Assembly: GCA_937899835.1 (NCBI GenBank)
Contig: CALCCE010000188.1
Location: 1-62,933, forward strand
Reading direction: 5' to 3'
Source of the DNA: an uncultured Flavobacteriales bacterium
GTDB taxonomy: Bacteria; Bacteroidota; Bacteroidia; Flavobacteriales_G; Salibacteraceae
DNA: 62,933 nucleotides
Positions 1 through 62,933 of this stretch are shown piece by piece. Position 1 is the stretch's first letter. Every line of letters begins with the position of its first letter. The position numbers were made by a program, and so were the translations under genes. The notes under the pieces are model-generated. The model searched no databases. It was not told the origin of the DNA and worked only from the letters and a program-made list of their open reading frames with translations.

Positions 1-370
1 GTGTGATATGTTAAAAATCGACTCATCTACCAGGGCATTGGTAATCGGAGCAACCTCCGGTTGATCCTCAAAAATACATGCTCCTTCTACGCAACCCGCC
101 GACGGGGTTACATCCATTTTGGACAATCCCGGTCGGCGGCAAAAGATCAGGTTTTTACTGGGGTTAAGGAAAAGCCTGGTTCGATATGTCTTTGAAGTAG
201 GTTTCGTTGTTGCAATTCAAAGGTGCTACACTGTTCCATAGTATTCAAGGACAAATTTGTGGTTGCCGGGTTTCAGTTGATAGTTAACAGAAAAGTGGGC
301 TTGGTTGTCAAAAGCCCGTTTCCGGATCGGAGCTTTGTAGGGAGTCTGCCGCTGGTATCCAATCGGTATC
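1..370 (-). pseudogene. Possible broken coding fragment at the left edge
   Basis: This stretch holds no intact gene, but the minus strand looks coding in pieces. From the stop at 370-372, one frame is open to a TAG at 226-228 and reads NYQLKPGNHKFVLEYYGTV near its end, which resembles the last strands of a PA14-type fold. After a one-base frame change at that point it reads VAPLNCNNETYFKD and stops at 164-166. The first frame also reopens and stays open to the left edge, with ATG at 117 followed by MDVTPSAGCVEGAC. None of the pieces has a convincing start, and the first overlaps the end of cvpA. It could be a decayed or misassembled gene, or chance. The PA14 resemblance is by eye only. Confidence 0.22.
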
Positions 371-856
371 TAACTCAAAATCATCCAGTAAGGGCACCAA
401 AGTGGGCGCCACCACCGATACCGGCCGAAGCAATAAGGAAGCTTGACGTTGCTCAGGCGTGAGAATGTTGAGCCTGGCATCGAGGGCGTTGAAAAAGAGC
501 AGGACTACGCTTAAGATCAGGCCCATTTTGAGAATGGAGAATACGGAGCCTGCCAACTTGTTCACCAGTTTGAGCGCTACAAGGTTCACGACTTTTTCTA
601 CTGCTTTGGCCAACAAAAAGACCAGCAATACGATGCCCAGAAAGGTGATGGCAAAAGCGGCCAGGTTGAGTACCCGTTCGCTCCATTCTACGTATGGTCG
701 AAGCTGATCTCCAAGCAAATAGGAAAAGTGGACTCCTCCGTAGATTCCTGTGATCAAACCAATCAACGTAGCGATTTCGATGATCAACCCTTTGGTAAAG
801 CCCCGATAGGCGGCCCAGGCCAAAGGGACAAGCAAAAGGATATCAATCACATTCAT
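308..856 (-). CDS. cvpA: CvpA family membrane protein
   Basis: A 182-residue inner-membrane protein of the colicin V production family. Four hydrophobic segments are visible at about residues 5-22, 24-45, 62-85 and 103-122. The N-terminus contains the family pattern NVIDILLL followed by RGFTKG around residue 19. The start at 856 (MNVID) fits family proteins better than an upstream ATG that adds 15 charged and Cys-rich residues. CvpA is linked in enterobacteria to colicin V export and envelope homeostasis; its biochemical role is unsettled. The C-terminal 40 residues are acidic and probably face one side of the membrane. The gene is transcribed divergently from the conserved hypothetical gene at 926. 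Identification is by family pattern and topology. Confidence 0.85.
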   Translation of the reverse strand: MNVIDILLLVPLAWAAYRGFTKGLIIEIATLIGLITGIYGGVHFSYLLGDQLRPYVEWSERVLNLAAFAITFLGIVLLVFLLAKAVEKVVNLVALKLVNKLAGSVFSILKMGLILSVVLLFFNALDARLNILTPEQRQASLLLRPVSVVAPTLVPLLDDFELDTDWIPAADSLQSSDPETGF

Positions 857-912
857 TGGGCAGGTTTCTGGCAAAATACAAAGTATCCTACACCGATCCA
901 CGGGGCAATCGC

Positions 913-920
913 TAATTTTG
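913..920 (+). promoter_or_regulatory. Bacteroidota -7 box (TAATTTTG)
   Basis: An exact TAnnTTTG match lies five bases before the ATG at 926. At this spacing transcription would begin at or next to the start codon, so the mRNA may be leaderless. No clear -33 TTTG at the usual 19-21 base spacing was seen. Confidence 0.5.
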
Positions 921-925
921 CCAAC

Positions 926-1270
926 ATGGATTTTGAACTCGAAGCCCGATGGCGCAAAACCTTAAAAAAACTGGAGAAACGCTTCGGCGGTGGTATGGAC
1001 CTTCAGGCGGTTTTGTTCTTGATTGGCTTACAGGAGTTAAAAGTAAAACCCAAAAAACTGACCAAAGACCAAAAACTGGACGTAATGCACGTGGCAGTTT
1101 GTACCCTGTTGGTTCCCTATGGCTACTACGAGTTTGAAGGAGACGATACGGAAGGATGGCCTCACTTCAAACAACTCAAAGAGTTGCCCTCTTTATCGCC
1201 CGGCGAGCAAGATCGCTTGATGAAAGAAGCCATCTTCGATTATTTCGGCGAAAGCCTTATTGAAGATTGA
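926..1270 (+). CDS. Conserved hypothetical protein (Bacteroidota)
   Basis: A 114-residue soluble protein with no signal peptide or membrane segment. It begins MDFELEARWRKTLKKLEKRF and has a Lys-rich middle (KPKKLTKDQKLDVMHVAVC) followed by aromatic and acidic residues (YGYYEFEGDDTEGWPHF). I recognise the general pattern from Bacteroidota genomes, but no function is assigned to it. The ATG at 926 was chosen because a -7 promoter box at 913-920 lies inside any longer reading frame. Its last 14 bases overlap the 3' end of the convergent lipoprotein gene at 1257-1754. The acidic, aromatic C-terminal half could suggest a protein-binding role, which is a guess. Confidence 0.75.
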   Translation: MDFELEARWRKTLKKLEKRFGGGMDLQAVLFLIGLQELKVKPKKLTKDQKLDVMHVAVCTLLVPYGYYEFEGDDTEGWPHFKQLKELPSLSPGEQDRLMKEAIFDYFGESLIED

Positions 1271-1754
1271 GGCAGAAAGTGATGTTTTCAGGAGGGCTTG
1301 ATGCACCCGTCGAGGCGGAGTCGTTGTCAAACCCAATGATCTCAAAGGCTTTTTCCTGGGCATAGAACATGATTTTTCCATCCCGTGTTTGCCCCATGGT
1401 CACTTCTCCGTTGGCATTTACAGTTATTCCAAATTCATTGGGGTCGTAATTGCGCCCTTCCAATCGAAAGATGCTCTTGTAGGCTTTTACTTTCAAGGTG
1501 TGCGGGTTGCACCCCATGTTTCCAAAAAAATCAAGTGTTCCACGCTGGTTGGTTTTCGCCTGTTGTAGTGGTAAGCCATCAGTGGTCACCTGAATTTCTA
1601 CATGGGCCAACGGTTCTCCATCGGAACCGGTGGTGGCTACTCGAAAGTTGATCTCTCGGGTACAGGGCGAACGGTCTTCTTTCTCGCAGGCCAGGAGGCC
1701 ACACACGGAAAACAGGATCGACAAGCAAAAGGTAAGGGAGGATGACGGTTTCAT
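1257..1754 (-). CDS. Small lipoprotein, fourth gene of the lipoprotein run
   Basis: A 165-residue probable lipoprotein. The signal peptide runs to residue 22 and the lipobox GLLAC gives Cys23 as the lipidation site; charged EKEDR follows. The mature part (INFRVATTGSDGEPLAHVEI, then GTLDFFGN) looks like a small beta-sandwich of the carboxypeptidase-regulatory or transthyretin-like kind, as in the three genes upstream, but the sequence is much more diverged and lacks their LYCTE motif. It lies last in a minus-strand run that starts at 3111, 51 bases after the gene at 1806. Its 3' end overlaps the convergent gene ending at 1270. No function can be assigned. The start at 1754 (MKPSSS) is preferred over an in-frame ATG three codons upstream. 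Confidence 0.75.
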   Translation of the reverse strand: MKPSSSLTFCLSILFSVCGLLACEKEDRSPCTREINFRVATTGSDGEPLAHVEIQVTTDGLPLQQAKTNQRGTLDFFGNMGCNPHTLKVKAYKSIFRLEGRNYDPNEFGITVNANGEVTMGQTRDGKIMFYAQEKAFEIIGFDNDSASTGASSPPENITFCLNLQ

Positions 1755-1805
1755 GCAACTCACGTTGCAAAAACCACACCTGTCTCAAAAGTCAGTTAAA
1801 AGGGG

Positions 1806-2204
1806 TTAACGGGGCAACAGCACAATGGGCTTGGAAGTGGTTTTCCCTTCTCCAACACTGATGAAGCCCTCTCCATAGGCACTGTCGATCTCAACGATAA
1901 AACCAACATTGGGAGGAGATCCGGTATCGGTAATCGTCGTATCGAGCTTAAATGCTTCTACGGCAAGCACCACTGGTTTCTCAAATTCTTCGCTGTATAC
2001 GCCCCGACTGTCTGTGACCCCTTCACGCTCTACTACACAATTGCTTTCGGTGCAGTAAAGCCGCACTTGTGCATTGGATACAGAACGGCCTTGATCGTCG
2101 TATACTTCAATCTCTCCAATGGTTTTGGCGTTGTCCTCTTCACAACTCACTGCCAACAGGCCACTTAAAGAAAGCGCAATTAAAATCAAGTAGGAAGTTC
2201 TCAT
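1806..2204 (-). CDS. Small lipoprotein, paralogue A of a tandem family
   Basis: A 132-residue lipoprotein with signal peptide and Cys21 in LLAVSC. The mature domain is a single beta-sandwich-like unit. Its landmarks are GEIEVYDDQGRSVSNAQVRL, then YCTESNC with two cysteines four residues apart, then LDTTITDTGSPPNVGFIVEI, then DSAYGEGF. It is closely related along its whole length to the next gene upstream (2298-2699) and more distantly to 2710-3111, which points to local duplication. The fold resembles carboxypeptidase-regulatory or Ig-like domains that decorate Bacteroidota surface proteins, but here the domain stands alone. The start at 2204 (MRTSYL) is preferred over an upstream in-frame TTG-type start because the signal peptide then has normal length. 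Confidence 0.8.
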   Translation of the reverse strand: MRTSYLILIALSLSGLLAVSCEEDNAKTIGEIEVYDDQGRSVSNAQVRLYCTESNCVVEREGVTDSRGVYSEEFEKPVVLAVEAFKLDTTITDTGSPPNVGFIVEIDSAYGEGFISVGEGKTTSKPIVLLPR

Positions 2205-2297
2205 CAACAGGCGTATTTGTTCCAGTGCAAATAACAAGATGCACCACCCAGGGCAAAAGGTTGGGCCTACAAATAACGGGAAAAGCTGGGAAATCGC

Positions 2298-2699
2298 TTA
2301 TTGCGGAAGAATCAACACCGGAGCGGAGATGGTTTTGTTCTTTTCTATGGTAATGAAAGACTCTCCGTACGCCGAATCGATCTTGATGATGAAACCTACG
2401 TTTGGAGGAACTCCGGTATCGGTGACAGTGGTGTCCAATTTAATGGCTTCTATGGCCAGCACCATGGGTTGAAAAAACTCATGACGGGTAATGCCTAAAC
2501 CGTTAGAAACCTTTGCATCTTCTACAATGCAATCTTGCTCGGTGCAGTAGAGCCGCACCCGGGCACCGGGTACTACCTCGCCAAGGTTGTTGTACACGGT
2601 AATTTCTCCTATGGTCGGATCGTCATTGTTTCTGCAGCTGGAAAGGCTGCCGATCGAAAGCAATGCAAATGCCGTAAGTATGAGTTGAAATTTCGCCAT
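2298..2699 (-). CDS. Small lipoprotein, paralogue B of a tandem family
   Basis: A 133-residue lipoprotein with signal peptide and Cys22 in SLSSC. It shares with its downstream neighbour the pattern GEITVY...VVPGARVRLYCTEQDC, the stretch LDTTVTDTGVPPNVGFIIKI and DSAYGESF, so the two are recent duplicates. Both have a conserved Cys pair (YC-x4-C) that may form a disulfide outside the cytoplasm. A 93-base gap separates it from gene A, and only 10 bases separate it from the gene upstream, so the genes are probably co-transcribed. No enzyme motif is visible. A binding, structural or sensory role at the cell surface is possible but not shown by the sequence. Confidence 0.8.
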   Translation of the reverse strand: MAKFQLILTAFALLSIGSLSSCRNNDDPTIGEITVYNNLGEVVPGARVRLYCTEQDCIVEDAKVSNGLGITRHEFFQPMVLAIEAIKLDTTVTDTGVPPNVGFIIKIDSAYGESFITIEKNKTISAPVLILPQ

Positions 2700-2709
2700 T
2701 GTTGGATGC

Positions 2710-3111
2710 TCAAAGGTCTCGTTCAATCACCACGGTTTCTTCTGCGGTCTGTCCTTCCTCTAAAGTAACGACTCCTTGCCCAATGTATTTTCGATCTACG
2801 GGAATGGCGGTAGTGCCCACAATGGAGTCTTCGGTAAGGGTTACCTTAACATCAACAAACAGCACTGCAGGAAAGTCGAACTCGAAAGAAGCAATACCTA
2901 AGCTATTGGAAGTGGTAGAGTCTCGGACCACACATTGGGGCCCATCACAAAATAGCACTACGAGGGCATTTGGCACTACGCGGTCGTCCTGATCAAGTAC
3001 CAAGACCTCTGCTTTGATCTCTTCTTCCTCGGGTTCGCAGGCTACTGAAAGCACTACTAATAATGCCAACAATAAGCACCCAAACCGTCCCTTCAGGGGG
3101 CCTATATTCAT
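2710..3111 (-). CDS. Small lipoprotein, paralogue C, first gene of the run
   Basis: A 133-residue lipoprotein with signal peptide and Cys25 in LSVAC, followed by an acidic EPEEEEI linker. The mature unit keeps the family outline, AEVLVLDQDDRVVPNALVVL then FCDGPQC then FEFDFPAVLFVDVKV, but lacks the PPNVGF segment of paralogues A and B. It is therefore the most diverged of the three. The start at 3111 follows a minus-strand TATATTTG box at 3169-3176, which makes this the promoter-proximal gene of the lipoprotein run. The common mature length of about 110 residues and the preserved Cys pair suggest one shared small fold. Confidence 0.8.
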   Translation of the reverse strand: MNIGPLKGRFGCLLLALLVVLSVACEPEEEEIKAEVLVLDQDDRVVPNALVVLFCDGPQCVVRDSTTSNSLGIASFEFDFPAVLFVDVKVTLTEDSIVGTTAIPVDRKYIGQGVVTLEEGQTAEETVVIERDL

Positions 3112-3168
3112 GGAGCGAATTAATTTCTTATACTTGCTGAAACGCCCTAAAACGCCCGCGTAGTGCGA

Positions 3169-3176
3169 CAAATATA
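3169..3176 (-). promoter_or_regulatory. -7 box (TATATTTG) for the lipoprotein run
   Basis: An exact TAnnTTTG on the minus strand, 58 bases upstream of the ATG at 3111. A TTTG lies 17 bases further upstream at 3194-3197, slightly closer than the usual 19-21. It lies in the short divergent gap shared with the cyclophilin gene. Confidence 0.5.
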
Positions 3177-3188
3177 AAAAAATAAGCC

Positions 3189-4022
3189 ATGCGCAAAAAC
3201 GCCTTTTCCCTCTCATTCCTGGTTCTTATCTGCTTGGTTTTCACCTCTTTTTCTACCCCTGATGAGCAAGACAAAATGGTTTTGATCAGCACGCCAATGG
3301 GTGATATTAAGGTGCGCCTGTACAATGAAACACCCCTCCACCGCGACAACTTTTTGAAGTTGACCAAGGAAGGTTTTTATGATGGTACGCTGTTTCACCG
3401 CGTCATTCCACAGTTTATGGTACAAGGGGGTGACCCTGATTCTAAAGGTGCCGCTCCCAACGCTATTTTAGGCAACGGTGGGCCCGGTTATACCCTTCCT
3501 GCGGAGCTTAATTCGCGCTTTATTCACAAAAAAGGAGCCCTTGCTGCCGCCCGCTTGTCGGATCAGCAAAATCCTGAAAAGCGCTCTTCCGGTTCTCAGT
3601 TCTACATTGTTCAAGGGCGCACCTACACCCCGGACATTTTGCAACGCATGGTTCAGAACCGCAATTTGCAGAATCGACAAATGGCTTTCCGTAAATTTTT
3701 GTCCAAGCCAGAAAATGCCAACTACGTAGAGCGGCTCAACCGTTGCCAGGCCAACAACGACCAACAGGGTATGGTCACTTTAGAAAAAGAGATTGAACCG
3801 ATGATCGAGCCCGATCTTGCCGCTGGAAAGGTGAACTATACCCAAGAACAAATTGATCTCTATGGCACGCTTGGAGGCACGCCCCACCTGGATGGTGCCT
3901 ACACGGTGTTTGGCGAAGTGGTAGAAGGCCTTGAGGTATTGGATCAACTTGCAGCCGTAACCATCGGCTCCAACGACCGGCCGGCAGAAGATCAAGCCAT
4001 GACGGTAAAAGTGTTGGATTAA
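3189..4022 (+). CDS. Secreted cyclophilin-type peptidyl-prolyl isomerase with an insertion
   Basis: A 277-residue cyclophilin that should catalyse cis-trans isomerisation of prolyl bonds in the periplasm. A signal peptide covers about residues 1-22. The active-site landmarks are FHRVIPQFMVQGGD (Arg71, Phe76, Gln79), QFYI near 137 and the closing HLDGAYTVFGEVVEG (His232). Between QFYIVQG and GGTPHLDGAYTVFG there are about 80 extra, charged, helix-prone residues (roughly 148-225) that ordinary 160-180 residue cyclophilins lack. Similar insertions occur in some Bacteroidota cyclophilins; I infer a client- or partner-binding role. The gene is divergent from the lipoprotein run. Confidence 0.9.
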   Translation: MRKNAFSLSFLVLICLVFTSFSTPDEQDKMVLISTPMGDIKVRLYNETPLHRDNFLKLTKEGFYDGTLFHRVIPQFMVQGGDPDSKGAAPNAILGNGGPGYTLPAELNSRFIHKKGALAAARLSDQQNPEKRSSGSQFYIVQGRTYTPDILQRMVQNRNLQNRQMAFRKFLSKPENANYVERLNRCQANNDQQGMVTLEKEIEPMIEPDLAAGKVNYTQEQIDLYGTLGGTPHLDGAYTVFGEVVEGLEVLDQLAAVTIGSNDRPAEDQAMTVKVLD

Positions 4023-4058
4023 CCCCCTTTCCCGGCAAAATTTCCAGGGAAATCAGCG

Positions 4059-4066
4059 TACCTTCG
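4059..4066 (+). promoter_or_regulatory. Near-match -7 box (TACCTTCG) before pheS
   Basis: TACCTTCG differs from TAnnTTTG at one position and lies 29 bases upstream of the pheS ATG. The same variant occurs before marC at 13796-13803. Confidence 0.35.
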
Positions 4067-4095
4067 CATTTCCATTTTCTTAGCGTTAAACGGCC

Positions 4096-5121
4096 ATGCA
4101 AGATAAAATCGAGCGTCTCCGAGAAGAGATCGATGCTTTCAAAGCAGATTCGAAAGATCAGGTTGAATCCTTCAGAATCAAATACCTGGGTTCTAAAGGT
4201 GCTCTCAAAGGGCTTTTTAGTGATTTCAAATCCGTTCCGAACGAATTGAGGCGCGAGTTTGGTCAGAAACTGAACGAACTGCAAAACCGAGCCAAAACGC
4301 GCCTGGAAGAGTTGCGGGATTCGGTAGAAGATCAAGGTTCAGAAACCCAGGAGGCTCCCGACCTTACGCGTCCGGCAAAGCCCACTCCGCTGGGTTCCCG
4401 GCATCCGGTTTCCATCGTGCGCAATGAGATTGTCAGCATTTTTTCCGGAATTGGCTTTTCGGTGGAGGAGGGGCCAGAGATTGAAGACGACTGGCACAAT
4501 TTTACTGCGCTCAACTTCCCGCCGGAGCATCCAGCCAGGGACATGCAAGACACCTTTTTTATCGAAAAGGGAGACAACGACATTGCACTGCGCACCCACA
4601 CTTCTTCAGTGCAGGTGCGGGCTTTGGAACGCGCTCAACCACCGGTTCGCATTGTGATGCCCGGCCGGGTGTTCCGAAACGAAGACATCTCTGCCCGGTC
4701 GCACTGCATCTTTCACCAAATCGAAGGGCTGTACATCGATCGGGGAGTTTCCTTCGCCGACATGAAGCAAACCTTGCTGCATTTCGTCCGTGAATTTTTT
4801 ACCGAGAAAGCGGAAATCCGCCTCCGGCCTTCTTACTTTCCTTTTACCGAGCCCAGTGCCGAAGTAGACGTGTACTGGGGCCTGGAAACCGAAACCGATT
4901 ACCGAATTACCAAAGGAACCGGCTGGTTGGAGATCATGGGCTGCGGTATGGTAGACCCCAATGTGCTCGAAAATTGCAACATCGACTCTAAGGAGTACAG
5001 CGGTTTTGCCTTTGGTATGGGCGTTGAACGCATCGCCATGTTGCGCTACGGCATTCCTGATATTCGCTTGCTGTTTGAAAACGACCAGCGCTTTTTAGAG
5101 CAATTCAAAACGGCTTATTGA
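4096..5121 (+). CDS. pheS: Phenylalanyl-tRNA synthetase alpha subunit
   Basis: A 341-residue class II aminoacyl-tRNA synthetase subunit that, with PheT, charges tRNA-Phe. Residues 1-85 form the charged coiled-coil arm that contacts tRNA. The catalytic core follows from HPVSIVRNEI. Motif 2 is seen in GRVFRNEDISARSHCIFHQI and motif 3 in GFAFGMGVERIAMLRYGI near the C-terminus. The length matches the bacterial family. pheT is not in the window, so the two subunit genes are not adjacent here. The pheS stop overlaps the ATG of the next gene by four bases (ATGA), implying translational coupling to an unrelated-looking secreted protein. Confidence 0.97.
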   Translation: MQDKIERLREEIDAFKADSKDQVESFRIKYLGSKGALKGLFSDFKSVPNELRREFGQKLNELQNRAKTRLEELRDSVEDQGSETQEAPDLTRPAKPTPLGSRHPVSIVRNEIVSIFSGIGFSVEEGPEIEDDWHNFTALNFPPEHPARDMQDTFFIEKGDNDIALRTHTSSVQVRALERAQPPVRIVMPGRVFRNEDISARSHCIFHQIEGLYIDRGVSFADMKQTLLHFVREFFTEKAEIRLRPSYFPFTEPSAEVDVYWGLETETDYRITKGTGWLEIMGCGMVDPNVLENCNIDSKEYSGFAFGMGVERIAMLRYGIPDIRLLFENDQRFLEQFKTAY

Positions 5122-5540
5122 TGGTGAAATGGCTTAGGCTTTTGGTACTAACCATCGCTATCACTTGCATGGGATGGAAAGTAGTTAAAGGCTGTCCAAA
5201 TGAGCTGGTTTCTGCACTGAACATAGGACTGCTTCTATCCGATAGTTTAGACACTTGTTCGGTAGATTTAGCCAGTTCTTTTACTCCTAACCGAGATGGG
5301 ATTCACGAAAATTTCCGGCCGAGGTTCAATTGCCCGGTGGTCGAATATGAATTAACCGTCTTTAATCGCTGGGGCCAGCAATTGTTCAAATCAGAAAACC
5401 CTGAAGAAAGTTGGGACGGCACTTACAAAGGGAATGATGTGCAGATTGGCACCTATGTGATCCTACTTCGTTTTCGTTTTGAAGAGCAACCGGAGGAAGA
5501 GCAACAAGAAATTAAACAGGCCCTTACAATCATACGCTGA
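5118..5540 (+). CDS. Stand-alone gliding-motility / T9SS type B C-terminal-like domain
   Basis: A 140-residue protein with an N-terminal hydrophobic segment (residues 5-23), then Cys26 and Cys47. Its main part matches the gliding-motility-associated C-terminal domain (CHU_C, T9SS type B sorting). The landmarks are SSFTPNRDGIHENFRPRF (54-70), YELTVFNRWGQQLFKS (77-92) and SWDGTYKGNDVQIGTYVILL (98-117). That domain normally ends large secreted proteins; here almost nothing precedes it. The ATGA overlap with pheS sets the start. It may be an orphan secreted domain, a remnant of a larger cargo gene, or a small surface protein. The short acidic tail after the domain (EEQPEEEQQEIK) is unusual for a cleaved sorting signal. 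Confidence 0.8.
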   Translation: MMVKWLRLLVLTIAITCMGWKVVKGCPNELVSALNIGLLLSDSLDTCSVDLASSFTPNRDGIHENFRPRFNCPVVEYELTVFNRWGQQLFKSENPEESWDGTYKGNDVQIGTYVILLRFRFEEQPEEEQQEIKQALTIIR

Positions 5541-5689
5541 GCCACAAAAGTGGTAAAACCACCTGTTTCTTCTCAGTTAACTTTCATCCATTCATTGGTA
5601 AGCACTTGCAGCCTGCCACTTTGGAGGAGTTTCCGCTACGGAAAGACTAACTTTTCAATTCGTACCTTTCCCTCCAAACCCCAAAATCA

Positions 5690-6454
5690 ATGACTGAAGA
5701 CAAAGACCGAAAGATTGCGGTTCTCATCGACGGTGAGAACGCTCAATATAGCCTTACAGGCGACATGTTGGCCGAAGTGGCCAAACAGGGTCGGGTGACC
5801 ATCAAACGGATTTATGGCGACTGGAGTTCCCGCCAAATGAAGGGCTGGAAAGACCAAACCAATAAATATGCGGTGCGTGCCATGCACCAGTTTGCGTTTA
5901 CACGCGGAAAGAACTCAACAGACATTGCCCTGGTGATTGACGCCATGGACATTTTACACCAAGGACTGGCCGACGGCTTTTGCCTGGTGAGCAGCGATGG
6001 TGACTTCACCGGGTTGGCCAACCGCTTGCGCGAAGAAGGCGTATTTGTAATGGGCATCGGCCAGGAAAAAACACCTGAGGCTTTCGTGCGCTCCTGTGAA
6101 CTTTTCATTTACACCGAAAACCTCGGCGACTCGGACGAGGAAGAAGAACCGATTGCCGAAGCCGAAAAGCCAAGTCGCACTCCAAAAGCCAAAGCCAAGC
6201 CGAAGAAAAAGGTGAAACCCATTCCGGTAAACCTCCTCAAGAAGGCATTTAAGAATGCTGTAGAAGAAAATGAAATGGCTTACCTGGGCCGCATGGGCGA
6301 AGCTTTGCGAAAGATTGAACCAAGCTTTGATCCACGTACGTATGGATATCCTCTGTTGAGCAAACTCATCAAGTCGATGACGGGCCACTTTGAGGTGGTG
6401 TACCCTGAAGGTTCGGATTCGGCGTATGTGAAGCTCAAACGGGGCGGCAAATGA
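5690..6454 (+). CDS. NYN-domain nuclease-like protein with C-terminal LOTUS/OST-HTH domain
   Basis: A 254-residue protein. Residues 8-145 form a NYN (PIN-like) domain with the acidic positions expected for metal binding: LIDGEN (Asp14), STDIALVIDAMD (Asp78, Asp84) and SSDGDF (Asp103, Asp105). A low-complexity acidic then Lys/Pro-rich linker (about 148-172) leads to a winged-helix-like LOTUS/OST-HTH domain at 175-252 (NLLKKAFKNA, then YPLLSKLIKS). NYN domains are RNases, and LOTUS domains in related proteins bind RNA, so an RNA-processing role is likely but unproven. It is cytoplasmic. The stop overlaps the ATG of the next gene by ATGA. Confidence 0.88.
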   Translation: MTEDKDRKIAVLIDGENAQYSLTGDMLAEVAKQGRVTIKRIYGDWSSRQMKGWKDQTNKYAVRAMHQFAFTRGKNSTDIALVIDAMDILHQGLADGFCLVSSDGDFTGLANRLREEGVFVMGIGQEKTPEAFVRSCELFIYTENLGDSDEEEEPIAEAEKPSRTPKAKAKPKKKVKPIPVNLLKKAFKNAVEENEMAYLGRMGEALRKIEPSFDPRTYGYPLLSKLIKSMTGHFEVVYPEGSDSAYVKLKRGGK

Positions 6455-6886
6455 TGATCCCGCGCCAATTGCGCCTACTTAGCCCTACATTGTTGGCTGT
6501 TGCCCTTTTTTTGGTGCTCTATTGGCGCTCAATGCCTGGGTTTGGAAGGGCCTTACCGGCCATTCAATACCTTCTACACCGAAGATTTAGTAGATCAGAT
6601 TATTGCTAGTCAACAAGGAGATACTGCTTTGCCTATCGACTCCATTAAGGTTTGGCATTTTTACATTCAATGTGCTTCCGAAAGAAAAGCTGCACTTACC
6701 ATCAACTGGTTGATAGAACGCGAAATGCAAATTGCTTATCAACCTACTGACTCAACGATTTTACTGAGTGCTTCCCTTTTTAAACAGCTTTCCAAGGCCG
6801 AATTGCTTGAGGAATTGTGGGAGTTAGAGTCTTTCACCAGATATTCTCCCCAGGATAGCTTGATTGGCTTCTCCTTTCAGTCTTAG
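6451..6886 (+). pseudogene. Small secreted protein gene with a frameshift in a T run
   Basis: An ATGATG at 6451 overlaps the NYN gene stop and opens a good signal peptide (MMIPRQLRLLSPTLLAVALF). At the seven-T run 6506-6512 this frame runs into unlikely sequence and soon stops. Removing one T joins it to the frame that continues CSIGAQCLGLEGPYRPFN and ends at 6886, giving a protein of about 144 residues with a normal signal peptide. Downstream the sequence looks like a folded domain (DSIKVWHFYIQCASERKAAL), which I do not recognise. Without the fix, only a TTG at 6500 could start the second part, and the signal peptide would be lost. The cause may be a homopolymer sequencing error, a real mutation, or slippage at the T run. 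Confidence 0.55.
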
Positions 6887-6988
6887 GCGGTTGTGGTATC
6901 CATCACTGGAACCATGCAAGATTCCGGAAAAGCAGGAGTATGCATTCCTGTTCTACTTGTGAGAAAGAAGCGTTCGAAAAAAAGATGG

Positions 6989-8047
6989 CTAAAGTTCCCG
7001 GTGCGACCAATCGAACTGACCGAGGTTCAACAGTCCGTGTACCAGCAAATCAATAGCGCCTTGGATATCGGACTTGTGTGCCATCTCGATCACTTGATGA
7101 ATGTTGCGAGTGGGTATGCTTATGGCTCCGGAAATGGCCCCGCCGGCCGACATCCGCTGAATGCCTGAAGTATCGGTACCGCCTGCGGTAAGGATTTCTG
7201 ACTGCCAGGTGATGTTGTTTTTATCCGCCGTTTCGCGCAAAAAGGTCACCATCCGATAATCGCAGATAGCAGTGGCATCCATGATTTTTACTGCGGTTCC
7301 TTTTCCCAATCGGGTGATTTGCTCCTGAGGTCGCGACCCTGGAACATCGTAAGCGATCGTGGTGTCGATACAAATGCCAAAGTCGGGCTGAATGGCCAAT
7401 GAAGCTACACTTGCTCCACGAACACCTACTTCTTCCTGCACGGTAAATACCGCGTGCAAATCAAAAGGCAAGGGCTTGCCTTTTAAATCTTTGAGGGCTT
7501 GTATGAGCACAAACACCGATACCCGATTGTCGATGGATTTGCAATTGACGCAATCGCCCATCTCGATGAGTTCTCGTTCACGGGTCACCGGATCGCCTAC
7601 GCGCACCAGCTTTTCCACTTCAGTTTTGGGAAGACCCAAATCAATGAAAAAGTCAGTGGTTTTGGGCATTCTACCACGCTCCTCGGTGGTCATCACGTGT
7701 ATCGGCTTGGACCCCATTACGCCGATCAGGTCTTTTCGCCCGTGCACCACTACCCGTTGCGCGACTAAAGTTTTGGGATCAAAACCTCCGAGGGTGTGGA
7801 AACGCAAAAACCCTTCCTCATCGATGTGGGTGATGATAAAACCTATTTCATCGATATGGGCGGCCACCATCACTTTTTTATCGCTCTTTCCTTTGCGAAA
7901 AGCGGTGATGTTCCCAAGGTTGTCGGTGGACACTTCGTCCACAAGATCGATTACTTCGCGCCAAACAAGGGCGCGCATGCGTTGTTCAAAACCTGGGGCA
8001 CCGGCGGTCTCACAGATCTCCTTGAGGAGAGCAACATCAATAGGCAT
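6989..8047 (-). CDS. M42 family metallo-aminopeptidase
   Basis: A 352-residue cytoplasmic zinc aminopeptidase of the M42 (FrvX/PepA-like tetrahedral) family, acting on the N-termini of peptides. The metal and catalytic residues are in place: AAHIDEIG (His64, Asp66), KSIDNR (Asp173), QEEVG (catalytic Glu205 and ligand Glu206), CIDTT (Asp228) and NIHQVIE (His317). The N-terminal LLKEICETAGAPGFEQ is also typical. The length is normal. It is read toward the frameshifted gene at 6451, with about 100 bases between the two 3' ends. The next gene upstream on the same strand is pyruvate kinase, with a 39-base gap to this gene's start (its ATG is 8047). Confidence 0.93.
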   Translation of the reverse strand: MPIDVALLKEICETAGAPGFEQRMRALVWREVIDLVDEVSTDNLGNITAFRKGKSDKKVMVAAHIDEIGFIITHIDEEGFLRFHTLGGFDPKTLVAQRVVVHGRKDLIGVMGSKPIHVMTTEERGRMPKTTDFFIDLGLPKTEVEKLVRVGDPVTRERELIEMGDCVNCKSIDNRVSVFVLIQALKDLKGKPLPFDLHAVFTVQEEVGVRGASVASLAIQPDFGICIDTTIAYDVPGSRPQEQITRLGKGTAVKIMDATAICDYRMVTFLRETADKNNITWQSEILTAGGTDTSGIQRMSAGGAISGAISIPTRNIHQVIEMAHKSDIQGAIDLLVHGLLNLGQFDWSHREL

Positions 8048-8086
8048 GGTGTAAATGGATTATACCCCGAATTTACAATACTTCGG

Positions 8087-9523
8087 CTATTCGTGGGCCT
8101 GGCTTACCTTGATCATGTTGGACATCCCTTTGTTGGCAATCGGCATGCTGGCAATGTTGATCACGAGGTCCTCGTCTTCTACAAAACCTTCTTTGCGCAA
8201 AATGAATTTGATGTCGTCGATGGTGTGGTCGGTGCTCACAAACTTATCGTAGTAAAAGCCCTGTACCCCCCAAACCAAACTCAACATATTGAGAATGCGG
8301 TAGTTGGAGGTGAATACAAAAATGCCTGCTTTAGGTCGGTGACTGGAAATTTTAAAGGCTGTGTACCCCGAAAATGTCATGGTAATAATGGCTTTTGCTC
8401 CTACCGTTTCCGCAAGGCTAACCGCGTTTTGGCACACCGAATCAGTAATCAGCCGCTCTTCACTGGACTTAATTTTGTGGTCTTTGTTGTAGATGCCTTC
8501 GAAGGTTTCCATCCGGGTTACGATCTTATACATGGCTTTGATCACTTCCACCGGATGTTTTCCAACCGAAGTTTCACCACTCAGCATCACTGCATCGGCA
8601 CCGTCGAGCACAGCGTTGGCCACATCGTTTACCTCGGCTCGGGTTGGTGTAATGTTGGTGATCATCGTCTCCATCATTTGCGTGGCGATGATGACTGGCT
8701 TGGCGGCTCGCTGGGCTTTGTAAACGATCTCTTTTTGTATCAGCGGCACGTTTTGCATCGGGATTTCTACCCCAAGATCACCCCGGGCCACCATCAAAGC
8801 ATCTGACTCTTCAACAATTCCGTCGATATCGGCCACCGCTTCGGGCTTCTCGATTTTGGCAATTACCTGGGTAAACTTGGATTTCCCTTTGTCGCGAATA
8901 ATTTTCTTTAGTTCAATCAAGTCTTGCCGCGAACGAACGAAGGAAAGTCCAATCCAGCTGATTTGATTTTCTAAAGCAAAATGCAGGTCTACCAAGTCCT
9001 TTTCCGTCAAACTTGGGATAGAAACCTTGGTATTGGGCAGGTTTACTCCTTTTTTTGAAGACAGCGGGCCTCCGTGATTTACTTTGCAGCGCACCTCAGT
9101 AGCACTTACAATTTCCGTCACTTCAAGGTGTAGTTTTCCATCGTCAATAAGGATGGCTTCACCTACGGTAACGTCTCTTGGGAAGGCCTCGTAGTTGATA
9201 AAGACCCGATCGGCAGTACTTACCGCTTCTTCGGTAGTCATCACCAGTTCGTGGCCATTTTCTAACACAACGCCTTCCTCTACCACACCAATCCGAATTT
9301 TCGGACCTTGAAGGTCGGCCAAGATGGCCGTATGCGTTTTCAATTCGGTATTGAGCTCACGGATGATCTTGATCACTTTCAGGTGATCTTCGTGCGAACC
9401 GTGTGAAAAGTTGATTCGGCAGATGTTTACGCCGTTTTCAATCATTGTTTTGAGGGTCTCCTTGTCAGAGGACGCCGGACCCAATGTGGCTACAATCTTT
9501 GTCTTTTTCTTGTGGTGGCTCAT
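8087..9523 (-). CDS. pyk: Pyruvate kinase
   Basis: A 478-residue glycolytic enzyme that converts phosphoenolpyruvate and ADP to pyruvate and ATP. The N-terminus TKIVATLGPASSDKETL, the substrate segment INFSHG, the active-site signature VIAKIEKPEAVADID and the metal segment MVARGDLGVEIPMQNVP are all present, as are TPTRAEVNDVANAVLDGADA and SGETSVGKHPVE. The C-terminal allosteric domain (about 350-478) is complete. The ATG overlaps the stop of the IPExxxVDY gene by four bases, so the two are co-transcribed and probably translationally coupled. It is the last gene of the acpP-fabF-rnc-IPE-pyk block. Confidence 0.97.
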   Translation of the reverse strand: MSHHKKKTKIVATLGPASSDKETLKTMIENGVNICRINFSHGSHEDHLKVIKIIRELNTELKTHTAILADLQGPKIRIGVVEEGVVLENGHELVMTTEEAVSTADRVFINYEAFPRDVTVGEAILIDDGKLHLEVTEIVSATEVRCKVNHGGPLSSKKGVNLPNTKVSIPSLTEKDLVDLHFALENQISWIGLSFVRSRQDLIELKKIIRDKGKSKFTQVIAKIEKPEAVADIDGIVEESDALMVARGDLGVEIPMQNVPLIQKEIVYKAQRAAKPVIIATQMMETMITNITPTRAEVNDVANAVLDGADAVMLSGETSVGKHPVEVIKAMYKIVTRMETFEGIYNKDHKIKSSEERLITDSVCQNAVSLAETVGAKAIITMTFSGYTAFKISSHRPKAGIFVFTSNYRILNMLSLVWGVQGFYYDKFVSTDHTIDDIKFILRKEGFVEDEDLVINIASMPIANKGMSNMIKVSQAHE

Positions 9524-9942
9524 TCAAACAACAGGTTTTGCTTTGATTTGAGTTGATTGGGATCGATGGAATAAGCGGTGAGCACTACATCGGTTCCCTT
9601 GATGCGGTCCAGTAAACCTTGGGTGTCTACCAAGTCAGTCAGGCCTTCTACCAGCAAAAAATAGTCGGCTTGTCGTTGTTCCTGAACCAATATCCCTGGA
9701 TTCCCCCGATTGGCCACCACGATGTATTTCAGGTGGTTGACGGCATCTTCCCAGGTGTAAAAAGAAAACCGGAGGGGCGCCTCACCGGTTTTCACCGTTA
9801 ATTCATAATCGTTTTGTTTCTGTAGATCCGAACCCAGTTGATGGTTCAGCGACCAGCAGAGCCGGTAGTCTTTCAAATGGCAACTGATTCCATACAAAAG
9901 GAAATCGTAGTCGAAATCAAAATCCAGCCGGGCCTTGCTCAT
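9520..9942 (-). CDS. IPExxxVDY family protein
   Basis: A 140-residue soluble protein of a Bacteroidota family named for a conserved motif and commonly found directly before pyk. Here the motif region is degenerate (QRQADYFLLVEG). Other landmarks are FDFDYDFLLYGISCHLKDYR near the start and SFYTWEDAVNHLKYIVVANRG in the middle. No enzymatic function is known for the family. The ATG at 9942 (MSKARLDFD) is preferred over one six codons upstream because family members begin close to this point. Its tight four-base overlap with pyk suggests a linked role, possibly in control or stability of the kinase, which is only a guess. Confidence 0.8.
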   Translation of the reverse strand: MSKARLDFDFDYDFLLYGISCHLKDYRLCWSLNHQLGSDLQKQNDYELTVKTGEAPLRFSFYTWEDAVNHLKYIVVANRGNPGILVQEQRQADYFLLVEGLTDLVDTQGLLDRIKGTDVVLTAYSIDPNQLKSKQNLLFE

Positions 9943-9987
9943 GGCCGTAAAAGTCGGCAATATGAGCCGAAAGATTTAAAAAAAGGC

Positions 9988-9995
9988 CAAAGTTA
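9988..9995 (-). promoter_or_regulatory. -7 box (TAACTTTG) before IPExxxVDY-pyk
   Basis: An exact minus-strand TAnnTTTG in the short gap after rnc, 45 bases upstream of the ATG at 9942. It could let IPExxxVDY-pyk be transcribed separately from the fatty-acid genes upstream. Confidence 0.45.
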
Positions 9996-10002
9996 AGGTG
10001 AA

Positions 10003-10725
10003 TTATGGGTTAATCTTTTTCCAGGCATCGCCAGCGGCCCTTTGTTCTGCTTTCTTTTTGCTGGAAGCAATCCCTTTTCCGCACTCCGCGTCATCTACTA
10101 TCACGTGTGCTTCATAGAGGCGTTTTCCCTTTTGGGAGTTGTCTTCCTTTACTTCAAAGCGGATGCGTTTCTTCTCTTTTTGGGTCCATTCAATCAGTTT
10201 GCTTTTGAAATCGGTCTCTTGTTTGGCCAGGTCTTCCAGCTTCCCCGATTCTCCAATCAGTCGGGATTCTACCCATTTGCGGGTAGTTCCGTAGCCTTGA
10301 TCAAGATAAATGGCGCCAATAAGGGCTTCCAATGCATTTCCGTTGATGGTGTTGGACTTGTCAGCGGCTTCGAGGTTCGATTCGATGTGCTGATCAATTC
10401 CCAACTCCACCGCCAGGTTATTGAGGTAGGTTCTGCCTACGAACTTGGCCCGGGTCTTGGTTAAGAAGCCTTCGTCTTGTTCTTTGAAGTGGGTAAAAAG
10501 GTACTCCGCAACAATCGAATCCAGCACTGCATCACCTAAGAACTCCAAGCGCTCATTGCTGTTTTTCCGACCGTGTTCTTTTCTTACCGCAGCCGATTTG
10601 TGCCGCATAGCATCTTGATACAAGTGCCATTTACGAGGGGTAAATCCCAACAAATTCAACAAAAAGTCGGCGAAAGACGGATCGAGGTCTTTGGGCTTTC
10701 GGGAGAATAGTCGGAATAACGTCAA
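10003..10725 (-). CDS. rnc: Ribonuclease III
   Basis: A 240-residue double-strand-specific RNase that matures rRNA and processes mRNA. The catalytic signature NERLEFLGDAVLD lies near residue 57. The second acidic site is in NALEALIGAIYLDQG near 130. The C-terminal double-stranded RNA-binding domain covers about 168-238 (DFKSKLIEWTQ, then KGIASSKKKAEQRAAGDAW). The length and order are standard. The gene starts three bases after fabF, so it is in the same operon. The fabF-rnc pairing is common in Bacteroidota and many other bacteria. Confidence 0.96.
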   Translation of the reverse strand: MTLFRLFSRKPKDLDPSFADFLLNLLGFTPRKWHLYQDAMRHKSAAVRKEHGRKNSNERLEFLGDAVLDSIVAEYLFTHFKEQDEGFLTKTRAKFVGRTYLNNLAVELGIDQHIESNLEAADKSNTINGNALEALIGAIYLDQGYGTTRKWVESRLIGESGKLEDLAKQETDFKSKLIEWTQKEKKRIRFEVKEDNSQKGKRLYEAHVIVDDAECGKGIASSKKKAEQRAAGDAWKKINP

Positions 10726-10728
10726 AAA

Positions 10729-11985
10729 TTAACCCTTGAATTTGCGGAATACCACCGAGGCATTGTGTCCGCCAAATCCAAAAGTGTTGCTTAACGCTGC
10801 ATTAACTTCCCGCTCCTGAGCGGTGTTGAAAGTAAAGTTGAGGTTCGGATCTAGTTCGGGATCGTCGGTGAAATGATTGATCGTTGGAGGAACGATATTG
10901 TTTTTCACTGCCAGAATAGTAGCAATTCCCTCTATCGCACCGGCGGCACCCAAAAGGTGGCCCGTCATGGACTTGGTGGAACTGATGTTCAGTTGATAGG
11001 CGTGCTCTCCAAAAACCGTTTTGATGGCTTTGGTTTCGGCAATGTCTCCCAGCGGAGTGGAAGTTCCATGTACGTTGATGTAATCGATTTCCGAAATGTC
11101 TAAATCGGAATGATCGTTCATCGCAGTTCGCATCACATTAATGGCGCCCAATCCTTCGGGATGTGGCGCGGTGATGTGGTGTGCATCTGCCGAAAGGCCT
11201 CCACCTACGATTTCTGCATAGATGTTGGCTCCGCGATTCACAGCGTGCTCGTATTCTTCCAGAATAATGGCGCCCGAGCCTTCGCCCAGAACAAATCCAT
11301 CGCGTTCTTTGTCGAAGGGGCGAGAGGCCGTTTCAGGACTATCGTTTCGGGTAGAGAGTGCATGCATGGCGTTGAAGCCACCCATTCCTGTTTCGATCAC
11401 TGCTGCTTCTGATCCTCCACTAATCATCACGTCTGCTTTGCCCAACCGAATGTAGTTGAAGGCATCGATCATGGAGTGAGAAGAGGAAGCACAAGCGGAA
11501 ACCGTGGAAAAGTTTGGCCCACGGAATCCATGACGAATGGAGATGTTGCCAGACGCGATGTCGGCAATCATCTTCGGAATGAAGAAAGGATTGAAACGTG
11601 GTACACCGTTTCCTTGGAGGAAACCGGTGACTTCTTGCTGAAAGGTGATGATTCCACCAATACCGGAACCCCAAATTACTCCTGCTCGGTCGAGGTCGAT
11701 CTTTTCAAGGTTAAGCCCTGAATCTTTGATCGCCTCCTCCGAAGTTACCATCGCATACTTCGAAAACAAGTCGTGTTTTCGAGCCTCTTTGCGATCGAAA
11801 TGGTCGGCAGGGTCGAAATCCTTGACCTCGCAAGCAAATTTGGTTTTGAAGTGAGTGGTATCGAATCGGGTAATGGGAGCGGCTCCGCTCACCCCTCCGA
11901 TCAGATTTTTCCAGTACTCTTCAACGGAGTTTCCGATTGGGGTAAGCGCACCAAGTCCTGTAACGACAACGCGTTTTAGCTCCAT
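10729..11985 (-). CDS. fabF: Beta-ketoacyl-ACP synthase II
   Basis: A 418-residue condensing enzyme of type II fatty-acid synthesis that elongates acyl-ACP with malonyl-ACP. The catalytic triad is visible: Cys165 in STVSACASSS, His306 in NVHGTSTPLGD and His343 in TGHLLGAAGA. The N-terminus RRVVVTGLGALTPIG-like pattern (KRVVVTGLGALTPIG) and C-terminal NTFGFGGHNASVVF match FabF. It lies directly downstream of acpP, with a 45-base gap, and just upstream of rnc. The context and single-ACP arrangement indicate housekeeping fatty-acid synthesis and not a polyketide cluster. Confidence 0.97.
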   Translation of the reverse strand: MELKRVVVTGLGALTPIGNSVEEYWKNLIGGVSGAAPITRFDTTHFKTKFACEVKDFDPADHFDRKEARKHDLFSKYAMVTSEEAIKDSGLNLEKIDLDRAGVIWGSGIGGIITFQQEVTGFLQGNGVPRFNPFFIPKMIADIASGNISIRHGFRGPNFSTVSACASSSHSMIDAFNYIRLGKADVMISGGSEAAVIETGMGGFNAMHALSTRNDSPETASRPFDKERDGFVLGEGSGAIILEEYEHAVNRGANIYAEIVGGGLSADAHHITAPHPEGLGAINVMRTAMNDHSDLDISEIDYINVHGTSTPLGDIAETKAIKTVFGEHAYQLNISSTKSMTGHLLGAAGAIEGIATILAVKNNIVPPTINHFTDDPELDPNLNFTFNTAQEREVNAALSNTFGFGGHNASVVFRKFKG

Positions 11986-12030
11986 AAACGGAAAATTGTT
12001 GGTGGAACGGGTGAAATTTTCAGCAATGCC

Positions 12031-12267
12031 TTAGCCGGCGTTATCCTCGATGTACTTGATCGCTTCTCCAACGGTAGCAATGTTTTCAGCTTGGTCGTCG
12101 GGGATAGCAATGTTGAATTCTTTTTCGAATTCCATGATCAGCTCTACCGTATCTAACGAATCGGCACCGAGATCATTGGTGAAGCTGGAGGTCTCGCTCA
12201 CTTCTCCTTCACTTACTCCGAGCTTATCTACAATGATAGCGGTTACTTTATTCTTAATATCAGACAT
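12031..12267 (-). CDS. acpP: Acyl carrier protein
   Basis: A 78-residue acidic ACP. The phosphopantetheine attachment serine is Ser37 in [12 protein letters not shown]. Four short helices and the usual tail ([14 protein letters not shown]) are seen. The start at 12267 (MSDIKNK) gives the normal length; an in-frame ATG seven codons upstream would add MKPKTPA, which is atypical. It is the first gene of the acpP-fabF-rnc run and carries acyl chains for FabF next door. Confidence 0.97.
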
Positions 12268-12350
12268 TGCAGGTGTTTTAGGTTTCAAAAATTACGGTGC
12301 AAAGAAAAATATTTCTCTGCGATATATCCAAATTTGTTGGAAAGAATGTG

Positions 12351-13016
12351 TCAGTAGTAGACTGCTACCTCGTCCAGCGGTTTGCGATCGATATCAGGTA
12401 CTTGCACTTCATCGGCCGGATAACCCACTGGAATCAGCAGGAATGGACGCTCATTGGAAGGGCGGTCTAGCAGTTGGGTTAAAAACTTCATTGGGCTCGG
12501 TGTATGCGTCAAAGCTACCAAGCCTGCCCGGTGAATGGCACTCAGCAAAAAGCCCGAAGCAAGGCCCACCGACTCGGTTACGTAGTAATTCAGTTTCTTT
12601 TCCTCTTCTACCATTTCATATGCCCGTTTGAACACAATTATCAGCCAGGGAGCTATTTCGAGAAAAGGCTTGTGGTGATCAGTACCCAAATCCCGCAAAT
12701 CATTCAACCATTCATCGCTCATCCGGCCATGGTAGTTTTCAAATTCTTCTTTTTCTGCGGCCACCCGAATCTTGCTTTTCATTTCGGCATTGGATACAGC
12801 ACAAAACGTCCAAGGCTGCTTGTTGGCTCCTGAAGGAGCGGTAGAAGCAGATCGGATCAAGTTATCGATCACTTCTTTGGGTACGGGACGATCAGAAAAA
12901 TCGCGAACCGACCTTCGTTGGTCTATCCAATCAAAATGCGCTTGTGTTCGCCGGATCATTTCATCCGGTTCATAAGTTTCCCGATTGTAGGGAATGAATC
13001 CGTCGGCCTTTGCCAT
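12351..13016 (-). CDS. Nitroreductase family flavoprotein
   Basis: A 221-residue FMN-dependent oxidoreductase of the nitroreductase superfamily. The FMN-binding start DQRRSVRDFSDRPVPKEVID (about 32-51) and the SASTAPSGANKQPWTFCAVS segment (near 57-76) are typical. The C-terminal part (PVGYPADEVQVPDIDRK) is close to enzymes annotated as nitroreductases or iodotyrosine-dehalogenase-like proteins. The YYVTESVGLASGFLLSAIHR helix is typical of the subgroup near iodotyrosine deiodinase, so that activity is an alternative. It is monocistronic and divergent from purN. The natural substrate cannot be read from sequence. Confidence 0.88.
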   Translation of the reverse strand: MAKADGFIPYNRETYEPDEMIRRTQAHFDWIDQRRSVRDFSDRPVPKEVIDNLIRSASTAPSGANKQPWTFCAVSNAEMKSKIRVAAEKEEFENYHGRMSDEWLNDLRDLGTDHHKPFLEIAPWLIIVFKRAYEMVEEEKKLNYYVTESVGLASGFLLSAIHRAGLVALTHTPSPMKFLTQLLDRPSNERPFLLIPVGYPADEVQVPDIDRKPLDEVAVYY

Positions 13017-13084
13017 AGCAACAGGTTTGATAAGAATAACTGTGTGAATGCACTACGAATCTACGGCAATTGACTGGCTTGCGT

Positions 13085-13092
13085 TACTTTTG
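13085..13092 (+). promoter_or_regulatory. -7 box (TACTTTTG) before purN
   Basis: An exact TAnnTTTG only four bases upstream of the purN ATG at 13097. It fits a leaderless transcript and rules against an upstream in-frame TTG start at 13070. Confidence 0.5.
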
Positions 13093-13096
13093 GCGC

Positions 13097-13681
13097 ATGT
13101 CAAAACACCGATTGGCCCTCTTTGCTTCAGGAACCGGAAGTAATGTTGCCCAAATTGTGACCTACTTCCAAAACCACACTTCCATCGAAGTAGGACTCAT
13201 TGTAGCCAGCAAATCCACTGCAGGGGTTTTGAACATTGCACAAGCACAAGGCATTGATTCCATCGTGCTTCAACGGACGGAATTTTATGAAAATGAGTCC
13301 ATTCTCCTTGACTTGAAGGAGCGCCACATCAATTTTATCGTGTTGGCTGGCTTTCTTTGGTTGGTGCCGGGTTATCTGGTAAAAGCTTACAAGAATCGGA
13401 TGGTCAACATTCATCCTGCTTTGCTTCCCAAGTTTGGAGGTAAAGGCATGTATGGCATGCATGTGCACCGGGCGGTGATAGCCGCCGGAGAAACCGAAAG
13501 TGGTCCTACCGTCCACCTGGTTAATGAAGTGTATGATGATGGAGCCATTCTTTTTCAAGAACGCTGCCCGGTTTTGCCCGACGATCAACCGGAAGACCTG
13601 GCCCGCCGGGTACTTGCATTGGAGCACCGCCATTTTGCCCCTACCATCGAGCGGTATCTACTTTCCTTAGGTCAATCTTAA
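13097..13681 (+). CDS. purN: Phosphoribosylglycinamide formyltransferase
   Basis: A 194-residue GAR transformylase that moves a formyl group from 10-formyl-tetrahydrofolate to glycinamide ribonucleotide in purine synthesis. The N-terminal phosphate loop LFASGTGSNVAQI, the catalytic NIHPALLPKFGG (Asn104, His106) and the late Asp in VYDDGAILFQ are present. The start at 13097 (MSKHRLALF) is fixed by the promoter box. It is not in a purine operon; neighbours are nitroreductase (divergent) and marC. The length is normal for the family. Confidence 0.95.
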   Translation: MSKHRLALFASGTGSNVAQIVTYFQNHTSIEVGLIVASKSTAGVLNIAQAQGIDSIVLQRTEFYENESILLDLKERHINFIVLAGFLWLVPGYLVKAYKNRMVNIHPALLPKFGGKGMYGMHVHRAVIAAGETESGPTVHLVNEVYDDGAILFQERCPVLPDDQPEDLARRVLALEHRHFAPTIERYLLSLGQS

Positions 13682-13795
13682 GCGACTTTTTCTCCTGTAG
13701 CCGGCATTTCACCGATTGGCCTCGGTATTTTACCGTTTTTGACAAATTCGACAAAAATTCATTCCCTTTTGAGAACAGATTGAAACAAGAGTATC

Positions 13796-13803
13796 TACCT
13801 TCG
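13796..13803 (+). promoter_or_regulatory. Near-match -7 box (TACCTTCG) before marC
   Basis: One mismatch from TAnnTTTG, 28 bases upstream of the marC ATG. The same octamer precedes pheS. Confidence 0.35.
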
Positions 13804-13831
13804 CGCGCCATTTTTAAATAACGCGATTGAG

Positions 13832-14416
13832 ATGCTCAGTTTTGATCTGAAAGATTTAAAAGAAATAGGAACTGCAACCATGGTATTGTTTGCCGTGATT
13901 GACATCATTGGTTCCATTCCGCTCATCATTGAATTGAAGCAAAAAGCGGGTGTAATTGAAGCGAAAAAGGCCAGTTTGGTTTCGCTCTTTCTTATGATCG
14001 GTTTTCTGTTTGTTGGGGAGTCGATCTTACTTCTGATCGGTATCGATGTGGCTTCTTTTGCCATCGCCGGTTCGTTCATCTTATTCTTCCTGGCATTGGA
14101 AATGGTGCTGGGCATTAAGCTCTACAAAGACAACATGCCTCAAACGGCTTCCATCGTTCCACTGGCTTTTCCCATCATTGCTGGTGCCGGATCAATGACT
14201 TCGCTGCTCTCGCTGCGGGCGGAATTTGCTTCGCAAAACATTGTGGTAGCCATTGTGATCAACATCATAGTAGTTTACCTCACGCTGCGGCTTACCAACC
14301 GCATTGAGCGCATTCTCGGACCCACCGGAATCGCCATTATCCGAAAAGTGTTCGGCATCATTTTGTTGGCCATTGCGGTGAAGCTTTTTAAAACCAACGT
14401 TAGTATTGGGCTGTAA
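13832..14416 (+). CDS. MarC family integral membrane protein
   Basis: A 194-residue inner-membrane protein with six hydrophobic segments. Family landmarks are FAVIDIIGSIPLIIEL (about 20-35), ALEMVLGIKLYKDN near 88-101 and VPLAFPIIAGAGSMTSLLSL (about 109-128). MarC was once tied to multiple antibiotic resistance, a link later questioned; the transport function of the family is unknown. The two three-helix halves show the usual internal similarity. A near-match promoter box is upstream, and the GH3 gene follows 47 bases later on the same strand, so the two may be co-transcribed. Confidence 0.92.
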   Translation: MLSFDLKDLKEIGTATMVLFAVIDIIGSIPLIIELKQKAGVIEAKKASLVSLFLMIGFLFVGESILLLIGIDVASFAIAGSFILFFLALEMVLGIKLYKDNMPQTASIVPLAFPIIAGAGSMTSLLSLRAEFASQNIVVAIVINIIVVYLTLRLTNRIERILGPTGIAIIRKVFGIILLAIAVKLFKTNVSIGL

Positions 14417-14463
14417 AGCTTTCTGCATTAAACGCGGTTTTCGCTAATTTTACCCGCTATCTA

Positions 14464-15966
14464 ATGGGACTCAAAGCCGCTCTTAGCAAACCTTTTGCCG
14501 CCCACGTGGTGCGCAAGCTCGACAAATGGCGCAGCGATGGTGTTGCAGCTCAAGAGGCGGTTTTTCAACACTTGGTACAAACCGGAAAAGGTACTCAGTT
14601 TGGTGCGGAGCATTTTTTCGACCGCATTCATACTTATTCGGATTTTCGGAAAAATGTGCCGTTGCGCACTTACGAAGATTTTGAGCCTTACGTAGAGCGC
14701 ATCATGCAAGGTGAAAAGGATGTGCTTTGGAAAGGTCGCCCCCTCTATTGGTCGAAGACTTCGGGTACCACCTCGGGGGTAAAGTACATTCCTATCTCCA
14801 AAGAGAGCATTCACAACCACCTGGACTCGGCTCGGAATGCCCTTTTGTGCTACGTTCACGAAACAGGCAACACGGGCTTTATCGATGGTAAAATGATTTT
14901 CTTGCAGGGGAGTCCTACCTTGAGCAAGCAAGGTGGAATTGATACCGGTCGACTTTCCGGCATTGTGGCACACCACGTGCCCGGCTATCTGCAACGCAAT
15001 CGAATGCCTTCGTTTGCTACCAATTGCATGGAAGATTGGGAGGAAAAAGTGAGTGCTGTAGTGAAGGAAACGCTGCCACAACCCATGTCGCTCATTAGTG
15101 GCATTCCCTCGTGGGTACAAATGTATTTCGAGCGCCTCATCGAAGTTTCGGGTAAAGCCAACGTTGGAGAGGTATTTCCCGATTTTTCTCTGTTTGTATA
15201 CGGTGGTGTGAATTTTGATCCTTACCGAAGCATCTTTGATCGCCTGATCGGCCGGCCGGTCGATACGATTGAGACTTATCCGGCCTCGGAAGGATTCATT
15301 GCTTTTCAGGATTCGCAAAAAGAGGACGGCTTGTTGCTCACCGCCAAAGCGGGTATATTCTACGAGTTTGTTCCGGCTGATGAGATCGGCAAAACCAATC
15401 CTACGCGCTTGTCGCTCAGCGAAGTGGAGCTGGGCGTTAACTACGCCATTGTGCTCAACACCAATGCCGGTCTTTGGGGCTATGTGATCGGAGATACCGT
15501 GCGCTTCGTTTCCAAAGACCCTTATCGCTTAAAAGTGACGGGACGCACCAAGCACTTTATTTCTGCCTTTGGCGAACACGTGATTGGCGAAGAAGTAGAC
15601 CGGGCCATGCGAAAAGTACAGGAGCAATTTGGAGGAAGGGTCCGGGAATTTCATGTGGCTCCTCAGGTAACTCCTGAGGAAGGAAATTTACCATTTCATG
15701 AATGGCTGGTAGAGTTTGAACAGCTTCCCCAGGATTTGGACGCCTTTTCGGCCGCTCTCGATCGCGAAATGGTGGATCAAAACATCTATTACAAAGACCT
15801 GATCGATGGGAATATCCTCCGGCCCTTAAAATTGAGCCTCATCCAACAAGAAGGCTTTGTGCAAATGATGAAAAGTCGCGGCAAGCTCGGAGGACAAAAC
15901 AAAGTGCCCCGCCTGGCAAACGACCGTTCCGTGGCTGATGTTTTGCTTCAGTGGGCAAAGTCTTAA
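14464..15966 (+). CDS. GH3 superfamily acyl-adenylating enzyme
   Basis: A 500-residue bacterial member of the GH3 family, related to plant acyl-acid-amido synthetases within the adenylate-forming (ANL) superfamily. The ATP loop is SKTSGTTSG (98-106). Other landmarks are SGIPSWVQMYFERL near 215-230, IETYPASEGFIAFQ near 270-285 and GLWGYVIGDTVRFVS near 338-352. It also has GRTKHFISAFGEHVIGEE, the hinge-like motif of this family. In plants, GH3 enzymes join amino acids to auxin or jasmonate. The bacterial homologues are common in Bacteroidota but their acids and amines are unknown. A TAATTTTA sequence 12 bases before the ATG may be a weak promoter. Confidence 0.9.
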   Translation: MGLKAALSKPFAAHVVRKLDKWRSDGVAAQEAVFQHLVQTGKGTQFGAEHFFDRIHTYSDFRKNVPLRTYEDFEPYVERIMQGEKDVLWKGRPLYWSKTSGTTSGVKYIPISKESIHNHLDSARNALLCYVHETGNTGFIDGKMIFLQGSPTLSKQGGIDTGRLSGIVAHHVPGYLQRNRMPSFATNCMEDWEEKVSAVVKETLPQPMSLISGIPSWVQMYFERLIEVSGKANVGEVFPDFSLFVYGGVNFDPYRSIFDRLIGRPVDTIETYPASEGFIAFQDSQKEDGLLLTAKAGIFYEFVPADEIGKTNPTRLSLSEVELGVNYAIVLNTNAGLWGYVIGDTVRFVSKDPYRLKVTGRTKHFISAFGEHVIGEEVDRAMRKVQEQFGGRVREFHVAPQVTPEEGNLPFHEWLVEFEQLPQDLDAFSAALDREMVDQNIYYKDLIDGNILRPLKLSLIQQEGFVQMMKSRGKLGGQNKVPRLANDRSVADVLLQWAKS

Positions 15967-15993
15967 ATGCGAAGTATTTTCCTTTGATATGGT

Positions 15994-16611
15994 TTAGTAA
16001 AGTGAGGTGATAAAGCCTATCGAAAAGCCAAGTGCACTGCCGGAATCGGCCCAAAAATCCTTTTTATCCCACACCTGACCCTGAATGAAGTCCAAAGAAA
16101 TGGCGCTTTTTTCGGTGAGGTAATACTCTAATCCCAGGGTGGCGCGACTCGTAAAGGTTCGGCTTCTTCCTTGTTCGAGGTTAACGACATTGTTGTTTTG
16201 CACAAACTCGGGGAAATTGTAATACTTGAATCCACCTTGCACCATGATGAACATCCGGTATTTTTTGTCCCCAAAGCGGTAGCCGGGCCCCAACAACAGG
16301 TCGGTGAAAGCGGCCGTTCCTTTTATTACGTTAGTCAGATTGTTCTCTGGCTCCAACGTGTAATCCGCATCGTACTTATCATAGTTTACCCTCAGAAAGA
16401 GGTCGTTGTTGTTGCGGAGACGAAGTTCAATGGAAGATTTAATAAGCACACTACCACTGAGAACAGAAGCACTGTTGAACAGGTATCCAATTTCCAAGGA
16501 TGGCAGAAACACTTGATTCCCAATTTTTGGTGGTGGCTTCGGCTCCTCCTCCTGCGCATTCGCTGAAAAGCAAACAAGGAGGAAGAAAAGCACGATCAAA
16601 CGGGTAAGCAT
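15994..16611 (-). CDS. Probable outer-membrane beta-barrel protein
   Basis: A 205-residue secreted protein with signal peptide (cleavage probable after SANA, residue 19), then a Pro-rich EEEPKPPPK spacer. The rest alternates hydrophobic and polar residues with aromatic ends, such as SIELRLRNNNDLFLRVNYDK, GPGYRFGDKKYRMFIMVQGG and SRATLGLEYYLTEKSAISLD. It ends SIGFITSLY, and the terminal aromatic residue fits a beta-barrel assembly signal. About eight strands can be imagined, like small OmpA/OmpX-type porins. I do not recognise a specific family. It is convergent with the GH3 gene, 27 bases away. Confidence 0.75.
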   Translation of the reverse strand: MLTRLIVLFFLLVCFSANAQEEEPKPPPKIGNQVFLPSLEIGYLFNSASVLSGSVLIKSSIELRLRNNNDLFLRVNYDKYDADYTLEPENNLTNVIKGTAAFTDLLLGPGYRFGDKKYRMFIMVQGGFKYYNFPEFVQNNNVVNLEQGRSRTFTSRATLGLEYYLTEKSAISLDFIQGQVWDKKDFWADSGSALGFSIGFITSLY

Positions 16612-16685
16612 GAAAATAAAATTTGCGGTTAAATGCCTTTTAAAAATAAATCGTTCGGTAAAATGGTCTAAACGAACGCAATGGA

Positions 16686-17912
16686 TTACTCTTTGCCTTT
16701 CAAAAGGCGATCGATGGCGTAGTAGCCAGACATGATGGAACCGGGTACGCCTTGTTGCCGGTAAATGTCATTGGCTCCGCCAGAGAAGTAAATCTTTTTT
16801 TCAAGGGATCGGTTCAAGTCTTCTAAAGTAGATTGGCTGACCCAACTGCTGGTCCACGAACCCAGTGTAAATTCCTGCCTGCCCCAATCCTGAAAAAGGT
16901 ATTCACCCAAATAGGTTTTGGAAGCTCTTCCATCAAAAATTTGATCCAGTTCTTTCAAAACAGCCGAAACGATGGCTTCTTCGGAACCGAGCTCGTAATA
17001 AGCTTCGGTTGAACTTCCGGTAGACAACAGCCCGAGGACGTTTTCTTTGGTATCTTTTTGAAAGGCCACATCATGATAATCCTTGGTACCGGTCTTGGTT
17101 TTGCACGAGATGACATCAGGATAAAACTTTTCTGAAAATTTCATCGCCAGTTTGAATCCAGGCAAGAACTGGATTGATTCTATGGCCTTTTGCTTGTCTT
17201 TGTCCAATGTGGGAGTGAATTGAATGTAGCCCGATTTCAACACCCCGATCGATACGGTGAGCAATACCTTATCGGCCGCTATTGTTTCGCCATTTTTCAA
17301 CACCACTTTCACCTTCTCGCCGGTGTAATCAAGTGCTTTTACGGGTGTATTGAACCTGATTTTGTGCTTCACCTGTTGCGCAAAATTCTGATCCAGAAAG
17401 TCGTACCAGCTGATGTATTTGAACTTGTATTCGGGGAAGCCATTAAAGTACTTGTCCGTCTTTGATTTGGGAATCGCTTTGTAATGTTTGCCATCCCAAC
17501 TGTAGCTGGAATCGAGTTGGTAGGGAATCAGCACTTCTTCCACTTCATTTCCCGGTTTGCCTTTGAGTCGGTTTAGAATTTGAGGTAGGTTGTGAATCCA
17601 TTCAGCGCCCAGGTCAATTGGAAAGTCGGCAAATCCTTCTGCCTTTTTTAACCGGCCTCCGTAGCGGTCTGTTGCTTCGATGATTTCATAATCAATGTTG
17701 TTTTTTTCAAGAATGTTGGCAGCTGCTAAACCAGAGGCTCCCGCTCCGACAACAATCACTTTACCTGAAAAACGGTATGCTTCGTCGAGGGCGGTTTTTT
17801 CGGGCAATTTATCAAAGGCTTTTGATCCCCAATCCCACATGCTACAACCTGAGAACAGGGCGATGATTAAGAATAGTGTGATCTTTCCTAAGGTTCTGTA
17901 AAACTTGTTCAT
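16686..17912 (-). CDS. Lipoprotein flavin amine oxidase
   Basis: A 408-residue FAD-dependent oxidoreductase of the flavin-containing amine oxidase family. The dinucleotide-binding motif VIVVGAGASGLAAANILE (53-70), then the second FAD segment RYGGRLKKAEG and the GAEWIH segment are clear. Near the end are SGGANDIYRQQGVPGSIMSG-type residues (substrate/FAD closure). Unusually, the N-terminus is a lipoprotein signal with LFSGC giving Cys23, so the enzyme is probably membrane-anchored outside the cytoplasm. The start at 17912 (MNKFYRT) yields this signal; an upstream ATG would bury it. How a lipoprotein acquires FAD is an open point. Substrate unknown. The AraC-GyrI regulator gene lies upstream on the same strand. 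Confidence 0.85.
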   Translation of the reverse strand: MNKFYRTLGKITLFLIIALFSGCSMWDWGSKAFDKLPEKTALDEAYRFSGKVIVVGAGASGLAAANILEKNNIDYEIIEATDRYGGRLKKAEGFADFPIDLGAEWIHNLPQILNRLKGKPGNEVEEVLIPYQLDSSYSWDGKHYKAIPKSKTDKYFNGFPEYKFKYISWYDFLDQNFAQQVKHKIRFNTPVKALDYTGEKVKVVLKNGETIAADKVLLTVSIGVLKSGYIQFTPTLDKDKQKAIESIQFLPGFKLAMKFSEKFYPDVISCKTKTGTKDYHDVAFQKDTKENVLGLLSTGSSTEAYYELGSEEAIVSAVLKELDQIFDGRASKTYLGEYLFQDWGRQEFTLGSWTSSWVSQSTLEDLNRSLEKKIYFSGGANDIYRQQGVPGSIMSGYYAIDRLLKGKE

Positions 17913-18043
17913 ATCCCATCGAAATTTGAAATGCATTGAATCCAAGGGAATTTTTAGCCCACTTTTACCCTGGATCAAATGCTTTATTAGCTCGGTAATA
18001 TTACAATGACCGAAAAGCTAAAGGTTGTCCAATCAGGACATTA

Positions 18044-18862
18044 TCAAATCGGGATGCCCACTTTTACAGGAAGGAAAGTTTCCATAGACTGGTAAGAATC
18101 GCCAGCATACCATTCAATGTAGTTCGTCATTCGGGGCACTATTCCGTCTTTGTGGAGTCGGGAATAAGCCAAAGCGTGCCACACCTCGTAAGGATAATCC
18201 TCAAGGTGGGCAGTATCGAAAGTGGCATATTCTCCTTCCAGAGCCATCTCCTGATGGGGCAATTGGTAAGACCGGGACGCTTTCGGATTTAGTGCCAAAA
18301 AGTAGCGGCTTTCGGAAAGTTGACACAATTCGGGGTCTTCTTCCCACAACAACACCCAATGGTCTACTTTTAAATCGAGCTGATGGATGACAGCTTTTAT
18401 CTTGGAAAAATGTTCGTCTTCGGAAATGCTGGTGTCAAAAACAATTTTGAAGGCATCGAGCGGTGATTCTTTGAAAGATTCAACGGAATACTCTAACTGC
18501 GCTAAGTTCACCTCTTCGACCTTGTGCTTTTCAGAGTAGTTTTTTCGAAAAGCCGAAGGAGATTGCTGGTAGTACTTTTTGAAGGCTTTGCTGTAAGCCG
18601 CTGTGGATTCATAACCAGAGAGCAGTGCAATGTCAAAAATGCTGATGGTGGTGTAAATCAGGTACTCCGCAGAAGATTGCATGCGCATTTTGTTGCTGTA
18701 GCGCTTGATCGATTCTCCTTTCAGGGTGGTAAACAACCGGTTGGCGTGTCGATAGGAATAATAAGAATTGTCAGCAACCGTGTCAGGCGTCACCTTGTCT
18801 GCGTCATTTCGCAAATGTTCTTCCAGCTGATCAATTCTTTTTTTAGAAGGATTTTCGCCCAA
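18044..18862 (-). CDS. AraC-type regulator with GyrI-like effector domain
   Basis: A 272-residue transcription factor. The AraC helix-turn-helix pair spans about residues 10-108 (YYSYRHANRLFTTLKGESIK and DIALLSGYESTAAYSKAFKK). The C-terminal 110-272 region matches the GyrI-like/effector-binding fold seen in Rob and SbmC, with SRYFLALNPKASRSYQLPHQ, GEYATFDTAH and the end VKVGIPI. The start appears to be TTG at 18862 (GGGCGAAAATCC follows) because an in-frame stop lies four codons upstream and no ATG is near. A TATCTTTG box on the same strand at 18947-18954 supports it. It likely responds to a hydrophobic cation or drug. The amine oxidase lipoprotein downstream is a plausible target. Confidence 0.85.
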   Translation of the reverse strand: MGENPSKKRIDQLEEHLRNDADKVTPDTVADNSYYSYRHANRLFTTLKGESIKRYSNKMRMQSSAEYLIYTTISIFDIALLSGYESTAAYSKAFKKYYQQSPSAFRKNYSEKHKVEEVNLAQLEYSVESFKESPLDAFKIVFDTSISEDEHFSKIKAVIHQLDLKVDHWVLLWEEDPELCQLSESRYFLALNPKASRSYQLPHQEMALEGEYATFDTAHLEDYPYEVWHALAYSRLHKDGIVPRMTNYIEWYAGDSYQSMETFLPVKVGIPI

Positions 18863-18946
18863 TGTTGCTCCCTATTTAGTTCGAATGTGCTTTCAAATAA
18901 ACCAAAAGCAGCCTTTCCTTCGTTTATTCACTTCAAGGTCTTCTTC

Positions 18947-18954
18947 CAAAGATA
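18947..18954 (-). promoter_or_regulatory. -7 box (TATCTTTG) for the AraC-type regulator
   Basis: An exact minus-strand TAnnTTTG in the divergent region between this regulator and the vWA gene, about 84 bases upstream of the regulator's TTG start. Confidence 0.45.
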
Positions 18955-19044
18955 AATCCTTGATTGGTTTGGTTCACTTCTTTTGAAGTTCAACCAGAAC
19001 CATTGGAACATTCTACAGAACAGTACATTCTTCGTTCAATCGCC

Positions 19045-19052
19045 TACTTTTG
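19045..19052 (+). promoter_or_regulatory. -7 box (TACTTTTG) before the vWA gene
   Basis: An exact TAnnTTTG, 40 bases before the ATG at 19093. It lies inside the longest in-frame ORF and so argues for the shorter protein. Confidence 0.45.
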
Positions 19053-19092
19053 GCCTCTTCTTTGTTCCGCTCTATTCCTAACACATTTTTCG

Positions 19093-20469
19093 ATGATGCG
19101 TATTCTCTCGTTGTTAGCTTGTTGTCTGCCTTTGTGGAGCTGGGCTCAAATCGAGTTTCAAACCACTTCACACGATTTTGGTGAGTTGGGGGCTCATGCC
19201 GAACGCTTTGTAGATTTACCACTCATCAACAATGGAGAAAAGTCGATTTACATCCTTAGAGCAGGTACTGACCGGGAATGGATCATCAAGTTTTCCAACA
19301 AAAAGCTGGAACCTGGAAAAGAAGAGTTTATCCGGATTCAATACCAGCCCATGAAATTGGGTAGTTTTAAAAAGACCATTCCCCTCTACCTCAGCGATCG
19401 GGCCGAACCGATTACCCTTACCATCAAAGGAAAAATCACTTCCCTTGCCGGTGCCGACAGTCCTTGTCCCGATTTTTCTCAAACCCAACAGGCCCGTTTG
19501 CCAGAGCTTACCCTCGAATTAAAAGTGATCGATGCTCAATCAAAAAAGCCGATTGAAAAGGCACAGGTCTTGTTGCTACGAAACGGTTTTGAGCAGGACC
19601 GAAACTTCACCGACCGCAATGGAACTACTACCCCAAAGATTCCCCTGGGCCTGTATTATGTAGTGACTTCAGCAAAAAACTATGAGACCAGCGAATTGGC
19701 GGCATTTTTCAACCCCAGTGAGCGAAGGTTGATCGTAGAACTTGTGCGCTTGGAACCAGAGGAAATACCCGTAGAAGAATTACCTCCTCCAGTTGTAGCC
19801 CAAGAACCAGATCCTGAGCCTAAGCCAGCGCCTACACCCGTTCCAGATTCTGAGCCCGAACCAGTGGAAGTAGTCTTAAATCCAGACAGTTTGCCTTTCA
19901 CTTTAGACCATTTTGCCCCCAACAATGTGGTTTTTCTGATCGATGCTTCTTACTCGATGCGCAAAGAGGGTCGCATGGATTTGCTCAAGGCCTCCATGAT
20001 CGAACTACTGGAATTGTTGCGGCCCGAAGATCGCTTGTGCATTGTGACTTATGCTTCGCAATCAAAAGTGGTTTTGCCCTCCGTTCATCCATTGAACAAA
20101 GACAGCATTGTACGCGTGATTCAAAGTTTACAGGCGGGAGGAAACACTGCCGGAGATCAAGGCATGCTTACCGCCTTTGAGCAAGCCAAAAGCAACTTTA
20201 TACCCAATGGAAATAATCAAATCATTGTAGCCACCGATGGAAAATTCACGGTGAGCAAACAACGCGGTGGAGTAGCCCATACCCTCAAAACCAATGAATC
20301 GAGTGGTATTGCTGTTTCCGTGGTTGGTATAAAAAATACCCGTCCTACCGAAGAATCGATGCAGCAGGTCGCTAAGCTTGGCCAGGGACATTACCTGAAA
20401 ATCCATTCTTACGAACATGCTCAGGCGGTATTGGTAGAAGAAATTCGAAACAACTCTTTCCGCAGGTAA
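19093..20469 (+). CDS. Secreted multi-domain protein: DUF1573-like, CarboxypepD_reg-like and vWA domains
   Basis: A 458-residue secreted protein. After the signal peptide (residues 1-18, cleaved near WSWAQ), a DUF1573/Hydin-like immunoglobulin domain runs to about 130 (SHDFGELGAHAERFVDLPLI, then PLYLSDRAEPITLTIKG). A carboxypeptidase-regulatory-like domain follows at 150-222, then a Pro/Glu-rich linker (about 232-268), then a von Willebrand A domain at 276-455. The metal site DASYS (Asp284) and the TAGDQG segment are intact. The start at 19093 gives a normal signal peptide and follows the promoter box. Such vWA proteins bind ligands through a divalent metal at the cell surface. The next gene encodes an OmpA-domain protein, and the two may work as a wall-anchored adhesion pair. 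Confidence 0.82.
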   Translation: MMRILSLLACCLPLWSWAQIEFQTTSHDFGELGAHAERFVDLPLINNGEKSIYILRAGTDREWIIKFSNKKLEPGKEEFIRIQYQPMKLGSFKKTIPLYLSDRAEPITLTIKGKITSLAGADSPCPDFSQTQQARLPELTLELKVIDAQSKKPIEKAQVLLLRNGFEQDRNFTDRNGTTTPKIPLGLYYVVTSAKNYETSELAAFFNPSERRLIVELVRLEPEEIPVEELPPPVVAQEPDPEPKPAPTPVPDSEPEPVEVVLNPDSLPFTLDHFAPNNVVFLIDASYSMRKEGRMDLLKASMIELLELLRPEDRLCIVTYASQSKVVLPSVHPLNKDSIVRVIQSLQAGGNTAGDQGMLTAFEQAKSNFIPNGNNQIIVATDGKFTVSKQRGGVAHTLKTNESSGIAVSVVGIKNTRPTEESMQQVAKLGQGHYLKIHSYEHAQAVLVEEIRNNSFRR

Positions 20470-20485
20470 GCTTCGGGAAAGCTCC

Positions 20486-20493
20486 TATCTTTG
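20486..20493 (+). promoter_or_regulatory. -7 box (TATCTTTG) before the OmpA-domain gene
   Basis: An exact TAnnTTTG, 19 bases before the ATG at 20513, in the 43-base gap after the vWA gene. It allows separate transcription of the second gene. Confidence 0.5.
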
Positions 20494-20512
20494 CGGGCTG
20501 TTTCGGTTTGTG

Positions 20513-21550
20513 ATGCGCCCCCTCATTTTCCTACTGCTGCTTTTTATTTATGGCCAATCGAGCCATGGGCAAAACCTTGTTCCCAATTCAGGTTTTGAAG
20601 ATTTGGGAGTTTTACTTTGCTATCCGGCTTATCCTGCAGATTTCAATCGCGGCATGCCTTCCTGGACCACACCCACCACCGGTTCGCCCGATGTGATCAG
20701 CATGCGGGTGAACAAAAGCTGCAAAACCCATCCTTACAACCACACCAATTCGCTGGTGCCCCACAATGGAAAATCCATGGTAGGACTATCGGTGTATACC
20801 AACAAAGAGTCGAGAGAGTATTTGCAGTGTCAATTGAAAGAACCATTGGAAATTGGTGCCAAATACGAAGTTTCACTTTGGATGGCCCGCCAATATTCGG
20901 CTACGGTGGCTACCGGCAGTTTTGGAGCTCACTTTTCTTCAAAACCTCCACTTCGTAAAGACACTTCTACCCTCTATTTTCAGCCCACAGTACAGTTCGA
21001 CCGGAGCATTGAAAGCTACAGCCTTTGGGTGGAGGTGAAAACCGAATTTACGGCGATCGAAGCAGCTCAATTTCTCACCTTGGGCAATTTTCAGAATAAC
21101 GCCAATACCCCCACAAAAAGCACTCGAAAAGGAAATTACGATTGGGGATATGTTTATATCGATGATATCTCACTCATCAAACTGGCCGCTGCTCCACCCG
21201 ATATGCCGATCCTTCCAGAAATGGTGAACGTGTATTTCGACCTGTGGAGCGATGAGGTACCTGATACCGCTTATACGGCATTGGAGAACTTTTTTGAGAA
21301 AATGATCCAAAATCCTGCCACTAAACTCGAAATTACCGGCCATACCGATATTCAGGGAACAGACATTCAAAACGATAAGTTGGCGCTACAACGCGCACAG
21401 GCGGTAGCGCGTTGGTTTGAGGAAAAAGGCATTTCCAACACCCGTATTGAATGCACGGGAATGGGGAGCAAATCCCCGGCTTACGAAAACACTACCGACC
21501 TTGGCAGACAACTCAACCGAAGGGTAGAAGTCGTGTTGATTTATCTGTAA
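20513..21550 (+). CDS. OmpA-domain protein with N-terminal carbohydrate-binding-like domain
   Basis: A 345-residue envelope protein. A signal peptide ends near residue 20, followed by NLVPNSGFEDLG, the usual opening of Bacteroidota beta-sandwich modules resembling carbohydrate-binding domains (about 21-222). The C-terminal OmpA peptidoglycan-binding domain covers about 230-345 with LEITGHTDIQGTDIQNDKLA, then RAQAVARWFEEKGISNTRIE and GRQLNRRVEVVLIY. The conserved Asp and Arg that contact diaminopimelate are present. So it is tethered to the wall with a binding head outward. It follows the vWA protein by 43 bases on the same strand. GTG at 20510 or ATG at 20513 could start it. Confidence 0.87.
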   Translation: MRPLIFLLLLFIYGQSSHGQNLVPNSGFEDLGVLLCYPAYPADFNRGMPSWTTPTTGSPDVISMRVNKSCKTHPYNHTNSLVPHNGKSMVGLSVYTNKESREYLQCQLKEPLEIGAKYEVSLWMARQYSATVATGSFGAHFSSKPPLRKDTSTLYFQPTVQFDRSIESYSLWVEVKTEFTAIEAAQFLTLGNFQNNANTPTKSTRKGNYDWGYVYIDDISLIKLAAAPPDMPILPEMVNVYFDLWSDEVPDTAYTALENFFEKMIQNPATKLEITGHTDIQGTDIQNDKLALQRAQAVARWFEEKGISNTRIECTGMGSKSPAYENTTDLGRQLNRRVEVVLIYL

Positions 21551-21570
21551 AATAGTTTGCAGCCAAATCG

Positions 21571-21578
21571 TACCTTTG
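21571..21578 (+). promoter_or_regulatory. -7 box (TACCTTTG) before dxr
   Basis: An exact TAnnTTTG, five bases before the TTG at 21584. It excludes the upstream in-frame TTG at 21557 as the only start. Confidence 0.5.
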
Positions 21579-21583
21579 AGGCC

Positions 21584-22741
21584 TTGAAAACGACCGAAAA
21601 ACGCCACATTGCCATACTTGGTTGCACTGAATCTATTGGGATTCAGGCGCTGGAAGTTATCGAAGAGCAGTCCAACACTTTGGCTGTGGAATTGCTGACG
21701 GCGAATACCAATTATGAACTGCTCATTGAGCAGGCGTTGAAGTTCAAGCCCAATGCGGTGGTCATTGCCGATAAATCTTATTTCAAGACCGTACAAGACG
21801 TTCTTTGGCCCAACGATATCAAAGTTTTTGCCGGAGAAGAAGCCATCGTACAAGCTGTTGAGATGGAAAACATCAACCTGGTATTGACTGCTTTAGGGGG
21901 TTATTCGGGTTTAAAATCAACTTTAGCGGCTATTGAGGCTAAAAAAGCGGTTGCACTGGCCAATAAAGAAACCTTGGCCGTTGCAGGTGAATTGGTTACC
22001 AGGCTTGCCGCAAAAAATGGTGTTCCCGTTTTTCCGATAGATATGGAGCATTCAGCCATTTTTCAGTGCTTGGCTGGTGAATTTCAAAATCCAATTGAAA
22101 AGGTAATTCTTACTGCTTCAGGAGGTCCCTTTCGGGGAAAAGACCGCGCGTTTTTGGCCTCGACTACTAAAACCCATGCTTTGAAACATGCAAATAGAAG
22201 CACAGCAAAGGTTACCGTTGATTCGGCCAGTTTGATGAACAAAGGTCTGGAAGTAATTGAAGCCAAATGGTTATTCAATTTGAAGCCGGAGCAGGTGGAT
22301 GTCATCGTGCACCCACAATCCATTATTCATAGTATGGTGCAGTTCGAAGATGGGTCGATGAAGGCGCAAATGGGACTTTCCAACCTGAAATTACCGATCC
22401 AATATGCATTGGGTTATCCCAACCGCTTGAAGAATAATTTCCCAAGATTCGACTTTATAAATTATCCCAACCTCACTTTTGAGGCTCCCGATACCGATAC
22501 CTTTCGCAACCTGACTTTGGCTTTTGAATCCCTCAACAAAGGAGGAAATACACCTTGTGTGCTCAATGCGGCCAATGAAATTGCTGTAGATGCGTTTTTG
22601 AAAGATCAAATCGGATTTTTAGAAATGTCTGACCTGATCGAAACGTGCCTCCAAAAAGTACATTTTGTGGCACAGCCCGATTACGATGATTACGTACAAA
22701 CCGATCAGGCCTCCCGACAACTTGCCCGGGATTTCCTCTAA
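21584..22741 (+). CDS. dxr: 1-deoxy-D-xylulose 5-phosphate reductoisomerase
   Basis: A 385-residue enzyme of the non-mevalonate isoprenoid pathway that turns DXP into 2-C-methyl-D-erythritol 4-phosphate using NADPH and a metal. The metal and substrate segments are clear: PIDMEHSAIFQ, SGGPFRG, DSASLMNKGLEVIEA and HPQSIIHSMVQF. The start is probably TTG at 21584, right after a -7 box. The NADPH loop near the N-terminus reads GCTESIG, where nearly all homologues have G-S-T-G-S-I-G, so the second glycine is replaced by glutamate. The rest is intact and the gene is followed by rseP, a common Bacteroidota pairing. Confidence 0.93.
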   Translation: MKTTEKRHIAILGCTESIGIQALEVIEEQSNTLAVELLTANTNYELLIEQALKFKPNAVVIADKSYFKTVQDVLWPNDIKVFAGEEAIVQAVEMENINLVLTALGGYSGLKSTLAAIEAKKAVALANKETLAVAGELVTRLAAKNGVPVFPIDMEHSAIFQCLAGEFQNPIEKVILTASGGPFRGKDRAFLASTTKTHALKHANRSTAKVTVDSASLMNKGLEVIEAKWLFNLKPEQVDVIVHPQSIIHSMVQFEDGSMKAQMGLSNLKLPIQYALGYPNRLKNNFPRFDFINYPNLTFEAPDTDTFRNLTLAFESLNKGGNTPCVLNAANEIAVDAFLKDQIGFLEMSDLIETCLQKVHFVAQPDYDDYVQTDQASRQLARDFL

Positions 22742-22764
22742 GCCCATTCCACTGACAACCAACC

Positions 22765-24087
22765 ATGGAAACCTTTTTCGTAAAAGCCGCTCAACTGCTT
22801 GCCAGTCTCTCCATTTTGATTGTACTCCATGAAATGGGGCACTTTTTGGCCGCCCGATACTTCGGTATTCGGGTAGAGAAGTTTTACTTGTTTTTCAATC
22901 CGAAATTCTCCCTCTTCAAAATCAAGCGGGGCGATACTGAGTTTGGAATCGGTTGGCTCCCACTTGGTGGCTACGTCAAGATTTCGGGAATGATTGACGA
23001 AAGCATGGACAAAGAGGCCATGAAAGAACCTCCAAAGGATTATGAATTTCGCTCCAAACCTGCCTGGCAACGATTGATTGTCATGGTTGGTGGCGTAGTA
23101 GTCAACCTGATTTTGGGCTTCCTCATTTTCATTATGATCATGGGAGTTTGGGGCAAAGACCGTCTACCACTGGAAAACATGAGTTATGGTGTACACTGCG
23201 ATTCGTTGATGTACGACTACGGTTTTCAAGAAGGCGATCAAATCCTGGGCTTGGAAGGTCGACCAGAGATCCGCTACATGAGCGAAGTCACCAAAGAGAT
23301 TCTCATTCACGATGCCCGGACCATCCACCTAAAACGAGCCGGTGAAGAAATGCACATCGAATTACCGGCAGATGTGCATTTGGCCTTGTTGGAAAAAGAA
23401 GTGAAATCGATGTTTTCTCCTCGATTCCCCTTTGTGATCGATTCCATCATCCCCAACCAACTCGCAGATTCTGCGGGAATGTTGAAAGGTGATAGCTTAG
23501 TAGCCATCAACAACATTACAGTAAATTATTTCTTTGATGCCACCCGGCAACTGGGCAAGAACAAAGGGAATACCGTAGACATCACCGTCATTCGCGATGG
23601 AGCGGAACTGGTGTTGCCCGTAAAAGTCTCAGAAGCAGGAAAGATTGGTGTTGCTCCAAAAGGAGCCAGCAACTACCTAAAATTGGAACACATCGATTAC
23701 TCACTGGCTGAATCCATTCCTGCCGGAACCGATGAGGCCATTAAAACCCTCACCGGATACATTTCTTCTATGAAACTGCTCTTTTCTAAGGAAGGAGCCA
23801 GTCAAATTGGAGGATTTGGAGCCATTGGAGGATTGTTTCCATCAGAATGGATCTGGTCGGAATTCTGGCGACTCACCGCCTTCCTTTCTCTGGTATTGGC
23901 TTTTATGAACATTCTTCCCATTCCAGCGCTCGATGGTGGCCATGTGATGTTTCTGATGTACGAAATGATCAGCGGCCGCAAACCCGGCGAAAAATTCATG
24001 GAATACGCACAAATAGCAGGTATGATTCTCCTGTTTGGCTTGTTGCTCTACGCCAACGGAAACGACCTTTTCAGGAGTTTGAAGTAA
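22765..24087 (+). CDS. rseP: Site-2 intramembrane metalloprotease RseP
   Basis: A 440-residue membrane protease that cuts transmembrane segments, for example of anti-sigma factors or signal peptides. The zinc motif HEMGH lies at 22-26 in the first membrane helix, and the third ligand Asp390 is in NILPIPALDGGHV. Two PDZ-like regions lie between (about 115-300), including SIIPNQLADSAGMLKGDSLV. The final helix is at about 415-432. It sits 23 bases after dxr and is probably in the same transcript. No anti-sigma gene is nearby, so its local substrate is unknown. Confidence 0.95.
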   Translation: METFFVKAAQLLASLSILIVLHEMGHFLAARYFGIRVEKFYLFFNPKFSLFKIKRGDTEFGIGWLPLGGYVKISGMIDESMDKEAMKEPPKDYEFRSKPAWQRLIVMVGGVVVNLILGFLIFIMIMGVWGKDRLPLENMSYGVHCDSLMYDYGFQEGDQILGLEGRPEIRYMSEVTKEILIHDARTIHLKRAGEEMHIELPADVHLALLEKEVKSMFSPRFPFVIDSIIPNQLADSAGMLKGDSLVAINNITVNYFFDATRQLGKNKGNTVDITVIRDGAELVLPVKVSEAGKIGVAPKGASNYLKLEHIDYSLAESIPAGTDEAIKTLTGYISSMKLLFSKEGASQIGGFGAIGGLFPSEWIWSEFWRLTAFLSLVLAFMNILPIPALDGGHVMFLMYEMISGRKPGEKFMEYAQIAGMILLFGLLLYANGNDLFRSLK

Positions 24088-24166
24088 GTGCTTTTCAACA
24101 GGGGAGGTTTAACAAGAACCCTGATCTCATTCATTTACAAGCCTTATTTGAAGCTACTTTAGCTTC

Positions 24167-25048
24167 ATGTACGTCCTTGATTTTTTCGCGCGGAAAACCG
24201 TTGTCACCTTCTTTTTTTGCTTGACGGCTGTTTTCGCATGGTCGCAAGAAACTTCCCGTAGTGTTCCAATCTCCAATGGAGTATTGGATTCTGTTTCACT
24301 GGATCCTGCCGTAGATCGGCCTACCTTGATGTTGATTCCTTTTGCACCAAGAATGTATCGATCAGATGTAGATCGTGACGTTGCCGAAGCTTCTCAATTG
24401 AACTTTCAACAAATTCGGGGATTCTTCCGCTTAGGGCTGGACAATGCCCTTTATATCGAAGCGGATAAAACGATGCAGACCGTTCGGATGCATGCCGATG
24501 ATCCCGACATCAACCGCGATCTCTATTACATTTACAAGTCGATCAACTACGATTTTGTACCGGTTCCAGCGCCTGAGCCCGACCCTTCTGAAACCAAAGG
24601 TGTAAAAGGTTTGGTCCATCGAATCAAACCCAAAGAACCAGCTCCTCAAGAAGGGGGTACCACCTTAGAAAACGGACAAATTCAAACCACCCCCGATGAG
24701 GTAGAACGCTACATGAAGACCAAAGTGGTCAATCCCAACATGTTCGATTTTCTCGGTGAAAAATACCAGGCCGATTACTACCTCTTTATCAATGAACTCG
24801 ATCTGCTCAATGCGGCCAACGATTACCGCGATTTTGAATCGGACAACTTTTCACGCTACATCAAAGTGCATTACACCATTTTTGATGCGGATGGAGCAGT
24901 TGTGGCCAGCAATACTACCGGAGTCTACTTTTCGTCGATAGAAAACGACCTTCGCGAAATCATTACTGCCCATTTTCCCAAATTGGCTGCATTAGTGATT
25001 CAAGAGGTTCCACAACCCATATTAGCAGTAGATCCTGAAGCGCCCTAA
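24167..25048 (+). CDS. Secreted hypothetical protein
   Basis: A 293-residue protein with a signal peptide (residues 10-27, cleavage likely near WSQ). It reads as a folded periplasmic or surface domain with long acidic and proline-rich interruptions (PVPAPEPDPSETKG, then EPAPQEGGTT). Landmarks are DRPTLMLIPFAPRMYRSDVD, LYYIYKSINYDFVPV and KYQADYYLFINELDL. I recognise similar proteins in Bacteroidota genomes but not a named domain. A hairpin GAAGCT-ACTTT-AGCTTC lies immediately before the ATG. Its placement after rseP may be chance, since the 79-base gap and own leader suggest an independent gene. Confidence 0.7.
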   Translation: MYVLDFFARKTVVTFFFCLTAVFAWSQETSRSVPISNGVLDSVSLDPAVDRPTLMLIPFAPRMYRSDVDRDVAEASQLNFQQIRGFFRLGLDNALYIEADKTMQTVRMHADDPDINRDLYYIYKSINYDFVPVPAPEPDPSETKGVKGLVHRIKPKEPAPQEGGTTLENGQIQTTPDEVERYMKTKVVNPNMFDFLGEKYQADYYLFINELDLLNAANDYRDFESDNFSRYIKVHYTIFDADGAVVASNTTGVYFSSIENDLREIITAHFPKLAALVIQEVPQPILAVDPEAP

Positions 25049-25049
25049 G

Positions 25050-26003
25050 CTAAAAAGGCAGCTTCTCTAGATCGACATTTCCTCCGGAGAGGATGATGCC
25101 TACCTTTTTTCCGGCAAACTGATCGGGATGTTTCAAAACGGCCGCTAAAGGAATAGCACAAGAAGGTTCCACAATGATTTTCATGCGCTCCCAAATGAGC
25201 CGCATGGCAGCAATCATTTCATCATCGTTTACCAACAAAATCTCAGCAACCAGTTCTTGAAGAATTGGAAAATTTCTGGTGCCCAAGCTGGTCAACAGTC
25301 CATCGGCCAAAGTATTTGGATTGACGGAAGGAATGATTTTTCCGGCTTTCAGTGACCGGTAAGCATCATCTGCACCTGAAGGTTCTGCAGCAATTACTGT
25401 TGTTCCTTCCGAATAATACTTGGTAACTAAAGCAGTACCGCCCAACAATCCACCACCTCCAACGGGTGCCATTATGATGTCGAGTTTCGGACTGTCTTCG
25501 ATCAACTCTTTGGCGGCAGTAGCTTGTCCACCAATTACATCGTAATTGTCATAGGCATGCACGAAGGTAGCTCCTGTGTCAGCTACGACTGCCTCCAAAG
25601 TAGTTTCCCGTGCAATGAGTGTTGGTGCGCAATAAGTGATGGAAGCACCGTATCCGGCAATGGCTTTCTTTTTGATCTCCGGTGCAGATTCTGGCACTAC
25701 AATATAGGCTGGAACTCCTGCCGTACGTGCCGCAAGTGCAACTGCTTGCCCATGGTTGCCGGAAGAATGGGTTGCAATTCCTTTGGAGCGTTCTTCTTCT
25801 GATAAAGACAACAGTGCATTAGAAGCTCCCCTGAACTTAAAGGCTCCTACTTTTTGAAAGTTTTCGCATTTAAAAAAGAGCGTTGCACCCGAAATTCGAT
25901 TCAGCGTTTCAGAAGTGAGCACCGGAGTACGGTGAACGACTCCATTCAGCCGATCAGCAATGTTTTCAAGGTCTTCCCGATTAGGCACCCGATTTAATGA
26001 CAT
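25050..26003 (-). CDS. PLP-dependent threonine/serine dehydratase (serine racemase-like)
   Basis: A 317-residue fold-type II pyridoxal-phosphate enzyme. The cofactor lysine is Lys56 in AFKFRGA, the substrate loop SSGNHGQA is at about 80-87, and the phosphate loop GGGGLLGG is near 182. Its length and lack of a C-terminal ACT domain place it with catabolic threonine dehydratases or serine racemases, not biosynthetic IlvA (about 500 residues). The cofactor-binding end SGGNVDLEKL is also typical. It deaminates or racemises serine or threonine; the exact substrate cannot be settled. It ends two bases from the convergent secreted gene. Confidence 0.9.
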   Translation of the reverse strand: MSLNRVPNREDLENIADRLNGVVHRTPVLTSETLNRISGATLFFKCENFQKVGAFKFRGASNALLSLSEEERSKGIATHSSGNHGQAVALAARTAGVPAYIVVPESAPEIKKKAIAGYGASITYCAPTLIARETTLEAVVADTGATFVHAYDNYDVIGGQATAAKELIEDSPKLDIIMAPVGGGGLLGGTALVTKYYSEGTTVIAAEPSGADDAYRSLKAGKIIPSVNPNTLADGLLTSLGTRNFPILQELVAEILLVNDDEMIAAMRLIWERMKIIVEPSCAIPLAAVLKHPDQFAGKKVGIILSGGNVDLEKLPF

Positions 26004-26009
26004 GAAATT

Positions 26010-27581
26010 CTATTGATTGACATCAACAACAATGCGCCCATCCCGGTTGGCCAATTCCCAGGCCGTGAAAAACACCAGCTTCGCAATTACTTCCAACTTA
26101 TCAAATTGAATCTTTTCTACTGTATCGGTGGGCCTGTGGTAATCCTCATGGGTTCCACTGAAGTAGAAAATGACCGGAATGTTGTGACGGGCAAAATTGT
26201 AATGGTCCGACCGGTAGTAGAAACGCTCAGGATCATCTTCCCGATTGTAGGTATAATCCAGGTCGATTCCAACATAGGTGGAGTTGGCATTTTCACTGAT
26301 CTGGTGCAATTCGGTACTCAATCGATCAGAGCCAATTATATAAATGTAATCTCCATTGTCGTGCTTGGGATCTATCCGACCTACCATGTCGATGTTTAGG
26401 TCAGCAATTGTGTTTTCAAGGGGATAAACCGGATGATCCGAATAATAGCGCGATCCCAAGAGTCCTTTCTCTTCTCCAGCCACGGTCATAAACAGGATGC
26501 TTCTTCTCGGACCATGACCTGATTGAGCCGCTTTCATAAAAGCTTCCGCCAATTCCAATACTGCTACCGTACCCGACCCATCATCATCTGCTCCATTGTT
26601 GATATCATCTCCTTTGCGACCAATGTGATCGTAATGTGCAGTGATCACTAATACCTGATCTTTAAGGTCCGATCCTTCTAAGAAGCCAAGTACATTCTCC
26701 GAGATAACGTTCTCAAACTTTCGCTGGTGGTTGATTTTAAATTCAATCTCCAAATCTTCCGAAAGGGGAACTCCTTTTTTCTCCATCTTCTTGCGAAGCT
26801 TTGCTATTGAGCGTTTGTTGGTTTTCAACAACTCATCGGCCATGCTTTCTGAGATGTAGAGCACAGGAAATTTTTTCTCTTTCAGGTCACTTGCCAATCC
26901 CATCGATGGCCGGCTCAACCATTGCCGCAAACGGCCCATGTTTCGGTTAAAGTCCGGGCTAACCACCAATAAAGCTTTTGCATTGCGTTTGGAAGCAGCT
27001 TCTGCCTTCCTGTGGGTTTGATAAAACCAGTCGGAAGCTTCGATGGAATTCGAAACATAAGAGGTACCGTCTTTGCTGTAAGGTTCACCGGCAAGCACCA
27101 TGACTATTTGGCCACTTAGGTCTTCTTCTGCATAATCGTTCCAGGTATTGGTATCAATACCGTATCCTCGAAAGGCAATCTGATTGGCTTCAATCGTATA
27201 TTGATTGGTATCGCGAAAGAAGTAGTAAAAGTCTTCGAAAAGGTTGTAATTCCGATTCCGGGTAGCCATCGATAAGCCTTCGGGCAACCATTTGATCAAG
27301 GGGAAATGTTGGTAGTAAGTTCCGGTTTCAGAAGGCTTAAATCCCAATTGTTTAAAATGATCAGAGATGTATGCGGCCGCCTTTTTCTGTCCTGGTTCGC
27401 CGGTTTCGCGACCTTCAAACTCATCAGAAGCCAACACATGGAGGTGCTTACTGAGGTCGGCTGCATTGACGTACTGTGAAAATTGGAGAGCAACCGAATC
27501 TTTCTTGGGAGGGCTTTCGGTACCACCCGCCAACACTTGCCCAGCGAAAAAAAGAAAAGAGAGGAGGTAAAAAAACTTCAT
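26010..27581 (-). CDS. Secreted M28 family aminopeptidase with PA-like insert
   Basis: A 523-residue secreted zinc peptidase. A signal peptide ends near residue 18 (VLAGG). A PA-like region (about 110-250) sits inside the catalytic domain, and the metal sites follow: ITAHYDHIG, NNGADDDGSGT, AGEEKGLLGSRYY (catalytic and ligand Glu), LNIDMVGRID, and a last His in YYRSDHYNFARHNIP. The start at 27581 (MKFFYLL) gives a good signal sequence. It lies five bases downstream of rpiB, so it is likely co-transcribed. It should trim N-terminal residues from peptides in the periplasm or outside. Confidence 0.92.
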   Translation of the reverse strand: MKFFYLLSFLFFAGQVLAGGTESPPKKDSVALQFSQYVNAADLSKHLHVLASDEFEGRETGEPGQKKAAAYISDHFKQLGFKPSETGTYYQHFPLIKWLPEGLSMATRNRNYNLFEDFYYFFRDTNQYTIEANQIAFRGYGIDTNTWNDYAEEDLSGQIVMVLAGEPYSKDGTSYVSNSIEASDWFYQTHRKAEAASKRNAKALLVVSPDFNRNMGRLRQWLSRPSMGLASDLKEKKFPVLYISESMADELLKTNKRSIAKLRKKMEKKGVPLSEDLEIEFKINHQRKFENVISENVLGFLEGSDLKDQVLVITAHYDHIGRKGDDINNGADDDGSGTVAVLELAEAFMKAAQSGHGPRRSILFMTVAGEEKGLLGSRYYSDHPVYPLENTIADLNIDMVGRIDPKHDNGDYIYIIGSDRLSTELHQISENANSTYVGIDLDYTYNREDDPERFYYRSDHYNFARHNIPVIFYFSGTHEDYHRPTDTVEKIQFDKLEVIAKLVFFTAWELANRDGRIVVDVNQ

Positions 27582-27586
27582 ACAAA

Positions 27587-28030
27587 TCAGCAATTTTCTG
27601 CCCCCAGAGCAATTTTTTCTACCCTCCGTTGATGACGACCGCCTTCAAATTCATGCTTTAAAAAGGTATCTACAATGGTTTCCGCTACTTCGGGTTCGAT
27701 GTATCGAGCGGGCAGGGCTAATATGTTGGCGTTGTTGTGTAAACGCGCCATTTCTGCAATTTCAGGGGTCCAACACAGGGCCGATCGAACACCTTGATGT
27801 TTGTTGGCCGCCATGTTAATGCCATTGCCGCTTCCACACATTAGTATACCTAAGGTTACTTCTCCAGACTCAACGGCACTGGCCACCGGATGCGCATAGT
27901 CGGGATAATCGGTTGAAGCTTCTGAATCAGTTCCATGATCCTGAATCTGGTGTCCGGCGGCTCTAAGTTTTGCTACAATGCGTTCTTTGAGGGGAAAACC
28001 GGCATGGTCACTTCCCATTGCAATTTTCAT
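27587..28030 (-). CDS. rpiB: Ribose 5-phosphate isomerase B
   Basis: A 147-residue isomerase of the RpiB/LacAB family that interconverts ribose 5-phosphate and ribulose 5-phosphate. Landmarks are the start KIAMGSDHAGFPLKERI, the catalytic Cys in GILMCGSGNGINMAANK (about 61-77) and NNANILALPARYI. The size is normal. The M28 peptidase gene follows five bases after the stop. A minus-strand -7 box lies 40 bases upstream, and beyond it is the 490-base region with origin-like features. Confidence 0.95.
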   Translation of the reverse strand: MKIAMGSDHAGFPLKERIVAKLRAAGHQIQDHGTDSEASTDYPDYAHPVASAVESGEVTLGILMCGSGNGINMAANKHQGVRSALCWTPEIAEMARLHNNANILALPARYIEPEVAETIVDTFLKHEFEGGRHQRRVEKIALGAENC

Positions 28031-28070
28031 AAGCGGTGTGGTGCTACATTAATTGTTCAACAAAGTTAGC

Positions 28071-28078
28071 CCGATTCC
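28071..28078 (-). promoter_or_regulatory. -7 box (TAACTTTG) for rpiB and the M28 gene
   Basis: An exact minus-strand TAnnTTTG, 40 bases upstream of the rpiB ATG. A CAAA (minus-strand TTTG) lies only nine bases further upstream, too close for a -33 element. Confidence 0.45.
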
Positions 28079-28285
28079 TACAGTGAACAAATCCTCAGAA
28101 AATAAGCGGTCGTGAGCAATATTTCAACATTGGTGGTGTTAATTGTGGATAATCGTTGGGGAAAACTCCACAATAAAAATGTTTGCAGGTCTGCACCAAA
28201 AGTTTCAATTATTGAAATCTTCGAGGCTTGCAATTTTTTTGCTTGAGAGTTTGGGAAAAATAACGAACAGGATTTGAACAGGTCT

Positions 28286-28293
28286 TATCTTTG
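28286..28293 (+). promoter_or_regulatory. -7 box (TATCTTTG) in the candidate origin region
   Basis: An exact TAnnTTTG. A five-base-pair hairpin CCGGA-(6 nt)-TCCGG at 28299-28314 follows, and a 31-codon ORF starts 31 bases after the box. It could drive a small mRNA or RNA, or be the distant promoter of the MORN gene at 28525. Confidence 0.4.
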
Positions 28294-28324
28294 CAAACCC
28301 GGAATTTTATCCGGTGAAAACGTT

Positions 28325-28420
28325 ATGAACAACTTGTTTATAACTGCTGTTACCCCTCTTTCCACTAACAATTCAGCACAACAACTCGTTGATAAGGTGT
28401 TGACCAATTCTGAATATTGA
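28325..28420 (+). CDS. Possible 31-residue small ORF
   Basis: ATG at 28325 opens MNNLFITAVTPLSTNNSAQQ and continues to a TGA at 28420. It follows a perfect -7 box with a hairpin in the leader, a layout like the other genes here. Against it: no clear ribosome-binding site and no recognisable similarity. It also overlaps the candidate origin, where chance ORFs are expected. Low confidence. Confidence 0.25.
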   Translation: MNNLFITAVTPLSTNNSAQQLVDKVLTNSEY

Positions 28421-28524
28421 TACACACAAGCGATTCAAAGACAATCTATACACAGTATCAACAGGATAATAACAATAATAATACCTTTAAATATATTCTA
28501 TAGATATATAAACCGTTAGTAACA

Positions 28525-30117
28525 ATGGTTAAAAGAGTTCTTCTTTTCATAGGTGTTTGGTGTTGTATGACACTTGCGGGCTGGTCGCAAAACGACATCA
28601 ATCCAAACGGGCTGAATACCTTCTATCATCCCAATGGTGAGGTGAGCAGTGAAGGCTATATGAAAAACGGCAAGCCTGAAGGTTATTGGAAAACCTATTT
28701 TGAAACGGGCGTCCTGAAAAGCGAAGGTAATCGCAAAAATCACTTATTGGACAGCACCTGGAAGTTTTACACCGAAGAGGGGGTTTTGCAAAAAGAAATC
28801 ACTTATCAGGAAGATAAGCGCAACGGCTTCACCAGCACTTTCTCTACCGAAGGGTTCCTTATCGCTAAAGAAAATTTCAAAAACGATCAAAAGCACGGAG
28901 AGAGTTCCAGCTATTTCCCAAATGGGGGAGTGCGTAAAACGACTCCCTACGAGGAAGGTCGCCGGCAAGGCACCGGTTATGAATATGGTAAAGATGGGAG
29001 AGTGATCAGCATTTTTACTTTTGAAAACAACTATCTACGCCAGCGCCAGGAGATTAACCGCAAGGACCGCCGGGGTAAAAAAACTGGGAAGTGGGTTGAG
29101 TTTTATGAGAATGGTGTGGTTTCGCTGGAAGGATACTACCGGGACGGAAAACGCAACGGTTATTTCCGGGAATACGATCGGAAAGGTGTGATGGTGAGCA
29201 CCACCAAGTGGCGTGACGATGAGGTGGTAACTGATGCGGAAGAGCTCATTAGCCTCGATATTCGAAAAGAATTTTATCCCGATGCCAAGGTGCGTTCCAT
29301 TGGAAGTTTCAAAGACGGCATGCGCGAAGGAGTCACCCGCTACTACGACAAAGAAGGGGCCATCTCTAATTCAAAAATTTACCGGAAAGGCGTTTTGCTG
29401 GGCATGGGCATCGTAGATGAAGGTGGAATCCGGCAGGGAGCCTGGGAAGAATACTATTCGGACGGCAGTTTGCGTGCAGAAGGCGAATACAAGGACGGAC
29501 AAAAGATCGGCCAATGGATTTTCTATTTCCAGAGTGGAAAAATTGCTCAAAAAGGAAAATACATCAGCGGTGAGCGTCCACACGATACCTGGACCTGGTA
29601 TTACGAAAGTGGTCAGGTGAGGCGAGAAGAAAATTATTACCGCGGTTTGGAAGATGGTCGCACGGTAGAGTACAGCGACAGCGGTACGGTACTTACCGAA
29701 GGCGAATACATTGAAGGACTACGCACTGGCGAATGGATTATTGATGTGGGCGATCACCGGGAAGAAGGAAAATACGTTGATGGAGAACGCGATGGAGAGT
29801 GGTTGCACTACTACAAAAACGGCAAACTCAACTTCAAAGGATCCTATGTTGCCGGGATGGCGGAAGGAAAACACACCTACTATCACGAAAACGGTCAAAA
29901 AAGCCTAGAAGGAAAATACGCCAGTGGTATGAAAGAAGGCGACTGGAAACGCTACAACGAGGACGGTACCGTGTTGATCGAAATTCTCTACAAAGACGGA
30001 GAAGAGAAGCGGGTGAATGGAGTGAAAGTAAAAAATTATCAGCCGACTAAAAAGCTGGAAAGAAAGAGCGAGAAGGCCGAAAAAAAGGCGACAGCAAAGG
30101 CTGAAAAAGAAGGTTGA
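28525..30117 (+). CDS. Secreted MORN-repeat (YwqK-type) protein
   Basis: A 530-residue secreted protein with signal peptide (residues 1-22, cleaved near GWSQ). The rest is about 17 tandem units of 20-25 residues of the MORN-2 type, for example FYHPNGEVSSEGYMKNGKPE, YYESGQVRREENYYRGLEDG and YYHENGQKSLEGKYASGMKE. Two spacer segments break the array (about 170-185 and 235-255). The C-terminus is Lys/Glu-rich and low complexity. MORN arrays form long beta structures that bind lipid or protein. The database name toxin-antitoxin YwqK is inherited and should not be taken as function. It may be an envelope scaffold. The histidine kinase gene follows 53 bases later. Confidence 0.85.
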   Translation: MVKRVLLFIGVWCCMTLAGWSQNDINPNGLNTFYHPNGEVSSEGYMKNGKPEGYWKTYFETGVLKSEGNRKNHLLDSTWKFYTEEGVLQKEITYQEDKRNGFTSTFSTEGFLIAKENFKNDQKHGESSSYFPNGGVRKTTPYEEGRRQGTGYEYGKDGRVISIFTFENNYLRQRQEINRKDRRGKKTGKWVEFYENGVVSLEGYYRDGKRNGYFREYDRKGVMVSTTKWRDDEVVTDAEELISLDIRKEFYPDAKVRSIGSFKDGMREGVTRYYDKEGAISNSKIYRKGVLLGMGIVDEGGIRQGAWEEYYSDGSLRAEGEYKDGQKIGQWIFYFQSGKIAQKGKYISGERPHDTWTWYYESGQVRREENYYRGLEDGRTVEYSDSGTVLTEGEYIEGLRTGEWIIDVGDHREEGKYVDGERDGEWLHYYKNGKLNFKGSYVAGMAEGKHTYYHENGQKSLEGKYASGMKEGDWKRYNEDGTVLIEILYKDGEEKRVNGVKVKNYQPTKKLERKSEKAEKKATAKAEKEG

Positions 30118-30169
30118 CCCAACCAATTGAGCAGTTTGCGAGTTTCTTTGATAAGTACCTGTTCTCCCA

Positions 30170-31201
30170 TTGTTACAAATTACCAACATCATCGAAACGC
30201 CTCAATATTCTCAAGAACGTTATCGCTTGTTATTTGAGCGAAATACGGCCGGTGTGTTCATTACCACTCCGGAGGGGGAGATCGTCGATTGTAACGACTC
30301 TTTTGCACGTTTCCTGGGATATGACGAGCGCAGTAACCTGCAAGATGTTAGAGCAGAGGAATTGTTCTTCGATCCATCGGATAGAAGTGTTTATCTGAGC
30401 AAGCTGCAGTCAGATGGCGTTTTGACCAACTTAGAAGTGCGTTTTAAAACCCTGCAGGGACAACAAGTGTGGGGTTTGGCCAATGTGCATGCCCTGCGCG
30501 AATCCGATTCTCAACAATTGTTGATTGAAGGCACGGTAATTGATATCACGGCTCGCAAACGTTCCGAAGTGATGATGGAACGCTCTTTGCGCGAAAAGGA
30601 AGCTCTTTTGAAAGAAGTGCACCACCGAGTAAAAAACAACCTGCAAGTGATTTCCAGCATTCTCAATTTGCAATCGGGCTACACCAAAGACCAGCCCACG
30701 CGTGAGATGTTGAGGGAAAGTCAGAATCGGGTTCGTTCCATGGCTTGGATTCATGAAAGCCTCTACCGCACCGAGAATGTTAGCAGTGTATCGTTCGATA
30801 AGTACTTGGAAAAACTAGGACAAAACCTGTTTTTATCTTACCGAACAAGCAACCAAAACGTTGAATTACGTTTCACTACAGACAGTGTTCAATTGGACCT
30901 CGATCGTGCGATTCCTTGCGCGTTGATGGTCAATGAATTAGTATCAAACTCTTTGAAATACGCCTTTCCTGACGATAAGGAAGGGGAAATAGAACTTGTG
31001 TTGAAAGCGAACGGCACACAAGTAGAATTGAGCGTTCGCGACAATGGCATCGGTTTGCCCATCTCCATCGATGTCGCTACTACCGATTCGTTAGGGTTAC
31101 AATTGGTGAGCACCTTAGCGGATCAGATCAACGGTTCCCTTCAACTCGCCCGGGAAGGGGGCACACAGTTCACCGTAACATTCGAAATCCCATTCCAATA
31201 A
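30170..31201 (+). CDS. Cytoplasmic PAS-domain sensor histidine kinase (HisKA_2 type)
   Basis: A 343-residue soluble kinase without membrane segments. A PAS domain covers about 14-130 (YRLLFERNTAGVFITTPEGE). The dimerisation and phosphoacceptor region is HisKA_2, with KEVHHRVKNNLQVISSILNL at 149-168 (His151 or His152). The ATPase domain is at about 235-342: NELVSNSLKYAFP (N box), DNGIGLP and GLQLVSTLADQ. The only start in frame is TTG at 30170, since a stop lies six codons upstream and no ATG is near. It is followed 11 bases later by its likely partner, a LytTR response regulator. Confidence 0.9.
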   Translation: MLQITNIIETPQYSQERYRLLFERNTAGVFITTPEGEIVDCNDSFARFLGYDERSNLQDVRAEELFFDPSDRSVYLSKLQSDGVLTNLEVRFKTLQGQQVWGLANVHALRESDSQQLLIEGTVIDITARKRSEVMMERSLREKEALLKEVHHRVKNNLQVISSILNLQSGYTKDQPTREMLRESQNRVRSMAWIHESLYRTENVSSVSFDKYLEKLGQNLFLSYRTSNQNVELRFTTDSVQLDLDRAIPCALMVNELVSNSLKYAFPDDKEGEIELVLKANGTQVELSVRDNGIGLPISIDVATTDSLGLQLVSTLADQINGSLQLAREGGTQFTVTFEIPFQ

Positions 31202-31212
31202 ACCCGGAGACT

Positions 31213-31965
31213 ATGAAAGACGTTAAAATTCTGATCGTAGAAGACGAAAATATTGTAGCCAAAGACATTCAATATTCACTGGCACAACTCGGTTATGGAG
31301 TAGCAGGTATTGCTAACGATCCTGAAACTGCTCTTGAACTCGTGGCCACCACTTCACCTTCGCTGGTATTGATGGACATCCGCCTGAAAAATGGAGCCAG
31401 TGGAATTGAGACCGCCCAACTCATCCGCGAGAATTACGATATTCCACTGATTTACCTTACTGCTTACGCCGATGTGGATACCATTGAGCGCGCTAAGGTT
31501 ACCCAGCCTTTTGGTTACATCACCAAGCCTTTTAGTGAAGTAGATCTGCAGACTTCTATCAAAATTGCCCTCTACAAGCACAGCAAAGAAATTGAGATGA
31601 AGGCCGAGCGCAACCGCCTCGAAGCCATCGTGGAAGGCAGTGCCCACCGCGATATGATTTTTGCCAAAACACACGCCCGTTTAGACAAGATCAAAACCGC
31701 TGATGTTTACTTCGTGGAAGCCTTGAAAGATTATGTGGTGATCCATACCCGGAACCAAAAACACACCTTGCATACCACCATGAAAGAGATCAGCTCTAAG
31801 CTGCCGGAAGTGGATTTTATGCGGGTTCACCGGTCATACATCGTGCGCCTCGATAAAATCGAACGCATCGAGAATCCCTACATCTACCTGGAAGATGAAA
31901 TGGGAGTATTGCCCATTGGTGGTTCATACAAAGAGCAGCTGATCGAACGCTTGGTGTTGGTTTAA
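31213..31965 (+). CDS. LytTR-type response regulator
   Basis: A 250-residue regulator. The receiver domain (2-122) has the acidic pair in LIVEDEN, phosphoacceptor Asp55 in LVLMDIRLKN, Thr83 and Lys105 in YITKPF. A helical linker leads to a LytTR DNA-binding domain at about 155-248 with VYFVEALKDYVVIHT and MRVHRSYIVRLDKI. LytTR domains bind direct repeats upstream of targets. The partner is the HisKA_2 kinase just upstream; LytTR regulators more often pair with LytS-type kinases, so the combination is slightly unusual. The stop codon shares TTAA with the convergent rnr gene. Confidence 0.93.
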   Translation: MKDVKILIVEDENIVAKDIQYSLAQLGYGVAGIANDPETALELVATTSPSLVLMDIRLKNGASGIETAQLIRENYDIPLIYLTAYADVDTIERAKVTQPFGYITKPFSEVDLQTSIKIALYKHSKEIEMKAERNRLEAIVEGSAHRDMIFAKTHARLDKIKTADVYFVEALKDYVVIHTRNQKHTLHTTMKEISSKLPEVDFMRVHRSYIVRLDKIERIENPYIYLEDEMGVLPIGGSYKEQLIERLVLV

Positions 31966-34133
31966 TCCAACACCACCAGCGGATCGTGTTCGGTATAGGT
32001 ACCGATCAGGTGAAAATCTAATCTTTTGTTGGGAATGTCGATGTTGGCAACCCGAATGCGTACTTCATCTCCCAATTGAATGAGTCGGCCGGTATTGTGG
32101 CCTACGATGCCGTGTTGTTGATCGTCGTAATAGTAGTAATCATCGCCTAAGTCGCGCAGACGTACCATGCCTTCGCACTTGTTTTGAGTGATCTCTACAA
32201 ACAAGCCCCAATCCGTTACTCCGGAAACAATGCCGTCGAATTCCTGCCCTTTGCTGTCTTTCATAAACAGCACTTGAAAATACTTGGTCGAATCGCGCTC
32301 GGCTTCAGCCGCATTGCGTTCCCGGTCTGAGCTATGTTCACATTGATCTTCGAGGTAGGCCACATCTGCCGAAGCCTTTCCCCTTCCGTAATCGAACAGC
32401 AGGCGATGGGCCATCATGTCCGGATACCGTCGAATGGGTGATGTAAAGTGGCTGTAGTGGCGAAAAGCCAATCCGTAGTGACCGATGTTGTCGGTACTGT
32501 ATTCGGCCTTGGCCATGGTTCGAATGGCCAGTGTTTCAATGGCGTTTTGTTCGGCTTTTCCCCTGATTTCTGCCAACAGTTGGTTCAGCGATTTGGAGAT
32601 GGAACCGCCCTTGGCGTTGGTGAGTTTGTAGCCAAACTGGCGAATAAACTCCACAAAACTCACCACCTTATCAGGGTTGGGTTGGTCGTGGATGCGGTAG
32701 ACAAAGGTTTTTACTTCGCCCTTCTCTTTCTTGGCTTTGCCAATGGATTCAGCTACTGTTCGGTTGGCCAGCAACATGAACTCTTCAATGAGTTTGTGGG
32801 CATCTTTTTGAACTTTGAAAAGAATTTCAGCGGGTTCACCGGCCTCGTTCAACCGAAACTTTACTTCCGTTTTTTCGAAGGCGATTGCTCCGTTGTTCAT
32901 GCGTTTGTCCCGCAACTTTTTAGCCAGCTGATTGAGGGTCGATAAGGCCTCGTGTAACTCTCCTTTTTCGGCTTCCAAAATAGCTTGTACCTCGTTGTAG
33001 GTGAACCGACGATCGGAATGAATCACCGTTTTTACCACCCTACTGTCGTAAACATTGGCTTGTTCATCCAAGGTGAAAATCACCGAGTAGGTTAGTTTCG
33101 TCTCGTTGGGTCGCAGGCTACACAATTGATTCGATAGCACTTCGGGCAACATAGGAATTACCCGGTCTACCAGGTAAACGGAAGTGGCCCGGTCCAGTGC
33201 TTCTCTGTCGAGGTTGGATCCGGGAGTCACGTAATGGGTAACATCGGCAATGTGTACGCCAATTTCTATTTTTCCGTCTTTTAGCGAACGGAAAGAGAGT
33301 GCATCATCAAAGTCTTTGGCATCATCCGGGTCGATGGTGAAGGTGAGGACATCCCGGAAATCTTCCCGTTGTGCAATTTCTTCGTCGGTAATTTTGGTAG
33401 GAATAGCTGCAGCCTCTTTTTCTACATGATCGGGAAAGCGAAGAGGAAAGCCGTAGTCGGCAAGAATGGCGTTCATTTCCACTTCATTCTCACCAGGATA
33501 ACCCAGCACTTCCAATACTTCCCCAAAAGGATTGTCTGCTTCCTGTGGCCAGTCTGTCATGCGTACAATCGCTTTCTGACCGTTTTTAGCATTCTTGGTT
33601 TTGCTTTGCGGAATAAAAATATCCCGGTGCATGCGTTGTGAATCGGATATGAGGAAGGTGTATTTTCCATTGGTTTCGATCAGGCCGGTAAATTGCTCTT
33701 TTTTACGCTGTAAAACTTCCAATACTTGCCCTTCCGGCTTTTTACGGCCAGTAATTACGGCTACTTTCACCGTGTCGCCATCCAGTGCTTTGCCTACATT
33801 TTTGCGATGAACAAATAAATCTTCATCAAGATCATCTACAATCACATAGGCTGAACCGTGACGGGTAAATTGAATCCGACCTTCTACCACTGCAGCATGA
33901 CCCCTTAAGCGGTATTTTCCGCGGTCAACCTCTATCAATTTTTTCTTGTAGGTGAAGTCCATCAATATGTTTTGCACCAACAACTTGGAGGGTTCATCGC
34001 TGATGTTGAGTTTCTTGCTCACCTGGCGGTAATTCATTGGCTTAGAAGACTGCCCTTGAAAAATCTTCATGACTTGCCTTTCCAGGCTCTTGCGGAGTTT
34101 CAGCTTCTTTTTTCCGGGTCTGTTTCTGGCCAT
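31962..34133 (-). CDS. rnr: Ribonuclease R
   Basis: A 723-residue processive 3'-5' exoribonuclease of the RNB family. It has a winged-helix-like N-terminus, cold-shock domains (about 75-230), the RNB catalytic domain (about 250-590) and an S1 domain near the C-terminus. The metal-binding acidic cluster is FTIDPDDAKDFDDALS, and the closing signature HFTSPIRRYPDMMAHRLLFD is intact. The start at 34133 (MARNRPGKKK) follows a good promoter, so 15 upstream codons are excluded. It degrades structured RNA and works in quality control and cold or stress growth. Confidence 0.95.
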   Translation of the reverse strand: MARNRPGKKKLKLRKSLERQVMKIFQGQSSKPMNYRQVSKKLNISDEPSKLLVQNILMDFTYKKKLIEVDRGKYRLRGHAAVVEGRIQFTRHGSAYVIVDDLDEDLFVHRKNVGKALDGDTVKVAVITGRKKPEGQVLEVLQRKKEQFTGLIETNGKYTFLISDSQRMHRDIFIPQSKTKNAKNGQKAIVRMTDWPQEADNPFGEVLEVLGYPGENEVEMNAILADYGFPLRFPDHVEKEAAAIPTKITDEEIAQREDFRDVLTFTIDPDDAKDFDDALSFRSLKDGKIEIGVHIADVTHYVTPGSNLDREALDRATSVYLVDRVIPMLPEVLSNQLCSLRPNETKLTYSVIFTLDEQANVYDSRVVKTVIHSDRRFTYNEVQAILEAEKGELHEALSTLNQLAKKLRDKRMNNGAIAFEKTEVKFRLNEAGEPAEILFKVQKDAHKLIEEFMLLANRTVAESIGKAKKEKGEVKTFVYRIHDQPNPDKVVSFVEFIRQFGYKLTNAKGGSISKSLNQLLAEIRGKAEQNAIETLAIRTMAKAEYSTDNIGHYGLAFRHYSHFTSPIRRYPDMMAHRLLFDYGRGKASADVAYLEDQCEHSSDRERNAAEAERDSTKYFQVLFMKDSKGQEFDGIVSGVTDWGLFVEITQNKCEGMVRLRDLGDDYYYYDDQQHGIVGHNTGRLIQLGDEVRIRVANIDIPNKRLDFHLIGTYTEHDPLVVLD

Positions 34134-34153
34134 AATGGGGGTTATTGTGGATT

Positions 34154-34184
34154 CAAAGTTAGCGGATTGGGTCACCAACGCAAA
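34154..34184 (-). promoter_or_regulatory. Complete promoter for rnr (TTTG-N19-TAACTTTG)
   Basis: On the minus strand TTTG (34181-34184), exactly 19 bases, then TAACTTTG (34154-34161), 20 bases before the ATG. It is the best full match in the window to the Bacteroidota TTTG-N19-21-TAnnTTTG consensus. Confidence 0.65.
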
Positions 34185-34214
34185 AGTAGACTTGACCCGT
34201 TTGCTTGGTAAGTC

Positions 34215-34222
34215 TATTTTCG
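34215..34222 (+). promoter_or_regulatory. Near-match -7 box (TATTTTCG) before the HTTM gene
   Basis: One mismatch from TAnnTTTG, seven bases before the ATG at 34230. Confidence 0.3.
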
Positions 34223-34229
34223 CAGAAGC

Positions 34230-35585
34230 ATGACGAACAGCAACTGGATTTCGAAGTGGATGGAACCCCAGGATAGCAGTCCTTTGGTGGCTTGGCGAAT
34301 TGTATTTGGCTTGTTGATCTTTTTAGAAGGTGCTGGTGCCATTGCTACGGGTTGGGTCCGCAGAACCTTGGTAGAACCAGATTTCACTTTTTCTTTCCTC
34401 GACTTTCCCTGGCTACAGCCACTGCCGGGTTACGGGATGTATTATTATTTCGGAGTGATGGCGCTTTTTGGTTTGGGAGTGATGTTGGGGTATCGCTATC
34501 GGATTGCCATTGCTGGCTACACCATCTTATGGGCAGGTGCTTATTTCATGCAGAAATCTCATTACAACAACCACTACTACTTGCTGTTGTTGTTGCTCAT
34601 TTTGATGAACCTGGTGCCTGCCCATCGATCTTTTAGTCTTGATGTGCAGCAAGGACGAGTAAGCAAAAGTTTGACTTGTCCCAAATGGTGTACAGGCATC
34701 TTTGTAGCTGAGTTGGCCATTGTATTTTTCTATGCTGCGGTAGCCAAAATGTATCCCGATTGGTTGGCAGGAAGACCAGTGGAAATATGGATGTCGAGAA
34801 GAGCAGATTGGCCAATAATTGGACCGATCTTGTCCTCAGAGTTTGGCAAATGGTCTTTGGTCTATGGTGGTTTGTTCTATGATCTTTTGGTCATTCCCAT
34901 GTTGTTGTGGCGGCCTACGCGCGTGTTTGCCTCGCTCCTTTCGGTTTTTTTTCATGGATTCAATTCGGCGGTTTTTCATATTGGTATTTTCCCCTACCTC
35001 ATGATGGGTGCGTTGGTACTTTTTTACCCTCCAAATGCGGTTAGAAAGCGATTTTTCCCCAAACGACCAGAAGCCGATCTCAGTTTAGTGGAGCACCCAA
35101 GGAAAATGCCAATGGTTTTGAGTTCTTTCATTGCGGTGTGGATTATGTTCCAGATAGCGCTGCCCCTCCGGCATTGGTTGATTGAAGGAGATGTGCATTG
35201 GACGGAGGAAGGTCACCGATTGTCCTGGCACATGATGACCCGTTCCAAATCTGGTCGTGCCTCTTTCACGGTGAAAAATCCAGATACGGGCATTGTTGTT
35301 CGCATTCGAAACTCCAATTATCTTACCGATGATCAACAGCGAGCCATGGCCACCCGACCTGACTGTATTTGGCAATATGCTCAAGTGCTGGAAGCTGCCT
35401 GGCAAGACAGTGGTTGGGCCAAGGTGGAAGTCTACACTAGCAGTTATGCCAGTTTAAACGGTCGTAAAATGCAGCGTTTTATTGATCCCAAAGTAAATTT
35501 GGCAGCAGAAGAATGGGTTTGGTTCGGGCACAAGGATTGGGTGATGCCCTTGTTAGAAGATCAGGAAGCTTTCCCCGATCAGTGA
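34230..35585 (+). CDS. HTTM-domain protein related to vitamin K-dependent gamma-carboxylase
   Basis: A 451-residue membrane protein. The N-terminal half holds the HTTM helices (about 18-270), with YFMQKSHYNNHYYLLLLLLI near 105-125 and the Lys/His-rich KMYPDWLAGRP segment. After the helices the sequence LPLRHWLIEGDVHWTEEGHR then LSWHMMTRSKSGRASF matches the lumenal part of animal gamma-glutamyl carboxylases. Animal enzymes use vitamin K hydroquinone, O2 and CO2 to carboxylate Glu. Bacterial homologues exist, but their substrates are unclear, and no Gla-rich substrate gene is seen nearby. It is convergent with a T9SS cargo gene, overlapping it by seven bases. Confidence 0.85.
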   Translation: MTNSNWISKWMEPQDSSPLVAWRIVFGLLIFLEGAGAIATGWVRRTLVEPDFTFSFLDFPWLQPLPGYGMYYYFGVMALFGLGVMLGYRYRIAIAGYTILWAGAYFMQKSHYNNHYYLLLLLLILMNLVPAHRSFSLDVQQGRVSKSLTCPKWCTGIFVAELAIVFFYAAVAKMYPDWLAGRPVEIWMSRRADWPIIGPILSSEFGKWSLVYGGLFYDLLVIPMLLWRPTRVFASLLSVFFHGFNSAVFHIGIFPYLMMGALVLFYPPNAVRKRFFPKRPEADLSLVEHPRKMPMVLSSFIAVWIMFQIALPLRHWLIEGDVHWTEEGHRLSWHMMTRSKSGRASFTVKNPDTGIVVRIRNSNYLTDDQQRAMATRPDCIWQYAQVLEAAWQDSGWAKVEVYTSSYASLNGRKMQRFIDPKVNLAAEEWVWFGHKDWVMPLLEDQEAFPDQ

Positions 35586-36607
35586 ATGATTCGGTAAGTA
35601 GCTACGCGGGTAGCATCTACCTGTATCTCCAGGAAATATACCCCGGAAGGGATGCTTTTCAGTGAGACTTGAGAAACGTTCAATTGCTCCTCAATCACTT
35701 GTCCATTCAAAGAAAAAATTCTTACGCGTTCAGCAACTTTTGTCTGGCCGTCAATGCTCCAGGAAATCCAGTTTCTACTCGGGTTGGGAAATACAACCAT
35801 ACGGTTACTTCCTTGCCAAAGATCGCTTAGTCCGGTAGCTTCTTCAATGATAATGGTTTTCTGAACGGTATCGGCAAAGTCTACATCCGGTGCTGCTGGC
35901 CATATCACCACCCCATTTCCTCCTATGCTAAAAGAAGGAGTAGCCACAGGGGTACTCAGATTAAGGGTGATATCACTTTGAGGTAGCAGTGCAACTGCCT
36001 GAACGTTACTATCAATTTTGGTAACGGCTCCAGAAGTAGAATCAATAATTCCCAGGAAGAGGGATATAGGACCGCTACTGACTACATTGCCTATATTTCG
36101 TATCGTTCCCGTAACGAAGATGGTATCCCCAAATGCCATGGTATCCATCAACTGATTACTTATACTGTTGGCAAGCGCCATTGCAGGTACGTTGTTGGCG
36201 GTAATATTAAAAGTGGCCGTATCTCCGATTGGTGTAGCGCCAATGAGGGGCACCAAAGCCAGTTCATTCAACCCTACGATGTAATTGTTATTCAATAGTA
36301 CATTGGAGGAGAATGTAACCTGGACCGAATCTCCTTGGGCTGCAAAATTTACATTGAATTGATGGTCGGAGGTGAAGGAGAAATTAGCTCCACCGGTTTG
36401 GCGGCCAAGCCGAATGGTGATAGGACCGTTGTAGACGCCCGTATCGGTTTTAGTGAGGTCGACATTAAAATCAATGGTTCCACCAACAAAAGTGTTGGTA
36501 GGCGAAACGGTAGTAAAAGGAAAAGGTGATATCTCTGCGAGTTGGCCAAGCGTCTCCGAGGCACCAAAAAAGCCAAATAGAGTTATAAAAGTAAGCAGGT
36601 ACTTCAT
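35579..36607 (-). CDS. T9SS type A cargo protein
   Basis: A 342-residue secreted protein. The signal peptide covers residues 1-21. Two or three Ig-like modules of DUF11/CARDB style follow (SPTNTFVGGTIDFNVDLTKT, DTIFVTGTIRNIGNVVSSGP). The C-terminal 85 residues form a T9SS type A sorting domain: MVVFPNPSRNWISWSIDG, RIFSLNGQVI and SIPSGVYFLEIQV. The start at 36607 (MKYLLTF) gives a clean signal peptide. It should be exported across the outer membrane by T9SS and attached or released. The repeated Ig-like folds suggest a spacer or adhesion role, not an enzyme. Confidence 0.85.
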   Translation of the reverse strand: MKYLLTFITLFGFFGASETLGQLAEISPFPFTTVSPTNTFVGGTIDFNVDLTKTDTGVYNGPITIRLGRQTGGANFSFTSDHQFNVNFAAQGDSVQVTFSSNVLLNNNYIVGLNELALVPLIGATPIGDTATFNITANNVPAMALANSISNQLMDTMAFGDTIFVTGTIRNIGNVVSSGPISLFLGIIDSTSGAVTKIDSNVQAVALLPQSDITLNLSTPVATPSFSIGGNGVVIWPAAPDVDFADTVQKTIIIEEATGLSDLWQGSNRMVVFPNPSRNWISWSIDGQTKVAERVRIFSLNGQVIEEQLNVSQVSLKSIPSGVYFLEIQVDATRVATYRIIH

Positions 36608-36788
36608 GGTGAAATCCAATTTTTTCACTGAGATACCAATATTAACAATTCGGTGGGCAGCAACACAGATCATTTCCTAAAAGTCTTACGCGGCCAACGT
36701 TTTTTCTATGAGATGTGTCTTAGTAGTGCAGACCCACTACTTTGCTGAAATATTTTTCTTTCTTCGCATTGACCTACTTCTTACTATA

Positions 36789-38249
36789 ATGGCTTCTATC
36801 ACCGATATTATCCATATCATGAACAAGGAAGAGATTCGGCAACTGAAGCTTTTCCTCAACCGAACCAAGACCCAATACGAGCGAAAAGACGTTCGTTTGT
36901 TCGATCTTCTGCGGAAATCAAGCCTTTCGGCAGAAGAAGATAAAATTGTGAAGCAGCTCTATGGTAAGGCAGATCGTAATGCTTACTACCGCTTGCGAAA
37001 CCGCTTGTTAGAAGACATTGGAAAGAGTTTTACGCTGCAATACTTCAATCACTCGGAGCACAATCAATCACTCTATTTTTTAGCTTTATCGCGGGTTTTT
37101 GAGCAGAAGGGACAGTTTACAGTAGCTGAACACTACTTGAACAAATCCATGAAAAAAGCGGGTTCGGTGCAAAACTTCGAACTGTTGGATGTTATTTACA
37201 GCGATTACATCCGCCTCAGCAAAGAAACCCTTTCCATCAATCCGGAAGTGTACATTGAAAAACGCCGGGAAAATCAGTTGAAACTTCAGCAACTGCGTGA
37301 AATCGATGATGTACTGGCTGTTTTGATTTATAGGATCAAGCGATCGCAAAACTTTTCTTCCCAGAATTCTCAGGTGTTGGAGTTGCTCCAAAACACCATT
37401 CAAGATTTTTCAGGAAGCATCGAGATTCGCAACAGTCCCAAATTGCGCTTTCAGATTTATCATTCTTTGAGCCGTATTTTATTGCAACAGCGGGATTATG
37501 TTTCTCTGGAGAAATACCTGTTGCAAACCCTGGAAGAATTCAGTAGAGAAAACCTTTTCAGCAAACACAACCACGATACCCGGTTACAAATGCTCACCTA
37601 CCTGGGCAATGCCTTGATCAAAAACGAAAAGTTGGAGTTGGCTTTGGAGTATACCCAGCAATTGAAAGAGGCCATGGAAGCCTACGATCGGGTTTTGTAC
37701 AACAAATACCTTGTGTACTACCTCAACAATTCAAGTATTGCTTACTCCTTACTCGATCGCAAGGCAGAGGCCATCTTACTGTTGGATGAAGCGTTGAAAG
37801 ATCCCAAAGCCACCAAGGCTGTGCCCCACTCTCGCGTGGTTTGCCTCCTCAACCTTGCCCTGATTTATTTTGATAGTGGCAACTTCAAAAAGGCCAATCG
37901 AGAATTGGCTCGGCTCAAGTTAGAAGATGTGTTTCAGCATTTTGACAAAGCCTTTCAACTCAAAATTCATTTGGCTGAGCTCATCGTCCGCTTCGAACTC
38001 AAAGACTTTGATTACCTGGAGTACCTGGCCAATCAGATTCGAAAACAGTTTCAAGAACTGCTGGATTCCCCGGATTATCAACGGCAAAACAGGATGCTAT
38101 GTATTCTTGAGAAAATGGTGTATTCGCACATTAAAAGCAATGAGGAATTGCTGCGCGAGGTAGACGAATTGTTGAATGCTTCGTCCAGCGAAGAAGCCGC
38201 TGACACCGATATTTTAAATTACCACGACTGGCTGCAATCCAAAAAATAG
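36789..38249 (+). CDS. Helical TPR-like repeat protein
   Basis: A 486-residue cytoplasmic protein made almost entirely of amphipathic helices in a tetratricopeptide-like pattern. It starts MASITDIIHIMNKEEIRQLK and has YLNKSMKKAGSVQNFELLDV, LTYLGNALIKNEKLELALEY and LNLALIYFDSGNFKKANREL as repeat-like units. I know no named family. Similar Bacteroidota proteins begin with a short conserved segment like this one, but have no assigned role. ATG at 36789 is preferred because the in-frame sequence upstream is hydrophobic and unlikely. It stands alone between two T9SS cargo genes. Confidence 0.7.
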   Translation: MASITDIIHIMNKEEIRQLKLFLNRTKTQYERKDVRLFDLLRKSSLSAEEDKIVKQLYGKADRNAYYRLRNRLLEDIGKSFTLQYFNHSEHNQSLYFLALSRVFEQKGQFTVAEHYLNKSMKKAGSVQNFELLDVIYSDYIRLSKETLSINPEVYIEKRRENQLKLQQLREIDDVLAVLIYRIKRSQNFSSQNSQVLELLQNTIQDFSGSIEIRNSPKLRFQIYHSLSRILLQQRDYVSLEKYLLQTLEEFSRENLFSKHNHDTRLQMLTYLGNALIKNEKLELALEYTQQLKEAMEAYDRVLYNKYLVYYLNNSSIAYSLLDRKAEAILLLDEALKDPKATKAVPHSRVVCLLNLALIYFDSGNFKKANRELARLKLEDVFQHFDKAFQLKIHLAELIVRFELKDFDYLEYLANQIRKQFQELLDSPDYQRQNRMLCILEKMVYSHIKSNEELLREVDELLNASSSEEAADTDILNYHDWLQSKK

Positions 38250-38308
38250 AAATCTCTGTTTGGATACAATTATCCTGACAGAGGTACAGCAATTTTAATC
38301 CATAAAGA

Positions 38309-38336
38309 AAGAGGACACCCTATCGGATGCCCTCTT
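38309..38336 (-). terminator. Rho-independent-like terminator after the PKD protein gene
   Basis: Inverted repeat AAGAGG/CCTCTT with further imperfect pairing inside. On the minus strand it is followed by CTTTCTTTATGG. It sits 29 bases beyond the PKD gene's stop. Confidence 0.5.
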
Positions 38337-38364
38337 CAGACCTACTTAATACACGCTGACGCGG

Positions 38365-40539
38365 TTAGCGCTTCACGAGCTCGATGGTTTGCAAGAACTT
38401 GCCGTCTTCTGAGGCTACCTCTACGAGGTAAAGGCCCGGAGCAAGGTCTGCAACGTTCCATTCCAATTGATTCACACCGCTGGAAAGTTGGTGTTGGGTA
38501 TTCATTACAGGTTGACCCAAGAGGTTCACCATGCGCACATTTACCCGGGTTGGAGTCACTGCATTGATGGTCATGCTGGCTAAATTTTGTGCGGGATTGG
38601 GAAATAAAGTGCTTATCCCAGCTACTCCCTGCTCGGGTTGACGAACAGAAGTGGTAACACCCGATTCATTCACGATTATATCTACCTGACCATTCGAAGG
38701 GTTGTTGGCATCGATGGTGACCCAGGCAGGATTAGTGGTTTTATCCAAAATTTCTGCATGCACTTGGTAGGTTCCATAAGCGAGGTTGGGAAATCCTACG
38801 TTACCGTCAGAATCTGAGATATCGTAAGCTACCGGATCGCCATTTTGATCCAACAGCAATACTACTGCCCCAACGATGGGATCGCCTTCTCCTTCTTTTT
38901 TGTTGGCACCTTGGAAGATGCTGCCACCGATAAATCCTGGACCACCAGGGTTGTTTCCGGCTACCAAAGAAATACCTGCATATGCACTTGGACCCACTGT
39001 GAGGTTAGTGGCTCCTTGCCAAAACAGGCTCGAAGTATTGTAGGTAGGCAGGTAGTTGTTGTAATCTGGATCGCTTGGGTTCAAAGCCGCTTTCACCATA
39101 TAGGTACCGGAAGCAAGGTTGTTGAAGGTAAAGGCTCCGGTGTCGGCTGGGTCGAGGTCGATGGTGTCGATTGCAGTAAGGTTGCCCGTCCAGAGATCAA
39201 GGGTAATGAGGTAAACGGTAGCATCTACATCATAATTCGGTCCAGCATTTACTGATCCGTAGATGGAACTTGTGCCCAGGAATATAGTTTGACAGGATTG
39301 ACTTACACATTGGTTGGAAGTGTCGGTAATTGTGAGACAGACGTTATGTGAGCCTACCGAATTGTAAGTGTGAACCGGACTGGCAGCAGTAGAGGTGTTG
39401 CCATCTCCAAAATCCCAAGAGTAGGCAAAAGCGGTTCCACCTGTACTCTGATTGGTGAAAGTAGCGATAGACCCGGATAGTGAATAACTAAATGCGGCCT
39501 GACAGTTGCCCTGAGTGGGAATCACGATCGTTTGGCAAGTAGAATCCGAGCAGTTTTGGGTAGTGACGACCATGCACACGTTGTAAGTTCCTGGAACAGA
39601 ATAAGTGTGTACTGGAGAAGCAGCAGTGGAGGTATTGCCATCTCCAAAGACCCAAACATACGTTCCTGTTACGTTGGAAGTATTGGTAAAAGTAACCGTT
39701 GGGGCACTCATTGTGTAAGTGAAACTGGCGTTGCACGGGTTGGTAGAACCGATCACAGAAACAGAATCACAGTAGGTATCGGTACAACCGTTGGTAGTAT
39801 CGGTTACCGTCAAACATACCGAGTAAACACCTGCACTGCTATAAGTATGAACCGGGTTAAAGCTGTTGGAAGTGGAGCCATCTCCAAAGCTCCAGCTGTA
39901 AGAATTGCTAAAGGAAGAGGAGTTGCTGAAAAGTACCGCGTTGCCGGAATTGATGTAGGTAAACAGAGCACTACAAGGGCCCGTTTGTATCCCCACTGGA
40001 ATCACCGTACAATAGGTGTCCGAACAGTTGTTGGTGGTATCAAAAACGGTGAGACAAACCGTGTAGTTGCTCGATGAAGCATAGGTATAAGAAGGGCTGA
40101 AAGCATTGGACGCGTTGCCATCCCCGAAAGACCAGGTGTAAGAATTACCACCTGAAGAAGTATTGGTGACCGATAAGGTATTACCAGAAACGGAGTAGGT
40201 AAAATTAGCGGTACATCCGCTACTTCCAGAAGATACTACTACGGTGTCGCAGTAAGAATCGAAGCAGCCAGAAATCGAATCCGAAACGGAAAGGCAAACC
40301 AGATAAGAGCCTGGTGAATTATAAGTAACTACAGGGTTGATAGCAGAGGAAGTACTTGAAGTTCCAAAGGTCCAATTGTAGGTATTGCCACCCGTAGAGG
40401 TGTTGGTGAAGGTAACGGTAGAGCCGCTGACCTGGTATTGAAACTGGGCCACACAGTTTTGAGCCATTCCTTCCTGAGAAGAAAAAAGCACCAACACCAG
40501 ACTGGCAGTTAGTAGCTTGAATAGAGTTTTGATCGTCAT
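38365..40539 (-). CDS. T9SS type A cargo protein with five PKD repeats
   Basis: A 724-residue surface protein. After the signal peptide (1-26), five PKD repeats of about 85 residues run to about 430. Each has YxWxFGDG, PVHTYSSAGVYSVCLTV-like strands and a Cys cluster (VCL and a C-x4-YC or C-x-TYC pair). The four cysteines recur at the same places, implying disulfides in each unit. A SdrD-B-like/prealbumin-type region follows (VDATVYLITLDLWTGN, then GAFTFNNLASGTYMVKAALN). The last 85 residues are a type A sorting domain (STLFPNPAQNLASMTINAVT, then LAPGLYLVEVAS). The leader is strongly folded. Adhesion or substrate binding is likely. The gene stands alone. Confidence 0.9.
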   Translation of the reverse strand: MTIKTLFKLLTASLVLVLFSSQEGMAQNCVAQFQYQVSGSTVTFTNTSTGGNTYNWTFGTSSTSSAINPVVTYNSPGSYLVCLSVSDSISGCFDSYCDTVVVSSGSSGCTANFTYSVSGNTLSVTNTSSGGNSYTWSFGDGNASNAFSPSYTYASSSNYTVCLTVFDTTNNCSDTYCTVIPVGIQTGPCSALFTYINSGNAVLFSNSSSFSNSYSWSFGDGSTSNSFNPVHTYSSAGVYSVCLTVTDTTNGCTDTYCDSVSVIGSTNPCNASFTYTMSAPTVTFTNTSNVTGTYVWVFGDGNTSTAASPVHTYSVPGTYNVCMVVTTQNCSDSTCQTIVIPTQGNCQAAFSYSLSGSIATFTNQSTGGTAFAYSWDFGDGNTSTAASPVHTYNSVGSHNVCLTITDTSNQCVSQSCQTIFLGTSSIYGSVNAGPNYDVDATVYLITLDLWTGNLTAIDTIDLDPADTGAFTFNNLASGTYMVKAALNPSDPDYNNYLPTYNTSSLFWQGATNLTVGPSAYAGISLVAGNNPGGPGFIGGSIFQGANKKEGEGDPIVGAVVLLLDQNGDPVAYDISDSDGNVGFPNLAYGTYQVHAEILDKTTNPAWVTIDANNPSNGQVDIIVNESGVTTSVRQPEQGVAGISTLFPNPAQNLASMTINAVTPTRVNVRMVNLLGQPVMNTQHQLSSGVNQLEWNVADLAPGLYLVEVASEDGKFLQTIELVKR

Positions 40540-40555
40540 GATAAAATAAGGTTAG

Positions 40556-40650
40556 TAGTCGGTATGCTCCCTGGTGGGGGGCAGGTTATGGATTGTAATT
40601 CGAAGGTGAAAGTACCGGAACACTCAGGTCCCACCAATGGCATACTACTA
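40556..40650 (-). promoter_or_regulatory. Large hairpin leader upstream of the PKD protein gene
   Basis: Two arms, 40556-40578 and 40630-40650, pair over 17 bases in three blocks (TAGT/ACTA, GTATGC/GCATAC, TGGTGGG/CCCACCA) around a loop of about 50 bases. It ends 16 bases before the PKD gene ATG on the minus strand, within its likely 5' leader. The region is otherwise gene-free: 40540-40880 holds only this and the ferritin promoter. Confidence 0.5.
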
Positions 40651-40695
40651 AATTCTTACTCTTTTAAATAAAAAAATATACTATAAAACACTGTA

Positions 40696-40707
40696 TATCA
40701 ATTGATA
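40696..40707. repeat. Perfect 12-base palindrome (possible operator)
   Basis: TATCAATTGATA lies in the divergent region between the PKD and ferritin genes. It could bind a dimeric regulator for either gene, or be chance in A+T-rich DNA. Confidence 0.25.
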
Positions 40708-40842
40708 GTATTTTATTTTCTTACGCGATCAAGTATGCTTTGATTGCTCCTTATTTGGAAAAAGCAGCATTATTTTGGCTTATTCTTATTTAAACCTAAT
40801 CTAAATTTTGCTGGAAGTTCCGTAGTAAAGAACCTCTCCACG

Positions 40843-40850
40843 TAGTTTTG
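40843..40850 (+). promoter_or_regulatory. -7 box (TAGTTTTG) before ferritin
   Basis: An exact TAnnTTTG, 30 bases before the ATG at 40881, the position expected for a normal leader. Confidence 0.5.
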
Positions 40851-40880
40851 TGTTCCGCTTAAAATCAAAGAAATAAGATT

Positions 40881-41399
40881 ATGGTATCTGAGAAGGTAGA
40901 AGGAGCCCTAAATAATCAGGTTCGGTTAGAGGCCGAGTCCTCACAGTTTTATCTGGCAATGGCTTCGTGGGCTGAAACGGAGGGATTGAATGGTGTATCC
41001 GAATTTCTATACACACACTCTGATGAAGAACGCCAGCACATGCTGCGGTTGGTGCGTTACATCAACGAAAGGGGAGGAAGAGCTGTCATTCCACAGCTAC
41101 CGAAACCACCAGTAACGTTTGAATCAATGACTCAACTGTTTGAAAACTTGCTCAAGCACGAGATCAATGTTTCAGAAAAAATCAGCGAAGTCGTTGATAT
41201 CTGTCTCAACGAGAAAGATTACATCACCCACAATTTCATGCAGTGGTATGTGGCCGAGCAAATTGAAGAAGAGGCCCTTGCCCGCACCATTATGGACAAG
41301 CTGAAATTGATTGATGGTGATAAAGGAGGGCTTTACCTCTTTGACCGAGACATTGCCACCATTTCCGTTACTTCTGCTGCCGACGAAGGCAAGAAGTAA
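40881..41399 (+). CDS. Ferritin
   Basis: A 172-residue non-haem ferritin. The iron centre residues match E. coli FtnA numbering: Glu17, Glu50, His53, Glu94 and Gln127, with Glu130 also in place, and Tyr24 is present (QFYLAMA). It oxidises Fe(II) and stores iron in a 24-subunit shell in the cytoplasm. The C-terminal tail (ATISVTSAADEGKK) is longer than in FtnA. A good promoter is upstream and a strong terminator is downstream, so it is transcribed alone. It is divergent from the PKD protein gene. Confidence 0.95.
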   Translation: MVSEKVEGALNNQVRLEAESSQFYLAMASWAETEGLNGVSEFLYTHSDEERQHMLRLVRYINERGGRAVIPQLPKPPVTFESMTQLFENLLKHEINVSEKISEVVDICLNEKDYITHNFMQWYVAEQIEEEALARTIMDKLKLIDGDKGGLYLFDRDIATISVTSAADEGKK

Positions 41400-41426
41400 G
41401 CTACTACAAGAAAATCAATTGAACTG

Positions 41427-41459
41427 ACCGAAGTGCCCCTGTGGTGCTTCGGTTTTTTT
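41427..41459 (+). terminator. Rho-independent terminator after ferritin
   Basis: A seven-base-pair stem ACCGAAG/CTTCGGT (41427-41433, 41447-41453) followed by a run of seven T. It is 27 bases past the ferritin stop. Confidence 0.8.
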
Positions 41460-41510
41460 GTGGCTGGAAAAAACAAAGTGGAAAAGAGGAATGAAGGTAT
41501 CCGGCCAGGA

Positions 41511-44132
41511 TTATTCTTCCTTCAGGTAGTTTTCGTTGAAAAACTCCAGATAAATATCTTCCCGTTTGTCTTGGTAAAACTTAGCTGTGTTGGTGTAGGA
41601 GATAGTAAAGAATGCGTATCCCTTGTCGTTCAGACCTTTTAGGCGAAGCGATTCATTGCTGAAAGCTTTGTAATAAGTGAGGGCTTCAGCAGCACTATCA
41701 AACTGTTTTACCGTTACCATGTGGGTTTTTCCATTGTCGAGAAAAACCGCTTCCACCTTCAAGCCGTCCAAACGGAATGCCCGACGGTTATAGTCGGAAA
41801 TCTGAATTTTAACCTGGTTGATCTTGTTGCCCTCAGCAGGTACCAGCAAAATAAAACTGTGTTTGGTTTCCGGTTCGTAGGCGTAGAGATTGGCCACTTG
41901 TTCCGCCTTTTCTTTTTCTGCTTTCTCTTTTTCGCTCTGCTCTTTGAGGTAGGCTAAAATTTTACGGGCTTCATCAGCTACTTCGTGACTCCCGTGGCTT
42001 TGTATAACACCGTTCAACTCTGCCACCAATTGTTCTTTACCAGAAATTTTACCGGTGCACAAGGCCTTTAGTAAATCAAATTTTGGGCGCAAATCATTGT
42101 TGGGATACAATTGGTTTGCCTTATTGCAATTTTCCAACGACTGCGAATAGTAGCCTCTTTTGTAGTATCCGTAGGTTTTTTTGTAATAGGCCACCGCTTC
42201 GCCTTTCTTGGCTTTCTTCTTTTCAAAATACGCTGGATCGCGGATCAACTGCGCGTACTCTGAGTCACTATACTTGGAAAGGATTTGACCTTTGTAGTAT
42301 TCAGCACGGCCAGCATCTCGGGTATCATCCTTGCGGTAAAGCAAGTACAACTGATAAAAAGCCGTCACTTCAAAGCGGTTGTCCGGAAACCTTGTTACTA
42401 AATCTTCAAAGGCAGTAATGGCCTTTGGATCGTCAAACATCTGATCCTTGTATACCATTCCAAGGTCATAGTAGGCATCAATCATCCGGTTTGTAGAGGC
42501 TTCGAGAGCCTCGTCGGTAAACGGGATGTCTTTTAAGTAAAAAGATTTATCACGGTTGGTGAGGCGTCCGCCATTTCCACCACCGGCAACGGCTGTTCCA
42601 ACACCACTTTCCGGATCTTCCTGAAAAGCTGTATTGGGCAACGATCGTCTGTTGGACCTCCGCCAGTTATCTTCCAACTTACGGGTACCCCAGATGCGTT
42701 TAAATTCTGAAGCACCGAAACCAATCTGAGCCGGATCATAGGGCCAAAATTTACCATTACCTCCCTGGAAAGATTGAGCCGACTGTAGTTGATTTTGCAG
42801 CCGGTTAAACTCATTCTGCTCTTGATCGAGGCGCCTTTGCTCTTCTGCTTCAATGGCCTCTTCAATTTTATCTTCAATCAGTTGATCGAGTTCGGCTTCC
42901 GACAAATCCCGAAGACCCTGCAAACTGTCCTCCGTTTCGATAATGTTGATGTCGGTAATCAGTTGGGTCAAGCTTTCGCTGATACCTACAATGCGTTCGT
43001 AATTGGGATATTCTTTCGGCAAAAAGGAAACTGCACTGTCGTAGTTAACTTGAGCCTTCTCATACTTCGGCTTCACAAAGTAGATTTCCGCGAGCTTCAA
43101 GAAAGCCTTGCCTTTAATGGTGTTGTTGCTCACACTGGCTTGGGTTGCCTTGGTGAGGAAATCAATTCCTTCGGGTTCGTTTTGCTCTGCCAGTTCCAAT
43201 TCAGCCAAAGCGTAGTAAATCTGATCTTGAAACTCAATATTTTTGTCGTCCCGTAGCATTTTCATCAGCGCCTTACGCACCTCATCACTGTTGCCAGTAC
43301 TGGAGTCAAAAGCCAGTGCGCGGTTGATGCGGGCATAAAATGCCATTTGATAAGTAGGGTTCCTTTTGATTACCTGGGCATAGAGTCCGGAGCTTTGCTG
43401 ATAATCACCGTCGGCTTGATAGATCTGTGCGAGGATAAACATCCGCCGGGTTTTTACCCTTTTTTTTCTGGTGAGCTCTACACAGCGTTTCAAGAAAATA
43501 ATAGCGTCTTCGTAATTGCCTTGCTTCAGGTAGAAGTCCGCCGATACTGCATTGAGTTCTTCTTTCAGGTCTTTTGGTAAATCCTTGTCGCCCTCAAGAC
43601 GCCCCAATACCCGACTGGCCTCCCGTTCATCTCCCGCTTCAATTGCGGTGCGCACCGACCAAAGCATGGCCTCGTATTTGGCGTGTGACTTGGGATAGTT
43701 GCGATAGACGTATTTGAATATCTCTTGGGCAGCCGTGTAATCTTGTTTGTAGAAATGCGATTTTCCAATCAACATCCAAGAGTCGTCGATCCATTTGCAC
43801 TTCTCCTTGCCCTTGATGTTCATCGAGTGCCGGTTGATGACCCGGGAGCACTTTTCGTACACAATGTCCATATCGCCAAACATGGATTGTGCCGTGGCTT
43901 CATCACCGTAAATGAATATGGGGAGTATTTCTTCAAAGTTCTCCTGGTGATTTCCCTCCATGCCTTTCACCGATTCTTTCAGCTTTTCGCGGGCATTGAA
44001 AAAGCCGTTGTAGTGAGAAGTCGTATTGTGATAGGTGCGGTTGATCCAACGGTTTTTCTTGGTGGAACAAGAACCCATTAGCAACAATCCGCACAACAGG
44101 GCGAGACTCAGGTATTTTTGAGCGGAATTCAA
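41511..44132 (-). CDS. sprE: T9SS-associated TPR lipoprotein PorW/SprE
   Basis: An 873-residue lipoprotein. The signal runs to Cys22 in LLLMGSC, followed by STKKNRWINRTYHN, the N-terminus typical of SprE/PorW. The body contains many TPR units (KSHFYKQDYTAAQEIFKYVY, SADFYLKQGNYEDAIIFLKR). A glycine- and asparagine-rich segment appears in the middle (about 440-530), and the C-terminal 100 residues look like the conserved SprE tail. SprE links the trans-envelope and outer-membrane parts of T9SS and is needed for secretion and gliding. The start is TTG at 44132, because a stop lies three codons upstream and no ATG is near. It is the secretion component for the cargo genes in this window. It is divergent from the M23 gene. 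Confidence 0.88.
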   Translation of the reverse strand: MNSAQKYLSLALLCGLLLMGSCSTKKNRWINRTYHNTTSHYNGFFNAREKLKESVKGMEGNHQENFEEILPIFIYGDEATAQSMFGDMDIVYEKCSRVINRHSMNIKGKEKCKWIDDSWMLIGKSHFYKQDYTAAQEIFKYVYRNYPKSHAKYEAMLWSVRTAIEAGDEREASRVLGRLEGDKDLPKDLKEELNAVSADFYLKQGNYEDAIIFLKRCVELTRKKRVKTRRMFILAQIYQADGDYQQSSGLYAQVIKRNPTYQMAFYARINRALAFDSSTGNSDEVRKALMKMLRDDKNIEFQDQIYYALAELELAEQNEPEGIDFLTKATQASVSNNTIKGKAFLKLAEIYFVKPKYEKAQVNYDSAVSFLPKEYPNYERIVGISESLTQLITDINIIETEDSLQGLRDLSEAELDQLIEDKIEEAIEAEEQRRLDQEQNEFNRLQNQLQSAQSFQGGNGKFWPYDPAQIGFGASEFKRIWGTRKLEDNWRRSNRRSLPNTAFQEDPESGVGTAVAGGGNGGRLTNRDKSFYLKDIPFTDEALEASTNRMIDAYYDLGMVYKDQMFDDPKAITAFEDLVTRFPDNRFEVTAFYQLYLLYRKDDTRDAGRAEYYKGQILSKYSDSEYAQLIRDPAYFEKKKAKKGEAVAYYKKTYGYYKRGYYSQSLENCNKANQLYPNNDLRPKFDLLKALCTGKISGKEQLVAELNGVIQSHGSHEVADEARKILAYLKEQSEKEKAEKEKAEQVANLYAYEPETKHSFILLVPAEGNKINQVKIQISDYNRRAFRLDGLKVEAVFLDNGKTHMVTVKQFDSAAEALTYYKAFSNESLRLKGLNDKGYAFFTISYTNTAKFYQDKREDIYLEFFNENYLKEE

Positions 44133-44193
44133 AACATTTTACGAACACCGGTCCAAAGCAGATGGACAGAGCAGGGTTATAACTTCAAACGGG

Positions 44194-44201
44194 CAAAATT
44201 A
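44194..44201 (-). promoter_or_regulatory. -7 box (TAATTTTG) for sprE
   Basis: An exact minus-strand TAnnTTTG, 61 bases upstream of the sprE TTG start, in the region shared with the M23 gene. Confidence 0.45.
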
Positions 44202-44288
44202 TTTTATTTTTTCGGACAGTTCTTGCACAATGGGCGCAGAAACCTTGTCGGCCCTAAGCGGCTAAAATTACGATATTTGCGAGGCCCG

Positions 44289-45155
44289 ATGGAGAACAAA
44301 GAAAAAAAGAAGAAAATCGTCCGGCGGTTGCGCAACAAGTACCGTCTGGTAATTCTCAACGACGACACCTTTGAAGAACGGGTTTCACTCATCCTTTCTC
44401 CTCTCAATGTGGCTACCTGGGGCGGTTTGATCATTATCTTGTTGGTGACCATTACGGTGGTGACTATCGCCTACACACCTTTAAAGGAATTAATTCCCGG
44501 ATACGCCGATGTGCGTACGATGCGTCTGGCGGCTTATGCCGCCCTCAAAACCGATTCTCTGGAAGTTTCATTGCGCCAAAACGAAGTCTACCTGGAAAAC
44601 CTTCAGGCTGTAATGATGGGGGAACCGCCCTCAGAAGACACTTTAAGTTCCAAAACCAACTTGAACTATGCCGGAGTAGAGGCTGCGCCTTCTGCAGCTG
44701 ATTCTGCTTTCCGGGCGGAGATAGAGGCGGAAGATCCCTATAACCTCGCTTTTCAACCCGATGAAAATACCAATCGGGACATCAACAGCTTTTTCTTCTT
44801 TACGCCGATCAATGGAGTAGTGACCAGTGGTTTTTCGGGTACGGATAAGCATTTTGGAGTTGACATTGTGGCTCCAAAAAATGAAGCGGTGAAAGCTACG
44901 CTGGATGGGACGGTAGTGCTGGCCGTATGGACCTATGAAACCGGACACCTAATTCAAATACAGCACGATAACGACCTGATTTCCGTTTACAAACACAATG
45001 CTGTATTGCTCAAAAACATGGGCGATCAGGTTCGAGCTGGCGAGGCGATTGCCATCATTGGCGAATCGGGCGAAAATCAAAGTGGGCCGCACTTGCACTT
45101 CGAACTTTGGTACAAAGGCAAGCCAGTGGACCCCACTCGGTTTATGGTATTCTAA
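44289..45155 (+). CDS. Membrane-anchored M23 peptidoglycan peptidase
   Basis: A 288-residue LytM-domain protein. A basic N-terminus (ENKEKKKKIVRRLRNKYR) precedes one membrane helix (about 41-62), then a spacer rich in Ala, Glu and Asp. The zinc peptidase domain follows from about residue 165. The first metal His and Asp are in KHFGVDI, and the HLHFELW pair gives the other two (GPHLHFELW). It should cut peptidoglycan cross-links or activate amidases. The ATG at 44289 was chosen because the in-frame part upstream is an unlikely protein. It sits divergent from sprE and directly before rnhA, with an 8-base gap. The sprE-M23 pairing recurs in Bacteroidota, to my knowledge. Confidence 0.9.
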   Translation: MENKEKKKKIVRRLRNKYRLVILNDDTFEERVSLILSPLNVATWGGLIIILLVTITVVTIAYTPLKELIPGYADVRTMRLAAYAALKTDSLEVSLRQNEVYLENLQAVMMGEPPSEDTLSSKTNLNYAGVEAAPSAADSAFRAEIEAEDPYNLAFQPDENTNRDINSFFFFTPINGVVTSGFSGTDKHFGVDIVAPKNEAVKATLDGTVVLAVWTYETGHLIQIQHDNDLISVYKHNAVLLKNMGDQVRAGEAIAIIGESGENQSGPHLHFELWYKGKPVDPTRFMVF

Positions 45156-45163
45156 ATGACATT

Positions 45164-45631
45164 ATGGCTGCACCAGTAACCATCTACACCGACGGAGCTG
45201 CGAAAGGAAACCCAGGCCGGGGAGGCTACGGGATCGTATTGCTTTCAGGGCCGCACCGCAAAGAACTCTCTGAAGGATTTCGAATGACCACCAACAACCG
45301 CATGGAATTGCTAAGTGTGATCATTGCGTTGGAAACCCTGAAATTTCCGGGAACTCAGGCTAAAATCTTCTCAGACTCCAAATACGTGGTCGATGCGGTA
45401 GAGAAAGGCTGGGTATTCAACTGGCAGAAGAAAGGTTTTAAGGGAAAGAAAAACGTGGACCTGTGGCAACGTTTTTTGCGCATCTATCCCAAACACAAGG
45501 TGACTTTTCAATGGGTAAAAGGGCACGCTAACATTCCAGAAAACGAACGGTGCGACCAACTGGCCGTAGCTGCCGCAGAAGGATACGAGTTAAAGATAGA
45601 TGCGGTTTACGAAAAGGAATCTGGCAACTAA
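45164..45631 (+). CDS. rnhA: Ribonuclease HI
   Basis: A 155-residue RNase H that cuts RNA in RNA-DNA hybrids. The catalytic acidic residues are Asp10 (IYTDGAAKGNPG), Glu48 (NRMELL), Asp71 (FSDSKYVVD) and Asp131 (ERCDQLA), with His121 in WVKGHAN. The size is standard. It follows the M23 peptidase after 8 bases and probably shares its transcript. Its TAA stop is interlocked with the stop of the convergent M1 peptidase gene (CTAA at 45628-45631). Confidence 0.96.
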   Translation: MAAPVTIYTDGAAKGNPGRGGYGIVLLSGPHRKELSEGFRMTTNNRMELLSVIIALETLKFPGTQAKIFSDSKYVVDAVEKGWVFNWQKKGFKGKKNVDLWQRFLRIYPKHKVTFQWVKGHANIPENERCDQLAVAAAEGYELKIDAVYEKESGN

Positions 45632-48285
45632 TCCATCCAGCCGGTTACCCGGGAATCTTGTTCCTCCGCTTTCAAAACTTCAAACCGTTTCTTAATGTCC
45701 TCGATGCGGGAGGCTACAAAGGCCAACTCCTTTTGCAATTCGGAGATGAGCAGAAGATCATCTCCTCGGACCTCTTCCTTTGCCAATTGTTCCTGAAGTT
45801 CTTGCTGGCGTTTTTCATAGAACTGCCGTACCCGATACATCGACTTGGCACCGTAGTAGCGCATGTACCACACTCCGGAATGACGGGCTTGATTTTCGAA
45901 AACCGATAAGGCATTTTGGCGTGTGGCTTCGTTGACGCCATCGCGGTACAAAAACTCAGCGTAATACTCACAATAGTTGATGCGGTTGAAACCAATGGTT
46001 TTCGCATCCAAGGTTTTGAAAAATGCAGCCTGATCTTCGTTTCCTTTTTCGCTGTAGTAGCGGGCCAGGGTAAGCAGTAACACAATGCCTTCCTCTTGCT
46101 CAAGTTTTTCGGCAAGGTTTATTACCTGTTTTTGATCATCGCGGGAAATGGCTTCAAAAGAAGCCGACATCACGGCGTAAGAAGGATCTTCCAGGCACTC
46201 TTGAAAGAGGCGTTTGAGTGGTCGTGTTAATTCATAATAGCTGTTTAGCTGCCGAATGGCGCGGGAGCGAACCCGGGCTACAGGATCGGTTTTGGAAAGC
46301 CGTACCAGCTTGGCTTCTACTTCAACAGGAAATTTGGGAACCACATGTTCCAGCTGGTTCATCGCGAAATAACGGATGCCGTCGTAATCGTCGTCCAGTG
46401 CGGCAAGAACCATCTTTGCAGCTGCTGAGTCGGATTTGGCACTGTCGCCACAAGCTAAAATGGCCTCCCTGCGATCGACAAACAATGGACCATGATAATA
46501 TTGCAAAGACCACTCGTCAACACTTTTTAAATCGGTTTTTACGGCCAACAGGCTTTTTTCGCCATCAAAATTGATCCAATCGGGTTGTTTGGAGCACTCA
46601 AAGGTTAACTCTTCCTCCACTTCCAACAAAGTGCGGTAATGCCGTTGCCGTTGTCCGTCGATGTACAAATCGATGGCTACCGGAAGTCGGTAGAGTGGCG
46701 TAACATCGAGGTTTTGTTTTTGGGTTACTTTCACCCGCTGCACTTGGGCTGATTCGTCCCATTCGTAGGCAATTTCCAATTCCGGATGACCGCTGGATAA
46801 AAACCATTGGTTGAAAAACCAGTTGAGGTCTTTGCCAGTCACTTCCTCAGCAGCCAGGCGGAGGTGGTGAATTTCCACTGCGGTGTAGCGGTTGTTTTCC
46901 AGATATACCCGCATCGTTTCGAAAAAAGCTTCATCGCCCAACTCTTTGCGCAACATGTGAAGTATCCTGCCTCCTTTGGCATAAGAGTGACTGTCGAACA
47001 TGTCGTCGATTGAACTGTAGTCAAACCGGATCATATCCTCCCTTTTGGAACGGGATTCGTACAAGTAACCACTCAGATCGTTTTGCAAATGCTCATCGGC
47101 GGATTCACGACCGTGTTTGTATTCTCGCCACAAGTACTCACCATAGGTAGCGAACGACTCGTTGAGGGGGAGATTGGCCCAGGATTCACAGGTAACCAAA
47201 TCGCCAAACCAGTGATGAAACAGCTCATGCGCAATGATGTCTTCGTTGTGATCGTCCAGCAATTCGCGGGGTGTGCGGTAAAGAAACTCCCCGTGAATGA
47301 CCGCTGAAGTGTTTTCCATAGCCCCTGAAACATAATCGCGCACCACCACCTGGTGGTATTTTTCCCAAGGGTAACGTACCCCAAGCCGCTCGGAGAAAAA
47401 ACCGATCATCTCGGGAGTAGCTCCAAAAATGGCTTTTCCGTTGGCCGCGAAAGAGGGCTCCAGGTAGTAGTTTACCTCCATTTCTTCCCACTCATCTTTC
47501 ACGATCTCAAATTTACCAATTGCCATCATGGTGAGGTAAGGCGCGTGGGGTAAGGCTTGTTTCCAATAATCGGTGCGGGTGCCATCACCGTTGAGGGATT
47601 GAAAAACCAGAGCACCATTGGAGAGGGTGGTATATTTTTCATCCACGGTGATAAAAACCTCCTGGGTCATGCGCTGGTTGGGAGCGTCTACCGTTGGAAA
47701 CCAACCAGAGTTGCTTTCCGGTTCGCCTTGCGTCCAAATTTGTTGTGGTTTGTTGGGTTGATCGCCCAGCGGATTGATGAAGTACAAACCCTTGTCCTCC
47801 GCAATGGCCGAACCGCTGTTCACTTCCTTTTCGTTGGGTCGGGCGGTATAATCGATCCACAAGGTAAAGGTATCCTTACGGGTATACGCTTTAGGAAGGT
47901 CGATCATTACCTGTTTGCCATTGTAGCGGTATTCTAAGTCGGTTTTGCTGGTATCCCCCAAAAGGGCAATCTGCTTAAAATCGAACTTTTGAGCGTCCAA
48001 CACCACCTTGGAGATGGGATAGAAATACGGCAACAAAGTAACCTCGGCTTTGCCAATCAAGTGCTGTTTTTCCCAATCGAAGCGGACCTCCAGCTTGGTG
48101 TGCAGCAGGTCTACCTCCTGGTCTTCAGCCGCGCGGTATACGGGCCGTGAGGGCGGGGGCATGATGACCAACGTATCGAAATTGTATACCTGATCGGGCT
48201 GAACGTCATCGCTCAACTTTTTGGAAGACTTGCAGGCCACCAATGCCAACATCGGTAACAGCAAAAACAAAACTAAACGGTTCAT
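45628..48285 (-). CDS. M1 family aminopeptidase lipoprotein
   Basis: An 885-residue lipoprotein peptidase. The signal ends at Cys18 (LALVAC). The exopeptidase motif SGAMENTSAVIHG and zinc site HELFHHWFGDLVTCESWANLP (third ligand Glu in NESFATYGEY) are complete. The middle domains fit the aminopeptidase N layout, and the C-terminal third holds HEAT-like helices (LEHVVPKFPVEVEAKL, then RDDQKQVINLAEKLEQ). It trims N-terminal residues from peptides near the outer membrane. The start at 48285 (MNRLVLFL) gives a normal lipoprotein signal, dropping 24 upstream codons. It is convergent with rnhA, sharing four bases. Confidence 0.93.
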   Translation of the reverse strand: MNRLVLFLLLPMLALVACKSSKKLSDDVQPDQVYNFDTLVIMPPPSRPVYRAAEDQEVDLLHTKLEVRFDWEKQHLIGKAEVTLLPYFYPISKVVLDAQKFDFKQIALLGDTSKTDLEYRYNGKQVMIDLPKAYTRKDTFTLWIDYTARPNEKEVNSGSAIAEDKGLYFINPLGDQPNKPQQIWTQGEPESNSGWFPTVDAPNQRMTQEVFITVDEKYTTLSNGALVFQSLNGDGTRTDYWKQALPHAPYLTMMAIGKFEIVKDEWEEMEVNYYLEPSFAANGKAIFGATPEMIGFFSERLGVRYPWEKYHQVVVRDYVSGAMENTSAVIHGEFLYRTPRELLDDHNEDIIAHELFHHWFGDLVTCESWANLPLNESFATYGEYLWREYKHGRESADEHLQNDLSGYLYESRSKREDMIRFDYSSIDDMFDSHSYAKGGRILHMLRKELGDEAFFETMRVYLENNRYTAVEIHHLRLAAEEVTGKDLNWFFNQWFLSSGHPELEIAYEWDESAQVQRVKVTQKQNLDVTPLYRLPVAIDLYIDGQRQRHYRTLLEVEEELTFECSKQPDWINFDGEKSLLAVKTDLKSVDEWSLQYYHGPLFVDRREAILACGDSAKSDSAAAKMVLAALDDDYDGIRYFAMNQLEHVVPKFPVEVEAKLVRLSKTDPVARVRSRAIRQLNSYYELTRPLKRLFQECLEDPSYAVMSASFEAISRDDQKQVINLAEKLEQEEGIVLLLTLARYYSEKGNEDQAAFFKTLDAKTIGFNRINYCEYYAEFLYRDGVNEATRQNALSVFENQARHSGVWYMRYYGAKSMYRVRQFYEKRQQELQEQLAKEEVRGDDLLLISELQKELAFVASRIEDIKKRFEVLKAEEQDSRVTGWMD

Positions 48286-48425
48286 GAAAAGTACTTGAGT
48301 GAACAAAAGTCGGTTATTCTGTGTCAGTCTGGAAGTTTCCAACTTCAAGAAATCCACGAGGGAAGGTGAAAAGCCTCCTTTAGAGGAGAAAAGAGGAATC
48401 TTTTTCCCAAAGGCAATTGAAGACC

Positions 48426-48433
48426 TATATTTG
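48426..48433 (+). promoter_or_regulatory. -7 box (TATATTTG) before the biotinyl protein gene
   Basis: An exact TAnnTTTG, four bases before the ATG at 48438. It lies inside any longer frame from TTG 48417, so the short start is preferred and a leaderless mRNA is likely. Confidence 0.5.
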
Positions 48434-48437
48434 CGAC

Positions 48438-48935
48438 ATGCCGAAGATAAGTACCTCAGAAACCACCTACGAAGTTGAAAACCAGGACGGATCGCTGGCG
48501 ATCAACGGTCAATTGCTGGATTGGGACCTGCAAGAAGTTGAACCAGGAAAATTTCATGCAGTAGTAGGCTCCCGGTCAGTCAATCTGGAAGTTGTTTCGG
48601 CCGATTATCGCGAAAAAAGTTTTGTTATAAAGGTCAACGGAGAAACCTATCACTACACCGTGAAAGATCAGTTTGATCAGTTACTGGAAAAGATGGGCCT
48701 CAACCAAATGACCAGTCAAAAGGTAGCTGAACTGAAAGCCCCGATGCCTGGATTGGTACTTGAATTCAAAGTGAAGCCGGGCGATGAAGTGAAAAAGGGC
48801 GATCCCCTTGTTGTGTTAGAAGCCATGAAAATGGAGAATATCCTCAAATCTCCGGCTGATGTAACGGTAAAAGCCATCTCTGTAGAGCAGGGACAAACCG
48901 TTGAAAAAAACGAAGTGATCATCCAATTTGCTTAA
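48438..48935 (+). CDS. Biotin carboxyl carrier domain protein
   Basis: A 165-residue protein. The C-terminal 70 residues are a biotinyl domain, LKAPMPGLVLEFKVKPGDEV then LEAMKMENILKSP, with the biotinylation Lys131. The N-terminal 95 residues have beta structure (FHAVVGSRSVNLEVVSADY) similar to the part before the biotin domain in propionyl- or pyruvate-carboxylase subunits. It therefore resembles the carrier of a decarboxylase or carboxylase complex (for instance an acetyl/propionyl-CoA carboxylase) encoded elsewhere. Biotin carboxylase and transferase genes are not in the window. A lipoprotein gene follows after 20 bases. Confidence 0.88.
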   Translation: MPKISTSETTYEVENQDGSLAINGQLLDWDLQEVEPGKFHAVVGSRSVNLEVVSADYREKSFVIKVNGETYHYTVKDQFDQLLEKMGLNQMTSQKVAELKAPMPGLVLEFKVKPGDEVKKGDPLVVLEAMKMENILKSPADVTVKAISVEQGQTVEKNEVIIQFA

Positions 48936-48955
48936 CCAACCTAAAACCAAAGCGC

Positions 48956-49831
48956 ATGAACCTGTTAAAAACCTCCATTCTGGCCTTAGGACTTGGCCTG
49001 ATGGTAGCCGCCTGTGGTGGTGAAACTGCACCCAAGGAAGCTGCACCCAAAGCCGAGCCGGAAGCCGAAAAACCCGAAATGAAAATGGAAGCCGAACCTG
49101 AGGCGGATGCTCCCTGGAGCATGACCAAAGACGGCATTACTATCACCGAAAAAACCAGTGCTCCTGAATATCCGGGTGCCGGTTTGACCCTGGATGCACC
49201 CGCTGCCGGAGAGGCAGTTGCCGGAGCCAACAATTTTAAGTTTACCGTAACTCCTGGCGAAAACGATTACCAGCTCGGGAACCAAACTGAAGGAGCAAAC
49301 GCAAACGGTTGCGCCAATTCTGCCAAAGGACAACACATTCACTTTATTGTGAACAACGCGCCTTACAAAGCTTTCTACACTCCGGAATTTGAAAGTGAAT
49401 TGGGAGAAGGCAGCAACGTTGTATTGGCTTTTATCAGTCGTTCTTACCACGAGAGCATCAAAGCCGCGGGAGCTTTTGTTGTGACCGAATTCAACACCAG
49501 TGGTGGAGATCCGGCCGACCTTAGCGGCAAGCACTTGTTCTACAGTCGTCCTAAAGGGACTTACAAGGGCGAGTTTGCCAAAAAAGTATTGCTCGACTTC
49601 TACGTAGTCAATACTGAATTGGCCGAAGATGGCGATCAGGTAAAAGTCACGGTAAATGGAACCGAATTCATGTTGCCGATGTGGGTGCCTTACACCATTG
49701 AAGGCATGCCCATGGGAGAAAATACCATCATGATCGAATTGGTAGATGCAGAAGGCAATATGATTGAAGGACCCTTCAACAACTCTGGCGAACGCGTGAT
49801 TACGCTGACCGAAGAGGAGCCCGCCAATTAA
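48956..49831 (+). CDS. Lipoprotein of unknown function (phosphopeptide-binding-protein-like)
   Basis: A 291-residue lipoprotein with Cys20 in MVAACGG. Ala/Glu/Pro-rich low-complexity sequence fills residues 22-52. The folded part contains GQHIHFIVNNAPYKAFYT, RSYHESIKAAGAFVVTEF and LFYSRPKGTYKGEF, in beta-rich order. Proteins like this are sometimes labelled phosphopeptide-binding in databases, but I see no sequence basis for that. The HIHF motif could bind metal, which is only a guess. It is followed by a strong terminator at 49860, which ends the biotinyl-lipoprotein transcript. Confidence 0.75.
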   Translation: MNLLKTSILALGLGLMVAACGGETAPKEAAPKAEPEAEKPEMKMEAEPEADAPWSMTKDGITITEKTSAPEYPGAGLTLDAPAAGEAVAGANNFKFTVTPGENDYQLGNQTEGANANGCANSAKGQHIHFIVNNAPYKAFYTPEFESELGEGSNVVLAFISRSYHESIKAAGAFVVTEFNTSGGDPADLSGKHLFYSRPKGTYKGEFAKKVLLDFYVVNTELAEDGDQVKVTVNGTEFMLPMWVPYTIEGMPMGENTIMIELVDAEGNMIEGPFNNSGERVITLTEEEPAN

Positions 49832-49859
49832 GCGAACCAAGACATAATTTACAGATAGA

Positions 49860-49888
49860 AAGACTGCCTTCGGGCGGTCTTTTTTTTT
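49860..49888 (+). terminator. Rho-independent terminator with a UUCG loop
   Basis: Stem AAGACTGCC/GGCGGTCTT around a TTCG tetraloop, then a run of T. It closes the plus-strand transcript; the minus-strand MFS gene ends at 49893. Confidence 0.85.
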
Positions 49889-49892
49889 GCCC

Positions 49893-51188
49893 TTAGCGGG
49901 GAAGTCGAAGGCAAAGTACCCAGTTGATGGCCAAAATCACCGCGGTGACCAAAAAGGTAGCCGGACCAAATGTGCCATAGAGGTAACCGCCAATGACCAG
50001 TCCAACAATGCTGGCCAAACTCCCGGAGCTATTGGCGATACCTTGAACGGCACCCTGCTGTGCTGCACCGCCGGTTTTGGATAGGAGGGACAGAAAAGAA
50101 GGCCACATGAGGCCGTTGCCTAAAGCAAAAAGAACGCCTGCCATGTACACCAACTCCTTTCCTCCCAGTCCGATCACTACGAAATTGCCTACCAAAATTG
50201 CTCCACCAACAATGATCAATTGCGATTCGGAGAGCCGTTTGGAAAGCAACGACAGCAACGGGCCCTCTACAACGATCATGAGTCCGCTGAGGAAGGAAAA
50301 GAATATCCCAAGGCTAAGCGAGTCCCATTCTAAAAAATGGAGGGCGTGCATGGGAAAGGCGGCATAAAACAGGCTGAACCCTAAAAAAGTGAGGAAGTAG
50401 ATGCCCAAAATGAGCGGGATGGAGGGCAGTCTTAGCAGTTCTTTGAAACTGTTTTTGGCTTTCGTTTCCGAGTTGAGTTCATAACATTCCTTGTGCTCTT
50501 GGTGAAAGAATTTTTTGATGCTAAGCTTGAGAGCCGGTAGGGGTTGAGCATCTTTTTTCGATTCTGGCAGGTGGCTCCAAATCAGGTAGAGTGCAACGGT
50601 AGAAATGAGCATGGCCGTGAGTACCGGAAGGGTTTCCTGCAGCACTGTAGCGCCCAGCAATCCCGCCAGTGCTGGTCCAATTACAAAGCCCAGGTTGGAA
50701 GAGATGGTCATTTTCGCAAAATTCGATTTGCGCGTTTCTTCGGTGGAAATGTCTGATAAATAGGCGTTGGCCACGGAGATATTTCCTCCGGTGAGTCCAT
50801 CCAGCGCACGTGCAAGGAGCAGGAAGATTAAAGGCAAAGTGATGGCAAAGCTGCCCAAAGTAGTGCTGTCTACCCTTAACAGGGAATCTGTGGGTAGGTA
50901 GAGCGCAATGAGGAAAACGACCCAGGCCAGAAAGGTTCCTAACTGGCTGAGGAGCAAAATTTTTCGACGGCCGAAGCGATCGGACCACCGTCCGAGCAGT
51001 GGTGCTCCAAAAAACTGAAATGCGGGATAGGTTGCCCCCAGCAAGCCGTAAATAAACTCATTGCCCCCAAAGCGGTTGACCAAAAAAACCAGGAAAGGCA
51101 TGATGATGCTGTAGCCCAGCATGCCGATAAAGTTGACCGACAATACCGGAAGCAAAGAGATCGGGGTAGAACGATTGGAGGTCGGCAT
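49893..51188 (-). CDS. MFS transporter (TetA-like drug efflux group)
   Basis: A 431-residue membrane transporter with 12 hydrophobic segments. The first cytoplasmic loop signature is in GRWSDRFGRRKILLLSQLGT (about 62-80), and a central loop rich in charged residues (PESKKDAQPLPALKLSIKKF) separates the two halves. The overall pattern LARALDGLTGGNISVANAYLSDIS resembles TetA/multidrug efflux proteins. The substrate is unknown. It is transcribed alone; upstream is a separate AlbA_2 gene. No resistance genes surround it. Confidence 0.9.
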   Translation of the reverse strand: MPTSNRSTPISLLPVLSVNFIGMLGYSIIMPFLVFLVNRFGGNEFIYGLLGATYPAFQFFGAPLLGRWSDRFGRRKILLLSQLGTFLAWVVFLIALYLPTDSLLRVDSTTLGSFAITLPLIFLLLARALDGLTGGNISVANAYLSDISTEETRKSNFAKMTISSNLGFVIGPALAGLLGATVLQETLPVLTAMLISTVALYLIWSHLPESKKDAQPLPALKLSIKKFFHQEHKECYELNSETKAKNSFKELLRLPSIPLILGIYFLTFLGFSLFYAAFPMHALHFLEWDSLSLGIFFSFLSGLMIVVEGPLLSLLSKRLSESQLIIVGGAILVGNFVVIGLGGKELVYMAGVLFALGNGLMWPSFLSLLSKTGGAAQQGAVQGIANSSGSLASIVGLVIGGYLYGTFGPATFLVTAVILAINWVLCLRLPR

Positions 51189-51281
51189 GCTTATTATTTT
51201 AGCAACTTTTCCGATGCGAAGCTGACCAGAGGGAGCGTTAGAAAGAAGTCTTTAGGCAGTGCATGTAGAATGCCGCTATGT

Positions 51282-52499
51282 TCACAACCAAGAAGGATGT
51301 ATCCTGATGTTTACCCGAAATTTAGTCGAGATATTTAGCTCAAATGCTGCTTCCGGGCTCCCATTTTCGCGCAGTTTCTTTTGTGCATTTTTTACACCCA
51401 GGTTGAATCGGTTGACGTATCCCATCGTTTTGAGGGCTTCGGCAATAATCGGGTTGCGGTAATCGCTTGCGTCTGGAAAATTCTCTTCACGTACCTCCCC
51501 GTAAAGTCCGCCGGAATTAATGATTTCAATCCGATCAGCGAATTCATAAATATAAATGGGGGCATTCGACTGATAATCGCGGTGCATAATGGCATTCATT
51601 ACAAACTCCCGCATGCTCCAAAATGGATAGTTGAAAACACGCTCCTCCCGCATTGAGCCGTTACGGACGGTTTTTGACTTGATAACATTGCCTTCGATGA
51701 AGCGATCAACCACGGCTAACTCCGTCAAAAGGGCACCTGAAAAGCGTTTTTCGTATTCAATATCTTCCGAAACGTCTTTGCCTGGATATTTAATGTATTG
51801 AATGTAAGCTCCTGGTAAGTAAAAGAGAGGATCTAACGCTAATAGTAGAATTCCGGCATTGGTCGGGCAGCGATGCACCAAATCGTAAAACCGCAATGAA
51901 GCAAGTTTTTGTTCGATAGAGCGGTTGTTTTCTTCCAGAGTTTCCCGATCAATGGCTTGCGGGAGGTAAGTAACTTGAAAATTGTTCGAATCTAAATCAG
52001 CTACAGCGGAACCAGGTAAAGGTTGTGCGTCAAATGTTTTGGCGGTAGAGGTACGTTTCTCGGTTAGCCTTCTTTCCTCTGCTTCGTTAGCAACAGAAAC
52101 TCGGGGACCAATCCTAATGTGACATTTGCCCTTGTATCGAACCGGGGGATGAAATGCAGGAAACACTTCGATCACTACTACCTCTCCTTTCCCAAAACCT
52201 TCTTCGGCTGAGAATTGATAAACGGTACTCACCGTCATCGAGGGTTGAGGCAGGACATTGCCATTTGAACGAACTCCTCCAATTCCTTGAAGTTCATTAT
52301 CGCCGAACTCCGCACCAGCGACAGTACCATCGTCGGACACGCCCAGAAGTATATAACCGGGATGTTTATGGTTGGGGTAGTCGTTTGAAAACGCACAAAC
52401 CGCAGGACCAATTTTATCTTCTCGAATTGAAAGGGTTCTTTCGATTCGATCCGACTCCATGTCGCCTAAAAGTATTTTGAGTTCGTCTTTCGAAAGCAT
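51282..52499 (-). CDS. AlbA_2 and GHKL ATPase-like protein
   Basis: A 405-residue protein. The N-terminal AlbA_2 (divergent AAA-4/Schlafen-type) domain covers about 5-130, with ESDRIERTLS and NDYPNHKHPGYILLGVSDDG. The middle (130-280) is less conserved. A GHKL/HATPase_c-4 type domain is seen in the last third (MREFVMNAIMHRDYQSNAPI, then FADRIEIINSGGLYG). This pairing occurs in predicted transcription regulators and in some defence-island proteins. No such island is visible here. The start at 52499 (MLSKDELK) falls just after the terminator of the pfkB gene, so it needs its own promoter, which I could not find. Confidence 0.85.
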   Translation of the reverse strand: MLSKDELKILLGDMESDRIERTLSIREDKIGPAVCAFSNDYPNHKHPGYILLGVSDDGTVAGAEFGDNELQGIGGVRSNGNVLPQPSMTVSTVYQFSAEEGFGKGEVVVIEVFPAFHPPVRYKGKCHIRIGPRVSVANEAEERRLTEKRTSTAKTFDAQPLPGSAVADLDSNNFQVTYLPQAIDRETLEENNRSIEQKLASLRFYDLVHRCPTNAGILLLALDPLFYLPGAYIQYIKYPGKDVSEDIEYEKRFSGALLTELAVVDRFIEGNVIKSKTVRNGSMREERVFNYPFWSMREFVMNAIMHRDYQSNAPIYIYEFADRIEIINSGGLYGEVREENFPDASDYRNPIIAEALKTMGYVNRFNLGVKNAQKKLRENGSPEAAFELNISTKFRVNIRIHPSWL

Positions 52500-52513
52500 T
52501 TGGTTTGAAATTA

Positions 52514-52549
52514 TAAAAAAAGTCCCGCCCGCCAACGGCGAACGGGACT
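52514..52549 (-). terminator. Rho-independent terminator after the PfkB kinase gene
   Basis: On the minus strand, AGTCCCG/CGGGACT (52521-52527 and 52543-52549) with inner pairing GCC/GGC, then a run of seven T. Confidence 0.8.
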
Positions 52550-52574
52550 GTGCTTTAAAAGTAGGTGGAATCGT

Positions 52575-53501
52575 TTACGACAACGAAATGTCGAATTGAA
52601 CGAGGTCTACAAACTCCTGAACCCGAGCATTTACTGCTTCCTGGCTCAAGCCCATCAGGCGCTCAGTTCCAAATTTTTCTACTGTGAAAGAAGCCATGGC
52701 AGATCCATAAATAATGGCGCGCTTCATGTTGTCGAAGGAAATGTCGCCTGAGGCAGCGAGGTATCCGGTGAAACCTCCGGCGAAACTATCGCCTGCTCCG
52801 GTAGGATCAAATACTTCTTCGAGGGGCAATGCCGGTGCGAAAAACACTTGATTGTTGGAGTTGAACAACAAAGCTCCGTGCTCGCCTTTTTTGATCACCA
52901 AATATTTAGGGCCCATGCCAAGAATGGCTCGGGCAGCCTTCACGAGGGAATACTCACCCGAAAGTTGGCGGGCTTCTTCATCGTTGATGGTCAACACATC
53001 CACGTGTTGGAGCACTTCTTTCAATTCTGGTAGCGCAATGTCCATCCAAAAGTTCATGGTGTCCAGCACGACCAACTTTGCAGTCCCTTCCAATTGTTTC
53101 AAGGCACCCAATTGCACAGAAGGCGTTAGGTTGCCCAACATCACAATTTCAGGAGATTTAGCCTTTTCAGGAACAATCGGGTTGAAGTCCGCCAATACGT
53201 TTAGCTCAGTAGCCAGCGTATCGCGGGTGTTCATATCGTTGTGGTAGCGGCCCGACCAGAAAAAAGACTTTTCACCAGCTTTGATCTGCAAGCCTTCCAG
53301 GTCAATGTGGTGCTGGCGCAAGGTCTCCAGCGTTGCTTCCGGAAAATCGTCTCCTACAACAGAAACCAGGTTGATGTCTTTGGCGAAGTAAGAAGCGGCC
53401 AAACTAATATAGGTAGCCGCGCCACCAACGATTTTGTCAGTTTTTCCAAACGGCGTTTCGATGGCATCGAAGGCCACCGTTCCGATCACGAGTAAGCTCA
53501 T
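52575..53501 (-). CDS. PfkB family sugar kinase
   Basis: A 308-residue ribokinase-type carbohydrate kinase. The N-terminal GTVAFDAIETPFG and GGAATYISLAASYF and the C-terminal DPTGAGDSFAGGFTGYLA (catalytic Asp in the GAGDS motif) are present. A lid segment lies near 12-30. Family members phosphorylate ribose, adenosine, fructose phosphates or nucleosides; the substrate cannot be told from sequence. The start at 53501 is preferred over 17 upstream codons because a -7 box (TATTTTTG, 53525-53532) lies between them. It has its own terminator. Confidence 0.9.
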   Translation of the reverse strand: MSLLVIGTVAFDAIETPFGKTDKIVGGAATYISLAASYFAKDINLVSVVGDDFPEATLETLRQHHIDLEGLQIKAGEKSFFWSGRYHNDMNTRDTLATELNVLADFNPIVPEKAKSPEIVMLGNLTPSVQLGALKQLEGTAKLVVLDTMNFWMDIALPELKEVLQHVDVLTINDEEARQLSGEYSLVKAARAILGMGPKYLVIKKGEHGALLFNSNNQVFFAPALPLEEVFDPTGAGDSFAGGFTGYLAASGDISFDNMKRAIIYGSAMASFTVEKFGTERLMGLSQEAVNARVQEFVDLVQFDISLS

Positions 53502-53524
53502 AGCTGTTTCTTGAAATTTGGGGG

Positions 53525-53532
53525 CAAAAATA
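53525..53532 (-). promoter_or_regulatory. -7 box (TATTTTTG) for the PfkB kinase gene
   Basis: An exact minus-strand TAnnTTTG, 23 bases upstream of the ATG at 53501. It lies inside the longer frame and fixes the start. Confidence 0.5.
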
Positions 53533-53694
53533 AGCCAAACATTCCAGTTCAAGCGGCCCTGATCCGTCAGGTTTTTAAGTGCTTATCATACTGTACCATT
53601 ACTACACAAAGCAGGTAGAGGAGCTAAGCCCGGAGTGAGTAAAGCAGGATTTTTGGTAATTTATAAGAGTTTCGAACTTCTTACCTAATCTACT

Positions 53695-55440
53695 ATGACC
53701 CGACAAGTACTTTTTGTTTCCTTACTCTTTAGCTTTTTAGCACTCCCTGCAAGCCTTTTTGGACAAAGCGTAGCAGTAAACTCAGTAGTACCCAGCAGTC
53801 CGCTCACCTCTTGTACCAACTCTTTTGTTACCATATCGGGTTTCCTGTCCTCGGTTAGTTATACCTACAACGGTGCAAGTGTGTCCACGGTCGGCAACAC
53901 CATCACGGTAACGGTAGATTACAATGCTCCTTTTATTGTTCTGCCCGCAATAGGGCAATTTGTACAAACCGTATCGTTGGGAAACATTCCTGCGGGGACT
54001 TACAATTTGGTAGCGGTTGGTACCTTGAATGGAGCATTCCAAAGTTCGCAGACCACTTCAATAACGGTCGTTTCTTGTTGTCCGGCAATACCTTCCTTTA
54101 CCACCAGTGCTTCCAGCTTATGCCCGGGCGATTCCCTGCACCTTATCAACACCAGTACCGGCCAAACCACCAACACCTGGTATCAAAACGGGAGCTTGCT
54201 TTCTACTGCCACCGATGTTTCCTTGGTGCTAAATACCCCCGGAAACTATACTTATAAATTGGTGGTATCTGACGGAATCTGCAGCGACTCTACCGAAACC
54301 ACGGTAACCGTTAATCTGTTGCCCGTCATCAACCTTGGACCAGACACTTCTCTTTGTCAGGGCAATGCATTGACACTTGACCCCGGTCCTTTGTATCCGG
54401 CCTATGCGTGGTCTACCGGGGCGAGCACCCAAACCATATCCGTTGCTTCGGTGGGTACGTATTCGGTAACGGTAACTGATATCAACGGATGTTTCATTGC
54501 CGATACGCTTTCGGTAAACGCGGTGCTTCCCAACGTTCAGGCAAGTTTGGGCAACGATACTTCTTTGTGTCCGGGCGATTCGATAGTGCTCAACCCTGGG
54601 CAAAACTGGACTTCTTATCTATGGTCGAACGGAAGTTCGGGGAGTACCCTTACTGCGGCAAATGGTACTTATTCTGTTACGGTGAGCGCTACTGGCCTTT
54701 GTCCAGGTTCGGCCAGTATCAATCTAAGTGAGTATCCCGTTTTGCCCTTTTCTTTGGGCAACGATACTACTGCCTGCGACTCTGTGATTTTGGATGCGGG
54801 AAATCAATTTGCTCAATACGCCTGGAGCTCTGGAGAAAATAGTGCCAGCATTACCGCAACCTCCACCAACATTTACACCATTACCGTAACTGATGCCAAC
54901 GGATGCACGCAAACCGATCAAAGGACAGTTACCCTAACCGGAAGTCCCGATGTTGACCTCGGTTTTGACAAGTTGGCTTGTTTGGAAGGGCAAGGCGAGT
55001 TGCTGAATGCGACCGTTCCCGGAACGGGAATTACCTACTTATGGCAAGATGGAAGCACGGCTGCTACTTTTTTAGCGCAAAGTAATGTACCGGGGATATT
55101 TAGTTACTGGGTGCAAGTGACAGAAGGCAATGGATGCGTAGACGCCGATACGGTGGCAGTAGAATTTCAAACCTGTACAAGTGTGGAGGAACACTCTAAA
55201 TACTTTTCTTTTCAAGCACATCCCAACCCAGCCAACGAGGTGCTTTATTTAAAGAGCAATCAACAGGGTGCAGCAACCTATGCAATGGTGAACCTGCAAG
55301 GACAAGTAGTACAATCGGGCAATGTACAACTCAGCTTGCAGAGTGAAGCACTTTCCATTTCCTCTCTAGCCAGCGGGGTCTATTTCCTTAAGGTGGAGAT
55401 CGAAGGGATATTTCACGTTCAAAGAATCGTAGTAGAATAG
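53695..55440 (+). CDS. T9SS type A cargo protein with repeated PKD/Ig-like modules
   Basis: A 581-residue surface protein. The signal peptide ends near residue 23 (LFGQ). From about 135, Ig/PKD-like modules of about 85 residues recur, each with the pattern LGxDTSLCxGxxxxLxPG and YxWSxGxxxxTI. Examples are LGPDTSLCQGNALTLDPG, then LGNDTSLCPGDSIVLNPG and LGNDTTACDSVILDAGNQ. This form of module is frequent in large Bacteroidota adhesins. A type A sorting domain ends the protein (HPNPANEVLYLKSNQQG, then LASGVYFLKVEIEG). It is followed by the lectin gene on the same strand. Surface binding is likely. Confidence 0.88.
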   Translation: MTRQVLFVSLLFSFLALPASLFGQSVAVNSVVPSSPLTSCTNSFVTISGFLSSVSYTYNGASVSTVGNTITVTVDYNAPFIVLPAIGQFVQTVSLGNIPAGTYNLVAVGTLNGAFQSSQTTSITVVSCCPAIPSFTTSASSLCPGDSLHLINTSTGQTTNTWYQNGSLLSTATDVSLVLNTPGNYTYKLVVSDGICSDSTETTVTVNLLPVINLGPDTSLCQGNALTLDPGPLYPAYAWSTGASTQTISVASVGTYSVTVTDINGCFIADTLSVNAVLPNVQASLGNDTSLCPGDSIVLNPGQNWTSYLWSNGSSGSTLTAANGTYSVTVSATGLCPGSASINLSEYPVLPFSLGNDTTACDSVILDAGNQFAQYAWSSGENSASITATSTNIYTITVTDANGCTQTDQRTVTLTGSPDVDLGFDKLACLEGQGELLNATVPGTGITYLWQDGSTAATFLAQSNVPGIFSYWVQVTEGNGCVDADTVAVEFQTCTSVEEHSKYFSFQAHPNPANEVLYLKSNQQGAATYAMVNLQGQVVQSGNVQLSLQSEALSISSLASGVYFLKVEIEGIFHVQRIVVE

Positions 55441-55527
55441 TCGATTTACCGTTGCCTTGGTTGGCTCAGCCATTGCCTTTCCGGGAATGCTCCTAGCCTA
55501 ATTGGGTCCTGAACAGTTGGAACAGCG

Positions 55528-55556
55528 GGGTATTTTGAGGTTTCATCAAAACACCC
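55528..55556 (+). promoter_or_regulatory. Hairpin just before the lectin gene start
   Basis: GGGTATTTTGA pairs with TCAAAACACCC (10 of 11 positions) and ends 9 bases before the ATG at 55566. ATTGGGT (55501) can also pair with ACCCAAT (55553), giving an alternative fold. It would cover the region where a ribosome binds. Confidence 0.35.
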
Positions 55557-55565
55557 AATCCAATT

Positions 55566-57236
55566 ATGAAGGCATCTTTTTACTTGTATTCCCATCCAGG
55601 AGATAGACGCATTTCCTGGCCAACGATCGGTCTTGGACTTTTCTTTTTGCTCCTTGCGTTTTATACCCAGGGGCAAAGCTATACAACGGTAGGCAATGCT
55701 AGCTCCGACCCAAGCTCACCGTGTGGTTCGGGAGATTGTTACCGCCTCACGCCCAACGCTACCTGGCGATCTGGCGCGGTTTGGAGCAATAATCAACTCG
55801 ACCTCACCGCGCCATTTTACATATGCGCCCAGCTAAACTTCGGAGGGAAAGATGGAAGTGGTGCTGACGGTATTGGCTTTGTGCTACACAACGACCCGCG
55901 CGGTACCGGAGCCATTGGTGGCCAGGGCGGCTTCATGGGAGCAGGCCAGTCTCACCCCACAGGAAACCCGGGCTCTTCAATCACTCCCTCGATGATGGTG
56001 GAGTTTGACACCTGGAACAACAACGGCAGCAACGAAAACTTTGACGACCTGCCCACGGATCACATTGGCATCAACAAAAACGGAGATTTTTCGACTACCG
56101 CCCACAAAACCGATGCAATTCCCGGAGGAGGAAACCTTGAAGACGGGGACTGCCATCAGGTGTGTTTCCGCTGGAATCCAGACCAACAATTGTTTGAAGT
56201 GTTTGTAGACGGCAACTTGCGCATCTCTGAATCGATTGACCTGATAAACGACTATTTGGACGGAAGCACAACAGCTACATGGGGCTTTACGGGGGCTACC
56301 GGAGCGGCCTCCAACAGTCAAAAGTTCTGCATTGAGTCAGTGAGTACGGGCAAAGATTGTTGTGACGACCTCTACCTACGCACCGACAATCAACCGTGCA
56401 GTGGAGCCATTATGGCGGGACTTTGGACCTCCGATCCTGCTTGTGGTGACTTGTCGATCAATATGCTGGGTTTTCAGCAAGTGTATCAGGGACCCGGCTA
56501 TGTAATTGGAGTTTACACCCTGGCGCCTCAAACTTCAAATAGGTACCGCATTCAGTTGGTTAATAACGAAGGAGATGTGATTTGCGAGAAGGTGGAAATT
56601 CGAAACTGCGACTACATCATCGATTCCTGTGATCCCTGGTCGGTGTATTCAAATGTCTCTTATACCACGCCTGGATGGGAAGACCTGTTTGTGGAAGAAA
56701 ACCCGTACATGCCGACTCCGGTATATGCTATTCGGGTAGACGGAGTAGTAACGGTTGACGGCTTCGGAAGTCCAATAGCGATACCTACCAGTGCTTCGCC
56801 CGGAGCATTGCACATCGGTTCTGTTGATCCTGCCACAAGCCCCAACCCAACGGTGGAGTTTTTAGACGTTGGCTATGGCGTCATCTGTTCCCGTACCCTG
56901 AGTGTAAATGGAGTTGGAGGCGGTCCTTCGCCCCGCCTGTCGGTTGACCACAACAAAAAACAGGCTACTACAACGCCCTTGCCTGAGATGATGCTGATGC
57001 CCAACCCCTCCCGAGAGCAAACCACCGTTACCTTTTACCTGCCTCAGTCAGCTTCATTGCAGTGGGAGGTGCTTTCCCTGGAAGGAAAGCGGGTTGCCTC
57101 GACCGGAGTTTTGAAGCGTCAGGAAGGTCCTCAACAAATCGAGATCTCCACCGAAGCATTGCCTGACGGTATTTATGTGTTGCAGTTGCACACTCCGTGG
57201 GGAACGCAAACAGAAAAGCTAGTGGTTCAGCATTGA
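55566..57236 (+). CDS. L-type-lectin domain T9SS cargo protein
   Basis: A 556-residue protein. A signal anchor-like stretch (residues 20-38) is followed by a legume-type (L-type) lectin domain at about 40-262. Its landmarks are GADGIGFVLHNDPRGTGAIG, SMMVEFDTWNNNG, DHIGINKNGD and VFVDGNLRISES, the usual carbohydrate and metal-binding loops. After a Cys-rich beta segment (300-420) the last 85 residues form a type A sorting domain: MLMPNPSREQTTVTFYLP, then LPDGIYVLQLHTPWG. It should be an exported sugar-binding protein. The N-terminal extension before the signal (KASFYLYSHPGDRR) is long and may be an over-extended start. Confidence 0.87.
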   Translation: MKASFYLYSHPGDRRISWPTIGLGLFFLLLAFYTQGQSYTTVGNASSDPSSPCGSGDCYRLTPNATWRSGAVWSNNQLDLTAPFYICAQLNFGGKDGSGADGIGFVLHNDPRGTGAIGGQGGFMGAGQSHPTGNPGSSITPSMMVEFDTWNNNGSNENFDDLPTDHIGINKNGDFSTTAHKTDAIPGGGNLEDGDCHQVCFRWNPDQQLFEVFVDGNLRISESIDLINDYLDGSTTATWGFTGATGAASNSQKFCIESVSTGKDCCDDLYLRTDNQPCSGAIMAGLWTSDPACGDLSINMLGFQQVYQGPGYVIGVYTLAPQTSNRYRIQLVNNEGDVICEKVEIRNCDYIIDSCDPWSVYSNVSYTTPGWEDLFVEENPYMPTPVYAIRVDGVVTVDGFGSPIAIPTSASPGALHIGSVDPATSPNPTVEFLDVGYGVICSRTLSVNGVGGGPSPRLSVDHNKKQATTTPLPEMMLMPNPSREQTTVTFYLPQSASLQWEVLSLEGKRVASTGVLKRQEGPQQIEISTEALPDGIYVLQLHTPWGTQTEKLVVQH

Positions 57237-57261
57237 TCCAATAGTTTTTGGGTAGACCCAG

Positions 57262-57303
57262 CCCCGGGCCACCATTCTATATGGAGGTTCGGGGTTGTTT
57301 TTT
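57262..57303 (+). terminator. Rho-independent terminator after the lectin gene
   Basis: CCCCG/CGGGG (57262-57266, 57290-57294) with inner CCACC/GGAGG pairing, then TTGTTTTTT. Confidence 0.65.
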
Positions 57304-57435
57304 CGAGGAGAATCTTTAGGTATACTTTGAACTCCGCCAGAGGTTTTTTACCTTGAAGAGGCCCACAGCTTGATCGTTGCCCCAGTCTTGGAATCAACTC
57401 CTGGGCCCGGATTGTACCACCAAGAAGCAACACCA

Positions 57436-58206
57436 TTGAGCATTCGAACCATTCTTGTGGAAGACGAGCTTGCACCGCGAAGGCGGCTCTTGCGCCTGAT
57501 TGAGCAGGCGCACCCAGATCTAAAAATTTGCGGCACTTTTTCCCGTGCCTCCGAGGCAAGAGTGTATTTGTCCGAGTCTAAAGTCGACCTGGTTTTTCTC
57601 GACATTCATTTACCGGGGGAGAGCGGCTTCGATTTGTTGGACGCATTTCCCGAGCGGTCCTTTCAGGTGATCTTTGTAACTGGTTACGATCATTATGCCA
57701 TTCGGGCCATCCGGTGTCAGGCCTTGGATTATTTATTGAAGCCCGTTGATCGGAATGCCTTGAAAGCAGCCATCGGCCGAATCAAGGAAAGCATCGTCAC
57801 CCAGAAACCGGAAATACCTTCGAAAAAAGAAGCCTCGGGCCATCCAGATTCGTTGACCCTTTACCACCGGGATGGATTCGACCTCGTGCGGTTTGTTGAC
57901 ATTCTTTATTTAAAAGGGGAAGACAACTACACCCGGTTTTTTCTCGAAGACGGCACTTTCAAGTTGGCAACGCGGACCTTGCGTGAGTTTGAAAACTTAT
58001 TGGCACCGGTAGGCTTCATTCGAATTCACAAGTCTCATATCGTGAATCCGAGATGGATCAAAAGTTACCGCTTTGAAAATTCAGGTCGAGTAGAAATGAT
58101 CGATGGCCAGTGGTTAGACGTTTCCAGAAGGCGGAGCGAAATGCTTTTCGCGCAACTCGACCGCTTTAGCATCAGTACCCGTTCGCGCATTGGGTTTCGG
58201 TCGTGA
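57436..58206 (+). CDS. LytTR-type response regulator
   Basis: A 256-residue regulator. The receiver has ILVEDE, Asp56 in LVFLDIHLPG, Thr82 and Lys102 in YLLKPV. The LytTR domain is at about 150-250 (ILYLKGEDNYTRFFLEDGTF, then IRIHKSHIVNPRWI). No kinase gene is nearby, so its partner must be elsewhere. The start is probably TTG at 57436 (SIRTILVEDE follows); an in-frame TTG at 57370 would add 22 residues without family similarity. It follows two T9SS surface genes and the terminator. Confidence 0.85.
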   Translation: MSIRTILVEDELAPRRRLLRLIEQAHPDLKICGTFSRASEARVYLSESKVDLVFLDIHLPGESGFDLLDAFPERSFQVIFVTGYDHYAIRAIRCQALDYLLKPVDRNALKAAIGRIKESIVTQKPEIPSKKEASGHPDSLTLYHRDGFDLVRFVDILYLKGEDNYTRFFLEDGTFKLATRTLREFENLLAPVGFIRIHKSHIVNPRWIKSYRFENSGRVEMIDGQWLDVSRRRSEMLFAQLDRFSISTRSRIGFRS

Positions 58207-58276
58207 TGCACCTCTTTTCTTCCAATTTGAAAATTTGATTCCTGTAGTGGTGTTGGAGAAGAGCTTTTCTGCAAGC

Positions 58277-58304
58277 CATTGATTCACTTTAAAGTGAATC
58301 AATG
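58277..58304. repeat. Perfect 28-base palindrome between LytTR and XRE genes
   Basis: CATTGATTCACTTT followed by its exact reverse complement, with GCAAGC (58271-58276) and GCTTGC (58310-58315) as outer arms. It may be an operator for the XRE gene 82 bases downstream or a terminator of the LytTR gene 70 bases upstream, since TTTT follows the outer arm. No other copy was noticed. Confidence 0.55.
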
Positions 58305-58386
58305 ATTAAGCTTGCTTTTAAATTGTTTCTATAAATTAGTCAAAGTCGTTGACCGACCTGAATAAAAAGGGTAAATCGAAAAACCG

Positions 58387-58674
58387 ATGAAACAAAAGCA
58401 CCAAGCCTTCGATCGGTTGTTGGAAAAGGCAACGCCGGAACAAGAGCGTCAAGTCTCCCTTAGCCTGGACATTGTTTTAAAAATTGAAGCCATCCTCGAT
58501 CGAAGAGGAATGTCCCGAAAAGAATTGGCTGCTGCCATGGGAAAACGAGAATCGGAGATCAGCAAATGGATGTCGGGTGTGCACAATTTTACTTTGCTGA
58601 CCCTTGCGAAGTTGGAGGTGGTGTTGGGAGAACCCCTTTTGTTGGTTTCGAAAGAAAGAGAAAAGCGGGACTAA
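58387..58674 (+). CDS. XRE-family HTH regulator (antitoxin-like)
   Basis: A 95-residue DNA-binding protein. The helix-turn-helix is at about 28-84: VLKIEAILDRRGMSRKELAA, then MGKRESEISKWMSG and FTLLTLAKLEVVLG. This size and order resemble HigA/antitoxin-type regulators, but no toxin-like gene is adjacent. A 28-base palindrome upstream is a possible binding site. The stop (TAA) is interlocked with the stop of the next gene on the other strand (CTAA at 58671-58674). It may regulate itself. Confidence 0.85.
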   Translation: MKQKHQAFDRLLEKATPEQERQVSLSLDIVLKIEAILDRRGMSRKELAAAMGKRESEISKWMSGVHNFTLLTLAKLEVVLGEPLLLVSKEREKRD

Positions 58675-59708
58675 GGCTTCAACGGTTTTACTTTCGAATA
58701 ATGAAAACGTAGAATTTTCACCAGCTTTCGTTTTTCAAAAAATCGAGTTTCGATGGGTAAACCAGCATCGTTGTAGTTGGTGATTTCAGATGTTTCAATC
58801 CGAATCTCTCCCCGGGCAAGGTACTTGTATTCCTTAATTCGACCGTAGGCATCCGACTTTTTTATTTCAATAAGCTGCAAGGGATTTTTACCAACTGATG
58901 AGAAGATTTTTTCTGTTCTGTAGAGCCCTTCAGATTGGGATACAGATCGCCAACGAAAATGTACGGTATCCATTTCAAAAGAGACTACATCAAGGATAAG
59001 CTGACCTACGGAGTCTACAATGGAATAGGTGATAGAATCAACTTTGTCAAAATCATTTTCAGGATTACGTAATTGACGATAACCGAGTGATGAACTTATT
59101 TGGCTTCCGTCATATCGATAAATAATATAATTCTTTAAAAACCTGAAAGAAGCATACTCGTTTCTTCTGTACACTTGGCCATTTTCATTGTAATAGAAGG
59201 TTTTGTAAATGGAAAATGTATCGGCAAGGTGTGACTTATGGGTTACACTATCCAATCTTCCTCGGGAGTAGTGGTATTGGGTAAATTCTGTGACGAACTG
59301 TTTCTCATGGGGGTATGGACGATGGATTTGATGCTGGCGTTCGGAAATTAGACCATCAGAATTATAGAAGGAAAAAATAGATGTTGTATTTACCAATAGC
59401 CCCCTTTGCTCTTTTTTTCGGGAAAAAATTTCTCCATAAGGTCCTGCTATACTTTGAGAGGTAAAGAACTTGTCTCTATCCCACTCAAATGAAAAGGTAG
59501 TGTCATTAGCGTAATACCAAACCTCAACCAAGGCACTGTCTTTCCGCTTTTTTAATCCACTCCGTCCTTCGAATTGATAAACGCTTACCTGTTGTTGGTC
59601 GGCAGTGTAGTGCTGAACTCCTTCTGGCCAATAGTAGTAGGCGTTCGTTTGAGCATACGTCATCGGCATGGCCCAAAGCAACACAGATATGATAAAAGCA
59701 AAGCGCAC
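58671..59708 (-). CDS. Secreted hypothetical protein with YD-like repeats
   Basis: A 345-residue secreted protein with signal peptide (residues 1-19, cleavage near TYAQ). It has repeated short units rich in Tyr, Asp and Gly (FSFYNSDGLISERQ, YYNENGQVYRRNEY, EIKKSDAYGRIKEY), like YD/RHS or MORN-type beta repeats. No domain is recognised. The start codon is GTG at 59708 (CGCTTTGCTTTT follows). It converges with the XRE gene, sharing four bases at the stops, and is divergent from the MFS gene. A role at the cell surface is possible. Confidence 0.65.
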   Translation of the reverse strand: MRFAFIISVLLWAMPMTYAQTNAYYYWPEGVQHYTADQQQVSVYQFEGRSGLKKRKDSALVEVWYYANDTTFSFEWDRDKFFTSQSIAGPYGEIFSRKKEQRGLLVNTTSIFSFYNSDGLISERQHQIHRPYPHEKQFVTEFTQYHYSRGRLDSVTHKSHLADTFSIYKTFYYNENGQVYRRNEYASFRFLKNYIIYRYDGSQISSSLGYRQLRNPENDFDKVDSITYSIVDSVGQLILDVVSFEMDTVHFRWRSVSQSEGLYRTEKIFSSVGKNPLQLIEIKKSDAYGRIKEYKYLARGEIRIETSEITNYNDAGLPIETRFFEKRKLVKILRFHYSKVKPLKP

Positions 59709-59762
59709 TAAAAACGAAATTACAATCCGCTAAGAGAAACTGCTTTCTTTGTAGCAACAACC

Positions 59763-60989
59763 ATGCTTCAAAATACCCTTCGAAAAAACCTGATTCTACT
59801 GGTGCTCATCTTGGCAGGAGAGAGCATTTTCTTTCTGCCCTTTGTGCTGGTTCGCATCTTTCGGCCAGTGTTTTTGCGGGTCTTTGAGTTGAGCAACCTG
59901 GAGTTGGGGGCTTGTTTTTCGGTGTATGGTGTGGTGGCAATGGTGGCTTACTTTTTTGGTGGCCCTTTGGCCGATCGCTTTTCCTCACGCAACCTGATGT
60001 CCGTTGCGCTCTGGGCTACTGGCTTAGGCGGCATTTACCTTTCTTTTCTGCCCGATTTGTGGGCCTTACGCTGGCTTTACGGCTTTTGGGGGCTTACTAC
60101 CATTCTCTTGTTTTGGGCAGCCATGATCCGAGCCACCCGCGATTGGGGTGGTGCCGCACACCAAGGAAAAGCCTTTGGTTGGCTGGAAGGAGGCCGAGGG
60201 TTAACGGCTGCTCTGTTGGGCACCTTGGCTTTGAGCATCTTCTCTTCCGAAAGTGATGCTACCGGAGTCTCGGTTTTTCAGCAAGTGATTCGAATTACCT
60301 CAGCCGTAACTTTGGCCGTGGGCGGATTGGTTTGGTTTGCAGTGCCATCGCAGGCCGCTGAATCAAAGGAAGCAACACCCAAAGCAAGTTTTTCGCACGT
60401 TTTAGACCTCGTTCGACGACCCACCGTCTGGCTTCAGGCCGGCATCATCGTTTGCGCTTACGTGGGTTATAAGATCACCGACGATTTGTCTTTATACGCG
60501 CACGAGGTGTTGCATTTCAATGAAGTAAAAGCCTCCGCAGTGGGCACGGCCGCCATTTGGATGCGGCCGGTTTTTGCCCTGTTTGCCGGCTTACTGGCCG
60601 ACCGCTTAAGTGGAGGCAAAGTCCTTAGTGCTTGTTTTGCTTGTACCGTTTTTGGAGGAGCTGGTTTGGCACTGGGAATTCCGGGGAACCTCGCCTGGTT
60701 AGCATTGATAACCATGGCGTTGGCATTGGCTGGCATCTATGGTCTGCGAGGCGTTTATTTCGCGGTGATGGGCGAGGGGAAAATACCAACCTACGCTACC
60801 GGAACAGCAGTAGGCATTATGTCGGTAGTGGGGTATACACCCGATGTCTTTATGAGCCCTTTGATGGGTTGGATATTGGACTCCTATCCTGGTCCCGTTG
60901 GTCACCAAGGAGTATTTGGTGTATTAGTGGTTTTTGGATTGTTAGGCCTGTTGCTCTCGTTACTTTTTCTTCGAAAGACGCTGAAATAG
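59763..60989 (+). CDS. MFS transporter
   Basis: A 408-residue transporter with 12 predicted membrane segments. The loop after helix 2 has GGPLADRFSSRNLMS, the usual MFS signature position, and a matching loop LLADRLSGGKVLSA occurs in the second half. A charged central linker (AAESKEATPKASFSH) separates the halves. I do not recognise the substrate subgroup; the family includes sugar-phosphate, nitrate and drug carriers. A TTTCTTTG sequence 12 bases before the ATG, one mismatch from the -7 box, may be its promoter. Confidence 0.88.
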   Translation: MLQNTLRKNLILLVLILAGESIFFLPFVLVRIFRPVFLRVFELSNLELGACFSVYGVVAMVAYFFGGPLADRFSSRNLMSVALWATGLGGIYLSFLPDLWALRWLYGFWGLTTILLFWAAMIRATRDWGGAAHQGKAFGWLEGGRGLTAALLGTLALSIFSSESDATGVSVFQQVIRITSAVTLAVGGLVWFAVPSQAAESKEATPKASFSHVLDLVRRPTVWLQAGIIVCAYVGYKITDDLSLYAHEVLHFNEVKASAVGTAAIWMRPVFALFAGLLADRLSGGKVLSACFACTVFGGAGLALGIPGNLAWLALITMALALAGIYGLRGVYFAVMGEGKIPTYATGTAVGIMSVVGYTPDVFMSPLMGWILDSYPGPVGHQGVFGVLVVFGLLGLLLSLLFLRKTLK

Positions 60990-61243
60990 TAGGTTGTCTA
61001 ACTTCAAAAAGTTAATCGCAGCGGCCTTATCGCTTCAAATTAAATCGTTTTTAGCGGGCCTAAAAAAGAGAGAAATTTGAGTTGCCATAACCAATTTGTC
61101 AAAATAAACGTATTACATTCTGAATGAATTGATTAGTGATAACAGGATTACTGTTTGATGACCGCTTCGATCTCCGTATACCAATTTGAAAATCGACATT
61201 CTACTTCTGGTCGACCGAAGCGAATGGTGCTGTTAGCCACGTG

Positions 61244-61251
61244 TATTTTTG
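61244..61251 (+). promoter_or_regulatory. -7 box (TATTTTTG) before the PAS sensor gene
   Basis: An exact TAnnTTTG, 10 bases before the ATG at 61262. The 272-base gap 60990-61261 shows nothing else I can support. Confidence 0.5.
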
Positions 61252-61261
61252 AACCAAATCT

Positions 61262-62933
61262 ATGCTCAAGTCTACCCTCCCCTGGATTAAAGAAATCGAT
61301 ACCTTAAAATACCAAAACGCGAACCTGCACCAGCTGATGAAGGAGACCAACGCCTTTATTCATCAAATTGCTGATGGAAACTTCAATACAGAACTTTCCG
61401 AAGGTTTGAAAGACAGTGCCATCGGGGAAACCCTCGATCAACTGAAAAATAACCTCCTCCACACACGAGAGGAAGCAAGTCAGCGAAATTGGATCAACGT
61501 AGGCCAAGCCGAGTTTGCCGAAATTTTGCGGAATAAGACATCTTTGTCTTTCGAGCAGGTGACCGATCGTATCCTTTCCTACCTCGTTAAATACGTTGGT
61601 GCCCTTCAAGGAGCTATTTTTCTGGTTTCAGACACCCTTGAAGATGAAGAACCAAGCCTGGAAATGATTTCTTGCTATGCGTATGCACGAAAGAAATTTT
61701 TGCAGCAAAAAGTGGGTATTGGCGAAGGACTAACGGGACAGTGTTTTCAGGAAAAAGCCCCCATCTACATTACCGATTTGCCGGAAGGCTTTGCGACCAT
61801 TCAATCGGGTCTAGGCGACAGTAGCCCTCGCGCGGTTTATTTGTCTCCGCTAATGATCAATGAACAGGTGTTTGGAGTAATTGAACTGGCCACTTTAAAA
61901 GACTTTGAGCCTCACCAACGAGATTTCATCCAAAAGCTATCGGAGAGCATTGCTGCCAGTATCAAAGGCGTACAGGATTCGGAGAAAACGGTGAAGCTGC
62001 TTGAAGAAAGCCAGGAAAAAGCCAACCAATTGCTCGCCCAGGAGGAGGAGATGCGGCAAAACAACGAAGAGCTAATCGCCACTCAAGAAGAAATTGCAAG
62101 AAGAAACCAGGAGATTGAAGAAGCAAATGCTGAGATGGCAGGCCTTTTAACGTGGATTGATGTCACAATGGCTAAAATTGAGTTTCTACCCAATGGCGAA
62201 ATTCTAAATGTCAATGCCAACTTTCTCAAAACGACGGGTTATCGGAAAGAAGAAGTGATCGGCCGGCACCATCGCATGTTCGTTTCTCCATCTCACGCCA
62301 GTTCTTCTCAATACCAACAGTTTTGGGACGACCTTGCGGCAGGAAAACCCTCCAACGGAACCTTTCAAAGGGTTGATAAACAGGACAATCCGATATGGTT
62401 AAATGCCATTTATAACCCTATTAAGGATCGGAACGGCAAAGTGGTAAAAGTGATCAAGTTGGCGACTGATATCACCACTGAGCGGGAGAATCTTGCGTCT
62501 GGCGAAGGATTGATGGCCGGAGTAAATGCCACGATGGCCACGATTGAGTTTCTACCCAACGGAGAGATTTTAAAGGCCAATGAGAACTTCCTTCAATTGA
62601 TGCAATACGACCTTTCCGAGATCCAAGGCCAGCACCACCGCATGTTTGTCGACCCGGAGGAAGCAAATAGCGAGGCATACGCCAACTTTTGGACCGGCCT
62701 GGCCTCGGGCGAATCCTCCACCGGAGTGTTTTATCGTCGAACATCGGAGGGCCGAAAGGTCATCCTCAATGCGATCTACAGCCCAATCCGCGATGCCAGC
62801 GGCAAAGTGGTAAAAGTGATGAAACTGGCGACTGACATCACCGATGAGCGGGAGAACCTGGCGTCTGGTGAAGGATTAATGGCCGGAGTAAATGCCACGA
62901 TGGCCACGATTGAGTTTCTACCCAACGGAGAGA
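61262..62933 (+). CDS. GAF and multi-PAS sensor protein, cut by the right window edge
   Basis: The frame is open from ATG 61262 to the end of the window (557 codons). A short N-terminal helical region (about 1-90, HAMP-like DGNFNTELSEGLKDSAIGET) precedes a GAF domain at about 100-235 (FLVSDTLEDEEPSLEMISCY, then QVFGVIELATLKDFEPHQRD). A coiled coil (240-295) leads to PAS modules of 122 residues. The first has RHHRMFVSPSHASSSQYQQF, the second HHRMFVDPEEANSEAYANFW, and a third begins at the edge. These PAS units resemble those of Aer/BdlA-type proteins, which end in chemoreceptor or output domains. The output domain is beyond the window, so the protein's role is unknown. No membrane helix was seen in the part present. 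Confidence 0.85.
   Translation, partial: MLKSTLPWIKEIDTLKYQNANLHQLMKETNAFIHQIADGNFNTELSEGLKDSAIGETLDQLKNNLLHTREEASQRNWINVGQAEFAEILRNKTSLSFEQVTDRILSYLVKYVGALQGAIFLVSDTLEDEEPSLEMISCYAYARKKFLQQKVGIGEGLTGQCFQEKAPIYITDLPEGFATIQSGLGDSSPRAVYLSPLMINEQVFGVIELATLKDFEPHQRDFIQKLSESIAASIKGVQDSEKTVKLLEESQEKANQLLAQEEEMRQNNEELIATQEEIARRNQEIEEANAEMAGLLTWIDVTMAKIEFLPNGEILNVNANFLKTTGYRKEEVIGRHHRMFVSPSHASSSQYQQFWDDLAAGKPSNGTFQRVDKQDNPIWLNAIYNPIKDRNGKVVKVIKLATDITTERENLASGEGLMAGVNATMATIEFLPNGEILKANENFLQLMQYDLSEIQGQHHRMFVDPEEANSEAYANFWTGLASGESSTGVFYRRTSEGRKVILNAIYSPIRDASGKVVKVMKLATDITDERENLASGEGLMAGVNATMATIEFLPNGE
62513..62933 (+). repeat. Near-identical PAS module repeat, 366-base period
   Basis: The 55 bases 62513-62567 recur exactly at 62879-62933, 366 bases (122 codons) apart, and the bases before each copy are also very similar (ACTGACATCACCGATGAGCG and variant). 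The array continues past the edge. Such identity implies recent tandem duplication or gene conversion. Confidence 0.85.

Follow-up and report, generated by a model that had tools for sequence, protein, structure and literature searches.

The gene-free interval 28031–28524 of the DNA analysed here is very probably the chromosomal origin, oriC, of this Bacteroidota bacterium. The window, meaning the whole stretch of 62,933 bases, is the entire contig C188 of a 6.9 Mb genome in 307 contigs. The first-pass annotation had named this place a candidate chromosomal origin, and the proposal is supported by the layout of the interval, by its conservation and by a switch of GC skew at the same element in relatives. 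The anatomy, the single strong match per genome and the position of the skew switch in relatives were obtained directly by computation. The architecture is a known one, written in a lineage-specific box spelling that searches with the E. coli box would mostly miss.

The interval spans 494 bases, and its flanking genes, rpiB and a MORN-repeat gene, lie on opposite strands and point apart, as had been described. Its features are listed in Table 1. Elsewhere in the window, small minus-strand ORFs at 1806–2237 and 2298–2726, and a more diverged one at 2710–3216, look by eye like tandem duplicates.

Table 1. Predicted features of the probable origin interval and its neighbours (window coordinates).
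Feature	Position	Strand	Remark
rpiB, left neighbour	27587–28030	−	left neighbour in G012 is also rpiB (by eye)
Probable origin interval (oriC)	28031–28524		gene-free, divergent flanks; relatives share the element upstream of their MORN gene
Exact DnaA box TTATCCACA	28144–28152	−	exact match
Lineage-type DnaA box TTATGAACA	28323–28331	+	matches TTATNAACA exactly
Lineage-type DnaA box TTATAAACA	28335–28343	−	matches TTATNAACA exactly
Weak DnaA box TTATCAACG	28387–28395	−	1 mismatch to TTATNAACA
Weak DnaA box TGATACACA	28418–28426	+	2 mismatches to TTATCCACA
Tandem DnaA box 1 CTATACACA	28446–28454	+	2 mismatches to TTATCCACA; aligned in relatives
Tandem DnaA box 2 GTATCAACA	28455–28463	+	2 mismatches to TTATCCACA; aligned in relatives
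GC spacer, bases GG	28464–28465		directly after box 2
DnaA-trio-like repeats	28466–28483	−	NTA repeats conserved in relatives
A+T-rich tract, presumed unwinding region	28467–28526		83% A+T
MORN-repeat gene, right neighbour	28525–30117	+	conserved together with the origin element

The exact DnaA box that the annotation reported is present and is the sole exact copy in 62.9 kb. Three one-mismatch boxes, two of them adjacent, had been claimed as well. The adjacency is real, at the tandem pair of Table 1, but the mismatch count is not: no box in the interval differs from TTATCCACA by exactly one base, and seven differ by two bases, two of these seven abutting. The adjacent boxes CTATACACA and GTATCAACA become one-mismatch boxes solely under a looser consensus, TTATNNACA; the place and arrangement of the boxes were right, and the count fits that looser consensus alone. 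Boxes with at most two mismatches number eight in the interval (16/kb, as against 2.67/kb over the window), a cluster above background, and TTATNAACA at no more than one mismatch reaches 12.35/kb within the interval against 0.98/kb outside. No better cluster exists elsewhere in the window, where the densest 500 bases are found here, with six boxes, against three at the next listed clear place. In the whole 6.9 Mb genome the tandem pattern TATNNACANTATNNACA has a single occurrence, at the interval; a reversed control pattern also occurs once.

Beyond the tandem pair, the AATAAT-type repeats and A+T-rich DNA that had been noted are present across 28466–28526. The box strand of the repeats reads ATA ATA ACA ATA ATA ATA and the other strand 3'-TAT TAT TGT TAT TAT TAT-5', so that five of the six trios have the middle A and one is without it. 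The 60-base A+T maximum of the interval begins at 28467, and since the maximum of the window (87%) sits at 40660, the A+T-rich tract alone is not unique to the interval.

The resemblance to known unwinding elements that had been suggested can be made specific, for the layout is that of the basal unwinding system (BUS) of Bacillus subtilis, a system predicted to occur in 1755 out of 2070 bacterial origins (PMC8287927; PMC6669920). The BUS rule of PMC8287927 combines a DnaA box with at most two mismatches, a spacer of 0–16 bases and at least three 3'-NAN-5' trios. The same paper describes the tandem box pair as the commonest form (57%), not a required one, and 3'-GAT-5' trios, above all beside the boxes, as a preference and not a requirement. 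The window contains such an arrangement, with a two-mismatch box at 28455, a spacer of 11 and three trios, and it takes the tandem-pair form; when trios are restricted to NTA on the box strand, no other place in the window qualifies. The order of elements is the same (box, box, short spacer, middle-A repeats, A+T-rich DNA beyond), as is the polarity, with the middle-A repeats on the strand that runs 3' to 5' away from the boxes. The differences are three. The element's boxes deviate from TTATCCACA; only two or three bases follow the second box; and, where the BUS has mainly 3'-GAT-5', the repeats of the window are of the 3'-TAT-5' type and those of relatives 3'-NAT-5'. The preferred 3'-GAT-5' is absent from the trios of the window, although the trios of several relatives start with CTA, which is 3'-GAT-5'.

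The MORN loci of relatives show the same order upstream of the gene: a pair of 9-base boxes, then a short spacer, then NTA repeats. Fifteen of these loci were used to build a sequence-only model, R1, which was run on 100 genomes, that of the window included, with stricter filters and the scoring of 59 candidates in every genome. R1 matched 40 of the 100 genomes at E≤1e-3, with a single such match in each. Fourteen of the 40 belong to the training set and 26 lie outside it, the fifteenth training genome (G090) scoring E 0.0019. The window's family contributes 29 of its 35 genomes to the 40. Of the family's other six, G005 and G006 have weak matches of 13.4 and 14.3 bits at the MORN locus, G015 and G020 have weak matches only, away from it, and G008 and G019 gave no R1 match in the genome search. 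In the genome of the window itself, contig C210 has an additional match, a weak one (E 0.0015), with TAG repeats and no recognisable tandem pair. Among the MORN loci of named genomes, some of which overlap the 100-genome set, R1 matched 37 of 80 at E≤0.05, and all 44 rows listed at E≤1 (42 loci) lie on the strand of the matched gene and start upstream of it. The MORN locus of Salibacter halophilus (L176) is among those matched, at 22.9 bits. A DNA search with the whole interval matched 10 of the 100 genomes, and only the match in G017 sits at the element.

Three or more consecutive middle-T triplets, read on the box strand, follow the boxes in 47 of 49 elements; runs of five or more occur in 25 of the 49, compared with a shuffled mean of 5.1. 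A reversed polarity, in which 5'-TAG-3' repeats on the box strand would form the bound strand, was considered and rejected, as loci L003 and L010 carry CTA TTA CTA there. The known trio polarity was kept because the box strands of these two loci fit it and 3'-NAT-5' covers most members.

Alternatively, the element could serve the MORN gene as its promoter or as a regulatory site, with the true origin in another sequence within a few kb. Strong R1 matches do lie directly upstream of this gene in 39 of 40 genomes (within about 1.2 kb of the orthologue, by hand comparison; the exception is G059). Yet about 1 kb separates element and gene in G077, G067, G058 and several named loci, and in G059, G066 and G072 a match that has no listed MORN neighbour still coincides with a skew switch (offsets 1229, 2229 and −12). 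The conserved part consists of box-like sites and not of a Bacteroidota promoter consensus, and the skew minimum falls at most 400 bases from the element in eight of ten family genomes, as described below. A regulatory site for the MORN gene is therefore a highly improbable reading, and an origin that travels with this gene is preferred. The MORN-repeat protein, 45–52% identical across 11 aligned relatives, accompanies the origin, and it could conceivably have a role in replication or segregation. At three loci from some other families (L019, L025 and L030), a gene sits between the origin element and the MORN gene; its translation resembles, by eye, quinolinate synthase (nadA).

The GC skew of the window and of relatives provides a second line of evidence. 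Along the window, cumulative skew reaches a floor that stays flat between 27010 and roughly 28500, with a mean skew of −0.0122 on the left and +0.0334 on the right. Block shuffles reached this difference in 7 of 5000 trials at the fixed split and in 138 of 2000 at the best free split, so that the window skew is by itself only suggestive. With the genome divided among 307 contigs, skew was tested locally in the window, and the chromosome-wide switch was read from two single-contig relatives of the same family. In G001 (4,118,273 bases, outside the R1 training set), ten of ten stretches to the left are negative and ten of ten to the right positive, and the local minimum at 1,861,949 lies 137 bases from the element at 1,862,086–1,862,133. 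In G012 (5,103,034 bases, in the training set), skew was computed over 20 stretches of 20 kb; the eight up to 1,673,000 are negative, the next ten positive and the last two negative. The negative-to-positive change falls at the element (1,672,405–1,672,453); the lowest point of the surrounding 40 kb, at 1,667,171, is 5 kb off.

Ten further genomes of the family, picked for their long contigs, agree. Skew is negative on the left of the element and positive on the right in all ten, compared with 5 of 36 control stretches. With 20-kb flanks, the eight genomes already mentioned place their minimum within 400 bases of the element (G025 and G007 have offsets of −3997 and −15841); with 10-kb flanks nine of ten do so, against none of 36 control stretches at their centres. 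The annotation had held that a skew minimum at another locus would count against an origin here, and none was seen where the comparison was run (the window floor, single-contig G001 and G012, and ten of ten local family tests). The picture is mixed for ten places in or beyond other families, of which five turn from negative to positive and five do not. Those that turn have minimum offsets of −12 (G072), −40 (G087), +1229 (G059), +2229 (G066) and −2553 (G067). No switch was found at the R1 places of G044 (E 2.5e-5), G096 (E 0.02), or G054, G061 and G056 (E 0.01–0.04), those of G061 and G056 being at contig ends; G096, a single contig from another family, has no switch at its MORN gene either. 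In G080, a single contig with an RDHST-type DnaA, the skew is noisy and crosses from negative to positive a single time, between the 1.755 and 1.95 Mb stretches.

Skew also bears on the more conventional possibility that replication starts at dnaA on contig C238, as in many bacteria, with the cluster in the window serving as a secondary site of DnaA binding. Four box-like sites lie within about 450 bases upstream of this dnaA (an exact TTATGAACA, with TTTTCAACA, TTTTCCACA and TTATTAAAA), and the records of G001 and G012 begin at dnaA. These sites, however, include no tandem pair and are fewer than those of the interval, and C238 has no R1 match. Skew across dnaA turns from positive to negative in G001 and is negative on either side in G012, whereas the negative-to-positive switch is at the element in both. 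A search with PF00308 found one dnaA match per genome in five genomes, and the distance from the element to dnaA is 1.86 Mb in G001 and 1.67 Mb in G012. Such separation is common in Bacteroidetes, according to PMC4755523. An origin at dnaA is accordingly very unlikely, and the interval in the window remains the favoured site. The dnaA of G001 lies near the positive-to-negative skew switch, the presumed terminus.

The predicted oriC of Prevotella intermedia OMA14, which used E. coli boxes with one mismatch, and the DoriC Bacteroidetes origins resemble this interval in that boxes cluster where GC skew changes sign, at a distance from dnaA (PMC4755523). The passages of PMC4755523 on these origins mention neither a trio element nor a lineage-specific box.

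The spelling of the box in this lineage emerges from 9-mer enrichment over the 450 bases that precede the element, the element excluded, in 44 distinct loci of 49, judged against a second-order Markov expectation. The most enriched 9-mer, TTATTAACA, has 38 copies against 2.28 expected, followed by TTATCAACA (17 against 1.30) and TTATGAACA (11 against 1.07). Counted over the full set of 49, TTATNAACA has 81 occurrences spread over 35 loci, against a shuffle mean of 3.2; TTATNCACA occurs 11 times (shuffle 1.9) and TTATCCACA twice (0.2). The density of TTATNAACA is 3.74/kb upstream of the element and 0.141/kb in the remainder of the loci, while that of TTATNCACA is 0.51/kb against 0.094/kb. Enrichment and densities together indicate that the main box of the lineage has A at position 6, some boxes with C6 being retained, such as that at 28144. 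The box consensus of these origins thus looks, from sequence comparison, lineage-specific. Exact boxes give a less uniform result, their densest 500 bases among 20 stretches being at the element in G001 (four against two), whereas in G012 they do not cluster at the element among 20 stretches. GC-rich words top the 7- and 8-mer lists, GACCACG and CCTGCGTG being common to 8–9 of 44 loci; GACCACGC and CCTGCGTG, both GC-rich, are each found upstream of the element in eight loci.

Origins of Helicobacter and Thermotoga have lineage-specific DnaA boxes, and the present origins are like them in that the consensus has moved from the E. coli form. Unlike theirs, the shift here is from C to A at position 6 (TTATNAACA). 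Among the open-licence PubMed Central papers listed for DnaA trios or boxes in Bacteroidota, none was on TTATNAACA boxes in this phylum; the supplementary tables of PMC8287927 may include origins of Bacteroidetes.

A changed box directs attention to the protein that would read it. The residues R-D-H-T of E. coli DnaA are presumably 432–435. Aligned to E. coli domain IV (1j1v), the organism's own DnaA has GGKDHATVLHAC opposite GGRDHTTVLHAC. Residues 432–435 lie within a base-contacting helix of the E. coli protein, according to PMC5043019; residue–base contacts were not found in the open-licence PubMed Central literature. KDHAT replaces the E. coli RDHTT in 21 of the 22 examined genomes that R1 matches at E≤0.1, among which the matches of G060 and G096 are weak and away from the MORN gene. 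The DnaA of G066 reads RDHST, yet its R1 match shows a skew switch. Among the best 30 DnaA loci, 19 have KDHAT and 11 another form (nine RDHST, one RDHTT and one KDHST). Of the 19 KDHAT genomes, 15 carry an R1 match at E≤1e-3 (the exceptions are G019, G048, G092 and G071), and none of the 11 others does; this association is no proof of cause, given that the training origins of R1 were of the KDHAT type and that shared ancestry is uncorrected. A DnaA C-terminal domain (47 bits) is also encoded by a second ORF, short at 139 aa, at G000:C260:19470–19661, and ORFs like it, of about 240 aa, are present in G070 and G079.

A broader proposal, for which the balance stands about even, is that much of Bacteroidota possesses a co-evolved pair. 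In it, a KDHAT DnaA (R432 to K, T435 to A) would be matched to origins in which TTATNAACA boxes replace TTATCCACA and are followed by 3'-NAT-5' trios, with one origin per chromosome, inherited together with the MORN-repeat gene. If this is true, finders that seek E. coli boxes or dnaA miss or misplace origins across the group.

By analogy with known origins, it may be inferred that DnaA binds the interval, unwinds it and initiates replication there. DnaA would occupy the tandem pair at 28446–28463 as well as the boxes scattered through the interval. From this pair it would assemble over the two-base spacer onto the minus strand, along the 3'-NAT-5' repeats at 28466–28483. Stretching of that strand by DnaA would open the A+T-rich DNA as far as the start of the MORN gene, which would then allow the helicase to load and two forks to depart in opposite directions.

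As a signature, R1 (a single strong match in each genome, next to a single gene) places oriC on draft genomes of a group whose origins are not marked by dnaA and seldom contain exact E. coli boxes. It would aid estimates of replication rate from metagenomes and the correct rotation of genomes. The changed box, together with the changed recognition helix, would offer a natural and testable case of an initiator and its origin changing together.
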